Assembly: GCF_902806265.1 (NCBI RefSeq)
Contig: NZ_CADCVZ010000001.1
Span: 62,001-126,000, forward strand
Length of the DNA stretch: 64,000 nucleotides
DNA from: an uncultured Sphingomonas sp.
GTDB taxonomy: Bacteria; Pseudomonadota; Alphaproteobacteria; Sphingomonadales; Sphingomonadaceae
Direction: 5' to 3'
Shown here one piece after another: positions 1 through 64,000 of this stretch (within the stretch, counting starts at the first letter, position 1; every line of letters starts with the position of its first letter). The notes under the pieces were generated by a model that was not told where the DNA came from, did no database searches, and worked only from the letters and a program-made list of their open reading frames with translations. A program made the position numbers and the translations under genes.

Positions 1-205
1 GGCCGAACAGGCGCGGGCGCTCATTGGCAAGTACCGCGCCGACTATCTCCTGACCTGCCCGAACATGAGCACGGCGACCCTGTTCCAGTCGGCCGCGCCG
101 AACGGCTTCTACATGCAGCTCGAGCGCGGGCAGGTCCCCGCCTGGCTTCAGCGCGTGCCGCTGCCCGCGGACCCGCCCCTCAAGCTGTGGCGGGTGGTTG
201 GCTGA
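1..205 (+). CDS. C-terminal end of an unidentified protein (cut by window start)
   Basis: Only the last 67 residues are present; the frame opens at base 2 and stops with TGA at 203-205. The tail contains LLTCPNMST and APNGFYMQLERG and ends KLWRVVG. Similar tails occur, as far as I recall, on large multi-spanning membrane proteins of sphingomonads, but no membrane segment lies inside the window, so this is a weak impression and no function is assigned. It faces the convergent MarC-family gene 57 bases downstream. Confidence 0.55.
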   Translation, partial: AEQARALIGKYRADYLLTCPNMSTATLFQSAAPNGFYMQLERGQVPAWLQRVPLPADPPLKLWRVVG

Positions 206-262
206 GTCTGGCTTGGCGCGCTTCCGGACGGAAAACCGGTACCCACTTTTCCTGGAAGCGCT

Positions 263-895
263 TCAGCCTGCCAGCCCGGGCAGGCTGCTTTCCAGCCCGT
301 CGAGCACGAACTGCACCGCCAGCGCGGCCAGGATCACGCCCAGGATGCGGGTGATCATCGCTTCCAGCCGGGCCCCGATCAGCCGCATCAGCGGACCCGC
401 GGCCAGGAGGGCGAGCAGGGTCAGAACGATCACGGCCGTCATCGCTGCAAGGACGACCACCTGCTCGGCGGTGCCTGAAGCCCGCGCCGACAACAGCATG
501 ATGGAAGCGATCGAGCCCGGCCCGGCGATCATCGGGATGGCCATGGGGAAAACGGAGATGTCGTCCGCGTCCGGCGTGCCCTCGATCTCCTGCGCCCGCG
601 CTTCGCGCCGCTCGGTGCGTCGCTCGAACACCATGTCGAGCGCGATCATGAACAGCATGATTCCGCCCGCCAGCCGGAACGCCGAGAGGCTGATTCCCAG
701 TGAGCGGAGCAGCGGCTCGCCGAATAGGGCGAAGAACACCAGGATGCCCCACGCGACCAGCACTGAGCGGACCGCCATGGCGCGGCGATGCACAGCACTG
801 GTGCCGCTGGTCAGGGAAGCGAAGATCGGCGCGCAGCCCGGCGGGTCGATGATCACCGCCAGGGTGATGAACGCGCTGGTGAACAGCTCGATCAT
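263..895 (-). CDS. MarC family integral membrane protein
   Basis: Inner-membrane protein of the MarC family (210 aa, normal length). The family's transported substrate is unknown, and the old link of MarC to multidrug resistance has not held up. Six hydrophobic segments are visible at roughly residues 4-30, 40-60, 65-88, 108-135, 142-170 and 178-205. The family signature is seen in the fourth (FPMAIPMIAGPGSI). The start is the ATG at 893-895, which overlaps the TGA of the upstream gene (ATGA), so the two are translationally coupled. A longer open frame to 1231 exists but has no membrane-protein character before this ATG. It is the last gene of the minus-strand run that includes folD and yggT. 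Confidence 0.88.
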   Translation of the reverse strand: MIELFTSAFITLAVIIDPPGCAPIFASLTSGTSAVHRRAMAVRSVLVAWGILVFFALFGEPLLRSLGISLSAFRLAGGIMLFMIALDMVFERRTERREARAQEIEGTPDADDISVFPMAIPMIAGPGSIASIMLLSARASGTAEQVVVLAAMTAVIVLTLLALLAAGPLMRLIGARLEAMITRILGVILAALAVQFVLDGLESSLPGLAG

Positions 896-1539
896 CGGCG
901 GCGCGGTGCGGCCACGTTCTGTTGGAGCACCGTGGCGTAGCGCCGCCCGTTCCATAGCTGCGTCTGGAAACGGCGGGCGCCTTCCTTGGTGACCTGCCAC
1001 TCCCAGATCAGCGTTCCGTCGGCCGAGCGGCCCTGGCCGGCGTCGGCCGGAGGCTGGCCGGCGATCAGCTCGAGCGGCTTGGTTTCGGCGCGGTAGGCGG
1101 CCGGAATGCGACGAAGATTGGAGCAGCTCGCGCGGCGCACGGCGGCCTGCGCCGGGCGGGCAGGCGCTCTGCTCAGCGTGTCGCCATGGTCGACCCCCCA
1201 CTTCCAGCCGCCGTCCTTCTGCCGGCTCCAAACCGTCCCGAAGTATCCATGGCTGCCGTCAGGGAAGCGGGCGCCGCCCGTGTTCACTGCCAGCTTGCGG
1301 TCGCAGGAGACGAAGCTGCGTGTCGGCCACCATTGCACCGACTGCGGCGGGTCCTTGCGGCCTTTCAGATACTCATGCGCCCACACCGCCTGGGGCGTGA
1401 AAATGACGGCGGTGGGCTCGGCAAATTCCCGGAACGCGGTCCATTGTCCGGCCTGTTGCGCGCGGGCGGCGAAGGCGCGTTCGGCATCCACGGCGGTCTG
1501 GGTCGGGGCAGCGGCGGCGAGCAGCAGGGTAAAGATCAT
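892..1539 (-). CDS. Hypothetical secreted protein, possibly NTF2/SnoaL-like
   Basis: 215 aa. It begins with a short hydrophobic stretch ([12 protein letters not shown]) that looks like a signal peptide, so a periplasmic location is inferred. Residues about 15-120 contain [12 protein letters not shown] and a run of aromatic positions ([17 protein letters not shown]) reminiscent of SnoaL/DUF4440-type folds, but I cannot assign a catalytic role. The C-terminal half ([21 protein letters not shown]) is unlike anything I recognise. The start ATG at 1537-1539 is preceded by a strong GGAGG box and overlaps the folD stop (ATGA). It is translationally coupled to both folD and the MarC-family gene. Confidence 0.7.
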
Positions 1540-2426
1540 AGGTCCTCCGGCGGCTTGAGGCCGGCGCGGCGATGCGCCGCCACCTGCGTATTTCTGAGCA
1601 GCATGGCAATGGTCATCGGGCCCACGCCGCCCGGCACGGGCGTGATCGCGCCGGCAACCTCACGCGCTTCGTCGAATGCGACGTCGCCGACCAGGCGGGT
1701 CTTGCCCGCCGCCGCTCCGGGAACGCGGTTGATCCCGACGTCGATAACGGTAGCGCCCGGCTTGATCCAGTCGCCGCGGACCATCTCGGCCCGGCCAACC
1801 GCCGCGACCAGGATGTCGGCGCGCCGGCAGACTTCGGGCAGGTCGCGGGTACGGCTATGGGCAATCGTCACCGTGCAGCTTTCGCCCAGCAGCAGGCTCG
1901 CCATTGGCTTGCCCACGATGTTGGAGCGGCCGATCACCACCGCGTTGGCGCCGCTCAAGTCGCCAAGCTCCGTCGTCAGCAGGTGGAGGCAGCCAAGCGG
2001 CGTGCAGGGCACCAGCGCCTCCGCGCCCACCGCAAGGCGCCCGGCGTTCACCACATGAAAGCCGTCCACGTCCTTGTCGGGCGAGACGGCGTCGATCACC
2101 CGCGCCGAGTCGATCTGCTTGGGCAGCGGCAGCTGAACCAAGATGCCGTCGACTGCGTCGTCGCGGTTCAGCGTATCGACCAGCGCCAGCAGCTCGGCTT
2201 CGCTCGTCTTGGCCGGCAGCGGATGGTGGAGGCCGTGCATGCCCGCCTCCTCCGTCGCCTTGATCTTGGAGCGGACATAGACCGCGCTGGCCGGGTCCTC
2301 GCCGACCAGCACGGTGGCCAGGCCGGCCGGCCGCCCGGTGCTCGCCCGAAAGAAGTCGGCAATGATCGCCAGCCGCGCGCGCAACGCTTCGGCCGCGGCG
2401 CGTCCGTCGATCAGTCGCGCGCTCAC
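1536..2426 (-). CDS. folD: Bifunctional methylenetetrahydrofolate dehydrogenase/cyclohydrolase FolD
   Basis: Cytosolic folate one-carbon enzyme that interconverts 5,10-methylene-, 5,10-methenyl- and 10-formyl-tetrahydrofolate using NADP. The 296 aa length is normal. Visible signatures are the substrate-site Tyr and Lys in [14 protein letters not shown] (about residues 50-63), GILVQLPLP near residue 95, PCTPLG near 140, the Rossmann motif [11 protein letters not shown] near 165, and the C-terminal [11 protein letters not shown]. The start is GTG at 2424-2426, overlapping the yggT stop (GTGA). The downstream hypothetical gene overlaps its stop. Confidence 0.97.
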
Positions 2427-2722
2427 CCCGGGTAGGCCACGTCCGCAGCGAGGCCGCTAAGCAGCATCCGCAGGATCTGGATGGAGAGCAGCAGTACGAT
2501 GGGCGACAGGTCGAGCCCGCCGAAGTCCGGCAGGATCTTGCGGATCGGCCGGTAGAGCGGATCGAGCAGCCGGTCGATCGCACCGATGAAGCGCCGCACG
2601 CCGTCCGACGAAGTGTTGATGACGTTGAACGCCACCAGCCACGACAGCACGACCTGCAGGATGATGATCCAGCCGAGCACCCGCAGCAGCAGGTCCAGCA
2701 CACCGAAAAGGGCAAGAAGCAT
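2423..2722 (-). CDS. YggT family membrane protein
   Basis: 99 aa inner-membrane protein with two hydrophobic segments (about residues 3-30 and 68-92) flanking a soluble linker, the YggT (Ycf19-like) architecture. The conserved core VLSWLVAFN and [22 protein letters not shown] (partly quoted) is typical of the family, whose members are linked to osmotic protection or to cell division and membrane organisation without a firm biochemical role. It overlaps folD by four bases. The yggT-folD pairing may be regular in sphingomonads, but that is from memory only. It lies 43 bases downstream of egtD and may be read from the same transcript. Confidence 0.92.
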
Positions 2723-2765
2723 GGCCTGCGCTTAGCCGTGCCGCGTTACAGGGGCAACACGGGCG

Positions 2766-3710
2766 TTAGGGTGCGAACCGCTCCGGGTGCGCTTCCGCCA
2801 GCACCACCGCGAAGTCGCCTGCTCGATCGGTCCACTCGGCCAGCGGAGTCCAGCCGCCTGCCAGCAGCAGCAGGCGAGCGCTGCGGGGGCCGTATTTATG
2901 GCTGTTCTCCGTGTGGATGGAGGAGGCGGCGGCCAAGCGGAACAGCTCACCCGCGATGCTGAACTCGACATTGCGGGCCGCGACCAGGTGCATCTCGATG
3001 CGGCTCAGCACGTCGTTCCACCGCGCCTCGTGCCGGAACGCATCGACCGGCACCGTACCGCCGAGCTCGCCGTTGATGCGGTGGAGCAGGTTCAGGTTGA
3101 ACGCCGCTGTCACCCCTTGCCTATCGTCGTAGGCGGCGAGCAGCCGCTCAACCGGCTTGATCCGGTCCATCCCGATCAGCAGCAGCGCCCCCGTGCCGAG
3201 GACCGCACGGAAGTGGCGTAGCAGGTCCGTCGCGCTGGCCGGAATGAAGTTGCCGATGGTCGAGCCCGGGAAAAAGCCCAGGCTTGGCAGCCCCGACGCT
3301 TCCGCCGGAAGAGCGATGGCATCGCTGAAGTTAGCCACTACGGGGTGGAGCGGCAGGCCCGGCAGCTTGCCGGCCAGCTCGGCGGCGCTGGCCTGGAGGT
3401 ACTCGCCGCTGATATCAACGGGCACATAGAGCGCGGGCTGGATCGCCTCGAGCAGCAGCGGCGTCTTGGTCAGCGAGCCCGCGCCGAACTCGACCACCGC
3501 ACGGTTGCTGCCGACCCGCTCGGCGACCTCCGGCATGATCTCCTGGAGCAGCGCCGTTTCGGTGCGCGTCGGATAGTAGGACGGCAGCCGAGTGATGGCG
3601 TCGAACAGCTCGGACCCGCGTTCGTCGTACAGCCAGCGCGCGGGAATGGCGGGCGGCTGCTGCCGCAGTCCGCGCAGTACATCGTCGCGAAACGCCGGAT
3701 CAGGCGTCAC
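2766..3710 (-). CDS. egtD: L-histidine N-alpha-methyltransferase EgtD
   Basis: SAM-dependent enzyme that trimethylates histidine to hercynine, the first step of ergothioneine synthesis. 314 aa, normal for the family. Visible are RWLYDERGSELFDAIT and LPSYYPTRTE at the N-terminus, the SAM loop VEFGAGSLTKT, VPVDISGEYL, PGSTIGNF, and the C-terminal ENSHKYGP substrate-region motif. The start is GTG at 3708-3710 (VTPDPAF), giving an 11-base overlap with egtB. The open frame continues upstream to 4268, but there it is only the wrong frame of egtB. EgtB and EgtD together suffice for the pathway in organisms that use cysteine directly or borrow other steps. Confidence 0.95.
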   Translation of the reverse strand: MTPDPAFRDDVLRGLRQQPPAIPARWLYDERGSELFDAITRLPSYYPTRTETALLQEIMPEVAERVGSNRAVVEFGAGSLTKTPLLLEAIQPALYVPVDISGEYLQASAAELAGKLPGLPLHPVVANFSDAIALPAEASGLPSLGFFPGSTIGNFIPASATDLLRHFRAVLGTGALLLIGMDRIKPVERLLAAYDDRQGVTAAFNLNLLHRINGELGGTVPVDAFRHEARWNDVLSRIEMHLVAARNVEFSIAGELFRLAAASSIHTENSHKYGPRSARLLLLAGGWTPLAEWTDRAGDFAVVLAEAHPERFAP

Positions 3711-4992
3711 GGGCGAGGCGCACGCCGGAGAACTGCCAGCGGGCAGCAGGCGGAAAGAAGTTGCGGTAGCTCGGCCGGCTGTGCCGGCGCGGGGTGGCGC
3801 AGCTGGCACCTCTGAGCACGAATTGGCCGCACATGAACTTGCCGTTGTACTCGCCGACGGTGCCTTCCGCGGATTGGAAGCGGGGGTAGGGCAGAAAAGC
3901 CGACGCGGTCCAGTTCCAGACGTCGCCGAACAAAGCGCCGTCCGGATGAGGCATCGCTGGGCCGGCGCGGTCCAGCTGATTGCCGCCTGCCGGATTGCTC
4001 GACGCCGCCAAGCTCTCCCACTCCGCTTCGGTCGGCAGCCGTGCGCCGGCCCAGCGCGCAAAGGCGTCCGCCTCATAGTAGCTGATGTGCGCCACCGGCG
4101 CGGCCCGGTCGAGTTCGCGGCGTCCGGCGAGGGTAAAGGCGCAGCCGTCCCCGCGCCAGTAGAGCGGGGCGGTGACCTGCTCCCGCTGCACCCAGTCCCA
4201 GCCCTCGCTGAGCCACAGCTGTGCAGTCTGGTAACCGCGATCGGCGATGAACTGCAGCCACTCGCCATTGGTCACCGGCGTTGCGGCTATCTCATGCGGG
4301 TGCAGCAAGGCGTGGTGCCGCGGCCGCTCGCTGTCGAACGCGAAGCCCTCGGCAGGAGCGCCGATCTCGACGATGCCGCCTTGGCTGCAAAGCCACTCGT
4401 CCTTGCGAGGAGCGCCAGCGACGAGGCGACTCAGTTCCCTGCTTGGCGGAGAGGAAGTGGATTGCTTCGTTCTGCTCGCAATGACGGGCATGTACGCCGG
4501 TTCCAGCGGGTTCTCGGCAAGGGTCGCCAGGATGTCGGTCAGCAGCAGCTCCTGATGCTGCTGCTCATGCTGGATGCCAAGCTCGATGAGTTCCAGCGCC
4601 GCCGGCGGCAAGTCCGGAAGTGCGCGGTCCAGCGCCCCGTCCACATGGCTGCGCCAGGCGCGGACCTCGTCCAGGCTGGGCCGGCTGATCATCCCCCGGC
4701 GCGGCCGGGCATGCCGCGGGCCTTCGCCCTCGTAATAGCTGTTGAACAGGAACGGCCAGCGCTCGTCGTGCAGCCGATAGCCGGGCAGGTGATCGCGCAG
4801 CACGAACGTTTCAAGGAACCAGGTGGTGTGCGCCAGGTGCCACTTGGCCGGAGAGGCATCCGGATGCGGTTGGATGGTCGCGTCGGCGTCTGACAGCGGT
4901 CGGGCCAGATCGGCGGTCAGCCGGCGCGTGGCGAACAGCCGCTCGCTGAGTCCCGCGGCGTTCAGTCGGTGCGGGTCGCGCCGGGTTGCCAC
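3700..4992 (-). CDS. egtB: Ergothioneine biosynthesis sulfoxide synthase EgtB, with a repeat-encoded insert
   Basis: Non-haem iron enzyme that joins hercynine to a thiol (gamma-glutamylcysteine or cysteine) to give the sulfoxide precursor of ergothioneine. 430 aa. Residues about 10-155 form the DinB-like domain carrying the iron ligands: H52 in WHLAHTTW and the H-x3-H-x-E motif HEQQHQE (H142, H146). Residues about 200-430 form the FGE-sulfatase domain (GGIVEIG, RLPTEAEWE, GDVWNWT, VLRGAS, RPSYRNF). Residues 170-199 (VIASRTKQ... APRKDE) do not belong to the family and correspond exactly to a palindromic repeat at 4398-4486. The start is GTG at 4990-4992 with an AGGGGGG box upstream, overlapping the adenosyltransferase gene by 31 bases. 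Confidence 0.95.
   Translation of the reverse strand: MATRRDPHRLNAAGLSERLFATRRLTADLARPLSDADATIQPHPDASPAKWHLAHTTWFLETFVLRDHLPGYRLHDERWPFLFNSYYEGEGPRHARPRRGMISRPSLDEVRAWRSHVDGALDRALPDLPPAALELIELGIQHEQQHQELLLTDILATLAENPLEPAYMPVIASRTKQSTSSPPSRELSRLVAGAPRKDEWLCSQGGIVEIGAPAEGFAFDSERPRHHALLHPHEIAATPVTNGEWLQFIADRGYQTAQLWLSEGWDWVQREQVTAPLYWRGDGCAFTLAGRRELDRAAPVAHISYYEADAFARWAGARLPTEAEWESLAASSNPAGGNQLDRAGPAMPHPDGALFGDVWNWTASAFLPYPRFQSAEGTVGEYNGKFMCGQFVLRGASCATPRRHSRPSYRNFFPPAARWQFSGVRLARDA
4398..4486. repeat. Imperfect palindromic repeat inserted in frame in egtB
   Basis: An 89-base element whose ends are inverted copies of each other: the left end begins CGTCCTTGCGAGGAGCG and the right end, read on the other strand, begins CGTCATTGCGAGCAGAACG. 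The inner arms hold related GCGACGAGGCGA and GAACGAAGCAATCC segments. I recognise this as the GTCATTGCGAG...GCAATCC class of short palindromic repeats scattered through alphaproteobacterial genomes, usually between genes. Here it lies in the egtB reading frame and encodes residues 170-199. Confidence 0.85.
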
Positions 4993-5549
4993 AACACATC
5001 GCCCCCCTGGCTCGCGGCAAGGTGCCGCGCGGTCACGAACAGATAGTCCGACAAACGATTAAGATAGGCGCGAGCTTCGGCGTTGACCGGTTCGGCGGCC
5101 GCGAGCGCGACCACCGCGCGCTCCGCCCGGCGGACAACGGCACGGGCGAGGTGCACGGCCGCCACCGCGCGGCTGCCGCCCGGCAGGATGAAGCTGGTGA
5201 GCGGCTCCAGCTGCTCGTTCGCGGCGTCCATCTCGTGCTCGAGCCGCGCGACCTGGCTGGCAACGATCCGCAGGGCGCCTTCGATCTCGCCAGGCGTGGC
5301 GATGTCCGCGCCAAGGTCGAACAGCTCGTTCTGAATGCGCAACAGGCTGGCGGCAGCAGGACTGCCGAACTCGAGCTCCGCCACCGCAACGCCGACGGCC
5401 GAGTTCGCCTCGTCCACCTCGCCGATAGCAATCATCCGCGGGCCGGCCTTGCTGACTCGGCTGCCGTCAACCAGCCCGGCCTCGCCGCCGTCCCCGGTGC
5501 GGGTGTAGATCCGGTTGAGCTTGACCAGCTTAGCGGCCGCCACCGGCAA
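4962..5549 (-). CDS. pduO: PduO-type cob(I)alamin/corrinoid adenosyltransferase
   Basis: Transfers the adenosyl group of ATP to reduced cobalt corrinoids, making adenosylcobalamin. 195 aa, typical for stand-alone PduO-type enzymes. The ATP-binding signature IYTRTGDGGEAGLVDG is at residues about 14-29. The conserved helix motifs GEVDEANSAVG and LRIQNELFDLGADIATP follow, then FILPGG and the arginine-rich RAVVRRAERAVVAL near residue 145. The track start is TTG at 5547-5549; GTG at 5541-5543 is an alternative. Either way it overlaps the end of the HIG1-type gene. It sits directly ahead of egtB in one minus-strand operon with gluQ. Confidence 0.93.
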   Translation of the reverse strand: MPVAAAKLVKLNRIYTRTGDGGEAGLVDGSRVSKAGPRMIAIGEVDEANSAVGVAVAELEFGSPAAASLLRIQNELFDLGADIATPGEIEGALRIVASQVARLEHEMDAANEQLEPLTSFILPGGSRAVAAVHLARAVVRRAERAVVALAAAEPVNAEARAYLNRLSDYLFVTARHLAASQGGDVLWQPGATRTD

Positions 5550-5736
5550 GCAGCAGGATCAGCGCCGCGACCATGATCGCAATGCCCTGGTACAGGACGC
5601 GCTTGCGCATCCATTGCTGCTGTTGCTGCTGGCCGTTGCCGAGCTTGCCCGAAGCCATGGCCATGACGCCGCGCACCAGCGCGTAAGCGGTGAAGGCCAT
5701 CGCGACCACCAGCGCAACGATGAGAAGGGTATTCAT
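5530..5736 (-). CDS. Small HIG1-domain-like two-helix membrane protein
   Basis: 68 aa with two hydrophobic segments (about residues 3-26 and 50-65) separated by a polar loop GKLGNGQQQQQQWMRKRVLYQG. This layout and the RVLYQ motif match the HIG1/twin-transmembrane family, whose mitochondrial members associate with cytochrome c oxidase. Its role in bacteria is not established. The glutamine run is unusual but short. It lies 12 bases after gluQ and overlaps the adenosyltransferase gene. Confidence 0.8.
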   Translation of the reverse strand: MNTLLIVALVVAMAFTAYALVRGVMAMASGKLGNGQQQQQQWMRKRVLYQGIAIMVAALILLLAGGGR

Positions 5737-5748
5737 AGCTGGTCCTAT

Positions 5749-6585
5749 CTAGGCATCCGCTAGACGAAAACCATAAGGAAGGCGGCCGTTCCCGAGATCG
5801 TCGCGAAGTTTTAGCCCGTCCACCCCGGCTTGGCGCAGCGCCGCCAGCGTGGGCGCCTGGTCGCGCTTGGCCAGCCGCCGTCCGTCCTCGTGCACGACGA
5901 GCGGGTGATGAAGGTAGGTCGGTTCGGGCAGTTCGAGCAACCGCTGCAACAGCCGCTGGATCGGGGTGGACGGCCGCAGGTCGGCGCCTCGAACGACCAG
6001 GTCCACCCCGCTGTTCGCGTCATCGACCACGCAGGCGAGATGGTAGGAGGAGGGTGCGTCCTTGCGGGCGAGCACGGCGTCGCCGAGATCCTGCTCGCGC
6101 GAGGCGAAATGGCCTCCGCCGACTTCCCGCCACCCCGGCAGGCCAACGCGCGCGATCGCGGCTGCGCTGTCCAGCCGCCAGCTGTGCGGGATGGCGGCGC
6201 GCCGCTTCGGGTCGTCCGGCTTGCCGCGGCACGTGCCGGGGTAGCCGGTCGCGGCATCGCCATGCGGTGCGGTCACGGAGGCCGCGATGTCGGCGCGGGT
6301 GCAGAAGCAGGGATAAGCCAGCCGCTCGTCTACCAGCCGCTGCAGCGCCGCCCCATAAAGACACGTGCGCTCCGACTGCACCAACATCGCGCCATCATGC
6401 GGCAATCCGAGCCAGGCGAGGTCCTTCAGTATGCCATCGACGAACTCGGGCTGGCTGCGGCCTGGATCGAGGTCTTCGATCCTCAGCAGCCAGCGTGTCC
6501 CCGCCGCGCGGCCGAGAGCGGCGCTATAAGCATGCCCCAGGTGCAGCCGTCCCGTCGGCGATGGCGCAAAGCGGGACGTCGTCAT
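5749..6585 (-). CDS. gluQ: Glutamyl-Q tRNA(Asp) synthetase
   Basis: Paralogue of the glutamyl-tRNA synthetase catalytic core that attaches glutamate to the queuosine base in the anticodon of tRNA(Asp). 278 aa, the short length expected because the anticodon-binding domain is absent. Visible are FAPSPTGRLHLGHAYSA (HIGH-type motif, residues 5-21), RIEDLDPGRS, the zinc-site cysteines around YPCFCTR and YPGTC, DDANSGVDLVVRGADL, and the KRDQAP loop in the KMSKS position. ATG start at 6583-6585. It is the first gene of the minus-strand run that continues into egtBD. Confidence 0.95.
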   Translation of the reverse strand: MTTSRFAPSPTGRLHLGHAYSAALGRAAGTRWLLRIEDLDPGRSQPEFVDGILKDLAWLGLPHDGAMLVQSERTCLYGAALQRLVDERLAYPCFCTRADIAASVTAPHGDAATGYPGTCRGKPDDPKRRAAIPHSWRLDSAAAIARVGLPGWREVGGGHFASREQDLGDAVLARKDAPSSYHLACVVDDANSGVDLVVRGADLRPSTPIQRLLQRLLELPEPTYLHHPLVVHEDGRRLAKRDQAPTLAALRQAGVDGLKLRDDLGNGRLPYGFRLADA

Positions 6586-6721
6586 TGCGGTCCCACTTGA
6601 CCGCTGCCAGCCAAGTTGCGATTCACGGTCCTGTCACGCCGGGCTGGCATCCGGCGCGTCACAAGGGAAGCGGCCGAGCACGGCCTCTCCTCCTTGCGTG
6701 CGACGGGGCCGGGGAGCGCGG

Positions 6722-6739
6722 GTTCGGTTTCAACCGAAC
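6722..6739. promoter_or_regulatory. Perfect 18-base palindrome upstream of the HNH gene (possible operator)
   Basis: The sequence GTTCGGTTTCAACCGAAC has two 8-base arms around a 2-base centre. It ends 18 bases before the chosen GTG start of the HNH nuclease gene and lies in the divergent region shared with gluQ. A two-base centre makes an RNA hairpin less likely than a protein-binding dyad. The regulator is unknown. Confidence 0.4.
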
Positions 6740-6757
6740 GAAAGGCCATGCGCGCGC

Positions 6758-7324
6758 GTGTATCATCCCGATCTCATCCGCCATCCCGACAGTTGTCCGG
6801 CGCTGGTGCTCAACGCCGACTATACGCCCCTCTCCTACTATCCGCTGAGCCTGTGGCCGTGGCAGACCGCGGTCAAGGCGATGTTCCTCGAGCGGGTGGA
6901 CGTGGTCGCCCACTACGAGCGCGAGGTGCATTCCCCCAACCACACGCTCAAGCTGCCGAGCGTGATCGCGCTCCGCCAGTTCGTGAAGCCCAACGAATAT
7001 CCGGCCTTCACCCGCTTCAACCTGTTCCTGCGCGACCGCTTCCGCTGTGTTTATTGCAGCAGCCACCGAGAGCTGACCTTCGACCACGTGATCCCCCGTG
7101 CTCAAGGCGGGCGAACCACCTGGGAGAATGTCGCCACCGCCTGTGCGCCGTGCAACCTCAAGAAGGGCGGCCGCACCCCGCGCCAAGCCGGCATGGCGAT
7201 CCACCGCGAGCCGATCCGCCCGACCAGCTGGCAGCTGCAGGACCACGGCAAAAGCTTCCCGCCGGGCTACCTCCACGAAAGCTGGCGCGATTACCTCTAC
7301 TGGGACGTCGAACTGGAGGCTTAG
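6758..7324 (+). CDS. HNH endonuclease domain protein
   Basis: 188 aa. The C-terminal half is an HNH nuclease domain with zinc cysteines C97-x2-C100 (CVYC) and C129-x2-C132 (CAPC), catalytic-type LTFDHVIPRAQGG (H110), and ENVATACAPCNLKKG. The N-terminal half (VLNADYTPLSYYPLSLWPWQ) is the conserved leader of a widespread bacterial HNH family. Members are usually solitary housekeeping genes and not restriction enzymes, and their substrate is unknown. The start is placed at GTG 6758 after GAAAGG. The open frame extends to 6698, but that part crosses the palindrome at 6722-6739 and looks non-coding. It converges on galU with a four-base overlap. Confidence 0.9.
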   Translation: MYHPDLIRHPDSCPALVLNADYTPLSYYPLSLWPWQTAVKAMFLERVDVVAHYEREVHSPNHTLKLPSVIALRQFVKPNEYPAFTRFNLFLRDRFRCVYCSSHRELTFDHVIPRAQGGRTTWENVATACAPCNLKKGGRTPRQAGMAIHREPIRPTSWQLQDHGKSFPPGYLHESWRDYLYWDVELEA

Positions 7325-8190
7325 CGGCTGGCTAGAAACTCCCGCACAGTCGGCGCCAGATCGTCGCGTTCCAAGGCAAGCGCTAGCGTCGCCAGCACAT
7401 AGCCGGTCTTGTCGCCGCAGTCGTGGCGGACGGCGTCGACCTTGACCGCATGGAACGGCTGCTGGCCGATCAGCTTGGCCATGGCGTCGGTCAGCTGGAT
7501 CTCGCCGCCGGCACCCGGCTCCTGCTGGTCGAGCACGCTCATGACCTCGGGCTGGAGGATGTAGCGGCCGATCACGCCCAGCCGCGACGGTGCGACGTCA
7601 GGCGCGGGCTTCTCCACCATGCCGCGCACCTCGGTGAGGTTGCCGTTTGTGGCGCCGGGAGTGACGATGCCGTAGCTGCCCGTCTTCTCGCGCGCGACTT
7701 CCTCCGCGCAGACGATGTTGCCGCCGACCCGGTTGTAGGCTTCGACCATCTGCGCCAGCGCGCCGGGCGTTCCGGCCATCAGGTCGTCCGGCAGCAACAC
7801 CGCAAACGGCTCGTCGCCGACCACATGCCGGGCGCACCAGACCGCATGGCCGAGCCCGAGCGGCTGCTGCTGCCGGACGGAGATCAGCTCGCCGAAGTCC
7901 GCCCGGCTGAGCTCTAGTGCTTCCAGGCTCTTGCCCTTTTTCCGCATGGTCGATTCGAGCTCAAAGCTGACGTCGAAATAGTCGACCAGGCTGGACTTGC
8001 CGCGTCCCGTCACGAAGACCAGCTGCTCGATCCCCGCTTCGCGCGCTTCGTCCACCGCATATTGAATCAACGGACGGTCGATCACCGTCAGCATCTCCTT
8101 GGGCATGGTCTTGGTCGCCGGAAGCAGGCGGGTGCCGAGGCCGGCGACGGGAAACACGGCTTTGCGAAGCGGCTTGAAGCTGTCGGTCAT
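7321..8190 (-). CDS. galU: UTP-glucose-1-phosphate uridylyltransferase GalU
   Basis: Makes UDP-glucose from UTP and glucose-1-phosphate for surface polysaccharides. 289 aa, normal length. The nucleotide-binding start VFPVAGLGTRLLPATK and the conserved KEMLTVIDRPLIQYAVDEA are at residues about 13-50. QQPLGLGHAVWCAR, VLLPDDLM, VEKPAPD and GEIQLTDA follow in the expected order. ATG start overlaps the stop of the upstream lipoprotein gene (ATGA). It is convergent with the HNH gene. Confidence 0.97.
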   Translation of the reverse strand: MTDSFKPLRKAVFPVAGLGTRLLPATKTMPKEMLTVIDRPLIQYAVDEAREAGIEQLVFVTGRGKSSLVDYFDVSFELESTMRKKGKSLEALELSRADFGELISVRQQQPLGLGHAVWCARHVVGDEPFAVLLPDDLMAGTPGALAQMVEAYNRVGGNIVCAEEVAREKTGSYGIVTPGATNGNLTEVRGMVEKPAPDVAPSRLGVIGRYILQPEVMSVLDQQEPGAGGEIQLTDAMAKLIGQQPFHAVKVDAVRHDCGDKTGYVLATLALALERDDLAPTVREFLASR

Positions 8191-8507
8191 TGCGGTTTGA
8201 TGGGTCCTGGTTCGTCGATGCGTTGTTCGGCTTGGGTGTTGGTTTCAGCCACGGGCGCCGCGCCCCCGTCGGGTGGCGGCAGGTCGAAGCGGTCGGATCC
8301 GCGCGGCTCGTTGCGGCTCTGCAGCTCGTCGACCCGCTCGGGCCGCGCGTAGGGCGGACGAGCAAGCAAATCCTCGGCCGTCGGGGTGGTCCGCGCCAGC
8401 TTTGGTTTGACCGGCAGCGGCTGACCCGGCGCGGTCCGGAGCTCGCCGACCCGCCCGCAGGAAGCAAGTGCCATGAGGGCGAAGGTGACAGCCGCAGCCT
8501 TGCTCAC
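8187..8507 (-). CDS. Small proline-rich lipoprotein, function unknown
   Basis: 106 aa from the GTG at 8505-8507. The lipoprotein signal is VSKAAAVTFALMALASC, with the lipidated Cys at position 17 followed by G. The rest is low-complexity and rich in Pro and Arg (PGQPLPVKPKL, DLPPPDGG). An ATG at 8522 would add five residues but overlaps the divergent thioredoxin gene start at 8521. It overlaps galU by four bases. Small lipoproteins with a LASCGRxG start resemble LptM-type LPS-assembly helpers; that comparison is only suggestive. Confidence 0.65.
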   Translation of the reverse strand: MSKAAAVTFALMALASCGRVGELRTAPGQPLPVKPKLARTTPTAEDLLARPPYARPERVDELQSRNEPRGSDRFDLPPPDGGAAPVAETNTQAEQRIDEPGPIKPQ

Positions 8508-8520
8508 TATCGCTCCGGCC

Positions 8521-9054
8521 ATGCGCGCGCTGATCCTCCTTGCCGGGCTGCTTGCCCTTGGTGGCTGCGATAGGGAAAAGGACGGGGGAAGCCAAGCCGC
8601 GCCGGCGGCAACGCGCAGCGCAGGCTTGGACCGGAGCCAGGCAGGTAAGCCCGGTCCAGGGATCAACTTTCGCGACCCCGAGGGCGAAGGGGCCAGCCTG
8701 GCGGATTTCGGTGGGCGTCCGCTGCTGGTGAACCTGTGGGCCACCTGGTGCGCGCCCTGCGTCAAGGAGCTGCCGACGCTGGCCGCGCTGGCGGAGCGTC
8801 CCGGTGCGCCGCAGGTGCTCGCCCTGTCGCAGGACCTCGGCGAGCAAGCGAAGGTCGCGGCGTTCTTGGCCGAGAAGAAGATCGCGCTCGAAGCCTATCA
8901 GGACGCCGAGATGGCGATGAGTTCCGCGCAGGGCGCGACCATCCTGCCGACAACCGTGCTGTATGGCTCCGACGGCAAGGAAATCTGGCGCTATACGGGC
9001 GACCTCGACTGGACGGGGGCGGAAGCGGCGAAGCTGCTGCAGGAAGCACGCTAG
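8521..9054 (+). CDS. TlpA-like thioredoxin-fold lipoprotein
   Basis: 177 aa periplasmic membrane-anchored thiol-disulfide protein. Lipoprotein signal LLALGGC with Cys at position 16. The thioredoxin active site WCAPC is at residues 76-80 (C77, C80) after the beta strand PLLVNLWAT. The cis-proline region ILPTTVLY is near residue 145. The related TlpA and ResA families reduce apo-cytochrome c or copper-site cysteines; the substrate here is not shown. The open frame extends to 8473, but ATG 8521 gives the cleaner signal. It starts divergently from the lipoprotein-galU pair. Confidence 0.9.
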   Translation: MRALILLAGLLALGGCDREKDGGSQAAPAATRSAGLDRSQAGKPGPGINFRDPEGEGASLADFGGRPLLVNLWATWCAPCVKELPTLAALAERPGAPQVLALSQDLGEQAKVAAFLAEKKIALEAYQDAEMAMSSAQGATILPTTVLYGSDGKEIWRYTGDLDWTGAEAAKLLQEAR

Positions 9055-9295
9055 CTGGTTCCCCGCCGCCGTCTGCTCACGACCCATATTGGATCCTGGC
9101 CGAAGGTCCGCTGATGATCCATTGCAGACGATCCGTGGCTGCGGCCGGACTCGGCTCCGGTCCAGTCGCGAACCCGGCGACCATCGTGCCGCCGCGGGAC
9201 TCCCGTTCAGGGTCATGCAACCCACGGTCCGGCAAGGGCGTTCATCTCGTTCTTTCACGTCGGGAGGGCGTCGTTCACGCGGCGGCGCGAGGTTT

Positions 9296-10591
9296 GTGCA
9301 CAAACAGCTTACCCTGATTATCGGCGCGGCCTGCCTGCTGACAGCCACTCCGGCCGAGGCCGCTGTTCCCCGCGGGGACGAGCCGATCGCCGTGCCGCGG
9401 GCGATCAAGCAGGGTATCGACTTCGTCTATGTCGATCCGCAGATGAGCACCGTCGCGCGCAAGAAGCAGCGACCGCAGAACTGGCTTGCCCGTCTCTTTA
9501 ACCCGGCGGCGACGCCGCGGCGCAATCAGCCCAATCCCATGTTCCTCGACCTCGCACGAGGACTGCAGCAGTATCAGGCAAGCTGGGGTCGCCTTCCTCA
9601 GGTGAAAGTTCCGGCAGGCTCCGCTCTGAAGCGTGGCGCGACGGGTACGCGGGTCTCGGCGTTGCGCCGACGGCTTGGACTGCCGGCTGCCGGCGGTTAC
9701 GACGCTCGTGTCGCCCAGCTGGTGTCCGCCTACCAGCAGGTCCATGGCCTTGGAAATCCGGACGGGGTCGCCGGGCGCGCAACAGTCGCCTCCCTGAACC
9801 GGAGCCCCAACTATTATGCGCGCCGGATCGCGATCAACATGGAGCGGGCGTGGCGGTTGCCGACCACGGGAACCTTCGACCGCTATGTCGTCGTCGACAG
9901 TGGCGCGGCGCAGACCTACCTGTTCCAGAAGGACCGGGTCGTCGACGGCATGAAGGTCATCGTCGGCGCGCCCGAAAGCAAGACGCCGATGATGGCCGTG
10001 CTGATGCGCAATGCCAAGGCTAATCCCTACTGGCACGTTCCGCCAGACCTCGTCCGCAGCCTGACGGCCAAGAAGGTCAAGGAGCAGGGGCCCTCCTATT
10101 TCCAGAACTTCCACTACGAAGTTCTATCCGACTGGGGGCCCAATGCGCGCCCGGTCAATCCGAGGACTGTCAACTGGAAGGCGGTCGCCTCGGGCCGCAA
10201 GGCGCCGGACATGCTGGTCCGGCAGAAGCCCGGGCCCTGGAATTCGATGGGCGCCATGAAGTTCGAGATGCCCAACGATTTCGGCATCTTTCTTCACGAC
10301 ACGCCACTCAAGGACAAGTTCAACCTGACCGAGCGCTGGATCAGCAACGGCTGCGTCAGGCTGCAAGACTATCGCCGCTTCGCTTCCTGGGTCTTTCCGG
10401 GCGGTGTTCAGGCGAGTAACGTGCCGGAGCAGCGGATCGATCTGCCGCGGCCCGTGCCTATTTACATGACTTACCTGACCGTGGCGCCGACCCCCAATGG
10501 CGTGGTATTCCGGGCGGATCCCTACGGGTTCGACGCGCAGGCCATGCCGCAGATGTTCGGGCCGCAGATGCGAGTCGCCTCAATCGGCTAG
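9296..10591 (+). CDS. L,D-transpeptidase (YkuD/YcbB type) with peptidoglycan-binding domain
   Basis: About 431 aa exported enzyme that cross-links or modifies peptidoglycan. Signal peptide near the GTG start (LTLIIGAACLLTATPAEA). A peptidoglycan-binding-like region follows at residues about 115-165 (KRGATGTRVSALRRRLGLP ... GVAGRATVASLNR). The YkuD catalytic domain is at about 195-370, with HDTPLKDKFNL and the catalytic ISNGCVRLQDY (Ser-x-Gly-Cys). The start is uncertain: GTG 9296 has a weak AGG, while ATG 9215 in frame would add an Arg-rich leader. The 240 bases after the thioredoxin gene show nothing else I can name. Confidence 0.92.
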   Translation: MHKQLTLIIGAACLLTATPAEAAVPRGDEPIAVPRAIKQGIDFVYVDPQMSTVARKKQRPQNWLARLFNPAATPRRNQPNPMFLDLARGLQQYQASWGRLPQVKVPAGSALKRGATGTRVSALRRRLGLPAAGGYDARVAQLVSAYQQVHGLGNPDGVAGRATVASLNRSPNYYARRIAINMERAWRLPTTGTFDRYVVVDSGAAQTYLFQKDRVVDGMKVIVGAPESKTPMMAVLMRNAKANPYWHVPPDLVRSLTAKKVKEQGPSYFQNFHYEVLSDWGPNARPVNPRTVNWKAVASGRKAPDMLVRQKPGPWNSMGAMKFEMPNDFGIFLHDTPLKDKFNLTERWISNGCVRLQDYRRFASWVFPGGVQASNVPEQRIDLPRPVPIYMTYLTVAPTPNGVVFRADPYGFDAQAMPQMFGPQMRVASIG

Positions 10592-10672
10592 GAGGCTCGT
10601 GTTTCAGGATCGCCGCGTGGCTCGGCCGTAGGGCTCTTCCCATCACCGATCCAGCAACCGCAACAAGTATCT

Positions 10673-10704
10673 TACCGCCGGGAAGGTCGGTACAACCGGC
10701 GGTA
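10673..10704. terminator. Hairpin between convergent ldt and dapD, possible bidirectional terminator
   Basis: TACCGCCGG and CCGGCGGTA form a perfect 9-base stem with a 14-base loop, placed between the ends of the convergent L,D-transpeptidase and dapD genes. Neither side has a T-run, so intrinsic termination would be weak and the assignment is tentative. Confidence 0.4.
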
Positions 10705-10709
10705 CACCC

Positions 10710-11527
<818 letters not shown>

Positions 11528-11531
<4 letters not shown>

Positions 11532-12199
11532 TCGTCATCTCCCAGGATCTGCTGCAACCAATCGCCGACGTCGGTGATCGTCAGGTCGATGTGGGCCGGG
11601 TCGGCGTCGTGATTGCCGCGCTCGGAGCCATTGTCCACCCACACGGTGGTCATGCCCAGCGCCTTCGCGGGCCGCAGGTTCTGCGCCATGTCCTCCACCA
11701 TCACCGCAAATGTAGGATCGATCTCAAACTGGTCGCACAGCAGGCGGTAGCCATGCGGATCGGGCTTAGGCTTCAACTCGGCCGCATGAATGTCGTGCAG
11801 GGATTCAAAATGGTCGTGCACTCCGATCCGCTCTAGCACCCGGCGGGCGTAGGGCGCGTCCCCGTTGGTGAAGACGAACTTGCGCCCCGGCAGCTGCCCC
11901 AACCCCCGCGCCAGCCGCTCGTCGGCCGCGACCCGCTCGAGCGGGATCGCGTGCACGTCCTGGAGGAACTTGTGCGGGTCGACGCCATGCTCTGCCATCA
12001 GCCCGGCCAGTGTGGTGCCGTGGGCGTGAAAATGGGCCTTCTGGACGCGGCGCGCCTCGACCGGGTCGCAGTCCAACAGCCGCTGGATGTAGGCGCCCAT
12101 GCGCTCGTCGATGAGCCCGAACAGCCCGGTCGACGCCGGGTACAGGCAATTGTCGAGGTCGAAGATCCAGTCGCGAACATGAGCAAAGCGCGGGTCCAT
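11528..12199 (-). CDS. HAD family pyrimidine 5'-nucleotidase
   Basis: 223 aa soluble HAD hydrolase of the pyrimidine 5'-nucleotidase (SDT1-like) subfamily. Motif I is [12 protein letters not shown] (nucleophile Asp in DLD near residue 13), motif II is FVFTNGD near 105, the motif III lysine is in ELKPKPDP near 143, and motif IV is [10 protein letters not shown] near 167. The start is ATG at 12197-12199; a longer frame to 12247 lacks support. It overlaps dapD by four bases, a neighbour pair I recall as common in alphaproteobacteria. Confidence 0.9.
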
Positions 12200-12302
12200 C
12201 CTTGCGGCACCTAGCGGCCAACGGCCGAACCGGCCAGATGAAAGCATCCGTTCATCGAGCCTGTGGTTATTCCGCCTACTTTTCAGTGGCTTGGAGAATC
12301 AA

Positions 12303-14624
12303 ATGGGAGATGGTTGGCGGACGGGTTCGACCTCCTTGCTGGTTCTCGCACTCGCTGCCTGCGGCGGCGGCGGCGGCGGCGGCGCGCGGCCGCGGCCGAT
12401 CGCGCCTCCGCCCGCGGCTCCGGCACCAACTCCCACACCGACGCCGGCTCCTCCTCCTCCTCCGGGCGCCAAGCTGACGCCGGTTCCTCCTGGCGGATAC
12501 AACACCGCTGAATATGCCAACAGCAATGCTGCCGTCGCGGCCAGCGCCATTACTGCCTATGACAAGGGCGCCACCGGCAGGGGCGTGAAGCTCGCGGTGA
12601 TCGACAGCGGCATCAACCCAGCTTTGGTGGAGTTCTCCGGGCGGATCGATCCCGCCAGCCGCGACGTCGCCGGCAGCCGCGGGGTTAGCGACGAAGACGG
12701 CCATGGCACGGCGGTAACCGCGGTTGCCGCCGCGGCGCGGGACGGCGTTTTCATTCATGGCGTGGCGTTCGATTCGACCATTCTCAATTTCCGCGCCGAT
12801 AGCCCGGGCACTTGCAGCGATGACGACGGCTGCAAGTTCGGCGATCCGGCAATTGCGACGGGCGTTCGGGCGGCGGCTGATGCCGGGGCCAAGGTCATCA
12901 ACCTGTCGCTCGGGGGCAGCACGCCTGGAAGCACCCTGCTCAACGCCATGTCCTATGCGGTGGGCAAGGGCGCGGTGCTGGTCATCTCGGCCGGCAACGA
13001 CGGCGAGGACGCAAGCAAGAGCGCCAATGCCGACCCGTTCGCCGCCGTCCCCGCAGGCAATTTTCCGGGCTGGGTAATCGTCGCCGGCTCGGTCGGAACG
13101 TTCGACGGGGACAGCAGGACCACCGTTGCGCTGGATCAGCTGTCACCCTTCTCGAATCGCGCCGGCACCGCCCAGAATTCCTACCTCGCGGCACTTGGCG
13201 CGGGGGTGAAGACGGTCGATCAGGACGGCGGCCGGTTCTTCATGTCGGGAACCAGCTTTTCCGCTCCGGCGATCACGGGCGCCGTGGCGTTGCTGGCCCA
13301 GGCCTTTCCCAATCTCACCGGCAAGCAGATGGTCGAGATCCTGTTCACCAGCGCCGACGACCTCGGCGCCCGAGGCACCGATCCGGTGTTCGGGCGCGGT
13401 CGGCTCAACATCGCCCGGGCCTTCCAGCCGATCGGGGCCACCACGCTCGCCGGCAGCCAGGTGCCGGTGGCGAGCACTACGTCGACCGTGCCAGGGGCTG
13501 CGGGCGACGCGCCCAAGACTGGCACGGGCTTGGGAGCGGTGATCCTCGACGGCTATTCACGGGCGTTCGCCGTCGACCTCGCCCGTTCGCTGCGCACTGC
13601 GGAGCAGGCGCAGCCGCTCGGCCGCGCGCTCTCGGGCAACAGCCGGATCGCCGGCGCAAGCGCGGGGCCGATCAGCATCGCCATGACCGTCAGCGAGCGC
13701 AAGGACCGGCGTCAGGGCTTCGCGCTTGAGCGCACCGGCATTGGTCCCGAGGACCTGCGGCAGTCGCGGCTGGTCGCCGGCTCGATGGTCGCCAAGCTGA
13801 GCAACAGGACGGCCGTGGCGCTCGGCTTCGCGGAAGGCGCCAAGGCCATGAGCCGCCGCCTGGCCGGCGTGAACGGCAGCGGCTTCCTGGTCGCCGCCGA
13901 TACACTGGGGGAGCCGGGGTTCGTCGCGCGGCACGGCAACAGCATGGCAGTGCGACATCAGCTCGGGCCGGTCGGAGTGACCGTCGCGGGCGAGACCGGC
14001 AAGGCGTGGGAGTCGCTGCACAGCCGCGGGCTCGACTCGAGCTACAAGCTAACGGGCATAACGGTTGATCGCTGGCTCGGCGGCACCGCCCTATCGCTCG
14101 GGCTGAGCCGGCTTCAGGAGAAGCGAACGGTGCTCGGCGGTTGGATGACCGACATTCTTGGCGGCGGCGGGGCCACGACCAGCTTCCTCGACCTGGAAGC
14201 CCGGCGCGAGTTCGGCGGCGGCATTTCGGCCGGGCTGTCGGCACGCCGCGGCTGGACCCGTTTCGCGGGCGGCGATTTCCAGAGCGGCGCCTATGCCTTC
14301 GATCTTGCCAAGCTGGGCGTGCTGGGCGGCGGCGATCGTTTGAGCTTCCGCCTGGCCCAGCCGCTGCGGATCGAGCGCGGCGGCCTCGCGCTGACCCTGC
14401 CGACGGGCTGGAGCTACGCGACGGAGACGCCGACGCTGAGCCTGTCGCGCATGTCGCTTGCGCCGCGCGGCCGCGAGATGGATGCGGAGCTTGGTTACTC
14501 CTCCACCGTGCTCGACGGCAGCGGCTGGCTGGGCGTCAATCTGTTCGCGCGGCGGCAGCCCGGCCACTTCGCCCAGGCCGATGGCGACGTCGGGGGCGCG
14601 GTGCGCTTCACCCTGGGGTTCTAG
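12303..14624 (+). CDS. S8 subtilisin-like protease with lipoprotein signal and predicted C-terminal beta-barrel
   Basis: 773 aa. ATG 12303 is preceded by GGAG six bases upstream. Lipoprotein signal SLLVLALAAC with Cys20, then seven glycines and a Pro/Thr/Ala linker to about residue 65. The peptidase S8 domain spans about 85-380 with the triad D101 (AVIDSGI), H134 (DGHGTAVT) and S318 (SGTSFSAPA), and oxyanion N232 (SAGNDGE). The C-terminal 250 residues alternate in beta-strand fashion and end FTLGF, with a terminal Phe as in outer-membrane barrels. This suggests a surface or outer-membrane autotransporter-like protease. It converges on the aldo/keto reductase gene with a four-base overlap. Confidence 0.9.
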   Translation: MGDGWRTGSTSLLVLALAACGGGGGGGARPRPIAPPPAAPAPTPTPTPAPPPPPGAKLTPVPPGGYNTAEYANSNAAVAASAITAYDKGATGRGVKLAVIDSGINPALVEFSGRIDPASRDVAGSRGVSDEDGHGTAVTAVAAAARDGVFIHGVAFDSTILNFRADSPGTCSDDDGCKFGDPAIATGVRAAADAGAKVINLSLGGSTPGSTLLNAMSYAVGKGAVLVISAGNDGEDASKSANADPFAAVPAGNFPGWVIVAGSVGTFDGDSRTTVALDQLSPFSNRAGTAQNSYLAALGAGVKTVDQDGGRFFMSGTSFSAPAITGAVALLAQAFPNLTGKQMVEILFTSADDLGARGTDPVFGRGRLNIARAFQPIGATTLAGSQVPVASTTSTVPGAAGDAPKTGTGLGAVILDGYSRAFAVDLARSLRTAEQAQPLGRALSGNSRIAGASAGPISIAMTVSERKDRRQGFALERTGIGPEDLRQSRLVAGSMVAKLSNRTAVALGFAEGAKAMSRRLAGVNGSGFLVAADTLGEPGFVARHGNSMAVRHQLGPVGVTVAGETGKAWESLHSRGLDSSYKLTGITVDRWLGGTALSLGLSRLQEKRTVLGGWMTDILGGGGATTSFLDLEARREFGGGISAGLSARRGWTRFAGGDFQSGAYAFDLAKLGVLGGGDRLSFRLAQPLRIERGGLALTLPTGWSYATETPTLSLSRMSLAPRGREMDAELGYSSTVLDGSGWLGVNLFARRQPGHFAQADGDVGGAVRFTLGF

Positions 14625-15568
14625 TCGCCCAGCGCTTCGCCGACGATCGCTTCCGCGCGGGTGAACAACTCTGGGTCGACCTTCGCGCCCGATGCGCCGC
14701 AGTTCTCGACCACCTGTTCGGGCCGCGAGGCACCGATGATCGCGCTCGCGACATTGGGCTCGCGCAGCACCCAGGCGAGCGCGAAGTGCGGCAGGGTAAG
14801 CCCGGCTTCGGCCGCGAGCGGCTTCAACCGCTGCACCGCTTCGAGCACCGCGCGCTGCAGCAACCGGTCCATGAACCCGCCCATTTCGTCGCTGGTGGCG
14901 CGGGTCCCCGCGCGTGGCGGCTGGTCGGGATGGTACTTGCCGCTGAGCACGCCCTGGCCGAGCGGTGACCAGACGATCTGGCTTATATCGTTGGCCGCGC
15001 ATAGCGGTATTACGTCGCGCTCCGGGGCGCGCCACAGCAGGCTGTACTGCGGCTGGCTCGACACGAAGCGCGCGACGCCGGCCATGTCTACCGCCGCTTG
15101 GATGCGCTCGGCCGGCCATTCCGAGAACCCGAGGTAACGCACCTTGCCGCTGTCGACCGCGCGGGTCAGCGCCTCCATTGTCTCCTCCAGCGGCGTGTCC
15201 CGGTCGTAGCGGTGGCATTGATACAGGTCGATGACTTCGGTCCGCAGCCGCCGCAGCGAAGCTTCCAGCTGCTTCTCGACCTGCGCTCGCGACAGCCCCC
15301 GATCGGTGTCGCTCATCGGGAAGTAGAGCTTGGTCGCGAGGACATAGCTGTCGCGCGGCCGGCCGGCGAGCGCTTCGCCGAGGAAGGTTTCCGCGGCGCC
15401 GCGGCCGTAAACGTTGGCCGTGTCGATGAAGTTGATCCCCTGCGCGAAGGCCTCCTCCAAGCAGGCACGGGCCTGGTCGGCCTCGACCCCGACGCCGTAG
15501 GTCAGCCACGATCCGAGGCTGATCTCCGACACCTGGAGGTCGCTGCTGCCGAGCTGCCGATAACGCAT
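14621..15568 (-). CDS. Aldo/keto reductase (AKR, Kv-beta-like)
   Basis: 315 aa NADPH-dependent oxidoreductase of the AKR superfamily, nearest in pattern to the potassium-channel beta-subunit-like bacterial group. The TIM-barrel catalytic tetrad is visible: Asp and Tyr in FIDTANVYGRG (about residues 46-56), Lys in VLATKLYFP, and the His position in YQCHRYDRDTP. GFSEWPAERI, QPQYSLLWR, SPLGQGVLSGKY and the cofactor motif AIIGASRPEQV follow. The start is ATG 15566-15568 with AAGGAG seven bases upstream. The substrate is unknown. The gene is divergent from the acyltransferase. Confidence 0.93.
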   Translation of the reverse strand: MRYRQLGSSDLQVSEISLGSWLTYGVGVEADQARACLEEAFAQGINFIDTANVYGRGAAETFLGEALAGRPRDSYVLATKLYFPMSDTDRGLSRAQVEKQLEASLRRLRTEVIDLYQCHRYDRDTPLEETMEALTRAVDSGKVRYLGFSEWPAERIQAAVDMAGVARFVSSQPQYSLLWRAPERDVIPLCAANDISQIVWSPLGQGVLSGKYHPDQPPRAGTRATSDEMGGFMDRLLQRAVLEAVQRLKPLAAEAGLTLPHFALAWVLREPNVASAIIGASRPEQVVENCGASGAKVDPELFTRAEAIVGEALGD

Positions 15569-16214
15569 GGGCTGTCTCCTTGTGAGCAGCCTCAATGCGC
15601 CGCGCGGTCCGAAGCTCCCCGGCGTGCCCCAAGTTGAGCTTGTCCCGGCCGGTCGCTACGGCTCCCGCGTGCTCCGCTATCTCCATTATCGGCTTGAAGA
15701 ACTCGCAAACCGCCTGCGCTGCTGGTACTTCCCGCGGGTTTTTCCCGGCTTGCGGATTGGCCGGGAGGTGCTGCTTGGCAAGGGCGTGCGCTTCGACATC
15801 CCGCCCGGCGGACGGATCGAGATCGGCGATGAGACCACGGTGGAGCCCTACTGCAACCTCGGTGCGGCCGGGCACCTCAGCATCGGTCCGCGCGGCTTTA
15901 TCGGCTTCGGAGCAGTGATCTCGGCATCTAGCCGCGTGGTGATCGGCGAAGACGCGCTGATCGCCGCCTACTGCATGATCCGCGACCAGGACCACGGCAC
16001 CAGCGCTGCTCCGTACAATGTGCAGCCTTCGGTCAAGCAGCCCATCACGCTCGGCAACAACGTCTGGCTCGGCAGCCATGCGATCGTGCTCAAGGGGGTG
16101 AGCATCGGCGATCACGCCATCGTCGGGGCTGGGGCGGTGGTCACCCGGTCGTTGCCGCCCGGCGCCAGGGCAGGCGGAGTACCGGCCGTCCCGCTCGGCG
16201 GGGGCCCGAGGTGA
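15567..16214 (+). CDS. Hexapeptide-repeat (LbetaH) acyltransferase
   Basis: Up to 215 aa. The C-terminal two thirds are left-handed beta-helix hexapeptide repeats (GREVLLGKGVRFDIPPGGRI, IGDETTVEPYCNLG, ISASSRVVIGEDALIAAYC). An acetyltransferase-type His lies in IRDQDHGTSA, and the helix closes with NNVWLGSHAIVLKGVSIGDH. This resembles O-acetyltransferases of sugar or capsule metabolism; the acceptor is unknown. The start is unsure: the frame opens at ATG 15567, directly over the divergent reductase start, but GTG 15624 or GTG 15669 (VLRYLHYRLEEL) may be the real one. It overlaps the hydrolase gene (GTGA). Confidence 0.85.
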   Translation: MGCLLVSSLNAPRGPKLPGVPQVELVPAGRYGSRVLRYLHYRLEELANRLRCWYFPRVFPGLRIGREVLLGKGVRFDIPPGGRIEIGDETTVEPYCNLGAAGHLSIGPRGFIGFGAVISASSRVVIGEDALIAAYCMIRDQDHGTSAAPYNVQPSVKQPITLGNNVWLGSHAIVLKGVSIGDHAIVGAGAVVTRSLPPGARAGGVPAVPLGGGPR

Positions 16215-16960
16215 CCTCGCCGGACCTCCGCATGCTCGTTCTGCCCGACGGCCGCCAGGTTGCGACGCGTTATCGGGTGGGTTCGGGACCGGCGACCCTG
16301 GTGTTCCTGCCCGGCTATGGCTCCGACATGGAAGGCGGCAAGGCGGTCGCGCTGGACGCCTGGGCGGCGGAGCGAGGCCTCCCGGTGCTGCGCTTGGACT
16401 ATTCGGGTACGGGCGCCTCGTCGGGCAGGTTCGAGAACGGAACGCTCAAGCGCTGGCTGGAGGACGCACGGTTCGCCATCGAGCAGCTGACGACCGGGCC
16501 GCTGATGTTGATCGGCTCGTCGATGGGCGGGTGGCTGATGCTGCATCTGGCGCTCGCTCTGCCCGACCGGGTGCGCGGCCTCCTTGGAATCGCGGCGGCG
16601 CCCGACTTCACTCAATGGGGCTTCAGCGAGGAGGATCGGGCCACCTTGCGGCGCACTGGGCAGTTGGTGCGCGATCCGGAGGCAGGCAACGCCGGGCTGA
16701 CCACCCTGGCGTTCTGGCAGTCCGGCCAGGAGCTGCTGCTGCTCGGGGGTCCGATCGCGCTGTCCTGCCCGGTGCGGCTGCTCCACGGCGATGCCGACGA
16801 GACGGTGCCGTTCGAGGTTGCCGTCCGGCTCAAGGACGCGCTGCGTTCAGCCGATGTCCAGCTGACGATCGTCAAGGGCGGCGGGCATCGTCTGTCCGAG
16901 CCGTCGGAGGTCCGAACGATGCTGCGGACCGCGGCGGACCTGCTGGAGCTTGCCGGATGA
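16211..16960 (+). CDS. Alpha/beta hydrolase
   Basis: 249 aa soluble alpha/beta-hydrolase-fold protein. The nucleophile elbow is GSSMGG near residue 98, the acid is in HGDADETVP near 196, and the His is in GGGHRLSE near 225. An oxyanion loop LPGYGSDMEGG precedes. Closest in style to short esterase/lipase-like or palmitoyl-hydrolase-like members; the substrate is not evident. GTG start at 16211 overlaps the acyltransferase stop, and its own stop overlaps the next gene, so three genes are translationally linked. Confidence 0.9.
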   Translation: MTSPDLRMLVLPDGRQVATRYRVGSGPATLVFLPGYGSDMEGGKAVALDAWAAERGLPVLRLDYSGTGASSGRFENGTLKRWLEDARFAIEQLTTGPLMLIGSSMGGWLMLHLALALPDRVRGLLGIAAAPDFTQWGFSEEDRATLRRTGQLVRDPEAGNAGLTTLAFWQSGQELLLLGGPIALSCPVRLLHGDADETVPFEVAVRLKDALRSADVQLTIVKGGGHRLSEPSEVRTMLRTAADLLELAG

Positions 16961-17604
16961 TCCTTGCCTTTCTCGCCAGCGCCGCCCTTGCCCAGGCCGT
17001 TTGCCCCGCCGGCGCGCCCGGAGCTGCCTGCCGCGCGGTGGCCGCGGTCAAGGGCAACCAGCCCGCGGTCGCAGCCGCCGAGTTCGAGACGGCCGCTGCT
17101 GCCGCGTCGGGTCCTGCCCGCGATCGCGCGCTGGCGGCAGCCGGGAACATGTGGATCGCGGCAGGCCAGCCGGGCAAAGCTGCGCTTGCGCTCGACCGGG
17201 CGTTGGCCGGAAGCGGTCTGCAGGCCGAACAGCGAGGCGAAGCGCTGCTCGACCGGGCGCGGGCCGCCGAGGCGCAGAACGACCTGAAGCTCGCCCGCGC
17301 CAAGGTGACGGAGGCGACGGGAACGATCAGCGCCGACCCGTTCCTGTGGTATTTCTCGGCTGCCTTGGCGATCCGCGAGGGCGATGCCGCCAATGCCAAG
17401 TCCGCGATCGGGCGGGCGCTGAGCCTTGCTCCGAACGACGCCCTCGCGCTGTTCGAGGCCGGGCACGTCTACCACTTCGCGGGAGAGCTCGAGCGGGCCC
17501 GGGACTATTGGCGCCGCGCGGCAGCCGCGGAGCCGACCAGCCCAACCGGCAAGGCCGCAGCCGAGGCACTGGCCTTGCTGGACAAGCCCGCCGCGCCCAA
17601 GTGA
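16957..17604 (+). CDS. Exported tetratricopeptide-repeat protein
   Basis: 215 aa. A short signal peptide MILAFLASAALAQA is followed by an alanine-rich helical protein with TPR-like units (about residues 65-95 GNMWIAAGQPGKAALALDRA, 130-160 AALAIREGDAANAKSAIGRA, 165-195 ALALFEAGHVYHFAGELERA). It is presumably a periplasmic protein-interaction scaffold; the partner is unknown. The start ATG at 16957 overlaps the hydrolase stop (ATGA). A much longer open frame upstream to 16531 is the shadow of the hydrolase gene. gloA follows after six bases. Confidence 0.85.
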   Translation: MILAFLASAALAQAVCPAGAPGAACRAVAAVKGNQPAVAAAEFETAAAAASGPARDRALAAAGNMWIAAGQPGKAALALDRALAGSGLQAEQRGEALLDRARAAEAQNDLKLARAKVTEATGTISADPFLWYFSAALAIREGDAANAKSAIGRALSLAPNDALALFEAGHVYHFAGELERARDYWRRAAAAEPTSPTGKAAAEALALLDKPAAPK

Positions 17605-17610
17605 GCGGGC

Positions 17611-18027
17611 ATGCGCTTCCTCCATATCATGATCCGGGTGTCGGACCCTGACGCCACCGTCCGCTTCTTCAATCTGCTTGGCCTCGAAGAACGACGGCGG
17701 ATGAACAATGAGGCGGGCCGCTTCACCCTGATTTTCCTCGGCGCGCCGGGCGACCAAGGCGGGGAAGTCGAGCTCACCCACAATTGGGATCCTGAGCAGT
17801 ACACTGGTGGGCGGAACTTCGGGCATCTCGCCTACGAGGTGGACGATATTTACGAGAGCTGCCGGCGGCTCGCGGACGCGGGCGTCACCATCAACCGCCC
17901 GCCCCGGGACGGACGAATGGCGTTCGTCCGCAGCCCCGACAATATCTCGATCGAGCTGCTGCAGCGCGGCGGCGCCCGGGCGCCGGCGGAGCCCTGGGCC
18001 TCCATGCCCAACACGGGCGAATGGTGA
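17611..18027 (+). CDS. gloA: Glyoxalase I (lactoylglutathione lyase family)
   Basis: 138 aa VOC-fold metalloenzyme that converts the methylglyoxal-glutathione hemithioacetal to S-lactoylglutathione. The metal-ligand positions are H5 (RFLHIMIRV), Glu in EVELTHNWD near residue 54, His in GHLAYEVDD near 72, and Glu in ISIELLQ near 120. This is the short gamma/alphaproteobacterial GloA pattern. It is followed at once by gloB, so both enzymes of methylglyoxal detoxification are co-expressed. Confidence 0.94.
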   Translation: MRFLHIMIRVSDPDATVRFFNLLGLEERRRMNNEAGRFTLIFLGAPGDQGGEVELTHNWDPEQYTGGRNFGHLAYEVDDIYESCRRLADAGVTINRPPRDGRMAFVRSPDNISIELLQRGGARAPAEPWASMPNTGEW

Positions 18028-18761
18028 TGACAGGCGGCGCGGAGGTCGTCGCGGTTCCAGCGCTCGGCGACAATTACATCTGGCTGCTCCACGATCGGGA
18101 CAGCGGCCATACGGCGGTAGTCGACCCGGGTGACGGCGCGGCGGCGCTGAACGCCTTGGCCGAGCGCGGCTGGACCGCGGACCAGCTGCTGGTCACCCAC
18201 TGGCATCCCGACCATACCGCTGGGGTGGCGCAGGTGCAGGCCGCAAGCGGCGCCGAGGTTTGGGCGCCGGGGGCCGAGCGCGCTAAGTTCGCCGGCTTCG
18301 ATCATGGGGTGGGCGAGGGCGACCGAGTGACGGTCGGCCCATGGACGGCGGAGGTCTGGGCAGTGCCGGGTCATACGCTCGGGCACATCGCCTACATACT
18401 GCCGGAGATCGGCGTTGCCCTGGTCGGGGATACCCTGTTCGCCTGCGGCTGCGGCCGCCTGTTCGAAGGCACGCCAGAGCAGATGTTCGGATCGCTGCAG
18501 CGCCTGGGCGAGCTGCCTGGCGAGACGCTGGCCTATCCGGCGCACGAATATACGCTGTCCAACGTCCGCTTCGCCGCGCATGCGGAGCCGGGCAATGCCG
18601 CCATCGCCGAGCGGTTGCGCGCGGTCGAGGCGGCGCGAGCGAAAGGGCGGGTCACCCTGCCAACCAGCATTGCGGATGAGCGCGCCACTAATCCTTTCCT
18701 GCGCGCCGCCAGCGCAAAGGAGTTCGCCGCGCTCCGGGCCCGCAAAGACAGCTTCCGTTAA
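18027..18761 (+). CDS. gloB: Hydroxyacylglutathione hydrolase (glyoxalase II)
   Basis: 244 aa metallo-beta-lactamase-fold enzyme that hydrolyses S-lactoylglutathione to lactate and glutathione. The dinuclear metal motif THWHPDHTAG is near residue 54. Further ligands are VPGHTLGHIAY near 113, LVGDTLFACGCGRLFEGTPEQ (partly quoted) near 132, and YPAHEYTLSN near 171. The C-terminal PTSIADERATNPFLR is diagnostic of GloB. The start may be ATG 18027, 18021 or GTG 18024; all overlap the gloA stop by a few bases, implying coupled translation. Confidence 0.96.
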   Translation: MTGGAEVVAVPALGDNYIWLLHDRDSGHTAVVDPGDGAAALNALAERGWTADQLLVTHWHPDHTAGVAQVQAASGAEVWAPGAERAKFAGFDHGVGEGDRVTVGPWTAEVWAVPGHTLGHIAYILPEIGVALVGDTLFACGCGRLFEGTPEQMFGSLQRLGELPGETLAYPAHEYTLSNVRFAAHAEPGNAAIAERLRAVEAARAKGRVTLPTSIADERATNPFLRAASAKEFAALRARKDSFR

Positions 18762-18823
18762 GCCGGGAGAAAGCATTCTCGGCCGTGCGTTGCAGGATCG
18801 AAGTCCTGCCCTGGAGACCACAC

Positions 18824-19243
18824 ATGCGCGCCCTCTTTACCGCAGCACTCGTCATCGCAACCTTGGCTGGCTGCGCCGTCAACGACGCTCAGCAGGGGCA
18901 GCGCTCCCTGCGCGGGCAGCAGACGCTCGACCGTTATCTTGCCGGCAAGACGGCCGGGGCGCCGCAGAGCTGCCTGCCTTCCTACCGCTCGCAGGACATG
19001 GTCGTGGTCGACGATCGGACGATCCTGTTCCGCGACGGATCCAACCGGGTGTGGCGCACCGATCCCGTTGGCGGCTGCAGTGGCCTGGGCCGGCCCGGCA
19101 CCGCTCTGGTCACCCGCAGCTTCGGTGGCTCGGGCCTGTGCCGCGGCGAGATCGCAACGGTCGTGGACACCGCGAACGGCTTCACGGTGGGCAGCTGCTC
19201 CTTCGGCGACTTCGTGCCGTTTGAAGGGCCGCGCCGCTCCTGA
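18824..19243 (+). CDS. Small lipoprotein, DUF6491-like
   Basis: 139 aa from ATG 18824 (GGAG eight bases upstream). Lipoprotein signal RALFTAALVIATLAGC with lipidated Cys. The remaining domain shows the pattern C...VVDDRTILFRDGSNRVWRTD...C...LCRGEIATVVDT...CSFGDFVPF, with four conserved-looking cysteines. I associate this with DUF6491 proteins of sphingomonads and relatives. Function unknown; probably periplasmic, anchored to a membrane. It may be read with gloB, 62 bases upstream. Confidence 0.75.
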   Translation: MRALFTAALVIATLAGCAVNDAQQGQRSLRGQQTLDRYLAGKTAGAPQSCLPSYRSQDMVVVDDRTILFRDGSNRVWRTDPVGGCSGLGRPGTALVTRSFGGSGLCRGEIATVVDTANGFTVGSCSFGDFVPFEGPRRS

Positions 19244-19245
19244 GC

Positions 19246-21015
19246 TTATTTGCCGTAGAGCGCGTCCAGCCGCTCGCCGTAGCAGGCCCGGATGACGTGG
19301 CGGCGGATCTTCATGGATGGGGTCAGCATCTCGTTCTCGACCGAGAAGGCCTCGTCGGTCAGCGCGAATCGCCGGACCTTTTCGACCACCGACAATTCGG
19401 CATTCACCCGGTCCACCGCCCTGCCCAGCGCCGCGCGGACCGCCGCCTCGTCGTTGCCGAGCTCGCTTACCAGCTCGGGCTCGGGCACCAGTAGCCCGAC
19501 CAGGTGCGGCCGACGGTCGCCGACCACCATCGCCTGAGCGATTTCGGGCTGGAGGGTCAGCATGCCCTCGACCCGTTGGGGCGAGACGTTGTCGCCCTTG
19601 TCGTTGACGATCAGGTCCTTCTTGCGGTCGGTGATGACGATCCGTCCGGCCTCGTCGAAGTGGCCGACGTCGCCCGTGTGCAGCCACCCGTCTTGCAGCA
19701 CGCGCGCAGTCTCCTCCGCGTTGCGCCAATAGCCGTGCATGACGAGCTCGCCGCGAACCAGCAGCTCGCCGTCCTCGGCGATCCTGACCTCCGTATCGAG
19801 GAGCGGCGGGCCGACCGTGTCCATGCGGATGCCGTTCTTCGGACGGTTGCAGCTGATTACCGGCGCGGCCTCGGTCTGGCCGTAACCTTGCAGCACGGTC
19901 AGCCCGAGCGAGTGGAAGAACAGCCCGACCTCCGGGTTGAGCGGCGCGCCGCCGGAAACCATCGCCTTGATCCGTCCGCCGAAGCGTTTGGCGACCTTCC
20001 GGCGCACGGTCAGCCCGACCAGCAGGTCCATCGGCTTGTCGGTCAGCGGGATCGAGCCCTGCTCGTAGCGTTCCTGCCCGATCTCCAGCGCGCGGGTCAG
20101 CAGCTGCTGGGACAGCCCGCCCGATTTCTCGATCGCCTTGAGGATGCGCGCGCGCAGCATCTCGAACAGCCGCGGCACCACCACCATGATGGTCGGGCGC
20201 ACGTCCTCGATGTTGGCCGACAGCTTCTCGAGGCTCTCGGCAAAGTAGATCTGAGCGCCGAGTCCGATCGGGAAGAACTGTCCGCCGCTATGTTCATAGG
20301 CGTGGCTGGCGGGGAGAAAGGAGAGAAAGATCTCCTCGTCCCAGCCGAAGTCGTTGGCGATGACGTCGGTGCAGGCGGCGACGTTGTGAAGGATGGCGCC
20401 ATGATGCTGGCGGACGCCCCGCGGCGCGCCCCCGGTGCCGCTGGTGTAGATCAGGCAGGCGAGGTCCTCGCGGCGGAGCGTTGCGACTCGCTTGCGCAAG
20501 AGTTCGAGGTCACTGCCGTCCGACACCAGCTCGCCCCACTGGTGGAAGCGCGCGCCTTCCATCGACTGGCCGGTGCGGAAATCCTCGATGCCGATGACGT
20601 CATGGCAGTCGGACGAGAACAGCACGGCCGGCACCAGCGCCTTGGCCAATTTCTGGTTGGAGACGATCGCCACCTTGGCGCTGCTGTTGCCCAGAATGTG
20701 GGTGTGATCGCGGGTGGTATTCGTAGTATAGGTCGGCACGGTAACGCAGCCCGCGGCCATGATCGCGAGGTCGGCGATCAGCCATTCGGGCCGGTTCTCG
20801 CTCACCAGCATGACCCGGTCACCGGGTTGCAGCCCGAGCTTGAGGAGGCTCTCGGACAGCGCGGCGACCTGCCGTGCGGCTTCGTTGTAAGTGGTCGAGT
20901 GCCACTTGCCCCCGCGCTTGGCCCACAGGAACGGCTTGTCCCCTTTTTCCGCCACCCGCGCCAGGAACATGGCCACGAGGTTTGGAAAATGCTCCAGCTG
21001 GGTGCGCTTGCTCAC
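19246..21015 (-). CDS. Long-chain acyl-CoA synthetase (AMP-binding)
   Basis: 589 aa ANL-superfamily ligase that activates fatty acids to acyl-CoA through an acyl-AMP. It resembles the membrane-associated FAA1/FadD15-like branch (HFPNLVAMFLARV at the N-terminus, THILGNSSAKVAIVSN near 105). The A3 loop is TSGTGGAPRGV, not the usual TSGTTGxPKG. A5 is GYGQTEAAPV, A7 GWLHTGDVG, A8 GRIVITDRKKDLI, and the C-terminal KIRRHVI contains the A10-type Lys. The start is GTG 21013-21015, which overlaps the ggt stop (GTGA). The substrate range cannot be read from sequence. Confidence 0.93.
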   Translation of the reverse strand: MSKRTQLEHFPNLVAMFLARVAEKGDKPFLWAKRGGKWHSTTYNEAARQVAALSESLLKLGLQPGDRVMLVSENRPEWLIADLAIMAAGCVTVPTYTTNTTRDHTHILGNSSAKVAIVSNQKLAKALVPAVLFSSDCHDVIGIEDFRTGQSMEGARFHQWGELVSDGSDLELLRKRVATLRREDLACLIYTSGTGGAPRGVRQHHGAILHNVAACTDVIANDFGWDEEIFLSFLPASHAYEHSGGQFFPIGLGAQIYFAESLEKLSANIEDVRPTIMVVVPRLFEMLRARILKAIEKSGGLSQQLLTRALEIGQERYEQGSIPLTDKPMDLLVGLTVRRKVAKRFGGRIKAMVSGGAPLNPEVGLFFHSLGLTVLQGYGQTEAAPVISCNRPKNGIRMDTVGPPLLDTEVRIAEDGELLVRGELVMHGYWRNAEETARVLQDGWLHTGDVGHFDEAGRIVITDRKKDLIVNDKGDNVSPQRVEGMLTLQPEIAQAMVVGDRRPHLVGLLVPEPELVSELGNDEAAVRAALGRAVDRVNAELSVVEKVRRFALTDEAFSVENEMLTPSMKIRRHVIRACYGERLDALYGK

Positions 21016-22697
21016 GGGACGACCGCAGCCCCTTCGCTGCGGGGGTCGGCTGCTCCGAGCCATCCGCCGTCGCGCCACTCGATCGCATTCGCCTTGAAGC
21101 CCGGCTCGCGTGCCTCGACCTTGTGGCCGAGGGCACGAAGGGCGGGGATCATCGCCTCCAAGCTAGTGCCGCGCTCGACGAACACCGTGTCTCCGGGAGC
21201 AAACAGCGTGGGTGCGGCGATGGCCTGCTGGGCTGTCATGTTCCAGTCGACCACGCCGACGATCGCCTTGGCGACCTGCGCGATGATGGTCGCTCCGCCT
21301 GCTGCGCCGACCGCCAGCCGGACCTTGCCGTCGGGCCCGTAGACGATGGTCGGCGACATGGAGCTGCGCGGCCGCTTGCCCGCTTGAACGCGATTGGCGA
21401 CCCGTTGGTTGTCGACCGTGGGGACGATGGAGAAATCGGTCAGCTCGTTGTTGAGGTAATATCCGTTGACCGTGAGCCCCGAGCCGAAGACGCTTTCGAT
21501 CGTGGAGGTGAGCGACGCCACCTCGCCCCAGCGATCCACCGCGACGAAGTGGGAGGTGCCCGCTTCGACCTGTTCGCGCCCGGCAGCCACCCGCGGGGCC
21601 CCGGCGGGAGTGCCCGCGGCAACGCTCGTCAGCGCGCGGTCGGGTGCGATCACGGCGGAGCGCTGCGAGAGATAGCCGGGGTCGACCAGCCCCGCCGTGG
21701 GCACCGACACGAAGTCTGGGTCGGCGAGGTAGTGGTCGCGGTCGGCGAAGGCCAAGCGCATCGACTCCGCCAACAAGTGCCAGCTGGTCGGCGAACCGGG
21801 GCCGAGCCGCGCGAGGTCGAAGCGTTCGAGCTGCTTCAGGATGGCGAACACGGTTGTGCCGCCCGACGACGGCGGCCCCATGCCGCAGATGCGGTAGGCG
21901 CGATACCGGCCGCACACCGGCGGGCGCGGCTTGGCGTCATAGCTGGCGAGGTCGCCCGTCGACATACGTGACGGATTGCGCGGACTCCCGTTCACCGCCG
22001 CGACGATTGCCCGCGCGTTGGGGCCGACGTAAAAGGCCTCGGGGCCCCGCGCCAGCTGCTCCAGAAAGCCCGCGAGCGCCGGATTGCGAACGATCGTGCC
22101 GACCGGCAGCGGCTCTCCTTCCGGCCCGTAGTAGAGTGCGCGCGCCTCCGCGCTAAGCGCTCCCGTTTCGCGCGAGCGGTCAAGCGCGCGCCGGAACCGC
22201 GGCGTGATCGCGAAGCCGTCCCGTGCCAGGCGGATCGCCGGGCCGAACAGCTCCGCCCAGCGTAGCCGTCCCTGGTCGCGGTGGGCCAGCGCCATTAGCC
22301 GGACGTTGCCCGGCACGCCGACGCTGCGCCCGCCCGGGATGGCCTGCCCGACCGAGAGCGGCTGGCCGTTCTCCCAGAACCACAGCTCGTTGGCGGCCGC
22401 CGGTGCCTCTTCGCGGCCGTCGTAGGTCTGCGGCGTGCCGTCTCCATCCTCGTAGACCAGGAACCCGCCGCCGCCGATGCCGCTCGACTGCGGCTCGACT
22501 ACGGTCAAGGCCACCAGGGTCGCCAGGGCCGCATCGGCCGCGCTGCCGCGGCGACGGAGCATCTCGGCTCCAGCCTCGGCCGCCCGGGGATCGGCGGCAC
22601 TGACCAGTCCGGGCGAGGCGGCCGGGCCGGCGACAGGCGTCGTGGTGCAGGCGGAGAGCAGCCAGACGGCGAGCAGGGCCGGAACGCGGACACGCAT
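21012..22697 (-). CDS. ggt: Gamma-glutamyltransferase (Ggt), lipoprotein form
   Basis: 561 aa periplasmic N-terminal-nucleophile hydrolase that cleaves glutathione and other gamma-glutamyl compounds. Lipoprotein signal VPALLAVWLLSAC. The large-subunit signature VVEPQSSGIGGGGFLVY is near residue 70. The autoprocessing and catalytic Thr is in EAGTSHFVAVD near 370. The small-subunit motifs TSTIESVFGSG, RPRSSMSPT and VGAAGGATI follow. The start is ATG 22695-22697; the open frame upstream to 22865 is a shadow. It is translationally coupled to the acyl-CoA ligase gene. Confidence 0.95.
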   Translation of the reverse strand: MRVRVPALLAVWLLSACTTTPVAGPAASPGLVSAADPRAAEAGAEMLRRRGSAADAALATLVALTVVEPQSSGIGGGGFLVYEDGDGTPQTYDGREEAPAAANELWFWENGQPLSVGQAIPGGRSVGVPGNVRLMALAHRDQGRLRWAELFGPAIRLARDGFAITPRFRRALDRSRETGALSAEARALYYGPEGEPLPVGTIVRNPALAGFLEQLARGPEAFYVGPNARAIVAAVNGSPRNPSRMSTGDLASYDAKPRPPVCGRYRAYRICGMGPPSSGGTTVFAILKQLERFDLARLGPGSPTSWHLLAESMRLAFADRDHYLADPDFVSVPTAGLVDPGYLSQRSAVIAPDRALTSVAAGTPAGAPRVAAGREQVEAGTSHFVAVDRWGEVASLTSTIESVFGSGLTVNGYYLNNELTDFSIVPTVDNQRVANRVQAGKRPRSSMSPTIVYGPDGKVRLAVGAAGGATIIAQVAKAIVGVVDWNMTAQQAIAAPTLFAPGDTVFVERGTSLEAMIPALRALGHKVEAREPGFKANAIEWRDGGWLGAADPRSEGAAVVP

Positions 22698-22708
22698 GAC
22701 GGGCAGCG

Positions 22709-23764
22709 CTACTCCGTCCCTACCGCCTCGGCAATGCTGTGGAAACCCGCCCGGCGGACCCGCTCGGCCAAGCCGTCCGCGATGCGGCGCGCAACCCCGG
22801 GGCCCTGATAGATCATCGCACTGTACAGCTGCACCAGGCTCGCGCCGGCGCGGATGCGCTCCCACGCGTCCCCCGCCGAGCCGATGCCGCCCGCGCCGAT
22901 CAGCGGCAGTTGCCCGCCGGAAGCCGCGCGGAAGCGGCGCAGCGCGTGCAATGCCAGGGGCTTCAGCGGAGCGCCGGACAGCCCGCCGCTCTCCCCGGCG
23001 TGGCGCGACCGAAGCGGGGGGCGCGACACCGTCGTGTTGCTGACGATCAAGGCGTCGATCCCATGGTCGATTGCAGCGCGGACGATCTGTGCCGGCTCGG
23101 CCTCGCCAAGATCGGGCGCGACCTTGAGGAAAACGGGAGGCAAGCGACTCCCGTTTGGAGGGCCGGCAGCGCTGCGGGCATCGCGCACGGCAGCCAGCAG
23201 CTCCCGCAGCGCGCCTTCGTCCTGCAGCTGTCGCAATCCCGGCGTGTTGGGCGAGCTGATGTTGACGGTGAGATAGTCCGCCACCGGGGCCATCCCGCGG
23301 ATGCCGTCCGCATAGTCGGCGATCCGGTCCGCGCTGTCCTTGTTGGCGCCGATGTTCACGCCGACGATCCCCATCTGGCCATCGCGCTTCCGCAGCCGTT
23401 CGGACGCTTCCGCCTGGCCGTGGCTATTGAAGCCGAAGCGGTTGATCACCGCCTCGTCCTCGGGCAGCCGGAACAGGCGCGGCCGGAAATTGCCGGGCTG
23501 AGGCTGCGGCGTCACCGTGCCGACCTCCACGGAGCCGAAGCCCAGCGCCAGCATCGCGCCTGCCACCTCGCCATGCTTGTCGAAGCCCGCGGCCAGGCCG
23601 ACCGGAGAAGGGAAGCGCAGGCCTGCGACCGTGCTGGCGAGCTCAGGGGCAAAGGCTGGCGCGTGGCGCTTCGGCATCGCCCTCAGTGCGGCGATCGTCA
23701 GGCTGTGGGCCTGCTCCGGATCGACCCGGAAGATCAGCGGCCGAAGGGTCTGATAAAGTCGCAT
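22709..23764 (-). CDS. pyrD: Class 2 dihydroorotate dehydrogenase (quinone)
   Basis: 351 aa FMN enzyme of pyrimidine synthesis, peripheral on the inner membrane through its N-terminal helices (RLYQTLRPLIFRVDPEQAH), and using quinone as acceptor. Visible are PVGLAAGFDKHGEVAGAM near 55, the GTVTPQPQPGN motif, INRFGFNSHG, VNISSPNTPGLRQLQ with the catalytic Ser (class 2 type) near 170, SNTTVSR, and LIGAGGIGSAGDA. The start is ATG 23762-23764, divergent from the CDC48-type gene 133 bases away. ggt follows 11 bases downstream. Confidence 0.97.
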   Translation of the reverse strand: MRLYQTLRPLIFRVDPEQAHSLTIAALRAMPKRHAPAFAPELASTVAGLRFPSPVGLAAGFDKHGEVAGAMLALGFGSVEVGTVTPQPQPGNFRPRLFRLPEDEAVINRFGFNSHGQAEASERLRKRDGQMGIVGVNIGANKDSADRIADYADGIRGMAPVADYLTVNISSPNTPGLRQLQDEGALRELLAAVRDARSAAGPPNGSRLPPVFLKVAPDLGEAEPAQIVRAAIDHGIDALIVSNTTVSRPPLRSRHAGESGGLSGAPLKPLALHALRRFRAASGGQLPLIGAGGIGSAGDAWERIRAGASLVQLYSAMIYQGPGVARRIADGLAERVRRAGFHSIAEAVGTE

Positions 23765-23897
23765 GGGCGGCGTGGTTGCGGAAATCGCAGCCGGCGACAA
23801 GCGTAGCCTGCCCCTTCTTTTCTCAACCGCCGTCCGCCCCACATGGAAACCCACGCGCCGCCGCCGGGTTGGGCCGGTGCAAAGGGAGTTGTGTCTG

Positions 23898-26201
23898 ATG
23901 GCCGATGTTGAAACCCAGGTCCGGCGCTTGCAGGTGGCGAACCTGCCGCCCGCGGACAGCGGTCGCGGCATCGCCCGCTTGCCGACCAAGTTCATGGCGG
24001 AGCTCGGGCTGGCGGACGGTGACGTGGTGGAGATCGTCGGCAAGCGCACCACCCCGGCTCGCGCGATCCGCCCTTATGGCGACGACGAAGGCCTCGACAT
24101 CATCCGGCTGGACGGCCTTCAGCGGGCCAACGCCGGGGTCGGCTCAGGCGATTTCGTGGAGGTGCGCAAGGCCGACAGCAAGCCCGCCACGCGCGTGGTC
24201 TTCGCGCCGGCGCAGAACAACATCCGGCTGGCCGGCTCGACGGAGGCGCTGAAGCGCAGCTTCGCCGGGCGCCCGCTCACCGCCGGCGATACGGTCGCCA
24301 CCACCGGTCACCAGCGAGTCAACGCCGACATGCCCGAGCACGTCCGCCACCTGCTCAACGCCCCGGCCTTTGCGCTGCAGGAGATACGCCTCAACGTCGT
24401 CAGCACCGGGCCGCGCGGGATCGTCCACATCGACGCGAACACCCAGGTGGAGCTGCTGCCCGAGTTCACCGAGCAGCATGGCGAACGCCGCGCGGATGTC
24501 ACCTACGACGACCTCGGCGGGCTTCGCGACACGATCGACGCGTTGCGCGAGATGGTGGAGCTGCCGCTGCGCCATCCCGAGCTGTTCCAGCGCCTCGGTG
24601 TCGATCCTCCCAAGGGCGTGCTGCTCCACGGCCCTCCCGGCACCGGCAAGACCCGGCTGGCGCGCGCGGTCGCCAATGAGAGCGATGCCCAATTCTTCCA
24701 CATCGCGGGACCCGAGATCATGGGCTCGGCCTATGGCGAGTCGGAGAAAAGGCTGCGCGAGCTGTTCGAGGAAGCCGCGCAAGCCGCGCCGTCGATCGTC
24801 TTCATCGACGAGATCGATTCCATTGCGCCCAAGCGCGGACAGGTCACCGGCGAGGCGGAGAAGCGGCTGGTCGCGCAGCTCCTCACTCTGATGGACGGGC
24901 TTGAGCCGCGCCAGAACCTGGTGGTGATCGCCGCCACCAACCGGCCCGAGGCGATCGACGAAGCGCTGCGCCGCCCTGGCCGCTTTGACCGCGAAATCGT
25001 GGTCGGGGTGCCCGACGAGAACGGCCGGCGCGAAATCCTCGGCATCCATACCCGCGGCATGCCGCTGGACGGCGGGGTCGACCTCGACGGCCTGTCGCGC
25101 CGCACCTACGGCTTCGTCGGCGCCGACTTGGCCGCGCTGACCCGCGAAGCGGCGCTGGAGTCCGTCCGCCGGATCATGCCGGAGATCAACCTGTCGGAAG
25201 GCACCATTCCCAACGAGGTCCTGGATAAGCTGGCGGTGGTCGGCTCGGACTTCGACAATGCTCTCAAGCGCGTGCAGCCCTCGGCCATGCGCGAGGTCAT
25301 GGTGCAGGTGCCCAACATTGGCTGGGACGATGTCGGTGGCCTCGACCAGGCGGCGGAGAAGCTGCGCGAAGGCGTCGAACTGCCGCTCAAGCACCCTGAA
25401 GCGTTCCGCCGGCTCGGCATCCGACCGGCCAAAGGCTTCCTGCTCTACGGCCCGCCGGGCACCGGCAAGACCCTGCTGGCCAAGGCCTGCGCGCGGGAGA
25501 GTCAGGCCAACTTCATCGCGGTGAAGTCTTCGGACCTGCTCAGTAAATGGTATGGCGAGAGCGAGCAGCAGATTGCCCGGCTGTTCGCCCGCGCCCGCCA
25601 GGTTGCACCCACCGTAATCTTCATCGACGAGCTCGACAGCCTGGTGCCCGCGCGCGGCGGGGGCATGGGCGAGCCGCAGGTCACCGAGCGGGTAGTCAAC
25701 ACCATCCTCGCCGAAATGGACGGGCTGGAGGAGCTTGGCAGCGTGGTGGTGATCGGCGCCACCAATCGGCCCAACCTCATCGACCCCGCGCTGCTTCGGC
25801 CGGGCCGCTTCGACGAGTTGGTCTATGTCGGCGTGCCCGATGCGAAGGGCCGTCGTCAGATCCTGGCGATCCACGCCAAGGAGATGCCAATGGCGGCGGA
25901 CGTGAACTTGGATGCGCTGGCCGAGCGAACGGAGCGGTTTACGGGCGCGGACCTTGAGGATCTGACCCGCCGCGCGGGCCTCACCGCCCTGCGCCGCGGT
26001 GTCGATGCTACCGAGGTCACCATGGCCGACTTCGACAAGGCGCTGGAGGAGACGCGCGCTTCCGTCACAAAGGAGATGCTGGACGAGTACGAGCGCATCC
26101 AGGCGACCTTGAAGAGCGATGCGGTGCGGCCGGACGGCGGTGGAATCGGGTTCGTTACGCCGGGGATGCTTCGTCCGCGTGGGGCTGAGCGCCCGGCTTA
26201 G
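23898..26201 (+). CDS. CDC48/p97-type double-AAA ATPase
   Basis: 767 aa hexameric unfoldase-type ATPase with the full archaeal/eukaryotic CDC48 layout. N-domain at residues 5-185 (double-psi barrel half RGIARLPTKFMAELGLADGD and a second half ending VELLPEF). D1 has Walker A GPPGTGKT at 245-252 and Walker B IVFIDEIDS. D2 has Walker A GPPGTGKT near 520 and Walker B VIFIDELDS, with arginine-finger regions RRPGRFDRE and RPGRFDE. The start is ATG 23898 after GGGAG. Bacterial CDC48 homologues are known in sphingomonads and a few other phyla, but their clients are unknown. The 3' end overlaps the MFS gene by 47 bases on opposite strands. Confidence 0.96.
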   Translation: MADVETQVRRLQVANLPPADSGRGIARLPTKFMAELGLADGDVVEIVGKRTTPARAIRPYGDDEGLDIIRLDGLQRANAGVGSGDFVEVRKADSKPATRVVFAPAQNNIRLAGSTEALKRSFAGRPLTAGDTVATTGHQRVNADMPEHVRHLLNAPAFALQEIRLNVVSTGPRGIVHIDANTQVELLPEFTEQHGERRADVTYDDLGGLRDTIDALREMVELPLRHPELFQRLGVDPPKGVLLHGPPGTGKTRLARAVANESDAQFFHIAGPEIMGSAYGESEKRLRELFEEAAQAAPSIVFIDEIDSIAPKRGQVTGEAEKRLVAQLLTLMDGLEPRQNLVVIAATNRPEAIDEALRRPGRFDREIVVGVPDENGRREILGIHTRGMPLDGGVDLDGLSRRTYGFVGADLAALTREAALESVRRIMPEINLSEGTIPNEVLDKLAVVGSDFDNALKRVQPSAMREVMVQVPNIGWDDVGGLDQAAEKLREGVELPLKHPEAFRRLGIRPAKGFLLYGPPGTGKTLLAKACARESQANFIAVKSSDLLSKWYGESEQQIARLFARARQVAPTVIFIDELDSLVPARGGGMGEPQVTERVVNTILAEMDGLEELGSVVVIGATNRPNLIDPALLRPGRFDELVYVGVPDAKGRRQILAIHAKEMPMAADVNLDALAERTERFTGADLEDLTRRAGLTALRRGVDATEVTMADFDKALEETRASVTKEMLDEYERIQATLKSDAVRPDGGGIGFVTPGMLRPRGAERPA

Positions 26202-27492
26202 CGAGGCGCAGCGCCGCCCATGGCAGCAGCAGCAATAGCAGAAGGGCGGCAGCGGCGAACGGCAGGTGCTGGTCGAGCTCGTACAGGGCCATGCCGACTG
26301 CCGGCGCCGCAACGAAGCTGATGCCGTTGGCCGCGGTGATCACGCCCGCCACCGCGCCCTGCTCGGCCAGCGGCACCGCCAGGCTCGCCCCCGCGGTGAA
26401 GCCTGGGCGAGTGAAACCGAAGCCGACCGACGTGATGCCGAACCCCAGCACCAGCCCGTAGAGGTCCTCGGCGAACACGGTAGTGACCAGCCCGAAGCAG
26501 GCGATGGCGCTGCCCCACAGGATCAGGCTCCGCGGGCTGAGGTCAAGGCGCGGGATCAGGCCCCATTGCGCTGCCAGGGTCGCCGCCGCACCCGCCATCA
26601 TCACGATCGCGATCGACTCCTCCGCGCCGTTGGGCGAGAGCTTCAGCTGGTCGATCACGAAGAAGCCGATGCAGGTCAGCGCCGCCGCCTGGGCGTGGCC
26701 CGCCGCGACGCCCGCCAGCACCCAGCGGCGAATCCGCCCGTCGCGCCAGCTCAGCCGCGGCCCGCGCTGCTCGGCCGTGGCCGCGCGCACGCTGGCGCCC
26801 GTCACCATGGACGCCTGGCTCGGGTAACTCATCGCGGCCCCGCGGCCTTCCCTCGGCCCCGCCGCATCGTCGGGCAGCCACAGCAGGATGGCGACGAACA
26901 CGCCCACCCCGATCAGCGAAAAGGCAAACAGCGGGCCGGGCAGACCGATGAACGGCAGCACGAACAAGGGGGCAAGCGCCGGTCCGACGATGGTGCCGAG
27001 GCCGAAGGAAGAGGAGAGGGCGGACAGGGCGGCGACCCGCGCCGACTTGCGCGTCTTGCTGGCGAGATAGGCCTGGGTTGCACTGGGGGTGGCGCAGCCG
27101 AGCGAGCCGTAGATGGCGCGGAACAGCCCGAACAGGACGAAGGTGAGCGTTCCGCCGATCCAGCCGTGCAGTCCGGCGACCAGGGCGAGGCCGCACAAGG
27201 CCATGGATACGATAAAGCCGCCGACGCCGAGCAAAGTCAGCGCCTTGCGGCCGTTGCGGTCGCTCTTCTCCGCCCAGTAGGGGGCCAGCACCACCCACAG
27301 CACCGCCGACCAGGTATAGGCGATCGCCACCCAGAAGTCGGCAATGCCGATGGCGCGGCCGATGGCCGGCATGACCGATTGCAGCGCGGTGTTGCCCGCG
27401 GCCGCGACCAACATGGCCGCGAACAGCAGCAGGAAGTTGGACGTCGACAAGGCCGAGCCGCCGACCCGCTGATGCTTGCGGCTTCCAGGCAT
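26155..27492 (-). CDS. Major facilitator superfamily transporter
   Basis: 445 aa inner-membrane secondary transporter with about 12 hydrophobic segments and a central cytoplasmic loop near residues 205-255. The loop after helix 2 carries EKSDRNGRKALTLLGVGGF (MFS motif A-like, GxxxDRxGRR). TVFAEDLYGLVLGFG and FTRPGFTAGASLAVP recall multidrug or tetracycline-type exporters of the DHA1 group. The substrate is unknown. It is convergent with the CDC48-type gene and overlaps its end. Confidence 0.92.
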   Translation of the reverse strand: MPGSRKHQRVGGSALSTSNFLLLFAAMLVAAAGNTALQSVMPAIGRAIGIADFWVAIAYTWSAVLWVVLAPYWAEKSDRNGRKALTLLGVGGFIVSMALCGLALVAGLHGWIGGTLTFVLFGLFRAIYGSLGCATPSATQAYLASKTRKSARVAALSALSSSFGLGTIVGPALAPLFVLPFIGLPGPLFAFSLIGVGVFVAILLWLPDDAAGPREGRGAAMSYPSQASMVTGASVRAATAEQRGPRLSWRDGRIRRWVLAGVAAGHAQAAALTCIGFFVIDQLKLSPNGAEESIAIVMMAGAAATLAAQWGLIPRLDLSPRSLILWGSAIACFGLVTTVFAEDLYGLVLGFGITSVGFGFTRPGFTAGASLAVPLAEQGAVAGVITAANGISFVAAPAVGMALYELDQHLPFAAAALLLLLLLPWAALRLAKPGAQPHADEASPA

Positions 27493-27601
27493 GCGGCGGC
27501 CTTAACTTGCTGGGCCGGCCACGCAACCGACATCGGGCGGAACTTGCCAAAGACTGCGGCATTTGCTTGACGAGCCGCTTTCCCCCGTCACCGGAGCCTG
27601 C

Positions 27602-28240
27602 ATGTCCGTCTCGTCCGCCCGCACGCTGAAGGGACCCCGCCGCCTTGCCCGACGCAATGCGCTGGGGTCGGCCAACCCGCGCCTACAGTTCCTGCGCGAG
27701 TTCCTGAAGCACCCGGTGATGGTCGGGTCCGTGATCCCGTCCAGCCGCAAATTAATCGATCGCATGCTGGCGCCGGTCGACTGGGACAACACGGAGCTGT
27801 TCGTCGAATATGGCCCGGGCGTCGGCACCTTCACTCGCCCGATCCTGGAGCGGCTCGGCCCGAACGCAACGCTGATCACCATCGACACCAACCCGGGCTT
27901 TACCGAGTTCCTGCGGGAATCTGTCGACGACGACCGGCTAGTGCCGGTGACCGGCTCCGCGGCGGAGGTTGAGAAGATCCTGGCCGACCGCGGCTTTGCC
28001 CAGGCCGATTATGTGCTGTCCGGCCTGCCTTTCTCGACCTTGCCGCCCGGCGTCGGCCATGCCATCGGTGCCGCGACCTCACAGGTGATCCGCCCTGGCG
28101 GGGCGTTCCTGGTCTACCAGTTCAGCCCCAAGGTCCTCGACTTCATCGCGCCGGTGTTCGAGCGGGTCGAGCGCGGGTTCGAATGGGTCAACGTCCCGCC
28201 GGCCACCCTGTTCTGGGCGTACCGCGAACCCAGCGACTAA
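27602..28240 (+). CDS. SAM-dependent methyltransferase, PmtA-like (phospholipid N-methyltransferase family)
   Basis: 212 aa soluble or membrane-peripheral class I methyltransferase. LQFLREFLKHPVMVGSVIPSS precedes SAM motif I FVEYGPGVGTFT near residue 68, then the acidic TIDTNPGFTEFL, and DYVLSGLPFSTLPPG. This pattern is that of the PmtA/KsgA-like group, in which PmtA methylates phosphatidylethanolamine. The assignment to that substrate is an inference. ATG 27602 is preferred over the TTG-initiated frame at 27563. It converges on a phospholipase-D-type synthase, whose likely lipid role fits. Confidence 0.85.
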   Translation: MSVSSARTLKGPRRLARRNALGSANPRLQFLREFLKHPVMVGSVIPSSRKLIDRMLAPVDWDNTELFVEYGPGVGTFTRPILERLGPNATLITIDTNPGFTEFLRESVDDDRLVPVTGSAAEVEKILADRGFAQADYVLSGLPFSTLPPGVGHAIGAATSQVIRPGGAFLVYQFSPKVLDFIAPVFERVERGFEWVNVPPATLFWAYREPSD

Positions 28241-29415
28241 CGTTCCGCGCCGAAGTTCAGCCGGCGGGTGACCGTATAATCCATGCTGGTCACCAGCCAG
28301 TGGCTGACCGTCCACTTCAGCCGCCGCAGCCAGCCAGCCCTGGCCTTGTGCAGCTCGGGCGTGATCCGCTCGCTGTCCGCCAGCTCCCGCTCGAAATAGC
28401 TGCGCAGCTGGGCGGCAAAGCCCGCGTCCTCGATCCGCAGCATCAACTCCAAGTTGAGGTACAGGCTGCGGAAATCGAAGTTGGACGAGCCGATGTGCAC
28501 GGCGTCGTCCAGGATCAGCAGCTTGGTATGCAGCTTGGCCGGGCGATATTCGAACATCTCGACCCCGGCCCGGAGCAGCCGCGCGTAGGTATGGCGGGCG
28601 GCGGCAATGGTGGCGTCATTGTCGGACTTGGCGGCGGTGATGATCCGCACCTGTCCCCGCCGCCCCATGCGCGCCACCCGCCGCAGCATGGCGAACGGAG
28701 GCGAGAAGTAAGCCGCGATAAGGTCGAGCCGCTGCCCTTCCTTGAGCTCCTTGACGATCTGCCTGACCCACAGGTTGCGGCGGCTCATCGGGCCCGAGAA
28801 GCGCCATTGCAGCGGTCCTTCCCGCTCCGTGTGGCGGAGCATGATCCGCCGGAGCGAGCGCATCTTCGCGCCCTTGGTGCCGGTCCACCGGAGGATCGCG
28901 TCGAAGTAGCGGCCCGCGGCCGGAACCGCGGCACCGTCCAGCAACAGCCACAGGTCGCGCCAGTGTGCCGGCCCCTGATCGCTTAGGTAATGGGCATGGA
29001 TGTTCGCCCCGCCGATGATCGCACGATGGTCATCGACCACCACCAATTTCTGATGGTTGCGCAGCAGGTAGCGCCGCCCGTAGCGGGGGTGGAACAGGCA
29101 CAGCTTCCCACCCTGTTTCCTGAGCGGGTCGAAGAAGCCGGCAGAAACGTCCGAGCCGAACCCGTCGATGAGCAGGTCGACTGCCACTCCGCGCATGGCG
29201 GCGCGGGTCAGCGCGTCGCGGACGGCCTTGCCGGCGCTGTCGTCGGCAAACATGTAGAACAGCATGCGGATGCTGCGCTCCGCCGTGTCGATCAGCGCCA
29301 GCAGCGCCCGCAACCGCGCCGCGCCGGTCTCCAGCACCTCCAGCCGCGTGCCCGCGATCTCCGCGGTGATCCGCTGGGTCTCGGAAGCAGGAGCTGACAG
29401 GACCGCTTCAGCCAT
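28237..29415 (-). CDS. Phospholipase D-type cardiolipin synthase-like protein
   Basis: 392 aa protein with two HKD motifs: RNHQKLVVVDDHRAIIGG (first, near residue 120) and KLHTKLLILDDAVHIGSSN (second, near 310). DLLIDGFGSDVS and FYMFADDSAGKAV are typical of cardiolipin synthases. It lacks the N-terminal transmembrane pair of ClsA, so it resembles the ClsB/C-like group. It would condense phosphatidylglycerol or transfer phosphatidyl groups at the inner membrane. ATG 29413-29415 is chosen; ATG 29472 is possible but adds a basic leader that crosses the region ahead of rpoZ. Confidence 0.9.
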   Translation of the reverse strand: MAEAVLSAPASETQRITAEIAGTRLEVLETGAARLRALLALIDTAERSIRMLFYMFADDSAGKAVRDALTRAAMRGVAVDLLIDGFGSDVSAGFFDPLRKQGGKLCLFHPRYGRRYLLRNHQKLVVVDDHRAIIGGANIHAHYLSDQGPAHWRDLWLLLDGAAVPAAGRYFDAILRWTGTKGAKMRSLRRIMLRHTEREGPLQWRFSGPMSRRNLWVRQIVKELKEGQRLDLIAAYFSPPFAMLRRVARMGRRGQVRIITAAKSDNDATIAAARHTYARLLRAGVEMFEYRPAKLHTKLLILDDAVHIGSSNFDFRSLYLNLELMLRIEDAGFAAQLRSYFERELADSERITPELHKARAGWLRRLKWTVSHWLVTSMDYTVTRRLNFGAER

Positions 29416-29495
29416 TGGGAGCGACTTGGAACGACCTGGCCGCAGTGGCAAGCGTCCATCACCGGCTGTCATGGAATGGGAGCAGGCCGCTTTCC

Positions 29496-29524
29496 TTGAC
29501 AGACCGGAGGCTCCGGCTTACTTC
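29496..29524 (+). promoter_or_regulatory. Candidate rpoZ promoter
   Basis: TTGACA at 29496-29501, a 17-base spacer and TACTTC at 29519-29524 lie 47 bases ahead of rpoZ. The -35 element is a perfect sigma-70 match and the -10 is weak, as is common in alphaproteobacteria. Confidence 0.4.
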
Positions 29525-29571
29525 GCACGCTTCCTTTTCATGCTGCTCCAACAAAAAGGCAGGCCCGGTCC

Positions 29572-29913
29572 ATGGCGCGCGTCACCGTCGAAGATTGCGT
29601 CGACAAGATCCCCAACCGCTTCGACCTCGTCCTGTTCGCTGCGCAGCGCGCCCGGCAGATCTCCGGTGGCGCCGACCTGACCATCGATCGCGACCGCGAC
29701 AAGAACCCGGTCGTCGCCCTGCGCGAGATCGCGGAGGAAACGGTGCGCCCGCGCGAGCTGGAGGAAGCTGTGGTCAGCGGGCTGCAGCGCGTCCAGGTCG
29801 ACGAGGAGGATGCGACCGACGAGCTGGCCAGCCTCAGCGAGTCGGCGGAGGCCCTCCGCCTGACCGCAGCTGCCCCGCCGCGGCCGACTCCGAGCGGCGG
29901 CGACTACGAATAA
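29572..29913 (+). CDS. rpoZ: DNA-directed RNA polymerase omega subunit
   Basis: 113 aa small core subunit that helps assemble RNA polymerase and, in proteobacteria, forms part of a ppGpp-binding site. The diagnostic N-terminus [19 protein letters not shown] and [11 protein letters not shown] are clear, followed by [16 protein letters not shown]. It starts at ATG 29572. rpoZ commonly precedes a RelA/SpoT gene; here an HxlR-type gene on the other strand lies between them. Confidence 0.97.
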
Positions 29914-29928
29914 GCAGCTGCCGGCCGC

Positions 29929-30441
29929 TCAGGCGGCGGCGTCTTCCACGATCGTCAACGGCTCCGGCAGCCGGTAGCCGCGCCCATCGTCGTCCAGCCA
30001 CATTAATTCATGCAGCGCGAGCTCACGCCCGTCATGCGCGCGGATGGTAATACGTCCAATCGGCTTGCCGTCGCGAACGTCCGCCACGACCCGATCGTTG
30101 CTGCCATGCCCCCAATCCAGCGCCCATTGCCGCAGCGCCAGCACCACCGGCAGCAAGGCCTCGCCCTTCTCCGTCAGTGAGTAGATCACCTTGCGCCGGT
30201 CGCACGGATCGGCGGCCCGCTGCAGGATGCCACCGGTGACCATCTTGGCGAGCCGGTCGGACAGGATGTTGCGGGCAATGCCGAGGCAGGCCTGGAACTC
30301 CTCGAAGTGTTGCAGCCCGTTGAGCGCTCCCCGGACGATCAGAAACGCCCATTTCTCGCCAATCAGATCAATCGCGCTGGGCAGGGGACAACGCAGTGCC
30401 GCCGCCTTGAACGCATCGATATGCTTGATGTCGCGGGTCAA
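29929..30441 (-). CDS. HxlR family winged-helix transcriptional regulator
   Basis: 170 aa. The HxlR DNA-binding domain at residues about 15-110 shows CPLPSAIDLIGEKWAFLIVR (conserved Cys and GxKW), FEEFQACLGIARNILSDRL, LQRAADPCDRRKVIYSLTEKG, and LLPVVLALRQW. A C-terminal extension of about 60 residues carries an acidic beta-rich segment. Members often sense aldehydes, electrophiles or quinones through the N-terminal Cys. The start is TTG at 30439-30441 with AGGGA about 8 bases upstream. Targets are unknown. It lies between rpoZ and the RSH gene on the opposite strand. Confidence 0.92.
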   Translation of the reverse strand: MTRDIKHIDAFKAAALRCPLPSAIDLIGEKWAFLIVRGALNGLQHFEEFQACLGIARNILSDRLAKMVTGGILQRAADPCDRRKVIYSLTEKGEALLPVVLALRQWALDWGHGSNDRVVADVRDGKPIGRITIRAHDGRELALHELMWLDDDGRGYRLPEPLTIVEDAAA

Positions 30442-30590
30442 GCCTCAGTCCCTTTTCTCTTCGGCCAAGCAATACAAGCACATCTTCTAGCAACTGAACA
30501 GCTTAAGCGTTCGTGTTTGAAGCGCTTCGGGCCAGTCACCGGTGCTTTTCGCACTTGCAACATAGGCGATTGCCAGCCCACATAGCGGAG

Positions 30591-32681
30591 GTGCTGCGCC
30601 AATATGAACTGGTTGAGCGGGTCCGCTCCTATGATCCGGACGCCGACGAAGGGCTGATCAACCGCGCTTACGTCTTCTCCATGAAGGCGCATGGTGCGCA
30701 GACCCGGGCCAGCGGCGATCCTTATTTCAGCCATCCGATCGAGGTCGCGGGAATCCTGACCGACCTCAAGCTGGACGACGAGACCATCGTTACCGGCATC
30801 CTCCACGACACCATCGAGGATACGGTCGCCACCCCCGACGAGATCGAGCGGCTGTTTGGGGCGAACGTCGCGCGGCTGGTCGACGGGGTCACCAAGCTCA
30901 GCAAGATCGAGGCGCAGTCGGAAAGCGAGCGGGCCGCGGAGAATCTCCGCAAGTTCCTGCTGGCGCTGTCCGACGACATCCGCGTGCTGCTGGTGAAGCT
31001 CGCCGACCGGCTGCACAACATGCGCACGCTTCACCACATCGACTCGGAGGAGAAGCGCCGCCGTATCGCCCGCGAGACGATGGACATCTACGCGCCGCTC
31101 GCCGAGCGGATCGGCATGTACGAGATCATGAACGAGATGCAGACGCTCGCGTTCACCGAGCTCGAGCCCGACGCCTACGCTTCCATCACCCGTCGCCTGG
31201 CGCAGCTCCATGCCGAGGGCGGCGACATCGTCAGCCGCATTGGGTTGGGGCTGCAGCTGCATCTCGCCGACAACGGGCTGGAAGCGGAGGTCACCGGCCG
31301 CGAGAAGCATCCCTACAGCATCTGGAAGAAGATGGCCGAACGGCACATCAGCTTCGAGCAGCTGTCGGATGTCATGGCCTTTCGCGTGATCGTCGACGAT
31401 GTGGACGAATGCTACCGCGCGCTCGGCCAGATTCACCGCCGCTGGCCGATGGTGCCCGGCCGCTTCAAGGACTTCATCTCCACCCCCAAGCGCAACGGTT
31501 ATCGGTCGCTTCATACCTCCGTCATCCACGACACCAAGATGCGGATCGAGGTCCAGATCCGCACGGCGGCGATGCACGAGCAGGCCGAGCAGGGGCTGGC
31601 CGCGCACTGGGCCTACAAGGAAGGCAAGCCCAGCGCCGACGTGCGCGTGCCGTGGATCGACGACCTGGTCGAGATCCTTGACCATGCCGACAGCCCGGAA
31701 GAGCTGCTTGAGCATACCCGGATGGCGATGTACCAGGACCGGATCTTCGCCTTCACGCCCAAGGGCGAGCTCATTCAGCTGCCCAAGGGCGCGACCCCGG
31801 TCGACTTCGCTTACGCGGTGCATACCCGGCTGGGCGACCAGACGGTCGGGGCCAAGGTCAACGGCCGCGTGGTGCCGCTGCGCACCCTGCTTGAGAACGG
31901 CGACCAAGTCGACATCCTGACCAGCGACGCCCAGCATCCGCAGCCCTCGTGGCTACGCTTCGTCGCGACCGGCAAGGCGCGCTCGGCCGTGCGCCGCTTC
32001 GCCCGGCACAAGGAGCGCGACGAATCGGTCGAGCTGGGCCGCAAGATCTTCGACGAGATCGTTGCACGCCTGCCTGTCCCGCTGCCGGCGGAGGCGCTGC
32101 CGCGCACGCTCAAGAAGCTCAAGCTTGAGGACGAGGACGCGCTGATGATCGCCATCGCGCGCAAACGGATCGGCGACGAGGCGCTGATGGAGGCGCTCAT
32201 GCCGGGTTCGACCGGCGGCGACGTTGCGCCGCGTCCCGTCGCCCAGAAGCGGGCGATCTCCATCAAGGGGCTGACCGCCGGGGTTGCCTATCACCTCGCG
32301 CCCTGCTGCCACCCGATCCCTGGCGACCGCATCGTCGGCCTGCGCCGCGAGGACGAGGAAATCGAGGTGCACGCGATCGGCTGCGACCGGCTCGCCTCGG
32401 GTGTGGACGCGGACTGGATGGACCTCGCCTGGGGGGACGGCTCGGACGGTGCCACGGCGCGGCTGTGCATCATCCTGCGCGACGTGGCCGGCGCCCTCGG
32501 CTCCATGGCCGGCGTGCTTGGCGGCAAGGGCGCCAACATCGTCAACCTGGCGCTGGTGCACCGCGACGGATCGTTCCACACATTCCACGTGGACGTGGAA
32601 GTGCACGACCTGGCGCACCTTCATGCAATTATGGCGGCGCTGCGGGCCGCGGATCAGGTGTCCAGCGCGGAGCGGATATAA
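30591..32681 (+). CDS. rsh: Bifunctional (p)ppGpp synthetase/hydrolase (RSH family)
   Basis: 696 aa long RelA/SpoT homologue that makes and degrades the stringent alarmone. Hydrolase HD domain at about 20-175 (YFSHPIEVAGILTD, LHDTIEDT, KLADRLHNMRTL). Synthetase at about 220-350 (FRVIVDDVDECYRALGQIH, FKDFISTPKRNGYRSLHT). TGS at about 375-440 (IFAFTPKGELIQLPKGATP). A C-terminal ACT domain at about 620-690. Both catalytic domains look intact, as expected for the single RSH of alphaproteobacteria. The start is inferred at GTG 30591 (LRQYELVERVRS); the frame opens at 30513. It converges on maeB, with a palindromic repeat between. Confidence 0.95.
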   Translation: MLRQYELVERVRSYDPDADEGLINRAYVFSMKAHGAQTRASGDPYFSHPIEVAGILTDLKLDDETIVTGILHDTIEDTVATPDEIERLFGANVARLVDGVTKLSKIEAQSESERAAENLRKFLLALSDDIRVLLVKLADRLHNMRTLHHIDSEEKRRRIARETMDIYAPLAERIGMYEIMNEMQTLAFTELEPDAYASITRRLAQLHAEGGDIVSRIGLGLQLHLADNGLEAEVTGREKHPYSIWKKMAERHISFEQLSDVMAFRVIVDDVDECYRALGQIHRRWPMVPGRFKDFISTPKRNGYRSLHTSVIHDTKMRIEVQIRTAAMHEQAEQGLAAHWAYKEGKPSADVRVPWIDDLVEILDHADSPEELLEHTRMAMYQDRIFAFTPKGELIQLPKGATPVDFAYAVHTRLGDQTVGAKVNGRVVPLRTLLENGDQVDILTSDAQHPQPSWLRFVATGKARSAVRRFARHKERDESVELGRKIFDEIVARLPVPLPAEALPRTLKKLKLEDEDALMIAIARKRIGDEALMEALMPGSTGGDVAPRPVAQKRAISIKGLTAGVAYHLAPCCHPIPGDRIVGLRREDEEIEVHAIGCDRLASGVDADWMDLAWGDGSDGATARLCIILRDVAGALGSMAGVLGGKGANIVNLALVHRDGSFHTFHVDVEVHDLAHLHAIMAALRAADQVSSAERI

Positions 32682-32687
32682 GTCGGC

Positions 32688-32777
32688 CGTCATCCCCGCG
32701 AAAGCGGGGATCCATCTCCCCTCGACACCTCGTAGCCCACACTCAGAAGATGGACTCCCGCCTTCGCGGGAGTGACG
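32688..32777. repeat. Palindromic repeat between rsh and maeB
   Basis: A 90-base element with near-perfect inverted ends: CGTCATCCCCGCGAAAGCGG at the left, and at the right the complement of the same pattern (GGACTCCCGCCTTCGCGGGA followed by GTGACG). Each arm holds its own hairpin: CCCCGC-GAAA-GCGGGG and CTCCCGC-CTTC-GCGGGAG. It fills the gap between two convergent genes and may act as a bidirectional terminator. I recognise it as a class of dispersed repeats common between alphaproteobacterial genes. Confidence 0.88.
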
Positions 32778-32778
32778 C

Positions 32779-35049
32779 TCACGCTCGCTTGGCCCGCTCC
32801 GCTTCACCAGCCGCCAGCACGGCCAGCGTGACCAGGTCCGTGGCGGTCGCCGTCATGGGCGCGATCTGCACCGGCAGGCTCATGCCGACCAGGTACGGCC
32901 CGAGCACATTCTCCCCGCCGACGGCGCGGAGCAGCTTGGCCGACAGGTTGGCCGACTGGAGGCCCGGCATGATCAGGATATTAGCCGGGCCAGTCAGCCG
33001 ACTGAACGGATAGAAGCGCCGCTGCATCTCGTGATTGAGCGCCACATCCGGGGACATCTCGCCTTCATATTCGAAGTCGGTCTGCCGCGAGTCGAGCAGC
33101 GCCACCGCCTCGCGCAGCGCGCCGACGTGCGCGCCCGGCGGGTTGCCGAAGGTCGTGTAGCTGGCGAAGGCGACCCGCGGCTCCTGCCCCATGCGGCGGG
33201 CGAAGGCCGCGGAGCGCTCGGCGATGGCGGCCAGCTCCGCGGCGGTCGGACGCTCGGTCACCGCGGTGTCGGCGATCAGCACCGTCTGGTTCTGGCCCAC
33301 CACAATGTTGATGCCGAACGGCGCGCAGCTCTCCTCGCCAATCACCATCTGCACCTGGCGCAGCGACTGGCTGAACGGCCGGGTGGTCCCGGTGATCATC
33401 GCGTCCGCTTCGCCCAGCGCCAGCATGGCGGCGGCGAAATAGTTGCGGTCCTGGTTGACCAGCCGCTCGATCTCGCGCCGGAGGAAGCCCCGGCGCTGCA
33501 GCTTGGCGTAGAGATGGTCCACGGCGCGTCCGACCAGCGGGGAATTGCGGCTGTTGAGCACCTCGAAGCCGGACGGATCGTCGACGCCTAGCTCGCGCAG
33601 ATGGTCGTACACCTCGTCCCGCCCGACCAGCACCGGCGTGCCGAGCCCGCCATCCTTGAAGGCGATGGCGGCCCGCAGGACGTTCTTTTCCTCGCCCTCG
33701 GCGAACAGCACCCGCTTGGGACTGGTCTTGGCCGCCTCGTACGCCAGGCTGAGGACCGACACGGTCGGATTGAGCCGCGCCCGCAGGGACTGGCGGTAGG
33801 CGGCCATATTGTCGATCGGCAGCCGGGCGACTCCCGAGCGCATCGCCGCTTCCGCCACTGCGGCGGGCACCACCTCCAGCAGCCGCGGGTCGAACGGCGC
33901 GGGGATGATGTAGTCGGCGCCGAAGCGCGGCGACTGGCCGCCGTAGGCCGCGGAGACCTCGTCCGGCACCGGCTCGCGGGCCAGCCGGGCGAGCGCCTCC
34001 GCGGCGGCGATCTTCATCTCGTCGTTGATCGCGCGGGCCCGCACGTCCAGCGCTCCGCGGAAGATGAAGGGGAAGCCGAGCACATTGTTGACCTGGTTCG
34101 GGTAATCGGAGCGTCCGGTAGCAACGATCGCATCAGGCCGCGCCGCCTTGGCCTCAGGCGGGGTGATCTCGGGATCGGGGTTGGCCATGGCGAAGATGAT
34201 CGGCCTGGGCGCCATCGCGGGCACCCATTCCGCCTTGAGCGCGCCCGCCGCGGACAGTCCCAGGAACACGTCGGCCCCTTGCAGCGCATCGGCCAGAGTG
34301 CGGCGCTCGGTCTCGACCGCGTGGGCGGACTTCCATTGGTCGAGGTCGTCCCGGCCTTTGTGGATGACGCCCGAACGGTCGCACATGATGACCTTGTCGC
34401 CGCGCACGCCCATCGCCTTGATGAGCTCGGTGCAGGCGATCGCCGCCGCGCCCGCGCCGTTCACCACCACGTTGATCGCCGACAGCTCGCGTGCCGTCAG
34501 CAGGCAGGCGTTGATGAGCCCTGCGGCAGTGATGATCGCCGTGCCGTGCTGGTCGTCGTGGAACACGGGGATGTTCATCCGCTCGCGCAGCGTCTGCTCG
34601 ATGACGAAGCAGTCGGGCGCCGCGATGTCCTCGAGGTTGATGCCGCCGAAGCTGGGCTCGAGCAGCGCCACCGCGTCGATGAAGCGCTGCGGGTCCTCCG
34701 TATCGAGTTCGAGGTCGATCGAGTCGACGTCGGCGAAGCGCTTGAACAGCACCGCCTTGCCCTCCATCACCGGCTTGGAGGCGAGCGCGCCCAGGTTGCC
34801 GAGCCCGAGAATGGCGGTGCCGTTGGAGATGACTGCGACGAGGTTGCCCTTGGCGGTGTAGTCGTAGGCTGAGGCCGGGTTCTCGGCGATCGCCCGCACC
34901 GGCACCGCGACCCCCGGCGAGTAGGCCAGGCTGAGGTCGCGCTGGGTCGCCATCGGCTTGGACGCGACGATCTCGATCTTGCCGGGCCGGCCCCGCGAGT
35001 GGAAGTGGAGCGCCTCGGCTTCGCTGAACTTGACGTTGCTCTCGGACAT
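32779..35049 (-). CDS. maeB: NADP-dependent malic enzyme, MaeB type
   Basis: 756 aa fusion of malic enzyme (residues about 15-430) and a phosphotransacetylase-like domain (about 435-750), the standard MaeB form. It decarboxylates malate to pyruvate, making NADPH. Visible are the catalytic-region [55 protein letters not shown], and NADP-fold [13 protein letters not shown]. The C-terminal [15 protein letters not shown] and [16 protein letters not shown] belong to the PTA-like regulatory domain. ATG 35047-35049 is chosen. It is divergent from mutS by 59 bases. Confidence 0.96.
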
Positions 35050-35108
35050 GGGAGCGCGGTTACACTCCGCGTCTTTCCCCGTCACCACGAAACGGGCTAC
35101 GTACGCGC

Positions 35109-37709
35109 ATGGCCAGGGCCGACGCCGCCACCCCGATGATGCAGCAATACCACCGCCTCAAGGCCGAGGCCGGTGACGCGCTGCTGTTCTACCGTATGGG
35201 CGACTTCTTCGAGCTGTTCTTCGATGACGCCAAGGCGGCAGCCGGGTGCCTCGACATCGCGCTCACCAAGCGCGGCGCCGACGCAGGCGAGCCAGTGCCA
35301 ATGTGCGGCGTGCCGGTGCATTCGGCCGAGTCCTACCTCGCCCGCCTGATCCGCGCCGGTCACTGCGTCGCTATCGCCGAGCAGACGGAAAGCCCCGCCG
35401 AAGCCCGTCGGCTGCGCGGGTCCAAGGCGCTGGTCGACCGCGCGATCATCCGGCTGGTCACGCCGGGGACCCTGACGGAAGACACGCTGCTGGACAGCGG
35501 TGCGGCCAACTGGCTGGCGGCGGTAGCCAGGGCTGGCGACGAGTGGGGAATCGCCGCCGCCGACATCTCCACCGGCCGGTTTGAGCTGATTGCCTGCGGA
35601 CCGGGCGACCTCCAAGCGGAGCTGGCCCGCCTGTCGCCGGCCGAGACCATCGCCGAGGGGAAGGTGCCGGGCATCAGGTGCATGCCGGGCAAAGGTGGCT
35701 TCGACAGCGCGAACGGCGAGCGGGCACTGACCCGGCGCTTCGCGGTCGCCAGCCTCGACGGTTTTGGTGAACTCGGCCGGGCGGAGCTGGCGGCCGCAGG
35801 CGGCTTGCTGGCCTACCTCGACGCCACCCAGAAGGAGGCGACCGCATTCCTTGCGGCGCCGCGCCGGATCGCGCGGCTGGAGCATATGGCGATCGACGCC
35901 GCCACTCGGGCCAGCCTCGAAATTTGCCGGACGGCGGAAGGCAGCACCGCGGGATCGCTGCTGGGCGAGATCGACCGCTGCGTCACGGCTGCCGGACGGA
36001 GGCTGCTCGGGGCCGACCTGTCGGCGCCGCTGCTCGACCGACGCTCAATCGACGGGCGGCTGATGCTGGTGCAATGGCTACACGAGGCCGCCTTGCTGCG
36101 CGGCCGCGTCCGCGACGCCCTGCGCGCGATGCCCGACATCGGCCGAGCGCTCGGGCGGCTGGTAGCCGGGCGCGGAGGACCGCGTGACCTGGCCCTGTTG
36201 CGCGACGGCCTGGCCAGCGCGGCGACCCTGCGAGCTGCGGTCGCGGCCGAGCCCGACCAGCCCGCATTGCTCGCGCGCTTGCTCCCACGACTCGCCGGGC
36301 ATGACGAACTGGTCGCGCGCCTCCGCGCCGCCCTGGTCGAGTCGCCCCCGCTCGATGCGGCCAAGGGCGGCTATATCGCAGAAGGTTATGACCCGGAACT
36401 CGACGGCTTGCGAGCGGCTTCGTCGGACGGCCGCCGCGCCATCGCCGACCTGGAGGGCCGCTACCGCGACGCGACCGGCATTGGTTCGCTCAAGATCCGG
36501 CACAATGCGGTGCTCGGCTACCATGTCGAGGTGTCGGCCAGGCATGCGGATCGGCTGCTCGCCCCGGATAGCGGCTTCACCCATCGCCAGACGCTGGCCG
36601 GCGCAGTGCGCTTCAACTCGCCGGCGCTGCACGAGGAAGCGAGCAAGGTCATCGAGGCGGGCGCACATGCGCTCGCGGCCGAGCAGGCGCATCTGGAGGA
36701 GCTGACGGCGCTGGCGGTCCGGGGTGCTGGAGCCATCGCCGACACCGCGGACGCCATTGCCCGCATCGACGTCGCCGCCAGCCATGCCGAACGGGCAGCG
36801 GAAGGCAGCTGGTGCCGTCCCGCCTTCGCCGATACGCCCTGCCTGGAGGTCGAGGGCGGCCGCCACCCGGTGGTGGAAAGTGCGCTGCGGGGTTCGGGCG
36901 AGCGCTTCATCGCCAATGACTGCAGCCTCGGGTCATACGACCGGCTGTGGCTGATCACCGGCCCCAACATGGGCGGCAAATCGACTTTTCTGCGCCAAAC
37001 TGCGCTGATCGCGCTGCTCGCCCAGTCCGGGAGCTTCGTGCCCGCCAGCCGCGCGCGGCTCGGCATCGTCGATCGGCTATTCAGCCGGGTTGGCGCTTCG
37101 GACAACCTCGCTCGCGGCCGCTCCACCTTCATGGTCGAGATGGTCGAGACCGCGGCCATCCTGGCGCAGGCCACCAGGTACAGCCTGGTCATCCTGGACG
37201 AGATCGGGCGCGGCACCTCGACCTTTGACGGGCTGGCGATCGCCTGGGCGGTAGTCGAGGCGATGCACGGTGAGGTCGGCTGCCGCACCCTGTTCGCCAC
37301 TCATTATCATGAGCTGACCCGCCTGGCCGGACGGCTCGACGCCTTGTCCCTCCACCATGTGCGGGCGCGCGAGTGGAAGGGGGACCTCGTCCTGCTGCAC
37401 GAACTTGCGGACGGACCCGCCGACCGCAGCTATGGCATCGCCGTGGCGCGACTCGCGGGCCTGCCGCCGGCCGTGGTGGCGCGGGCCAAGGCGGTGCTGG
37501 CGAAGCTGGAGGCGGGCCGAGACGCTACCTGCGGGATCGCGGCGGGACTCGACGACCTGCCGCTGTTCGCCGCGGCCGCCGCCCAGCCCGAGCCGCCCGC
37601 CGATCCCTTGCTGCAGGCTGTTGCCGAACTGGAGCCCGACAGCTTGACCCCGCGCGAGGCGCTCGACGCCCTGTATCGGCTCAAGCGGCTGGCGGCGGAG
37701 CGCGGCTGA
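35109..37709 (+). CDS. mutS: DNA mismatch repair protein MutS
   Basis: 866 aa mismatch-recognition ATPase. The mismatch-contact motif is [11 protein letters not shown] near residue 32 (Phe-x-Glu form). Core and clamp domains follow. The C-terminal ATPase has Walker [15 protein letters not shown] near 617, signature [12 protein letters not shown] near 668, Walker [17 protein letters not shown] near 696, and FATHYHEL. Near the end [15 protein letters not shown] is the short dimerisation helix. ATG 35109. Its stop overlaps the glnD start by one base (TGATG). Confidence 0.98.
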
Positions 37710-40423
37710 TGTCGGCCAACCGCCTCCACCTGGTCGAGCAGCGCGAAGCGATCTTGCAGCGGGCGAGGCTCGCGGAACGGCTTGCGGTGGCCGATCGCGC
37801 AAGCGCCTGCGCCGCCTTGGTCCAGGCGCTGGCCGACGGCCGTGCCGCCATCGCCCGGCGGATCGAAGCCCAGCCCTCGCGCGGACGAGTCCACGCCGCT
37901 GCGACCGCCTGGCTCACCGACCAGATCGTCGAGCTGGCGTTCGGCTACGCCGCTACCCGGCTTTACCCGGTCGCCAATCCTTCGACCGGCGAACGGGTGA
38001 GCCTGGTCGCCCTCGGCGGTTATGGACGGGGCGAAATGGCGCCGTTCAGCGACGTCGACCTCATGTTCCTGACGCCCCAGCGCGCGCCCTGGTGCGAGCA
38101 GGTGATCGAAGCGACGCTCTACCTGCTGTGGGACCTCAAGCTGAAGGTCGGACAGGCAGTCCGCACCGTGCCCGAGCTGCTTGGCCTCGCCAAGAGCGAC
38201 ATGACCGTGCGCACCGCCATGCTCGAATCCCGCTTCGTCGGAGGCGATCGGCTCCTGTTCGACGAGGCGGCGGAGCGCTTCCGGAGCGAGATCGTGCGCG
38301 GTACGGCCGCGGGATTCACCGCCGCCAAGCTCACCGAACGCGACGAACGCCACCTGAAGATGGGCGACAGCCGCTATCTCGTCGAGCCCAATGTCAAGAA
38401 CGGCAAGGGGGCCTTGCGCGACCTCCATACCCTCTACTGGATCGGCAAATACGTCCACGGGGTGGAGAGCTCCGCCGAGTTGGTCGGCGCCGGCCTGCTG
38501 ACCCGGGCGGAGTTCTCCCGCTTCGACCGCGCCGAGCGCTTCTTCTGGTCGGTTCGCTGCCACCTCCACCGGATCGCCGGGCGAGCGGAGGAGCGGCTGA
38601 CCTTCGACCATCAGCGGCTGATCGCCGAAGCGATGCGCTACACCGACCGGCCGGGCAAGTCGGCGGTCGAGCGCTTTATGCACTTCTACTATCTGCAGGC
38701 GAAGACGGTCGGCGACCTGACCGGCCTGTTCCTGGCCCAGCTGGACGAGCAGATGGGCGCGGAAGGGCGGCGGTTCGCGCTGCCGACCTTTCGGCGCCGC
38801 CCACGCCGCCTGCATGGTTTCGTGCTCGACCGCGGGCGGCTGAGCATCCCGTCCGATGGCTTTCTGGCCCAGGACCCGGTGCGCCTGCTCCAGCTGTTCG
38901 CGCTGGCCGCCGGCGAAGGCCTTGACATCCATCCCTATGCCATGCGCGCCGCCGCCAGGGATGCCCGCCTAGTCGACTCGGTCCGCGACGATCCCACCGC
39001 AAACGCGCTGTTCCTTGAGGTGCTGACCAACCGCGAGCGGCCGGAGGTGGTGCTGCGCTGGACGAACGGGACCGGGGTGCTCGGCCGCTTCGTGCCCGAC
39101 TTCGGCCGGGTCGTGGCGCAGATGCAATTCGACATGTACCACCACTACACGGTGGACGAGCATACCATCCGCGCCGTCGGCCTGCTGGCGGCGATCGAGC
39201 GGGGTGACTTGGCGGACGACCACCCGCTCGCCACCGCCCTGTGCGGCCAGCTTGGTTCCCGGCGCAGCCTCTACGTCGCCGTGCTGCTGCACGACATCGC
39301 CAAGGGCCGCGGGGGCGACCATTCGCTGCTCGGCGCCGAGATCGCCCTGCAGCTGTGCCCGCGCCTGGGGCTCGATGCGGCTGAGACCGAGACCGTGTCG
39401 TGGCTGGTCCGTCACCACTTGCTACTGTCCGCCACCGCCTTCAAGCGCGACCTCGCCGATCCCAAGACGATCGAGGACTTCGCAGCGGTCGTGCAGAGCC
39501 CCGAGCGGCTGCGCCTGCTGCTGATTCTGACGGTGGTGGATATCCGCGCGGTGGGGCCGGGCACTTGGACCGACTGGAAGCGCCAGCTGCTGCGGACCTT
39601 GTGCGAGCTGGCGGAGGAGCGGCTACGGCGCGGGCACAAGGGGAGCGGACGCGCCGAAGAGGTCGCTGCCCGGCAGCAGGCCCTCACCGAAGCGCTGGGG
39701 TGGAGGGCGAGCGCGGCCCGAGCCCACGCCCGCCGTCTGCCCGACAGCTATTGGGTGGCCGAGCCGCCCGAATGGATCCTCGCCAACGCGCGCCAGATTG
39801 CCGCGGCCGAAGCGCGCATCGGCGAGTTGCAGCCCAGCGTTTCGCTAGCCGGCGAGGAGGAAGGCGCGACCCGGCTAAGCGTATTCGCGCCGGACCGGCC
39901 AGGCCTGTTCTACCGCATATGCGCGGCGCTGGCTGCAGCCGGGGCCAACATCGTGAGCGCCCGCATCCACACGACCCGCGACGGCATGGCTCTGGACAAT
40001 CTGCTGGTCCAGGATGGGCGAGGGCGACCCTACTCCGACAAGCGGCTGCGCGCGCGGCTGATCCGCACGACCGCCGCGGCCCTGGCGGTGGACCAGCCCG
40101 CGGCGGTGCCGTTGCCGCAGGGCAGGGAGCCATTTGCGGTTGCGCCCTCCGTGGTCATCGCCGAGCGCGCGTCGCGGCGGACCACGGTGGCGGAAGTGAA
40201 TGCGTCCGACCGGCCCGGACTATTGGCCGCGCTCGCGGGCGCGATCTTCCGCCTTGGTCACGTCGTCCACTCGGCCCATATCGCCACCTTTGGGGAGCGG
40301 GCGGTCGACGTCTTCTACCTGACGCGCTCCGACGGGAAGAAGCTGGGGGCGGGCGAGATCGAGCCGCTGCGCGCGGCCCTGCTGCACGCCGCTACCGTCA
40401 GCCCTGACGCCCGCGCCGCTTAA
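37709..40423 (+). CDS. glnD: [Protein-PII] uridylyltransferase/uridylyl-removing enzyme GlnD
   Basis: 904 aa bifunctional sensor of glutamine that uridylylates or deuridylylates PII proteins and so controls nitrogen metabolism. Nucleotidyltransferase site VALGGYGRGEMAPFSDVDLM near residue 100. The GlnD linker PNVKNGKGALRDLHTLYWI follows. HD domain around HHYTVDEHTIRAVG (near 478) and LHDIAKGRGGDHS (near 528). Two C-terminal ACT domains (FAPDRPGLFYRICAALAAAG near 730 and ASDRPGLLAALAGAIF near 832). All parts look intact. Translationally coupled to mutS (TGATG). Confidence 0.97.
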   Translation: MSANRLHLVEQREAILQRARLAERLAVADRASACAALVQALADGRAAIARRIEAQPSRGRVHAAATAWLTDQIVELAFGYAATRLYPVANPSTGERVSLVALGGYGRGEMAPFSDVDLMFLTPQRAPWCEQVIEATLYLLWDLKLKVGQAVRTVPELLGLAKSDMTVRTAMLESRFVGGDRLLFDEAAERFRSEIVRGTAAGFTAAKLTERDERHLKMGDSRYLVEPNVKNGKGALRDLHTLYWIGKYVHGVESSAELVGAGLLTRAEFSRFDRAERFFWSVRCHLHRIAGRAEERLTFDHQRLIAEAMRYTDRPGKSAVERFMHFYYLQAKTVGDLTGLFLAQLDEQMGAEGRRFALPTFRRRPRRLHGFVLDRGRLSIPSDGFLAQDPVRLLQLFALAAGEGLDIHPYAMRAAARDARLVDSVRDDPTANALFLEVLTNRERPEVVLRWTNGTGVLGRFVPDFGRVVAQMQFDMYHHYTVDEHTIRAVGLLAAIERGDLADDHPLATALCGQLGSRRSLYVAVLLHDIAKGRGGDHSLLGAEIALQLCPRLGLDAAETETVSWLVRHHLLLSATAFKRDLADPKTIEDFAAVVQSPERLRLLLILTVVDIRAVGPGTWTDWKRQLLRTLCELAEERLRRGHKGSGRAEEVAARQQALTEALGWRASAARAHARRLPDSYWVAEPPEWILANARQIAAAEARIGELQPSVSLAGEEEGATRLSVFAPDRPGLFYRICAALAAAGANIVSARIHTTRDGMALDNLLVQDGRGRPYSDKRLRARLIRTTAAALAVDQPAAVPLPQGREPFAVAPSVVIAERASRRTTVAEVNASDRPGLLAALAGAIFRLGHVVHSAHIATFGERAVDVFYLTRSDGKKLGAGEIEPLRAALLHAATVSPDARAA

Positions 40424-40482
40424 GGTAGAAGACAAAGGACCCCACGGTCGCCCGCGAGGCTCTCCTCTTGTTTACATTCCGA

Positions 40483-43400
40483 TCAGCCGCGCTCGGGCGC
40501 AGGCGGCGGGGGCGGCGGCGCCGGTGGCAGCGGGCAAGCCGCAGTCGCTTCGACCACCGTGCCGTCCGGGCAGGTCTGGGTTGTCACTGGCGGCGGAGGC
40601 GGTGGCGGCGGCGGGGGAGCGACCTCCGCGACCCGCTGCGCCGGCCTCAGGTTAGCCCGCAGCGTCAGGCCGAAGGTCCGCGGCTCGGCCAGAAACGCCC
40701 CGAACAGCTGGGTCGAACGGTTGGCCACCGGCGAGCAGAAGCCGTTCAGGGCCCCGCGCGTGGTGCAGCTGCCCTGCAGCGGCGCGTCGAACGCCACCTG
40801 CTTGTAGTTGGTGTCCAAGATGTTCTGCGCCCAGAGTTCAACCGCCCAGCGATCGTCGGGACCGCGCACGCCCACCCGGCTGTTGAAGGTGGTGTAGCCG
40901 TTCTCGATCTTCTCGATGTCGAGGTCGGAGCCGGTGTTGAACTTCGACTGGTAGCGGCCGTCGAGGTAGAACAGCCCTTTGAGGCCGGTAGTACCGATCG
41001 GCGGGGTCCAGGCCAAGCTACCGGTCAGGGTGTACAACGAGCTGTTCGACAGGCGCCGGCCCGGAAGCTGGAACAGCGCGGTGCTGAGCGCCCGGCCGTC
41101 CGCACCGACCAGGTTGTTACGGTACTTGGTGTCGGACACGGTCGCACCGACATTGAAGTAGACGTTTGGCAGCGGGCGTGTGAACACTTCCACTTCGACG
41201 CCGCGGCTCTTCACGCCAGCCCGGGTGTCGCCGTCGCATTCGCCGGTCGGCACCACTTGCGCGTTGTCGGTGTCCGCGCCGTCAAGGTCGTCTTCGCACG
41301 AATTGACGTTCTCGACGAAGAAGTTGATGCCATTGAAGGTGTTGAGCTGGAAGTCGCGGAACAGCTGGCGGAACAGGGCAACGTTCACGTCGATGCCGCG
41401 GCCGTTGTACTTGGCGCCGAGCTCGACGGCGTCGTTGATCTCGGGCCGGAACTCCAGCTCTTCGATCGTGGCGGCGGTGGTCACCGCGCCTGCGACGGGA
41501 ACGCCCGAGCTGTTGAGCGCAACCGTGCGGGACAGCGCCGAGCGATCGAGGTTGTACCCGCCTGCCTTGTAGCCGCGCGAGTAGCTGGCATAGGTCAGGA
41601 GGTTGTCGGTCGGCTTGAAGCTGAGCACCACCGTGCCCGTCAGCTTGTTCTCCTTGCGCGAGTCCCGCTCCTGCAGGCTGCCGCCCGGCAGGCTGGGGAT
41701 AACGCAGGGGATCTGCTGCAGGGAAGCCAGCGCCCCGCCTGAGAACACGCCGCACAGGGGCGTCGCGTTCAAGTCGTTGAGGTCAACGTTCAGAGTCTTC
41801 TTCTCCCGCGTGTAGCGGGCGCCCACCGTGAGCTTCAGCGCATCGGTGATCGAGAAGATGTTGTGGGTGAACAGCGCGAGGTTGTTGCTGGTCTGGTTGA
41901 AGGTGTCGTCCGTCTGATCGGTGAACGCGCGCGGGCCTCCGCCGAGCGCCAGCGAGAGGTTGCTGAAGCCGCTGGTGCCGAACGGAGCGGCGCCGAAGTT
42001 CACCCCCGGGATGAGCGGCGAGAGTCCGGCATTGTTGAGCTGCGCAAAGGCGCCGAGCACCGTGATGTTGCCGGCGATGGCCTGCGCGGCGGCGAGGTTG
42101 CCCGCCGCCACCGCCGCGTTGAACTGCGCCAGCAACGCGGCCCTGATCCCCCCCGCCACGAGCGGCTGGAAGCAGGTCGGCTGCGTGCCCGGCTGCAGCA
42201 GCGCGGCCTGCCCGGTCACCTGAGCGAAGTTGTTCGCAACGAGGCAGTTGGCGAAGCGGCCATAATCGTCGCCATAGGCCAGGTTGTCGCGGACCCGCAG
42301 CTTCTCGCGCGCGAGATAGCCGCCGAACAGCCAGTCAACCCGGTCGCCGAAGCTTGAGCCCTGCAGCCGGACTTCCTGGCTGAAGGTCCGGAAGCGGTTG
42401 AAGGCGGTGCCGTCGTCGTCGCGGTAGAGGATGTCGAGGTTGTTGAAGTCGGCGTCCTGACCGCGGATGTACTTGTTAGTGCGCCAGGCGGTGATGGACG
42501 TCAGCTCCGCCCCACCGAAATCGTACACCGCTTCGGCCGACACGCCGCCGTCCTTGACGTCCTGGCGGTAGCTGCGCCCCGGCGTGATGGAGACCTCGCG
42601 GTCGTAGGGATCGTCGTTGATGATCGCGCCAATGCCACGCTCGATGAAAGCAATGGTAGACGGCTGGCTGGTCGCCTCGCCGCCCACCGCGACGATGTCC
42701 TCCGTCGGCAGGTAGACCGCCGCGCAGCATTCCTCGTCGCGCTTGGCGAAGTCGCCGATGAACCGGACCGACAGGTCGTCGTTAGGCTTGAAGAGCAGCT
42801 GGCCGCGCAGCAGGTATCGGTTGCGGTCGTTGACGTCGCGGCCGGAGATCACGTCTTCCAGGAAGCCGTCGCGCTTCAGGTAGATGGCGTCGGCGCGCAC
42901 GGCCAGCGTGTCGCTGATCGGGCCGGTTCCGCCCACCTCGACCCGGCGGAAGTCATAGTTGCCGACCGTCAGCTCGCCGTTGACCTCCGGACGGAACTGC
43001 GGCCGGGCGGTGATGATGGAGATGAGGCCCGCGGAAGTATTGCGTCCGAACAGCGTGCCCTGCGGCCCGCGCAGCACCTCGATCCGATCGATCTGGCCAA
43101 GCTCGGTCAGCCCGGTTCCGGTGCGCGAGCGATAAACGCCGTCGATGAACACGCCGACCGAGCTCTCGAGGCCCGGGTTGTCGCCCACGGTGCCGATGCC
43201 GCGGATGCGGGCCACGGCCGCGCCTGCTTCGGACGAAGTGGAGGAGACCAGCAGCGATGGCGAGACCTGCTGCAGCTGCCGGATGTCGGCAGCGCCTGTG
43301 TTCTGCAGCTGCTGCGCGGTGACCGCGCTGACTGCCAGCGGGACGTCGGACAGGGCTTCGTTGCGGCGGGTGGCGGTGACCACGATGTCGCCGGTCTGCT

Positions 43401-43578
43401 GATCGGCGTTTTCCGTGTCCGCAGTGTCGTCAACCGCGCCAGCCTCGGTCGTCGCGCCCTGAGTCGCTTCTGCGCCGCCACGGTCAGTGTCGGTGTCCGC
43501 CTCTGTCGTGGATTGAGCAAAGGCTGGTGTCGAAAGAGCGAACAGGCAGGCCGACAACAGCCAGGTGGACTTGCGCAT
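40483..43578 (-). CDS. TonB-dependent receptor with proline-rich, cysteine-containing C-terminal tail
   Basis: 1031 aa outer-membrane active-transport channel. Signal peptide KSTWLLSACLFALSTPAFA. A low-complexity acidic spacer to residue 62 precedes the plug, which begins GDIVVTATRRNEALSDVPLA and holds IEVLRGPQGTLFGRNTSAG. The barrel runs to about residue 978 (TLRANLRP). After it, a tail of about 50 residues has two proline runs (10 and 6 prolines) around TCPDGTVVEATAACP. Classical receptors end in an aromatic residue at the last strand; this one ends PAPERG. ATG start with GGAGGGG box. The ligand is unknown; this plug type is abundant in sphingomonads. Confidence 0.94.
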   Translation of the reverse strand: MRKSTWLLSACLFALSTPAFAQSTTEADTDTDRGGAEATQGATTEAGAVDDTADTENADQQTGDIVVTATRRNEALSDVPLAVSAVTAQQLQNTGAADIRQLQQVSPSLLVSSTSSEAGAAVARIRGIGTVGDNPGLESSVGVFIDGVYRSRTGTGLTELGQIDRIEVLRGPQGTLFGRNTSAGLISIITARPQFRPEVNGELTVGNYDFRRVEVGGTGPISDTLAVRADAIYLKRDGFLEDVISGRDVNDRNRYLLRGQLLFKPNDDLSVRFIGDFAKRDEECCAAVYLPTEDIVAVGGEATSQPSTIAFIERGIGAIINDDPYDREVSITPGRSYRQDVKDGGVSAEAVYDFGGAELTSITAWRTNKYIRGQDADFNNLDILYRDDDGTAFNRFRTFSQEVRLQGSSFGDRVDWLFGGYLAREKLRVRDNLAYGDDYGRFANCLVANNFAQVTGQAALLQPGTQPTCFQPLVAGGIRAALLAQFNAAVAAGNLAAAQAIAGNITVLGAFAQLNNAGLSPLIPGVNFGAAPFGTSGFSNLSLALGGGPRAFTDQTDDTFNQTSNNLALFTHNIFSITDALKLTVGARYTREKKTLNVDLNDLNATPLCGVFSGGALASLQQIPCVIPSLPGGSLQERDSRKENKLTGTVVLSFKPTDNLLTYASYSRGYKAGGYNLDRSALSRTVALNSSGVPVAGAVTTAATIEELEFRPEINDAVELGAKYNGRGIDVNVALFRQLFRDFQLNTFNGINFFVENVNSCEDDLDGADTDNAQVVPTGECDGDTRAGVKSRGVEVEVFTRPLPNVYFNVGATVSDTKYRNNLVGADGRALSTALFQLPGRRLSNSSLYTLTGSLAWTPPIGTTGLKGLFYLDGRYQSKFNTGSDLDIEKIENGYTTFNSRVGVRGPDDRWAVELWAQNILDTNYKQVAFDAPLQGSCTTRGALNGFCSPVANRSTQLFGAFLAEPRTFGLTLRANLRPAQRVAEVAPPPPPPPPPPVTTQTCPDGTVVEATAACPLPPAPPPPPPAPERG

Positions 43579-43732
43579 GGGTTCCCCTCCAGAAATCTTG
43601 TGGTGGGGACGCTAGTGCAGCGATGAGGCCCTTGGAAGCGAAGGGGGCAGTTAACGGCCAGTTATCCCCAGCCGCTGTTACCAAGGAGCAACATAGTGCG
43701 GTGCAGCATAGTCCTGCCGCGATGCGGCAAGG

Positions 43733-43954
43733 TCAAGTCGAGAGCGCGTAGCTTTCAAGAAAGCCGCAGCGCCCGCAGCGGAAGGTCGTGATCTCGTGCT
43801 GATCACGACCGCGGAGCTTGAGCCCGGTCCAGATGCTTTTCACGGGCGCGCCGGCGATCCACTTGCCTACGACATAGAAGCTATCGGTCTGATCCAAGAC
43901 GAAGCCTGCCGCCATGCTGGACCCGCACTTGGAACAGTCAGGCGTATGCGGCAT
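43733..43954 (-). CDS. Small zinc-ribbon protein (DUF6487-like)
   Basis: 73 aa with two CxxC pairs: CSKCGSSM at the N-terminus and FRCGRCGFLESYA at the C-terminus, a probable zinc ribbon. The middle GFVLDQTDSFYVVGKWIAG and SIWTGLKLRG match what I recall of DUF6487. Function unknown. It starts 19 bases after infC, so it is probably the last gene of the thrS-orf-infC transcript. A small inverted repeat (TGCCGC-GAT-GCGGCA at 43715-43729) follows its stop but has no T-run. Confidence 0.82.
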   Translation of the reverse strand: MPHTPDCSKCGSSMAAGFVLDQTDSFYVVGKWIAGAPVKSIWTGLKLRGRDQHEITTFRCGRCGFLESYALST

Positions 43955-43973
43955 GCGGCTTCCCGAAGCTCGG

Positions 43974-44519
43974 TTACTTGGGCGACAGCACCATGAGCAT
44001 CTGGCGACCTTCCATCCGCGGGTGCGCCTCGACCTTGGCGATCCCGCCCGTTTCCTCCGCGACCCGCTGGAGCACCGCCATGCCGAGCTGGCCGTGCGCC
44101 ATCTCGCGGCCGCGGAAGCGCATGGTCACCTTGACCTTGTCGCCTTCCTCCAGGAACTCCACGACCTTCTTCATCTTGGTGCCATAGTCGTGGTCGTCGA
44201 TGTTTGGACGCATCTTGATCTCCTTGATCTCCTGCGTCTTCTGCTTCTTGCGCTGCTCGTTAGCCTTCTTCTGCGCCTCGTATTTGAAGCGGCCAATGTC
44301 GAGGAACTTGGCAACGGGCGGGTCGGCGTTGGGGCTGATTTCGACCAGGTCGAGCCCGACGCCAACCGCCTGCTCGTAAGCCTCACGCGTATACATCACG
44401 CCCAGGTTCTCGCCGTTTTCGTCGATCACCCGGACCTTCTGGGACTGGATGAACTCGTTGTAGCGAGGGCCGGTGAACTGCGGCGGCGCCTGCGGACGGC
44501 GCGGATAGGGCGGTGGTAT
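43974..44519 (-). CDS. infC: Translation initiation factor IF-3, starting at AUA
   Basis: 181 aa factor that checks start codons and keeps ribosomal subunits apart; the length matches E. coli IF-3 (180 aa). Visible are YNEFIQSQKVRVIDENGENL at the N-domain, the linker KKANEQRKKQKTQEIKEIKM, and the C-domain VKVTMRFRGREMAHGQLG with KVEAHPRMEGRQM. No ATG, GTG or TTG gives the full N-domain: GTG at 44429 would cut off about 30 residues. The frame stays open upstream to ATA at 44517-44519, which has AGGAG 8 bases before it. A rare start codon on infC is the known means of IF-3 self-repression. Confidence 0.93.
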   Translation of the reverse strand: MPPPYPRRPQAPPQFTGPRYNEFIQSQKVRVIDENGENLGVMYTREAYEQAVGVGLDLVEISPNADPPVAKFLDIGRFKYEAQKKANEQRKKQKTQEIKEIKMRPNIDDHDYGTKMKKVVEFLEEGDKVKVTMRFRGREMAHGQLGMAVLQRVAEETGGIAKVEAHPRMEGRQMLMVLSPK

Positions 44520-44532
44520 AGCTGAGTCTCCT
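44517..44532 (-). promoter_or_regulatory. infC ribosome-binding site and AUA start codon
   Basis: On the minus strand AGGAG (44528-44532) stands 8 bases ahead of ATA (44517-44519), followed in frame by CCACCGCCC. E. coli infC uses AUU in the same role; IF-3 disfavours such codons, giving negative feedback. Confidence 0.8.
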
Positions 44533-44625
44533 GATGCAGTTGGTTCTAGCGTCGCGAGCTAAGGCTTGCGGCGGGCAATGGGAAGGGGCTTCAACCGATT
44601 TGGCGCGCTCTGTGGCGGCATGGCG

Positions 44626-44937
44626 TCAATTGCCGGTCCGCAGGCGACCGCGCAAGGCGAGCGATTTGCGGTTGAGCGCGGGCAGGTCCGCCGTTCCCGC
44701 AAGCAGCGCTTCGCCAAGCTCCACGGCTTTCACCAGCACCGGCCCGGGCGCGTGGCGATAAGCGGGCCGGCCCTCGATCCGTTCGTACCAGCAGCATCCG
44801 CATGCGGCGTCGAGCAGCACGCGCTGAAAACAATGGTCGAAGCGCAGCAGCCAGCCGCGCTGGACCGCCACCTCCGGCAGCGCAACGCGGGTGAGCTGCA
44901 GCCAGCGCCCTTCCAGCTCAGCCCGGCCGGCGGACAA
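44626..44937 (-). CDS. Small hypothetical protein between thrS and infC
   Basis: 103 aa, likely starting at TTG 44935-44937, which overlaps the thrS stop by 20 bases; there is no ATG near the start. The body reads [26 protein letters not shown] (partly quoted) then [11 protein letters not shown] and ends [27 protein letters not shown] recall similar short sphingomonad proteins, sometimes loosely labelled as acetyltransferases, but no acetyl-CoA motif is present. Function unknown. It lies in the same minus-strand run as thrS and infC. Confidence 0.72.
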
Positions 44938-46942
44938 GGTCGGGCGGCACCGCTTCCGCGGCGAAGGTGGCGATCGCCTCGTCCAAGGGCATCATCTGCT
45001 GACGATCGTCAGAGCCCAGGCGGCGGACCGCCACCGTGCCTTCCTCCGCTTCGCGCTTGCCGACGACCAGCAGCAGCGGGACCTTGGCCAGCGAATGTTC
45101 GCGCACCTTGTAGTTGATCTTCTCGTTGCGAAGGTCGGTGTCGGCCCGCAGCCCCGCCGCGCGGAGCTTGGCCGCGACCTCCTCGGCATAGCCGTCCGCG
45201 TCCGACACGATGGTCGCGACCACCGCCTGCACTGGCGCCAGCCACAGCGGGAACCGGCCCGCGTGATGCTCGATGAGAATGCCGATGAACCGCTCGAACG
45301 ACCCCAGGATCGCGCGGTGCAGCATGACCGGGCGGTGCCGGGCGCCGTCCTCGCCGACATAGGTCGCGTCCAGCCGTTCCGGCAACACCGTGTCGGTTTG
45401 GATCGTCCCGACCTGCCAGGTCCGCCCGATTGCGTCCGTGAGATGAAATTCAAGCTTGGGCGCATAGAAGGCGCCTTCGCCCGGCAGCTCCTCCCAGCCG
45501 AACTCCGCCGTGTTGCGGCCGGTCGCCGCCACCGCATCGCGCAGCGATTGCTCCGACCAGTCCCACATCTCGTCGGATCCGAACCGCTTGTCAGGCCGCA
45601 GCGCGAGCTTGATCGCGTATTTGTCGAAACCGAGGTCATGGTAGACGCGGTCGAGCAGGTCGCAGAACAACGCGACCTCCTCCACCAGCTGGTCCTCGCG
45701 GCAGAAGATGTGCGCGTCGTCCTGCGTGAACTGCCGCACCCGCATCAGCCCGTGCAGCGCGCCGTGGGGCTCGTTGCGGTGGCAGCAACCGAACTCGGCC
45801 ATGCGCAGCGGCAGGTCGCGATAGCTGGTGATGCCCTGTTTGAAAATCAGCACGTGCGCCGGGCAGTTCATCGGCTTCAGCGCCATCAGCTGCGCGTCGC
45901 CCGACAGCACCGGCCCTTCGTCCTCGCCCGACGGGATCTCGTCCGGCACGATGAACATGTTCTCGCGATATTTGCCCCAGTGGCCGCTCTTCTCCCACTG
46001 GCGCGCGTCCATCAGCTGCGGGGTCTTCACCTCCTGATAGCCGCCTGCGTCCAGCCGCCGGCGCATGTAGGCCTCAAGCTCGCGCCAGATGAGATAGCCC
46101 TTGGGGTGCCAGAAGATGGACCCGTGCGCCTCCTCCTGCAGGTGGAACAGATCCATCTCGCGCCCGATCTTGCGATGGTCGCGTTTGGCCGCCTCCTCCA
46201 GCCGGGTAAGGTGCTCGGCGAGCTGCTTCTTATTGAGCCACGCCGTGCCGTAGATGCGGCTCAGCATCGGGTTGGCCGGATCGCCGCGCCAGTAGGCGCC
46301 CGACACCCGCGTCAGCTTGAACGCCTGCGGGTCGAGCTTCCCGGTCGAGGCGAGGTGCGGCCCGCGGCAGAGGTCCAGCCAATTGTGGTCGGCCTTGCCG
46401 GAACGATACATGGTGATCGGCTCGCCCTTGGGCAGTTCCATCACCCACTCGGCCTTGAAGCTCTCGCCCTGACGCCGGAAGAAGTCGCGCACGTCCTCGC
46501 GCTGCCACACTTCGCGGATCAGCGGCTCATCGCGGCCGATAACGCGGCGCATCTCCTCTTCGATCGTCGGCAGGTCCTCTTCGGTGAACGGGCCACGGCC
46601 GGGCGCCGGCGCGAAGTCGTAGTAGAAGCCATCGTCCGTCGCGGGACCGAAGGTGATCTGCGTCCCCGGGTAGAGGTTCTGCACCGCCTCCGCGAGCACA
46701 TGCGCGAAGTCGTGGCGGACCAGCTCCAGCGCGTCCCTTTCGTCGCGCGCGGTGATCAGCGCGAGTTCGGCATCTTCCTCGAACGGGCGGGTGATGTCGC
46801 GCACCTCGCCGTTGACGCGCGCCGCCAGCGCCGCCTTGGCCAGCCCCGGCCCGATCGCCGCGGCGACGTCAGCGGGAGTCGAACCTTCCGGCATCTCCCG
46901 GACCGACCCGTCCGGGAGCGAGATCTTGAACATCTTGGACAT
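44918..46942 (-). CDS. thrS: Threonyl-tRNA synthetase
   Basis: 674 aa class II synthetase. N-terminal TGS domain at 1-65 ([20 protein letters not shown]). Editing/SAD domain at about 70-230 with the zinc-site motifs [13 protein letters not shown] and [11 protein letters not shown]. Catalytic core at about 260-555 (motif 2 [30 protein letters not shown], motif 3 [19 protein letters not shown]). Anticodon-binding domain at about 560-674 ([19 protein letters not shown]). ATG 46940-46942 (MSKMFKIS); ATG 46933 is also possible. It heads the thrS-orf-infC run. Confidence 0.98.
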
Positions 46943-46991
46943 AGACCGCGTATGTAGCGATTGCGCGAGCCGATGTGCACCCCCCAAGGGC

Positions 46992-47273
46992 TTACCGCCC
47001 GAGCGGCTCCGCGCTGAGAACAAGGGGAGCAGGGCAGCCACCTATCCTACGGTCCACCGCGGCGAACATGTTCGCCTCAGGCAACTGGTCAAGCGGGATG
47101 GCCTGCGGGCGCTCGGCCTGCTTGCGGGCGAGCGACATGGGCGTCTCCGGACAGTCTGCCGGCTGCTGCAGCGGGTTCACCACCGGCATGTTCGTGACCG
47201 GCGTCGGTGCTACGATGGGCTCGGCCGGGGCACCGAGAGCGACGGCGGCAAAGGGAAGCAGCAAGGTGCGCAT
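46992..47273 (-). CDS. Small exported protein, function unknown
   Basis: 93 aa from ATG 47271-47273 with a GGAGG box. A short signal peptide ([16 protein letters not shown]) precedes a proline-rich segment ([17 protein letters not shown]). Two cysteines occur in ADCPETPM and GGCPAPLV, and [20 protein letters not shown] lies between them. No family recognised. It stands between sufA and thrS, 48 bases ahead of thrS on the same strand. Confidence 0.65.
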
Positions 47274-47312
47274 GACTCGCCTCCTCATCCGCCGAGCATA
47301 CCATAGCTTGCG

Positions 47313-47669
47313 CTAGACGGTGAAGCTTTCTCCGCAGCCGCAGGCGCCCTTGGCGTTCGGATTGGTAAACACGAACCCCGCGGTGAAATCGTCCTCGCAC
47401 CAGTCCATGACCGAGCCCACCAGATAGAGGATCGACCCGCCGTCGACGTAGAAGGTCCCGCCGGGCGTCTCGATTTTTTCGTCGAACCTGTCCTCGGCGT
47501 TGACGTAGTCGACCGAGTAGGCGAGCCCCGAGCAGCCGCGGCGCGGGGTGGAGAGCTTGACCCCGACCGCCCCTTCAGGCGCGCGCGACATGAGTTCGGC
47601 CACGCGCTGCTCGGCAGCTGGCGTCAGCGCGATCGCGGCCGGGCGTATGCGGGTCTTGACCTCAACCAT
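47313..47669 (-). CDS. sufA: A-type iron-sulfur carrier (SufA/HesB family)
   Basis: 118 aa carrier that delivers Fe-S clusters to apo-proteins. The three conserved cysteines are seen: STPRRGCSGLAY near residue 46 and the C-terminal KGACGCGESF. FYVDGGSILYLVGSVMDW and GFVFTNPNA are typical of the family. ATG 47667-47669 overlaps the stop of the preceding sufT by one base. It is the last gene of the suf operon. Confidence 0.95.
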   Translation of the reverse strand: MVEVKTRIRPAAIALTPAAEQRVAELMSRAPEGAVGVKLSTPRRGCSGLAYSVDYVNAEDRFDEKIETPGGTFYVDGGSILYLVGSVMDWCEDDFTAGFVFTNPNAKGACGCGESFTV

Positions 47670-48142
47670 CACAACATCCCCAATTCGAGCCGCGCCTCGT
47701 CGCTCATCTTTGATGGGTCCCAGGGCGGGTCCCAGACAAGCTTGACCTCGGCATCGCGCACGCCCGGTACTGACAGCACCCGCAGCTCGACCTCGCCCGG
47801 CATCGACTCCGCGACCGGGCAGTGCGGCGTCGTCAGGGTCATGGTGACCACCGCGTCGCAATTCTCGCTGACCGCCACGTCATAGATCAGCCCGAGCTCG
47901 TAGATGTCGACCGGAATCTCGGGATCGTAGATGGTCTTCAGCGTCTCGACGATCGCCGCCTGCAAGTCGCCGCCCGTCCCGTGCGCGGGTGCCTCGGCCG
48001 GCTTCTCGGCCAGGAAGCCCGCCAGATAGTCGCGCTTGCGCTCGAAAGTCTCCGACGGCGTCTCAAGCTCCACCCGGGCGCGCGGCGGCGGCGTCACTTC
48101 CGTCACTTCCTCGATCTCGATCCTGCGTTCCTCACCCATCAT
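47669..48142 (-). CDS. sufT: SUF-system MIP18/DUF59 protein SufT
   Basis: 157 aa. The DUF59 (MIP18) domain at about 62-150 shows VETLKTIYDPEIPVDIYELG, VTMTLTTPHCPVAESMPGEV and VKLVWDPPWDPSKMSDEARL; the conserved Cys is in PHCPVAE. Residues 1-60 are a variable leader rich in Glu, Pro and Arg. Such proteins help in Fe-S cluster maturation or transfer. The start ATG 48140-48142 overlaps the sufS stop (ATGA); ATG 48139 and 48154 are alternatives. Confidence 0.93.
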   Translation of the reverse strand: MMGEERRIEIEEVTEVTPPPRARVELETPSETFERKRDYLAGFLAEKPAEAPAHGTGGDLQAAIVETLKTIYDPEIPVDIYELGLIYDVAVSENCDAVVTMTLTTPHCPVAESMPGEVELRVLSVPGVRDAEVKLVWDPPWDPSKMSDEARLELGML

Positions 48143-49329
48143 CCGAATATCCATTGCACGCGCTTGAGCCCATCCACCAGCGCATCGATGTCAGAGCTGT
48201 CCGAGTGCGCCGCAAAGCTCGCCCGGCAGGTCGCGGGAACGCCGAGCAACTCCATCAGCGGCTGGGCGCAATGGTGCCCGGCCCGGATCGCCACGCCCGC
48301 GTCGTCCAAGATGGTGCCGACGTCGTGCGGATGCACCCCCTCGACCTCGAAACTGACGATGCCGGCGCTCTCGTCCGGCCCGAACAGCCGGACGAAGCCG
48401 AGTGCACGCAAGCGCTCGCGGCCCTCCGCGACCAGGGCCGCCTCATGCCGGTGAAGCCGCTCGACCCCGATCCCTTCGACCCAGTCGATCGCTGCGGCCA
48501 GCCCGATGCCGCCGACAATGTGCGGGGTGCCCGCCTCGAACCGCTGGGGCGGGGGCATGAAGGTGGTGCGCGCGAAGCTCACCTGATCGATCATCGCGCC
48601 GCCGCCCTGCCATGGCGGCATGGACTCGAGCAGCGCCTTGCGCCCCCACAGCACACCGATGCCGGTCGGCCCATAGAGCTTGTGGCCGGAGTAGGTGTAG
48701 AAATCGGCACCGATCGCCCGCACGTCCACCGGCAGTCGCGGCGCGGACTGACAGCCGTCGAGCAGCAGCAGCGCGCCAGCCTTGTGCGCGATCTCCGCCG
48801 CCCGCTTCGTGTCGAGGATCGAGCCGAGCACGTTGGACACATGCGCGAAGGCGACCACACGGTGCTGGTCGGCCACCAGCCGCTCAGCCGCGTCGAGGTC
48901 AATCCGCCCGTCGCTGGTCAGCGGCACCACGTCGATTTCGTAGCCCGCGAGCTGCCAAGGCACGATGTTGCTGTGGTGCTCCAGCGCGGACAGCAGCACG
49001 CGGGTGCGGCCCTCCTTGGGCAGCACCTGCGCAACGAGGTTGATCGCCTCGGTCGCGCCGCGGGTGAAGATCGTCTCCTCGGCCGCGCCGCCGATGAGGT
49101 TCGCCGCCCGCGCCCGCGCCGCCTCATAGGCCAGGGTCATGTCGGCCGAGCGCTGGTACACGCCGCGGTGCACGGAGGCGTAGTCCTGCGCATAGGCGCG
49201 CGCGATGGCGTCGATCACCGCCTGCGGCTTCTGCGCGGAGACAGCGGAGTCGAGATAATGCCAGCCGGCGATCGCCGGGAACTGGTCGCGGACGTCCAGG
49301 TTCGCGTGAATGGTGGTCTGCAGGTTCAT
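48139..49329 (-). CDS. sufS: Cysteine desulfurase SufS
   Basis: 396 aa PLP enzyme that takes sulfur from cysteine for Fe-S assembly. YLDSAVSAQKPQAVIDAI is near residue 25. The PLP-Lys is in YTYSGHKLYGPTGIGVLWG near 220. The active-site Cys region near 355 is IRAGHHCAQPLMELLGVPAT (group II SufS type). C-terminal VPATCRASFAAHSDSSDIDA. ATG 49327-49329 overlaps the sufD stop (ATGA). No SufE gene is in the window, so the sulfur acceptor is either SufBCD itself or encoded elsewhere. Confidence 0.97.
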   Translation of the reverse strand: MNLQTTIHANLDVRDQFPAIAGWHYLDSAVSAQKPQAVIDAIARAYAQDYASVHRGVYQRSADMTLAYEAARARAANLIGGAAEETIFTRGATEAINLVAQVLPKEGRTRVLLSALEHHSNIVPWQLAGYEIDVVPLTSDGRIDLDAAERLVADQHRVVAFAHVSNVLGSILDTKRAAEIAHKAGALLLLDGCQSAPRLPVDVRAIGADFYTYSGHKLYGPTGIGVLWGRKALLESMPPWQGGGAMIDQVSFARTTFMPPPQRFEAGTPHIVGGIGLAAAIDWVEGIGVERLHRHEAALVAEGRERLRALGFVRLFGPDESAGIVSFEVEGVHPHDVGTILDDAGVAIRAGHHCAQPLMELLGVPATCRASFAAHSDSSDIDALVDGLKRVQWIFG

Positions 49330-50075
49330 GCCACCACACTCCTGAGCGCCGCGCGGCTGGCCTCGATCAGCGCCTCGCGCTGCGCTTCGTCCGCCACCTC
49401 GTCCCACAGCTGCAGCACGAATCCCTCCAGCAGCAGCGCCTTGGCGCTCGCCGGATCGAGCCCGCGGCTCAGCGCATAGAACAGCTGGTCGGGGTCGAGC
49501 TCGCCGACGCTAGCGCCGTGTGCGCATTTCACGTCGTCGGCGTAGATCTCCAACTCGGGCTTGCAGTTGGCGGTTGCGCCGCGGTCGAGGAGCATGGCCT
49601 TGACCGACTGCTCGCCGTCGGTCTTCTGCGCATGCCGCGCCACTGCGACCTTGCCGAGATAGCTGCCGGTCGCGGTGCCGGCGAGGACGCTGCGCACGGT
49701 CTGGCGCGAGGTGCCGTTCGGCTCCAGGTGGCGGACCGCCGTCACGATCTCCTGGGTTGCCTTGCCGCCGCCGATGTTGGCCGCATGCAGCGCAAAGTGC
49801 GCGCCCTCGTGCATGGCAACGTCCAGCTCGACCCGGCCGTATTGCGGTGCGGTGTTGAGCGCGAAGATGTCGATCGACGCGCCCGCGGCGAGCTCAACCT
49901 GCACCGTGCGGACGCCGACGGGCGAGCCGTCGCCGATCCACACCTGCTGCCGGGCCTCGCCTTTGGCCAGCGTGATCGTCTCGGCGCCGGGCAGCTCGTC
50001 CCAGACGCTTTTCAGCGCATCCAGGTCGGCGTAGCGCCAGGCCTCCGCCTTGCGGGTGGGAAAGGGCGCGGTCAT
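49326..50075 (-). CDS. sufD: Fe-S scaffold subunit SufD
   Basis: 249 aa, shorter than gamma-proteobacterial SufD (about 420 aa) because it mainly keeps the C-terminal beta-helix: RKAEAWRYADLDAL near the start, NIGGGKATQEIVTAVRHLEP in the middle, LLDRGATANCKPELEIYADD and VKCAHGASVGELDPDQLFYA near residue 190. This short form is known in alphaproteobacteria. It pairs with SufB and the ATPase SufC. It overlaps both neighbours by four bases. Confidence 0.94.
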   Translation of the reverse strand: MTAPFPTRKAEAWRYADLDALKSVWDELPGAETITLAKGEARQQVWIGDGSPVGVRTVQVELAAGASIDIFALNTAPQYGRVELDVAMHEGAHFALHAANIGGGKATQEIVTAVRHLEPNGTSRQTVRSVLAGTATGSYLGKVAVARHAQKTDGEQSVKAMLLDRGATANCKPELEIYADDVKCAHGASVGELDPDQLFYALSRGLDPASAKALLLEGFVLQLWDEVADEAQREALIEASRAALRSVVA

Positions 50076-50812
50076 GCGAGCTCCGTGTAACCTTCGCGCT
50101 CAAGCTCGACCGCCAGCTCCGGACCGCCGCTCCGCACGATCCGCCCTTCAGCCAGCACATGCACCTTGTCCGGCCGGGCCACCTCCAGCAGCCGTTGGTA
50201 GTGGGTGATCAGCAGCGCCCCGCGATCGGGCGCGCGCATGATCCGGTTGATGCCGGCGCCGACGATCCGCAGCGCGTCGATGTCGAGCCCGCTGTCCGTC
50301 TCATCCAGCACCGCGAAACGCGGGCGCATGATGCCCATCTGGACCATCTCGGCGCGCTTCTTCTCGCCGCCGGAGAAGCCGACGTTGACCGGGCGCTTGA
50401 GCATCTCGACGTCCATGCCCAGCTCCGTCGCCTCGGCGCGGGCCAGTCGGATGAACTCGGCGCCCGACAGCTCCGCCTCGCCGCGGGCGCGGCGCTGGGC
50501 GTTGAGGCTCTCGCGGATGAACTGCATGGACGAGACACCCGGAATCTCGACCGGGTACTGGAAGCCGAGGAACAGGCCTGCGGCGGCGCGCTCGTGCGGC
50601 TCCTGCGCCAGCAGGTCCTCGCCCATGAAGGTCGCGGAACCGTCCGTCACCTCATAGCCCGGCCGCCCGCCAAGCACATAGGCGAGCGTCGACTTGCCCG
50701 CCCCGTTCGGCCCCATGATCGCATGCACCTCGCCCGCCGGAACGGTAAGGGTGAGGCCGTTCAGGATCGGCTTGTCCGCGACGGTCGCGTGGAGGTTGGT
50801 GATTTGGAGCAT
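50072..50812 (-). CDS. sufC: Fe-S assembly ATPase SufC
   Basis: 246 aa ABC-type cytosolic ATPase of the SufBCD scaffold. Walker A is MGPNGAGKSTLAYVL near residue 34. The signature NVGFSGGEKKRAEMVQM is near 148, Walker B FAVLDETDSGLDIDALRIV near 170, and the switch ITHYQRLLEV near 205. ATG 50810-50812. It starts 7 bases after the small unknown gene that separates it from sufB. Confidence 0.98.
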   Translation of the reverse strand: MLQITNLHATVADKPILNGLTLTVPAGEVHAIMGPNGAGKSTLAYVLGGRPGYEVTDGSATFMGEDLLAQEPHERAAAGLFLGFQYPVEIPGVSSMQFIRESLNAQRRARGEAELSGAEFIRLARAEATELGMDVEMLKRPVNVGFSGGEKKRAEMVQMGIMRPRFAVLDETDSGLDIDALRIVGAGINRIMRAPDRGALLITHYQRLLEVARPDKVHVLAEGRIVRSGGPELAVELEREGYTELA

Positions 50813-50819
50813 GTCTGCT

Positions 50820-51074
50820 TCAGTTTCCCCGACAATTGCTCAAACGCGAGTTGAACCGAGTGATGAACTCTTCAACTTCCACCTCGACTGCGGCAAATTC
50901 CCGCCGCTCCTTGGCTGTGGGCGAACGGTGCGACCCGTCAGGGCGACGCAAAGCGCGATTAAGTTGTTCGATGCGGACAGTCGTGCGGCCGGTAAATGCA
51001 CCCTGCTCGCGCCGCACATCGGCGCAGGGCTCGGCCGATGACATGGCAGTAAAGGCGAAAACCAACAGGCTCAC
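50820..51074 (-). CDS. Small exported protein of unknown function between sufB and sufC
   Basis: 84 aa, GTG start at 51072-51074 overlapping the sufB stop (GTGA). A short hydrophobic N-terminus ([15 protein letters not shown]) looks like a signal peptide. The rest is charged and helical ([36 protein letters not shown]) with two cysteines (EPCADV and LSNCRG). Codon use is less GC-biased at third positions than in the suf genes around it. No family recognised. An exported product inside a cytosolic Fe-S operon is unexpected, so the link may be only positional. Confidence 0.68.
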
Positions 51075-52552
51075 CCAACGCTCCCCTCAAGGCTGATCCC
51101 CAGCAGCTTCTGCGCTTCCACGGCGAACTCCATCGGCAGCTGCTTCAGCACCTCGCGGGCGAAGCCGTTGACGATCAACGCCACCGCCGCCTCCTGATCG
51201 AGCCCGCGCGCCATGGCGTAGAACAGCTGGTCCTCGCTGATCTTGGACGTGGTCGCTTCATGCTCGATGGTCGCGGTCGGGTTCTTGACCTCGATGTAGG
51301 GCACGGTGTGCGAGCCGCACTGGTCGCCCAGCAGCAGGCTGTCGCACTGGGTGAAGTTGCGGACGTTCTCCGCGCCGGGCAGCACCTTCACCAGCCCGCG
51401 ATAGGTGTTGTCGGAGCGGCCGGCGCTGATGCCCTTGCTGACGATGGTCGAGCGGGTATTCGCGCCGATGTGCACCATCTTGGTGCCGGTGTCGGCCTGC
51501 TGCCGGTTGTTGGTCAGCGCGACCGAGTAGAACTCGCCGACGCTGCCCTCGCCCTTGAGGATGCAGCTGGGATACTTCCAGGTGATCGCGCTGCCGGTCT
51601 CGACCTGGGTCCAGCTGACCTTGGAGCGCGCGCCCGAGCACATCGCCCGCTTGGTGACGAAGTTGTAGATCCCGCCGCGGCCTTCCGCGTCGCCGGGGTA
51701 CCAGTTCTGGACGGTGGAGTATTTCACCTCCGCGTCCTCGTGCGCGAAGATCTCGACCACCGCGGCATGAAGCTGGTTCTCGTCGCGCATCGGCGCGGTG
51801 CAGCCTTCGAGGTAGCTGACATAGCTGCCCTTGTCGGCGACGATCAGGGTGCGCTCGAACTGGCCGGTGTTCTCGGCATTGATGCGGAAATAGGTCGACA
51901 GCTCCATCGGGCAGCGGACGCCTTCGGGAATGTAGACGAAGGTGCCGTCGGAGAAGACCGCCGAGTTCAAGCAGGCGAAGAAGTTGTCGCGCTGCGGCAC
52001 GACCGAGCCGAGGTACTTGCGGACGAGGTCGGGATATTCCTTCACCGCCTCCGAGATCGAGCGGAAGATGACCCCCGCCCGCTCCAGCTCCTCGCGGAAG
52101 GTGGTGGCGACCGAGACGCTGTCGAACACCGCGTCCACCGCGACCTTGCGCGCGCCCTCGACGCCGGCGAGCACCTTCTGCTCCTCGATCGGGATGCCGA
52201 GCTTCTCGTAGGTGCGGCGGATCTCCGGATCGAGCTCGTCGAGCGAGGCGAGTGTCGGCCGCTTCTTGGGCTCCGCGTAATAATAGGAGTCCTGGTAGTC
52301 GATCGCCGGGATGTGGAGCTTGGCCCAGTCGACCTCCTCCATCTCCAGCCAGGCGCGATAGCCCTTCAGCCGCCATTGCAGCAGCCACTCGGGCTCGCCC
52401 TTCTTGGCGCTGATAAAGCGAACAGTATCCTCGCTCAGTCCCTTGGGCGCGAACTCGGACTCGATGTCGCTGGTGAAGCCCCACTCATAAGTGGCGAGCT
52501 TCTCCGCTGCCTCGTGGGCTTCGCGGTTCTTGAGTGCGATTTCCTGGTTCAT
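51071..52552 (-). CDS. sufB: Fe-S cluster scaffold SufB
   Basis: 493 aa core scaffold on which clusters are built with SufC and Suf[21 protein letters not shown] is near the start. The beta-helix core carries [60 protein letters not shown] and [20 protein letters not shown], with the conserved Cys and the C-terminal-region motif [23 protein letters not shown] 52550-52552 is one base after the Rrf2 stop (TAAGATG). Its AGGA box lies at the very edge of a palindromic repeat. Confidence 0.98.
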
Positions 52553-52553
52553 C

Positions 52554-53042
52554 TTATCCTTGCACCCCGGCGAAAGCCGGGGCCCAGTCGTGAGTGTTAC
52601 GCGCAGTAATTGAGGGCTGGACCCCGGCGTTCGCCGGGGTCCTTGCGAGTTGTTCGAGTGTGACCGCGGCCAATGCCCCGCGGACCGCGCGGCTGACCAC
52701 GCTCATGTGCGGCTTGACCCGGCAGTGTGCGTCGAGCGCGCAGTCGGATGCTTCCTCCGAGCCGCTGCACTGGGTCATGGCAATCGGCCCTTCCACCGCC
52801 TCGACCATGTCGGCCAGGCTGATGTCGGTGGGCGAGCCCGCCAGAACGAACCCACCGCCGGCCCCGCGAACGCTCTGAAGCAGGCCCGCGCCCGCCAGCT
52901 TGCCCATCAGCTTCTGCGCAGTCGGCACCGGCACGCCAGTCTCCGCCGCCAGCGCGGCCGCGGACAGGCGCTCACCCGCGGGGCTGCGAGCGGCGGCGGT
53001 CATGATCACGACCGCGTAATCGGCGAGATGGGTCAGGCGCAT
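52554..53042 (-). CDS. SUF-operon Rrf2 family regulator with repeat-derived C-terminus
   Basis: 162 aa Fe-S-sensing repressor of the SUF type. Winged helix at 1-70 ([52 protein letters not shown]). Three cluster cysteines are C92, C101 and C107 ([17 protein letters not shown]). The natural protein seems to end near residue 134; residues 135-162 (TPANAGVQ... [10 protein letters not shown]) are encoded by a palindromic repeat. It probably responds to iron or cluster status and controls the operon it heads. Confidence 0.93.
52558..52645. repeat. Palindromic repeat forming the Rrf2 C-terminus and abutting sufB
   Basis: Two strong hairpins in inverted arrangement: CCCCGGC-GAAA-GCCGGGG at 52565-52582 and CCCCGGC-GTTC-GCCGGGG at 52622-52639, with flanking GGGCCCAGTC and GGGCTGGA arms. 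The element lies wholly within the last 28 codons of the Rrf2 gene, and its end supplies the bases just ahead of the sufB ribosome-binding site. Confidence 0.88.
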
Positions 53043-53103
53043 TGCTAATCGGAGCTTTCCTGTCCGATTTAGCGCATCCGCCCCGATTTACAACGGTGTG
53101 CGC

Positions 53104-53862
53104 CTAGATCTTCACGCTTCCAACAGCACGTCGGATCAGCGCGCGCGGCAGGAAGCGCTGGCTCTGCGCGGCGACCTTGTTGACGACGCCTGGAACGATG
53201 ATCGCCTGGTTGCGGTCGAGTGCCGCGAGCCCCGCCGCGACCACTTCCGCGCTGCCGGCACCGAGCTTGTTGAAGGTCTGCGCCTTGCCGAAGCCTGCGA
53301 CCTCCGCGAACTCGGTCGCGACCGGGCCGGGGCAGAGCGCGGTCACGTGGATGCCGGCCCCGCGCATCTCCTCGTGCAAGGCCTCGGTGAAGCTCAGCAC
53401 ATAGGCCTTGGTGGCGAAATAGACCGCCATGCCCGGGCCGGCCTGAAAGGCGGCGGTGGACGCGACGTTGAGGATGCCGCCGCGCCGCCGCTCGAGCATG
53501 CCGGGCAGCACGGCGTGCGCCAGGTCGGTCAGCACGCCGCAGTTGAGGTCGATCATCTGCCGCAGCGTCGGGCCATCATGCGCGGCGAAGCGCCCGGCCA
53601 GGCCGAACCCGGCATTGTTGACCAGCAAATCGACATGCTCGTCGTGCGCGGCCACGTCCGCCATGAGACGCTCGGCCGCGTCCGCCTGCGACAGGTCCAG
53701 GGCGACCGCGCGGGCGTTGCCGAGCTCGGCAGCAAGCGCCTCAATCCGCTCCTTGCGGCGCGCTACCAGCAGGAGGCGAGCGCCATCGGCCAACAGCTGC
53801 CGGGCGAAGTCGGCGCCAAGTCCCGCGGACGCGCCGGTGACGAGGGCGATGGGTTGGGTCAT
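53104..53862 (-). CDS. Short-chain dehydrogenase/reductase
   Basis: 252 aa NAD(P)-dependent oxidoreductase of the classical SDR family, DltE-like. Cofactor motif LVTGASAGLGADFARQL near residue 8. NNAGFGLAG near 85. The catalytic Ser is in LNVASTAAFQAGPGMAVYFATKAYV (partly quoted), with Tyr-x3-Lys near 155. CPGPVATEF follows. Arg in VARRKERIEAL suggests NADP preference. The substrate is unknown. ATG 53860-53862; upstream sequence is a palindromic repeat, so the longer open frame to 54018 is rejected. Confidence 0.92.
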   Translation of the reverse strand: MTQPIALVTGASAGLGADFARQLLADGARLLLVARRKERIEALAAELGNARAVALDLSQADAAERLMADVAAHDEHVDLLVNNAGFGLAGRFAAHDGPTLRQMIDLNCGVLTDLAHAVLPGMLERRRGGILNVASTAAFQAGPGMAVYFATKAYVLSFTEALHEEMRGAGIHVTALCPGPVATEFAEVAGFGKAQTFNKLGAGSAEVVAAGLAALDRNQAIIVPGVVNKVAAQSQRFLPRALIRRAVGSVKI

Positions 53863-53869
53863 CTCGTTT

Positions 53870-53948
53870 GTACCCCTGCGAAGCCAAGGGTCCAGTGACC
53901 TTTCCCCGGCCATGGAAGTGAACTGGGCTTCTGCCTTCGCAGGAGCAC
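53870..53948. repeat. Palindromic repeat between the SDR and cyclophilin genes
   Basis: Left arm GTACCCCTGCGAAGCCAAGG and right arm (complement strand) GTGCTCCTGCGAAGGCAGAA are imperfect inverted copies; the pattern continues as CCAGT and CCCAGT. It fills the gap between the SDR gene and the cyclophilin stop, and touches that stop codon at 53948-53950. Confidence 0.78.
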
Positions 53949-54406
53949 TAAGCCACGACCGCCTTTTCGATCTTCCCCGGCTCCCGCGGCGGCTCGCCCA
54001 CCGGCAGCTTGTCGACATATTCCATCCCGCTCTCGACTTGGCCCCACACCGTATATTGCCGGTTGAGGAAGCTCGCGTCGTCGAAGCAGATGAAGAATTG
54101 GCTGTTGGCGGTGTTCGGCTGGTTAGTCCGCGCCATGGAGCAGGTGCCCCGCACGTGCGGCTCCGCGTTGAACTCGGCCTTGAGGTCCGGCTCCTTCGAG
54201 CCGCCGCTGCCGCTGCCGGTGGGATCGCCGCCCTGGGCCATGAAGCCCCGGATCACGCGGTGAAACACTACACCGTCGTAGAAGCCATCGCTCGCCAGCT
54301 TGGCGATGCGCTCGACGTGGCCGGGCGCCAGGTCGGGCCGCAGGCGGATGACGACGTCGCCGCCGGTCGAAAGGGTCAAGGTCAGCGTTTGCGGCGCGTC
54401 GGCCAT
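53948..54406 (-). CDS. Cyclophilin-type peptidyl-prolyl cis-trans isomerase
   Basis: 152 aa single-domain cyclophilin without a signal peptide, so cytosolic. Active-site motifs are VVFHRVIRGFMAQGGDPTGS near residue 47 (Arg of the FHR motif), GTCSMARTNQPNTANSQFFI near 90, and LNRQYTVWGQVESGMEYVD near 115. ATG 54404-54406. It catalyses proline isomerisation in protein folding. It is divergent from mgtE. Confidence 0.95.
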   Translation of the reverse strand: MADAPQTLTLTLSTGGDVVIRLRPDLAPGHVERIAKLASDGFYDGVVFHRVIRGFMAQGGDPTGSGSGGSKEPDLKAEFNAEPHVRGTCSMARTNQPNTANSQFFICFDDASFLNRQYTVWGQVESGMEYVDKLPVGEPPREPGKIEKAVVA

Positions 54407-54518
54407 CGGGCAAGCTCCTGTTGATGGGATGGGGGCGCATGTAGGGGCCGGCTTCGCCTTGCGCCAGAGCGGGCGGGGCCATAGGAAGCGCCGGGCGCAA
54501 GGCAAGGGAACCAAGGGC

Positions 54519-55970
54519 ATGAGCGAACGCGAGGACATCGCCACCGCCGCCCCTGCGCCAGATGGCGAACTGCTGATGGTGCCGCCCCCACAGGCCGAGC
54601 CGGACAAAGGCATAATGGATGCCGAGGACCGGCTCCGCCCCGACTTCGTGGAGCAGGTGCTCGACGCGGTTGAAGCGGGCGACATCGCCACTGCGTGCCG
54701 CCTCGTGGCGCCGCTCCACCCAGCGGACGTTGCCGACCTCATCGAACTCGCCCGCGCCGACGAGCGCGAGGGGCTGGTCGCCGCGCTGGCAGACCTGGTC
54801 GACGCCGAGGTGCTGGCGGAGCTGAACGACCACGTCCGCGAGGCGCTCATCGACGAGATGGAGCCGCAGCAGGTCGCCGACCTAGCCGGCCAGCTCGAGA
54901 CCGACGACGCGGTCGCGCTGATCGAGGACCTGGAGGAGGACGAGCAGCGCGCCGTGCTCCGCCGGATGGAGCCCGACGATCGCGCCGCAATCGAGGAAGC
55001 GCTCACCTATCCCGAGGAGTCCGCCGGTCGCCTGATGCAGCGCGACCTGATCGCGGTGCCCGAACATTGGTCTGTCGGCCAGGTCATCGACTATCTCCGC
55101 TCGGGCGAGGAACTGGCCAACGATTTCTGGGAAGTGTTCGTGGTCGACGCCGGCCACCATCCGGCCGGCACCTGCCGCCTGTCCACCATCCTCCGCTCGC
55201 CGCGCTCCACGCCGGTCACCGAGATCATGCAGGAAGAGCAGACGCTGATCCCGGTCGACATGGATCAGGAGGACGTCGCGCTCCGCTTCCAGAAGTACGC
55301 GTTGGTGTCCGCGGCGGTGGTGGACGGCAGCGGCCGGCTGGTGGGCATGATCACTGTCGACGACGTGGTGCACATCATCCAGGAAGAAGCCAGCGAGGAC
55401 GTGCTGCTGCTGTCGGGCGCGGGCGAAGGCGACATCAACGAGCCGGTGACCGAAAGCTACAAGGCCCGGGTCCGCTGGCTGATCGCCAACCTGCTGACCG
55501 CGCTGGTCGCGTCCACCGTGATCCGCATGTTCGAAGGAAGCATCGAGCGGCTCGCAATTTTGGCTGTGCTGATGCCGATCGTCGCGGGAGTAGGCGGCAA
55601 TGCTGGGACTCAGACGCTGGCGGTGACGGTGCGCGCGCTGGCGACCAACCAGCTGACCGGGTCCAATCGGTGGCGGGCGGTCGGACGAGAGATGCGGGTG
55701 GCGCTGCTCAACGGGGTCACTGTGGCGGCCCTGATCGGGGTCGCCGTGTCGCTGATCCTTCGCAGCCCGCAGCTCGGCGGAGTGATCGCGGCAGCCATGC
55801 TGTTCAACATCCTAATCGCGGGGCTGGCCGGCGTGCTGGTGCCGCTGACGCTGGAGCGGCTGCGCGCCGACCCGGCAGTGGCCAGCAGCGTGTTCGTCAC
55901 CATGGTCACCGACTCCATGGGCTTTCTGCTGTTCCTGGGACTCGCGACGGCAGCCGGCCTGACCGGCTAA
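54519..55970 (+). CDS. mgtE: Magnesium transporter MgtE
   Basis: 483 aa Mg2+ channel. Cytosolic N domain at about 45-165 (superhelix repeats ELARADEREGLVAALADLVD, VADLAGQLETDDAVALIEDL). CBS pair at about 170-300 (EESAGRLMQRDLIAV, GRLVGMITVDDVVHIIQEE). Five transmembrane helices at about 325-480, with the pore motif IVAGVGGNAGTQTLAVTVRA near 350 and FVTMVTDSMGFLLFLGLAT at the end. ATG 54519 after an AGGG box. Mg2+ sensing by the N and CBS domains is known for the family. Confidence 0.96.
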   Translation: MSEREDIATAAPAPDGELLMVPPPQAEPDKGIMDAEDRLRPDFVEQVLDAVEAGDIATACRLVAPLHPADVADLIELARADEREGLVAALADLVDAEVLAELNDHVREALIDEMEPQQVADLAGQLETDDAVALIEDLEEDEQRAVLRRMEPDDRAAIEEALTYPEESAGRLMQRDLIAVPEHWSVGQVIDYLRSGEELANDFWEVFVVDAGHHPAGTCRLSTILRSPRSTPVTEIMQEEQTLIPVDMDQEDVALRFQKYALVSAAVVDGSGRLVGMITVDDVVHIIQEEASEDVLLLSGAGEGDINEPVTESYKARVRWLIANLLTALVASTVIRMFEGSIERLAILAVLMPIVAGVGGNAGTQTLAVTVRALATNQLTGSNRWRAVGREMRVALLNGVTVAALIGVAVSLILRSPQLGGVIAAAMLFNILIAGLAGVLVPLTLERLRADPAVASSVFVTMVTDSMGFLLFLGLATAAGLTG

Positions 55971-56010
55971 GCTCTTGTGCTAGCCCGGCTAATTGCGGCA
56001 AGGCTGCGTC

Positions 56011-56415
56011 ATGGCGTCACTCCACCTGACCAAAGTCGCCGTCGGCTGCCGCGACCTCCCGGCGCTTGAGAAGCGTATCGCCGGGCGCGACGATGGCGGC
56101 GAAGTGCGCGTCGTTACCCGCATGCGCCCGCGCCGGATGGAGGAGCTGGTCGGCGGCTCCTTGTTCTGGATCGTCAAGCACCGGCTGGTCGCCTGCCAGC
56201 AGATCCTCCGCTTCGACGATCGCGCCGACGGGCGCTTAGACATCGTCTGCTCGGCTCAGCTCCTTCCGGTGCCGGCAAAGCCCAAGCGCGCGCACCAGGG
56301 CTGGCGTTACCTCGACCCCGCGGACGCGCCCAAGCCCGGCGACAACGACGACAGCGGCATCGGGCTGCTTCCGCCGCCGCTCTACGGCAAGCTGGCGGCG
56401 TTGGCGCTGCTCTAG
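56011..56415 (+). CDS. DUF1489 family protein
   Basis: 134 aa. Conserved features of DUF1489, a family found in alphaproteobacteria, are visible: LHLTKVAVGCRDLPALEKR at the start, EVRVVTRMRPRRMEELVGGS, SLFWIVKHRLVACQQIL, and the C-terminal HQGWRYLDPADAP and LPPPLYGKLAALAL. Function unknown. ATG 56011 is preferred to the frame start at 55993. It may follow mgtE in one transcript and converges on a DUF2807 gene with a four-base overlap. Confidence 0.9.
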   Translation: MASLHLTKVAVGCRDLPALEKRIAGRDDGGEVRVVTRMRPRRMEELVGGSLFWIVKHRLVACQQILRFDDRADGRLDIVCSAQLLPVPAKPKRAHQGWRYLDPADAPKPGDNDDSGIGLLPPPLYGKLAALALL

Positions 56416-57116
56416 CGGCAGCCGGAAACCGTCGACGACCCCAGCACCTTGAGGGTGCAGGCCGGTCGGCCGGTCAGCTCGACCTGGGCGGTGCCGCTGG
56501 CGTCCACCCGCGCCGTGTCGCTCGCGGCCGCGGTCAGCTGGGCGGGACCTTCGGCGCTCAGCAGCGCGTCCTTCACCGCCAGCCCGCTCGCGTCCAGGCT
56601 GCTGGCGCCGCGCACGATTGCCGTAAGCTTGAGCGTCCTGCCGGCGACGCGCGAGGTCACCGTTCCGGACAACGCCACGACCAGCCGGTCGGCCTGCACT
56701 TCCCCGATCTCCGCGCGGCCCGCCCCGTGGGCCGACAACTCGAAGGTCAGGCCCTTGACCCTGTCGATCAGCAGCGTGCCCGCTCCGTTCAGCGAGGCCA
56801 CGGTCAACTCATGCGTGCCGACGTTGACTTCGAGCGGATCCTGGGCTCGGCCGGGGTAGCCGCCCCAGGCCGAGGCGTTGTGGCGGATGACCAGCGTCCG
56901 GCCCTCGACCTTCAGGCTGAGGGCATCCAGCGCCTGTGCGCTGCCGCTGGCCTGGGCGAACGGTGACCTGCCCGTCGTCAGCTGCACCGAGTAGGGGCCA
57001 TCCACCCGCACCCGGTCGAAGCTCGTGACCGTGTAGCTCCGGGTGGCGGCAGTAGCAGGCGCGGCGAAGCAGAGGGCGGCGGTCAGGGCGAGGGCAAGGT
57101 GCGCGGGTCGGATCAT
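56412..57116 (-). CDS. Exported head-GIN (DUF2807) domain protein, first of two
   Basis: 234 aa. Signal peptide RPAHLALALTAALCFAAPATA. The domain starts with SYTVTSFDRVRVDGPYSVQL and TTGRSPFAQASG, the hallmark of DUF2807, a right-handed parallel beta-helix of the putative auto-transporter adhesin type. Turn repeats are degenerate here (SLNGAGTLLI, SAHGAGRAEI). The C-terminus PACTLKVLGSSTVSGCR has two Cys. Function unknown; periplasmic or outer-membrane association is inferred. It follows a second DUF2807 gene by 35 bases. Confidence 0.88.
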   Translation of the reverse strand: MIRPAHLALALTAALCFAAPATAATRSYTVTSFDRVRVDGPYSVQLTTGRSPFAQASGSAQALDALSLKVEGRTLVIRHNASAWGGYPGRAQDPLEVNVGTHELTVASLNGAGTLLIDRVKGLTFELSAHGAGRAEIGEVQADRLVVALSGTVTSRVAGRTLKLTAIVRGASSLDASGLAVKDALLSAEGPAQLTAAASDTARVDASGTAQVELTGRPACTLKVLGSSTVSGCR

Positions 57117-57151
57117 GGGTCCGACCCTCGCACGCCATGGTTAACGCACCC

Positions 57152-57874
57152 TCAAGAGCATTGCACGGTGCCCGAGCCGGCCTTGCTCACGTTGCACTTG
57201 GCGCCGCCGGTCACCCGGACGTTGCCCGAGCCGGCGATCTCCACCCGCGCCGATGAGCGGACGTTCGCATCGATGTTGCCGGAGCCCGCGATCTCGGCGC
57301 GGGCTTGGTCGGTGGCGACCTGCCCGGCCTGGATGTTCCCGGACCCGGCGATCTCGTAGTGAGCCGCCGCCGCGCGGCCGGCCGCTGTCGCATCGCCCGA
57401 GCCGGCGATCTCCAGCCGCAGCGAGCCCACCTGCACCTGGGGCAACCGAAGGCCGCCGGAACCGGCAACGGACGCGTGAAAGGACTCGGCTGCGACCCGG
57501 TCTACCGCCATGTCCCCCGAGCCGGCGATCGCCGCGGCGCGCAGCATGGGCACGCTGACCGCCACTCTGACCGTGCCGCGAGTGCTCGATGACCAGCCGT
57601 TCAACATGCCACGGCGTCGTTCGGGACGGATCTTGAGCGTGCCGTTCTCCACGACGACTTCCATCTTCTCGACAATGGCGGAAGGGCCCCGCGCAGCGAC
57701 CCACGGCTGCCGGCCCGTCGACACGTCCACCGCGAACGGTCCGGCGACCTCGATCTTATCGAACGCCGACACGGGAAAGGTCCGCGCGATTTCGGGTCCC
57801 GCGCTCTGCGCCTGCCCGGCGCTGCACGCTGCCACGCCCAACGCGATGGCCGTGAAGAACAAGGTGCGCATCAT
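57152..57874 (-). CDS. Head-GIN (DUF2807) lipoprotein-like protein with AGSG repeats
   Basis: 240 aa. The signal RTLFFTAIALGVAAC fits a lipoprotein. FPVSAFDKIEVAGPFAVDV begins the domain. Seven regularly spaced beta-turn units carry AGSG (for example IAGSGDMAVDR, VAGSGGLRLP, IAGSGNIQAG, IAGSGNIDAN, IAGSGNVRVT), every 12 to 22 residues over about 115-240, ending GTVQCS. ATG 57872-57874 or the next ATG 57871 follow a GGGAG box. Its tandem pairing with the other DUF2807 gene suggests duplication. Confidence 0.9.
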   Translation of the reverse strand: MMRTLFFTAIALGVAACSAGQAQSAGPEIARTFPVSAFDKIEVAGPFAVDVSTGRQPWVAARGPSAIVEKMEVVVENGTLKIRPERRRGMLNGWSSSTRGTVRVAVSVPMLRAAAIAGSGDMAVDRVAAESFHASVAGSGGLRLPQVQVGSLRLEIAGSGDATAAGRAAAAHYEIAGSGNIQAGQVATDQARAEIAGSGNIDANVRSSARVEIAGSGNVRVTGGAKCNVSKAGSGTVQCS

Positions 57875-57938
57875 CCATCTCCCGTGCTGTGTTGAACGCC
57901 TAATACAGCAAGACAAATGTAGCGGCAAGGGACAAAAG

Positions 57939-57968
57939 AAAGGGCGCTCCGGTGAGGGAGCGCCCTTT
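57939..57968 (-). terminator. Rho-independent terminator of carD
   Basis: On the minus strand a GC-rich stem AAAGGGCGCTCC / GGAGCGCCCTTT with a short loop lies 23 bases after the carD stop and is followed by TTCTTTTG. This is a classic intrinsic terminator and the clearest one in the window. Confidence 0.85.
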
Positions 57969-57991
57969 CCGATCAACCGGCAAGTCGACTA

Positions 57992-58537
57992 TCAATCTTC
58001 CTCGTCGACCAGCTCCTTGCTCTTCTGGTGCGTGAGCACGGCCTTGTTGAGGATCTCGAGGATCTTGGCCAAGGCCGCCTTCTCGTCGGTCTGTTCCATC
58101 GCTGCCAGCTCGCGCGCCAGACGGGACGAAGCGGCCTCAAAAATCTGCCGCTCCGAGTAGCTCTGCTCGGGCGCGTCGTCGGGGCGGAACAGGTCACGGG
58201 TCACCTCGGCGATCGACGTAAGGTCGCCCGAGTTGATCTTCGCTTCATATTCCTGGGCCCGGCGCGACCACATGGTGCGCTTGACCCTCGGCTTGCCCTT
58301 GAGCGTCTCCAGTGCGGCCTGCATCGTCTTGTCCGACGACAGCTTGCGCATGCCCACCGAGTCCGCCTTGTTGACGGGAACCCGGAGCGTCATCTTCTCC
58401 TTCTCGAAGCGGAGCACGTAGAGGTCGAGCCGGGTGCCGGCGATCTCCGTGCTTTGCAGTTCAACGACGCGGCCCACACCATGCTTGGGGTAAACAACAT
58501 AATCGCCAACGTCGAAGCTCAACGCCTTCGCTGCCAT
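57992..58537 (-). CDS. carD: CarD/CdnL family RNA polymerase-binding regulator
   Basis: 181 aa. N-terminal RNA-polymerase-interaction domain at about 8-68 (FDVGDYVVYPKHGVGRVVEL, LDLYVLRFEKEKMTLRVPVN). The C-terminal helical DNA-binding domain (TMWSRRAQEYEAKINSGDLT, ARELAAMEQTDEKAALAKIL) includes the tryptophan that wedges promoter DNA. CdnL/CarD stabilises open complexes at growth-related promoters. ATG start with AGGAAGG box. It is transcribed alone and ends at a strong terminator. Confidence 0.96.
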   Translation of the reverse strand: MAAKALSFDVGDYVVYPKHGVGRVVELQSTEIAGTRLDLYVLRFEKEKMTLRVPVNKADSVGMRKLSSDKTMQAALETLKGKPRVKRTMWSRRAQEYEAKINSGDLTSIAEVTRDLFRPDDAPEQSYSERQIFEAASSRLARELAAMEQTDEKAALAKILEILNKAVLTHQKSKELVDEED

Positions 58538-58692
58538 TCGTTCACCTTCCTACTTGTGATGGGAAAAGCCGCACGCGACACCAGTGCCCCCAAGCCGGCC
58601 CCTGGTCGTGAGCTCTTCCGATAAAGCTTCCTGCTGTGCGAACGCCACCGGACGTGACGAGCAACTGACACAAGTCTTTAACACAAACTGAT

Positions 58693-59778
58693 TCAGATCG
58701 CTAGACCCAGCTGCAAGGGGCTACTGTCGTTAACCATTTTAATGTTGTGGATTCCGAGGCCTAGCAAGCGCACCCCCTTTGGCACCGGCATGAGGCAGGC
58801 GAGCAGCAGGCGTCCGGCGGCCGCAAAGCTCGGAAAATCGCAGATCGGATCGGCGAAGCTCCTGGAACGGGTGATCAGCTCGAAATCGGCGAACTTGACC
58901 TTGAGCGTGACGGTGCGCCCGGCCGCGCCCGAGCGCTCGATCCGTGCCCAGGCCAGGCCCGCCACCCGCTCTAGCTCGGTGTGGAGCGCAGCCGGCTCGG
59001 ACAGGTCCGTATCGAACGTCCGCTCGGCGCTGACCGACTTGGCCTGGCGGGAGGCGCGGACGGGACGGTCGTCGAGGCCGCGGCAGATGCGCCAATACCA
59101 TTCGCCCGAGCTGCCGAAGCGGCCTTCCAGCTCGGCGCGGCTCAGCCCCTGCAGGTCGGCGCCGGTGACGATGCCCATCCGGTTGAGCCTTTCCGCGGTC
59201 TTGGGACCGATCCCGTGGAACCGCCCCACCGGCAGGGTTGCGATGAACCGCGGCGCGTCCTGCGGGCGGATCACGCACAGCCCGTCCGGCTTGTTGTGGT
59301 CGGAGGCGAGCTTGGCGACGAACTTGCAGTAGGACACGCCGGCCGACGCGGTGAGCTGCGTTTCCTCCCGGATGCGGCGGCGGATCTCCTTGGCGATGGC
59401 GCGGGCGGAGCCGAGCCGGTGCCGGTCCTCCGTTACATCGAGGTAGGCCTCGTCGAGGCTTAGCGGCTCGATCTGCTCGCTGAAGTCCGCGAAGATGGCG
59501 CGGATCTGCCCGCTGACCTCCTTGTAGGCATCGAACCGCGGCTTCACAAACAGGAGGTCGGGGCAGCGTCGCTTGGCGGTGACGGAGGGCATGGCCGAGC
59601 GGACGCCGAACACCCGAGCCTCGTAGCTCGCGGCCGCGACCACCCCGCGGTGCCCGCCGCCGACCGCCACCGGCTTGCCTCTAAGCTCGGGATTGTCGCG
59701 CTGTTCAACGCTGGCGAAGAAGGCATCCATGTCGATGTGGATGATCTTGCGGAGCGGACTCGAGCCAGGAGCGTTCAC
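58693..59778 (-). CDS. dinB: DNA polymerase IV (Y family)
   Basis: 361 aa translesion polymerase. The catalytic N-terminus KIIHIDMDAFFASVEQRDNP holds the first acidic residues; YEARVFGVRSAMP and PLSLDEAYLDVTE hold the second acidic pair. SASAGVSY-like TASAGVSYCKFVAKLASDHN and the HhH region GIGPKTAERLNRMGI follow, then the little-finger domain. The C-terminal tail carries no obvious clamp motif beyond SPLQLGLAI (Q-x-x-L-x-L-like). GTG 59776-59778 is chosen; ATG 59814 would add 12 residues. Possible SOS control is not visible as a clear LexA box. Confidence 0.94.
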   Translation of the reverse strand: MNAPGSSPLRKIIHIDMDAFFASVEQRDNPELRGKPVAVGGGHRGVVAAASYEARVFGVRSAMPSVTAKRRCPDLLFVKPRFDAYKEVSGQIRAIFADFSEQIEPLSLDEAYLDVTEDRHRLGSARAIAKEIRRRIREETQLTASAGVSYCKFVAKLASDHNKPDGLCVIRPQDAPRFIATLPVGRFHGIGPKTAERLNRMGIVTGADLQGLSRAELEGRFGSSGEWYWRICRGLDDRPVRASRQAKSVSAERTFDTDLSEPAALHTELERVAGLAWARIERSGAAGRTVTLKVKFADFELITRSRSFADPICDFPSFAAAGRLLLACLMPVPKGVRLLGLGIHNIKMVNDSSPLQLGLAI

Positions 59779-59850
59779 GCCCCGTTCCCTAGCTTGGCTT
59801 CCCGCCGGAGTCATGCTTAAGGCCGCCCGACCTTACTTTCAGGATCATCC

Positions 59851-61047
<1,197 letters not shown>

Positions 61048-61061
61048 TTTTCATGTGGCTG

Positions 61062-61080
61062 TTCCCGCCTTCCGCGGGAG
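61062..61080. repeat. Solitary half of a palindromic repeat between sucC and etfB
   Basis: TCCCGC-CTTCC-GCGGGA (61063-61079) resembles the right arm of the repeat at 32688-32777 but stands alone. It may be a degenerate remnant, and could form a weak hairpin in the sucC-etfB transcript. Confidence 0.45.
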
Positions 61081-61096
61081 CGCAACGGAGAAGCAT

Positions 61097-61846
61097 ATGA
61101 AGGTCTTAGTCGCGGTCAAGCGGGTGATCGACTACAATGTCAAGCCGCGGGTCAAGATGGACGGCACCGGCGTCGATCTGGCCAACGTCAAGATGAGCAT
61201 GAACCCCTTCGACGAGATCGCCGTCGAAGAAGCCATCCGCCTCAAGGAGAAGGGCGCCGCGACCGAGATCGTGGCCGTCTCCATCGGCCCGGCCAAGGCA
61301 CAGGAAACGCTGCGGACCGCGCTCGCCATGGGCGCCGACCGCGCGATCCTGGTCACCAGCGGTGAGGAGGTCGAGCCGCTGGCCGTCGCCAAGATCCTCG
61401 CCAAGGTCGCGGAGGAGGAGCAGCCCGGCCTGTTCCTGCTCGGGAAGCAGGCGATCGACGACGACTCCAGCGCGGTGGGCCAGATGCTCGGCGCGCTGAC
61501 CGGCTACGGCCAAGGTACCTTTGCGTCCAAGGTCGAGGTCGCAGGCGATACGGTCAACGTCACCCGCGAAGTCGATGGCGGACTGGAAACGGTGGCGCTG
61601 AAGCTGCCCGCGATCGTCACCACCGACCTCCGCCTCAACGAGCCGCGCTACGCTTCGCTGCCCAACATCATGAAGGCCAAGTCTAAGCCGCTCGCGCAGA
61701 AGACGCCGGCCGACTACGGCGTCGACACCGCCCCGCGGCTGGAGACGCTCAAGGTCGCCGAGCCTTCCAAGCGTCAGGCCGGTGCCAAGGTCGGCAGCGT
61801 CGATGAACTGGTCGAAAAGCTGAAGAGCGTGGGAGTGGTGGCATGA
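61097..61846 (+). CDS. etfB: Electron transfer flavoprotein beta subunit
   Basis: 249 aa small ETF subunit, partner of EtfA, carrying electrons from acyl-CoA and other dehydrogenases to ETF-quinone oxidoreductase. [19 protein letters not shown] at the start, [19 protein letters not shown] near 36, and the signature [22 protein letters not shown] (partly quoted) near 175. ATG 61097 with GGAG upstream; the frame to 61055 is not needed. Its stop overlaps the etfA start. Confidence 0.97.
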
Positions 61847-62775
61847 AGGTCCTGGTTCTCGGCGAGTACAGCGGCGGCAAGGTCAAGGACTCCACCCTCG
61901 CGACCCTCGGCGCCGCGGCCAAGTTCGGCGGCGACGTCGACCTGCTGCTGATCGGCCCCGACGCAGCTGGCGCGACGGAGGACGCCAAGAGCATCGCCGG
62001 CGTGTCGCAGGTGCTGGTCGCGGCCGATCCGGCGCTCGACCATGAGCTGGCGGAGGCCGTAGCCCCGTTGCTCGCTCGGCTGATGGCCGATCATGACGTG
62101 CTGCTCGCCAGCTCTACCACCACCGGCCGCAACATCGCGCCGCGGGTCGCGGCGCTGCTCGACGTCAGCCAGGTCAGCGACATCATCTCGGTTGAGGGAC
62201 CCGACACCTTCACCCGCCCGATCTACGCCGGCAACGCCATCGCGACGGTGCGCAGCAAGGACGCCAAGAAGGTCCTCACCGTCCGCGGCACCGCCTTCGA
62301 CAAGGCCGAACGCGGCGGCGGCAGCGCGGCGGTCGAGCAGGTCGACGCCGGGGTGCAGAACGACCGCTCGCAGTTCGTCTCCATGGACGCCAGCGAAAGC
62401 GAACGGCCCGAGTTGACCAGCGCCAAAATCATCGTTTCGGGCGGCCGCGCGCTCGGCTCCGGCGCTGCCTTCCACCAGCTGATCGAACCGCTCGCCGATA
62501 AGCTCGGCGCGGCGGTCGGCGCATCCCGCGCAGCGGTGGATGCGGGCTATGTCCCCAACGACTACCAAGTCGGCCAGACCGGCAAGATCGTCGCCCCCGA
62601 GCTGTACATCGCAATCGGCATCTCGGGCGCCATCCAGCACCTCGCGGGGATGAAGGACAGCAAGGTCATCGTCGCCATCAACAAGGACGAGGAAGCCCCC
62701 ATCTTCCAGGTCGCCGACGTTGGCCTGGTCGGCGACCTGTTCAAGCTCGTGCCGGAGCTGACGGAGAAGCTATAG
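61843..62775 (+). CDS. etfA: Electron transfer flavoprotein alpha subunit
   Basis: 310 aa large ETF subunit that binds [23 protein letters not shown] at the start. The FAD-binding C-terminal part has [20 protein letters not shown] near 203, [20 protein letters not shown] near 232, and [20 protein letters not shown] near 262. ATG 61843 overlaps the etfB stop (ATGA). Confidence 0.97.
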
Positions 62776-62784
62776 CCGCTGCTT

Positions 62785-63618
62785 ATGCGCAAGGCAGTCC
62801 GAGTACTGATTGCGTGTTTGGTGGCGGTGGTGCTCGCAACAGCGATCCTGCTTGCGGCAGCCATGCAGGAGCCAGTGGTGCGTCGCGCGACCATCGCCAT
62901 GCCGGATTGGTCGGCAGGCGCACGGCCGGTTCGGGTCGCCTTCCTTAGCGATGTTCACGTTGCGGGGCCTGACATGCCGCCTTCGCGGCTTCGGCGGATC
63001 GTTGGGCAGGTGAACGCCCTTCGCCCGGATGTGGTGCTGATCGCGGGTGACTTTGTCAGCGACAAGCGGGTAGCTACGCGGCGTTATCCGGCGATGGAAG
63101 CGCTTGCTCCTCTGGCTCAGCTCAATGCGCCTCTCGCCAAGGCCGCCGTGCTCGGCAACCATGACCATTGGCGAGGTGCGACGGAGGTCAGCAAGGCGCT
63201 AAAAGCCGCTGGGATCCGCGTCCTCAGCAATCAAGCAATGACTATCGGACCGGTGCGGATCGGCGGGGTCGACGACGAGTCCACCGGCCATGCGGATGTA
63301 AGGGCGACGCTGCGAGCGATGAACGCGGCGCTCGGCGCGCGGGTTCTGCTGAGCCACACGCCGGACATCACGCCGAAGGTGCCGGACGACGTTACTCTCG
63401 TGCTCGCTGGGCACACGCACTGCGGCCAGATCAGGCTGCCGCTGCTGGGAGCGGTGTCCTATATGTCGATCTACGGGGACCGCTATGCCTGCGGGCAGCG
63501 GAAGGAGGGTGCCCGCCGCGTGATCACTACTGCCGGTCTGGGCACCAGCGTACTTCCGTTTCGGCTAGGTGCGCCACCGGAAGTATGGCTTCTCACCCTC
63601 GGTCCTTCGGAGCGCTAG
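62785..63618 (+). CDS. Membrane-anchored metallophosphoesterase (YkuE-like)
   Basis: 277 aa calcineurin-type phosphoesterase. N-terminal hydrophobic anchor at about 5-30 ([19 protein letters not shown]). Metal motifs are [12 protein letters not shown] near 52, IAGDFVSDK near 87, [10 protein letters not shown] near 120, SHTPDIT near 192, and [12 protein letters not shown] near 208. This group includes the YkuE-type enzymes, and some members cleave lipid-linked diphosphates such as UDP-diacylglucosamine; the substrate here is unknown. It follows etfA after 9 bases and converges on the deacetylase gene with a four-base overlap. Confidence 0.93.
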
Positions 63619-64000
63619 AAGCCGGCCAGGAAGGCCGCGACATTGTCGCCTAGCGCCTCCACCGCATAGCCCCCTTCCATCACGATCAGCGTCGGCAGGC
63701 GGAGGCCTGCGATGCGCTGCGCCATGCGGGTGTAGTCCGCCGTTTCCAGCCCAAAGTGGCTGATCGGGTCGCCGGCGTAGGTGTCCGCGCCGTAGCTGAC
63801 GATCAGCAGCTCCGGCGTGCCTTGGCCGAGCCATTCTAGCGCGCGGGCGAGGACTTCGTCGTAGCCGGCAAACTCCGTCCCCCGGGGCAAGGGGAGGTTA
63901 AGGATGTTGTCGCTGCTTTCATCGGCGTGGCCCCAGAAGAACGGGTAATCGGTCCGCGGGTCCGCGTGGAGGGAGGCGAACAGCACATCCGCCCGGCCGG
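63615..64000 (-). CDS. Histone deacetylase/acetylpolyamine amidohydrolase family protein (cut by window end)
   Basis: Only the C-terminal 128 or so residues are present. VLFASLHADPRTDYPFFWGH, then LPLPRGTEFAGYDEVL, and LIVSYGADTYAGDPISHFGL are diagnostic of the HDAC superfamily: the Asp of GADTYAGDP is a zinc ligand, and [19 protein letters not shown] is the usual end with its catalytic-loop GGY. The family hydrolyses acetyl-amide bonds of polyamines or proteins. The N-terminal His-pair lies outside the window. Confidence 0.92.
   Translation of the reverse strand, partial: GRADVLFASLHADPRTDYPFFWGHADESSDNILNLPLPRGTEFAGYDEVLARALEWLGQGTPELLIVSYGADTYAGDPISHFGLETADYTRMAQRIAGLRLPTLIVMEGGYAVEALGDNVAAFLAGF

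Follow-up and report, generated by a model that had tools for sequence, protein, structure and literature searches.

A head-to-head pair of REP-like arms in place of the EgtB interdomain linker, from a repeat family whose spread GIY-YIG nucleases may assist

The linker between the two domains of a sphingomonad EgtB, an enzyme that takes part in making the antioxidant ergothioneine, has been replaced by a head-to-head pair of CGTC-tagged, REP-like arms, and the dispersed family to which this pair belongs may have spread with the help of a GIY-YIG nuclease. We hold this combined reading to be, on balance, probable. On this reading the pair inserted between the two domain-coding parts of egtB, the native linker of 15 residues was mostly lost and the repeat took over as linker; insertions survived selection only if they stayed in frame, brought in no stop and left the DinB and FGE domains able to work together. 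The same linker has taken in such palindromes repeatedly. The gene lies in a 64,000-nucleotide stretch of DNA (the window), whose relevant features are given in Table 1. Below, G000 is the window's own genome, other G-numbers are compared genomes and L-numbers are loci.

Table 1. Position and strand of the egtB repeat, its arms and the surrounding genes and domains in the window
Feature	Position	Strand	Details
CGTC-tagged palindromic repeat, head-to-head arm pair, degenerate copy	4398..4486	.	Encodes EgtB residues 169/170-199
Repeat arm, N-terminal side of encoded segment	4456..4486	-	Tag CGTC, 5-bp stem ATTGC/GCAAT, tail CCA; read VIASRTKQS
Second repeat arm (CGTCCTTGCGAGGAGCGCCAGCGACGAGGCGA...)	4398..4436	+	Minus-strand reading ...LVAGAPRKDE
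egtB	3700..4992	-	430 aa, GTG start as read, no stop; ORF and TIGR03440 (534 bits)
DinB_2 domain of EgtB (residues 21-147)	4552..4932	-	Domain search
FGE-sulfatase domain of EgtB, top-scoring stretch (residues 198-331)	4000..4401	-	Domain search
egtD, adjoining egtB downstream	2766..3716	-	Methyltransf_33 343 bits; TIGR03438 352 bits, cut-off 290.9

An earlier note on this DNA had claimed that an 89-base palindrome is read in frame within egtB and encodes residues 170-199, between the two domains. Both points hold: the inverted repeat is present, the minus-strand frame runs through it without a stop, and the encoded segment, which may begin one residue earlier, falls between the DinB_2 and FGE-sulfatase domains. 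The palindrome is a degenerate member of a dispersed repeat, CGTCATTGCGAG...CTCGCAATGACG. Across the window arms and the other copies, the CGTC tag stands at both outer ends, AT at the base of the stem and CCA in the tail; one window arm has CGTCCT in place of CGTCAT, and its CCA is not clear. Two arms of the family fold with a 5-bp ATTGC/GCAAT stem and a long loop. As DNA, the egtB copy folds moderately better than its shuffles (z -2.4) and another copy reaches z -6.3, the modest score of the former reflecting its degeneracy. Four of the six reading frames are open in the G000 copy and two to four in seven other copies, which helps account for the translatability of such DNA.

That the palindrome is dispersed was borne out. 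BLAST within its own genome found seven other places, corresponding to six other copies, and a profile search of 436 kb of that genome found eight, the 436 kb being contigs picked for holding known copies and seven of the eight copies having gone into the profile. Within the window, the profile found no second copy, and a bare 12-mer with up to two mismatches occurs seven times against 10.3 expected, not above chance. Head-to-head dimers of the family are dispersed mainly between genes. At the other G000 copies, 16 stop-to-stop ORFs that cross or enter the repeat were tested, and any Pfam domain found in them falls beyond the repeat. Among 20 other copies in G074, 15 have candidate ORFs; 20 of the 21 ORFs were tested, and no reported Pfam domain includes the repeat. 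The search for further in-gene copies that the earlier note had proposed thus yielded dispersed copies that appear intergenic, and no domain containing the repeat; some copy may lie inside an unrecognised gene or an N-terminal extension. The sister genome G092 also has dispersed copies of the family (L337, L338, L339), although its own egtB linker is native. At four intergenic sites (C54:71157, C22:12671, C31:25159 and C15:20823 in G000) the CGTC repeat of G000 faces a different palindrome in G092 (L315, L316, L317, L319) and a shorter gap in G093. Different repeat families seem to share these sites, in a comparison that took in six of eight chosen sites.

Apart from the repeat, egtB is intact, and it evolves under purifying selection. 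EgtB scores 534.1 bits against TIGR03440, where the curated equivalog cut-off is 360, and has the pair of DinB-like (PF12867) and FGE-like (PF03781) domains. With the linker excluded, the pair of G000 and G092 has a dN/dS of 0.13 (376 codons), compared with 0.10-0.18 in eight further pairs. The frameshift or dead gene that the earlier note had named as evidence against itself is absent. Hence the protein looks functional, and it is presumably made and active. The note's description of a mobile-repeat-derived segment in a working enzyme therefore stands as regards a segment in a functional-looking EgtB and fails as regards how it got there, the linker having been replaced rather than cleanly entered. 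The nearest solved proteins, 8qf6, 6qki and 6o6l, have a shorter, proline-containing stretch where they align over the linker. An AlphaFold prediction with four EgtBs as input gave a pLDDT of 41, too low for use.

The replacement is most readily appreciated from the lengths of the linkers. The earlier note had EgtBs running straight on past the PAY region, a view that the genus does not support: in 66 EgtBs the spacing from PAY to the next aromatic residue is 15 residues in 50, 14 in five and 16 in five, two of these last five carrying half repeats (G074 entered this count as 22; its true length is 31). The G000 linker is 32 residues long, and the native sequence has all but vanished from it. 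The same stretch reads GELPPASRKAAEPLS in G092, the closest relative, whose EgtB is 84% identical and whose contigs are syntenic. A net gain of 17 residues (51 nt) from an 89-nt element means that most of the native linker has gone, and alignment to sphingomonad EgtBs does not give the clean insertion of 29-31 residues that had been anticipated. Where relatives have no repeat, their linker differs and does not show the same 30 residues, as the proposed repeat origin of the segment would have it. Elsewhere, palindromes that distinguish G000 from G092 look additive (84 nt versus none, 97 versus 3 and 112 versus 11), and so the loss of linker in egtB requires a second step; the native linker was either removed by the insertion itself or trimmed later.

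A survey of the genus found an EgtB match in 68 of 71 genomes, and 66 genes were read, the set leaving out G075 and also G011, which is split across contig ends. A profile built from seven intergenic G000 copies, with the egtB copies excluded, matched five of the 66 egtB genes at E <0.001 (G074, G000, G032, G030 and G085), every match at the linker, with E from 2.7e-14 to 4.7e-4 (4.5e-12 for G000). The next match, in G079, lies outside the linker (E 0.63). By eye, the linker of G088 resembles a collapsed copy; this half element has no profile match at E 1. Full arm pairs are present in G000, G032, G074 and G085, giving linkers of 30-34 residues, and G030 and G088 have roughly half elements of 16 residues, near the native 15. 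Five linkers share one reading frame (RHCE / LLRxARND, altered in G085 and G088), and the first G000 arm uses another.

On an EgtB tree calculated with the linker left out, the six repeat rows need six changes, all forced by well-supported branches. Native-type linkers are kept by near relatives such as G092, G080, G003, G005 and G084. The six repeats in the genus, one of them recognised by eye, represent five to six separate gains. A single ancestral insertion followed by losses was rejected, since the nearest relatives retain native-type linkers. In a pattern scan with at least 120 stretches listed, the egtB-linker repeat occurred in L140 and L161 only, matching the known G030 and G032. Strict-pattern copies are more numerous in genomes with a repeat in EgtB (median 18.5, n=6) than in the others (1.5, n=60; p 0.011, kinship ignored).

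Outside the genus, different palindromes occupy the linker in six of 40 genes (G201, G098, G253, G235, G196 and G220, by eye), which is no rate because 33 of the 40 were picked for extra length; all 40 were taken from among the matches listed in an order survey. A single-genus set of 30 genes gave G463 and, already counted, G098. The palindromes of other genera were recognised by eye together with the longest inverted match. In total, 13 EgtB linkers have palindromes, six in the genus and seven in other genera, several of them by eye, so that the egtB copy of the window does not stand alone. Eighteen linkers were then compared with 18 genomes. Among the matches listed, the G074, G201 and G253 linkers recur in their own genomes, the G253/G235-type linker recurs in G196 and the G463-type linker in G463, G220 and G462; again among the matches listed, the G098 and G235 linkers have no further own-genome copies and five native control linkers find their own egtB only. 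On the sequence record, the interdomain linker of EgtB has repeatedly taken in such palindromes.

This recurrence could have been brought about by a preference for the egtB linker as a target site, or by selection of the repeat peptide as something useful to EgtB. The 13 linkers with palindromes agree with such an account, as do the similar lengths of the two-arm linkers, with half elements close to native length, and the lack of Pfam-domain overlap at the 20 other G074 copies or in the 16 G000 candidate ORFs. We nonetheless consider it improbable, because the linkers draw on at least four families of palindrome sequence and on two reading frames: no single peptide has been kept, and a tolerant linker is the simplest common factor. 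The linker is probably tolerant rather than targeted. That the repeat results from faulty assembly or binning, or that the gene is dead, is scarcely credible. The assembly does consist of 64 contigs (97% complete, 1.3% contamination), but the repeat sits inside a 135-kb contig that is syntenic with G092 around egtB, none of the EgtBs with the repeat has a reported stop and dN/dS is low.

The REP-like pair that replaced the egtB linker has close counterparts in the literature. In the available text of Di Nocera et al. 2013 (PMC3733652), CGTC-tagged REPs have a CGTC tag, AT at the base of the stem, a CCA tail and head-to-head dimers; they are mostly alphaproteobacterial, without a nearby or dedicated transposase, and mostly intergenic, sometimes lying in genes where dimers or groups encode 20-30 amino acids. 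The egtB family shares the tag, stem base, tail, dimers and mainly intergenic setting, as well as the occasional place in a gene, the alphaproteobacterial host and the lack of a transposase close by. It differs in its 5-bp stem and long loop, the published stem and loop being 8-9 bp and 4-5 nt (PMC3733652, same portion); we therefore call it REP-like and do not file it in one of the four CGTC families. A further difference is the GIY-YIG gene between arms described below, which the same portion of PMC3733652 does not mention for CGTC REPs.

The likeness to Rickettsia palindromic elements (RPEs) drawn in the earlier note is apt, since RPE-4 and RPE-6 are counted among the CGTC-tagged REPs in that text, on which the tie rests. 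RPE-1, RPE-4 and RPE-6 likewise sit within reading frames without apparent loss of the gene product, and the available part of PMC2229807 reports a guanylate kinase that contains an RPE and is both translated and active. Unlike the RPE cases, the EgtB linker was replaced, and the same homologous site was hit in many species. Precedent for different REPs at one gene position comes from recB of X. campestris and X. oryzae, in which REPs occupy about the same site (PMC3733652, same portion). That case concerns two species, whereas EgtB has had five to six separate gains in one genus as well as those in other genera.

The repeats are associated with small GIY-YIG genes. On the egtB contig of G092, a 371-nt unit (L335 1142-1513) holds a GIY-YIG ORF flanked on both sides by inverted arms of the CCCCGGCG type, and the syntenic point in G000 is empty. 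One possible imperfect 6-bp target-site duplication is too little to claim. The small ORF matches PF01541 (GIY-YIG) at E 9e-10, no NCBIfam entry matches the GIY-YIG protein, and the nearest solved relative of the G074 protein is 1zg2 (E 0.002). Among the matches listed, its relatives take up 59 places, spread over 32 of the 71 genus genomes. A GIY-YIG gene, with any type of arm, is present in all six genomes with a repeat in EgtB and in 23 of 60 others (p 0.005). Arms were scored as the best inverted match between 130-nt flanks, with a threshold of 15 fixed after the first scores had been seen. Scores of at least 15 were obtained at 42 of the 59 places (26/31 and 16/28), at none of 400 random positions (maximum 13) and at one of 490 control genes; this last score of 28 equals that of the L344 GIY-YIG gene, so the lone positive control is apparently one of the GIY-YIG genes. 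Among the 17 places below threshold, some are visibly flanked and some are not, and one is cut by a contig end.

Arm type largely follows GIY-YIG clade. Labels assigned by eye, with seven rows left without a group, need eight changes on the GIY-YIG tree against 17.3 when shuffled, and none of 200 shuffles was as low; the groups found in more than one place on the tree are ATTCCCGC (three changes) and ATTGCGAG (two). When eight GIY-YIG arms of G000 and G092 were compared with the DNA read from their own genomes, one had no match, two matched a single place and the rest three to 10 places. The host genome has two GIY-YIG genes (L378, L344), both with arm families other than that of egtB, and among the places found in this genome there is no GIY-YIG gene with egtB-family arms. 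Repeats of the egtB family enclose GIY-YIG genes in G074, G088 and G022, and in G036 at a score of 13, only these among the 59 places. In G088 (L377) the gene has a whole head-to-head pair, not a single arm, to either side, and in G022, G036 and G074 whole pairs stand on at least one side, so a simple origin of the pairs by loss of the gene from between two arms fits poorly. Repeat-rich genomes, among them G066, G065 and G005, have GIY-YIG genes, none with the egtB arm family.

We propose that GIY-YIG nucleases are the missing mobilisers of CGTC-type repeats. The family would most likely spread via a small GIY-YIG endonuclease encoded between inverted arms. Recognition of the arms by this nuclease, followed by cutting of the DNA, would set off copying or insertion, and gene-less pairs would be MITE-like followers. 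Adjoining a gene is not proof of mobilisation by it, and GIY-YIG genes could instead settle beside or inside repeats as passengers, the repeats being neutral places in which to land or sites that are cut. Insertion sequences target REPs (PMC1525189, in the available text), whole pairs flank the gene in the egtB family, and in many genomes this family persists with no GIY-YIG gene of matching arms. The passenger view is opposed by the inverted arms at the two ends and by the broad agreement of arm type with GIY-YIG clade, as cognate pairs would show, by a full unit that one sister has and the other lacks, and by the greater number of egtB-family repeats in genomes with any GIY-YIG gene (median 10 versus 0, p 4e-6, kinship ignored). 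We regard passengers as unlikely, though as the most serious competitor. Movement by a RAYT-type (Y1, IS200/IS605-like) tyrosine transposase, as proposed for GTAG REPs, with an incidental GIY-YIG link, seems very unlikely. It would suit the REP-like head-to-head architecture, and GTAG REPs are often near RAYT genes in the available text of PMC3733652. That text reports no transposase association for CGTC repeats, however, and Y1_Tnp matches are absent from the host genome and from all six genomes with a repeat in EgtB, occurring in three of 71 genus genomes; the same search matches five of 14 named control genomes.

A nuclease-assisted spread of the family would place it beside REPtrons, in which a RAYT gene is flanked by REPs: both have a gene for a small DNA-cutting enzyme amid repeats, and a repeat type tied to enzyme lineage. 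The domain is GIY-YIG here rather than HUH/Y1, and most arm families here have one inverted arm per side in a unit of a few hundred nucleotides. The fullest form of the proposal is that CGTC-type repeats are non-autonomous followers of a new minimal mobile element, a single GIY-YIG endonuclease gene (product ~95 aa) between inverted arms, each nuclease lineage having its own arm sequence, and that they have repeatedly supplied the EgtB interdomain linker; we put this forward tentatively, with somewhat more doubt than belief. Among the matches listed in a search of mainly open literature, none joins GIY-YIG genes with these repeats: 'GIY-YIG' and 'extragenic palindrom' co-occur in one paper only, in unrelated places, the available portion of a 2025 REP survey (PMC12306157) has no mention of GIY, and titles gave nothing relevant on EgtB with palindromic or insertion elements. 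Repeats inside genes are already known, and the egtB copy alone is a further case of in-gene REPs or RPEs. What is new is the recurrence at one interdomain linker, together with the proposed GIY-YIG partnership of the repeat system.

In a second EgtB loop, before FAFD, extra residues (PSEGPWTGLATG and PGGASTKPGTG) occur in L068 (G092) and L022 (G026), with no repeat motif recognised in them. The GIY-YIG genes at L416 (G086) and L417 (G030) have a third type of palindrome on their flanks (TCCTGAGTAGG ... CGAAGGACG), which by eye is like the one in the EgtB linkers of G220 and G463. Outside the genus, all three GIY-YIG genes found in the 120 pattern-scan loci listed have arms, a sample biased by its selection for the CGTC type; two of the three units, in a gammaproteobacterial and a Mucilaginibacter record, are ATTGCGAG-type. 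Of 12 plasmid-collection records, picked for variety from 35 with a match, seven have arms around the GIY-YIG gene, the scores below 15 being those of Neisseria gonorrhoeae (13), Spirosoma (10), Planktothrix (9), Photobacterium (8) and Rhizobium sp. K1/93 (7). On the Azospirillum lipoferum 4B plasmid AZO_p3 (L420), a repeat-flanked GIY-YIG gene lies between sufB and sufC.
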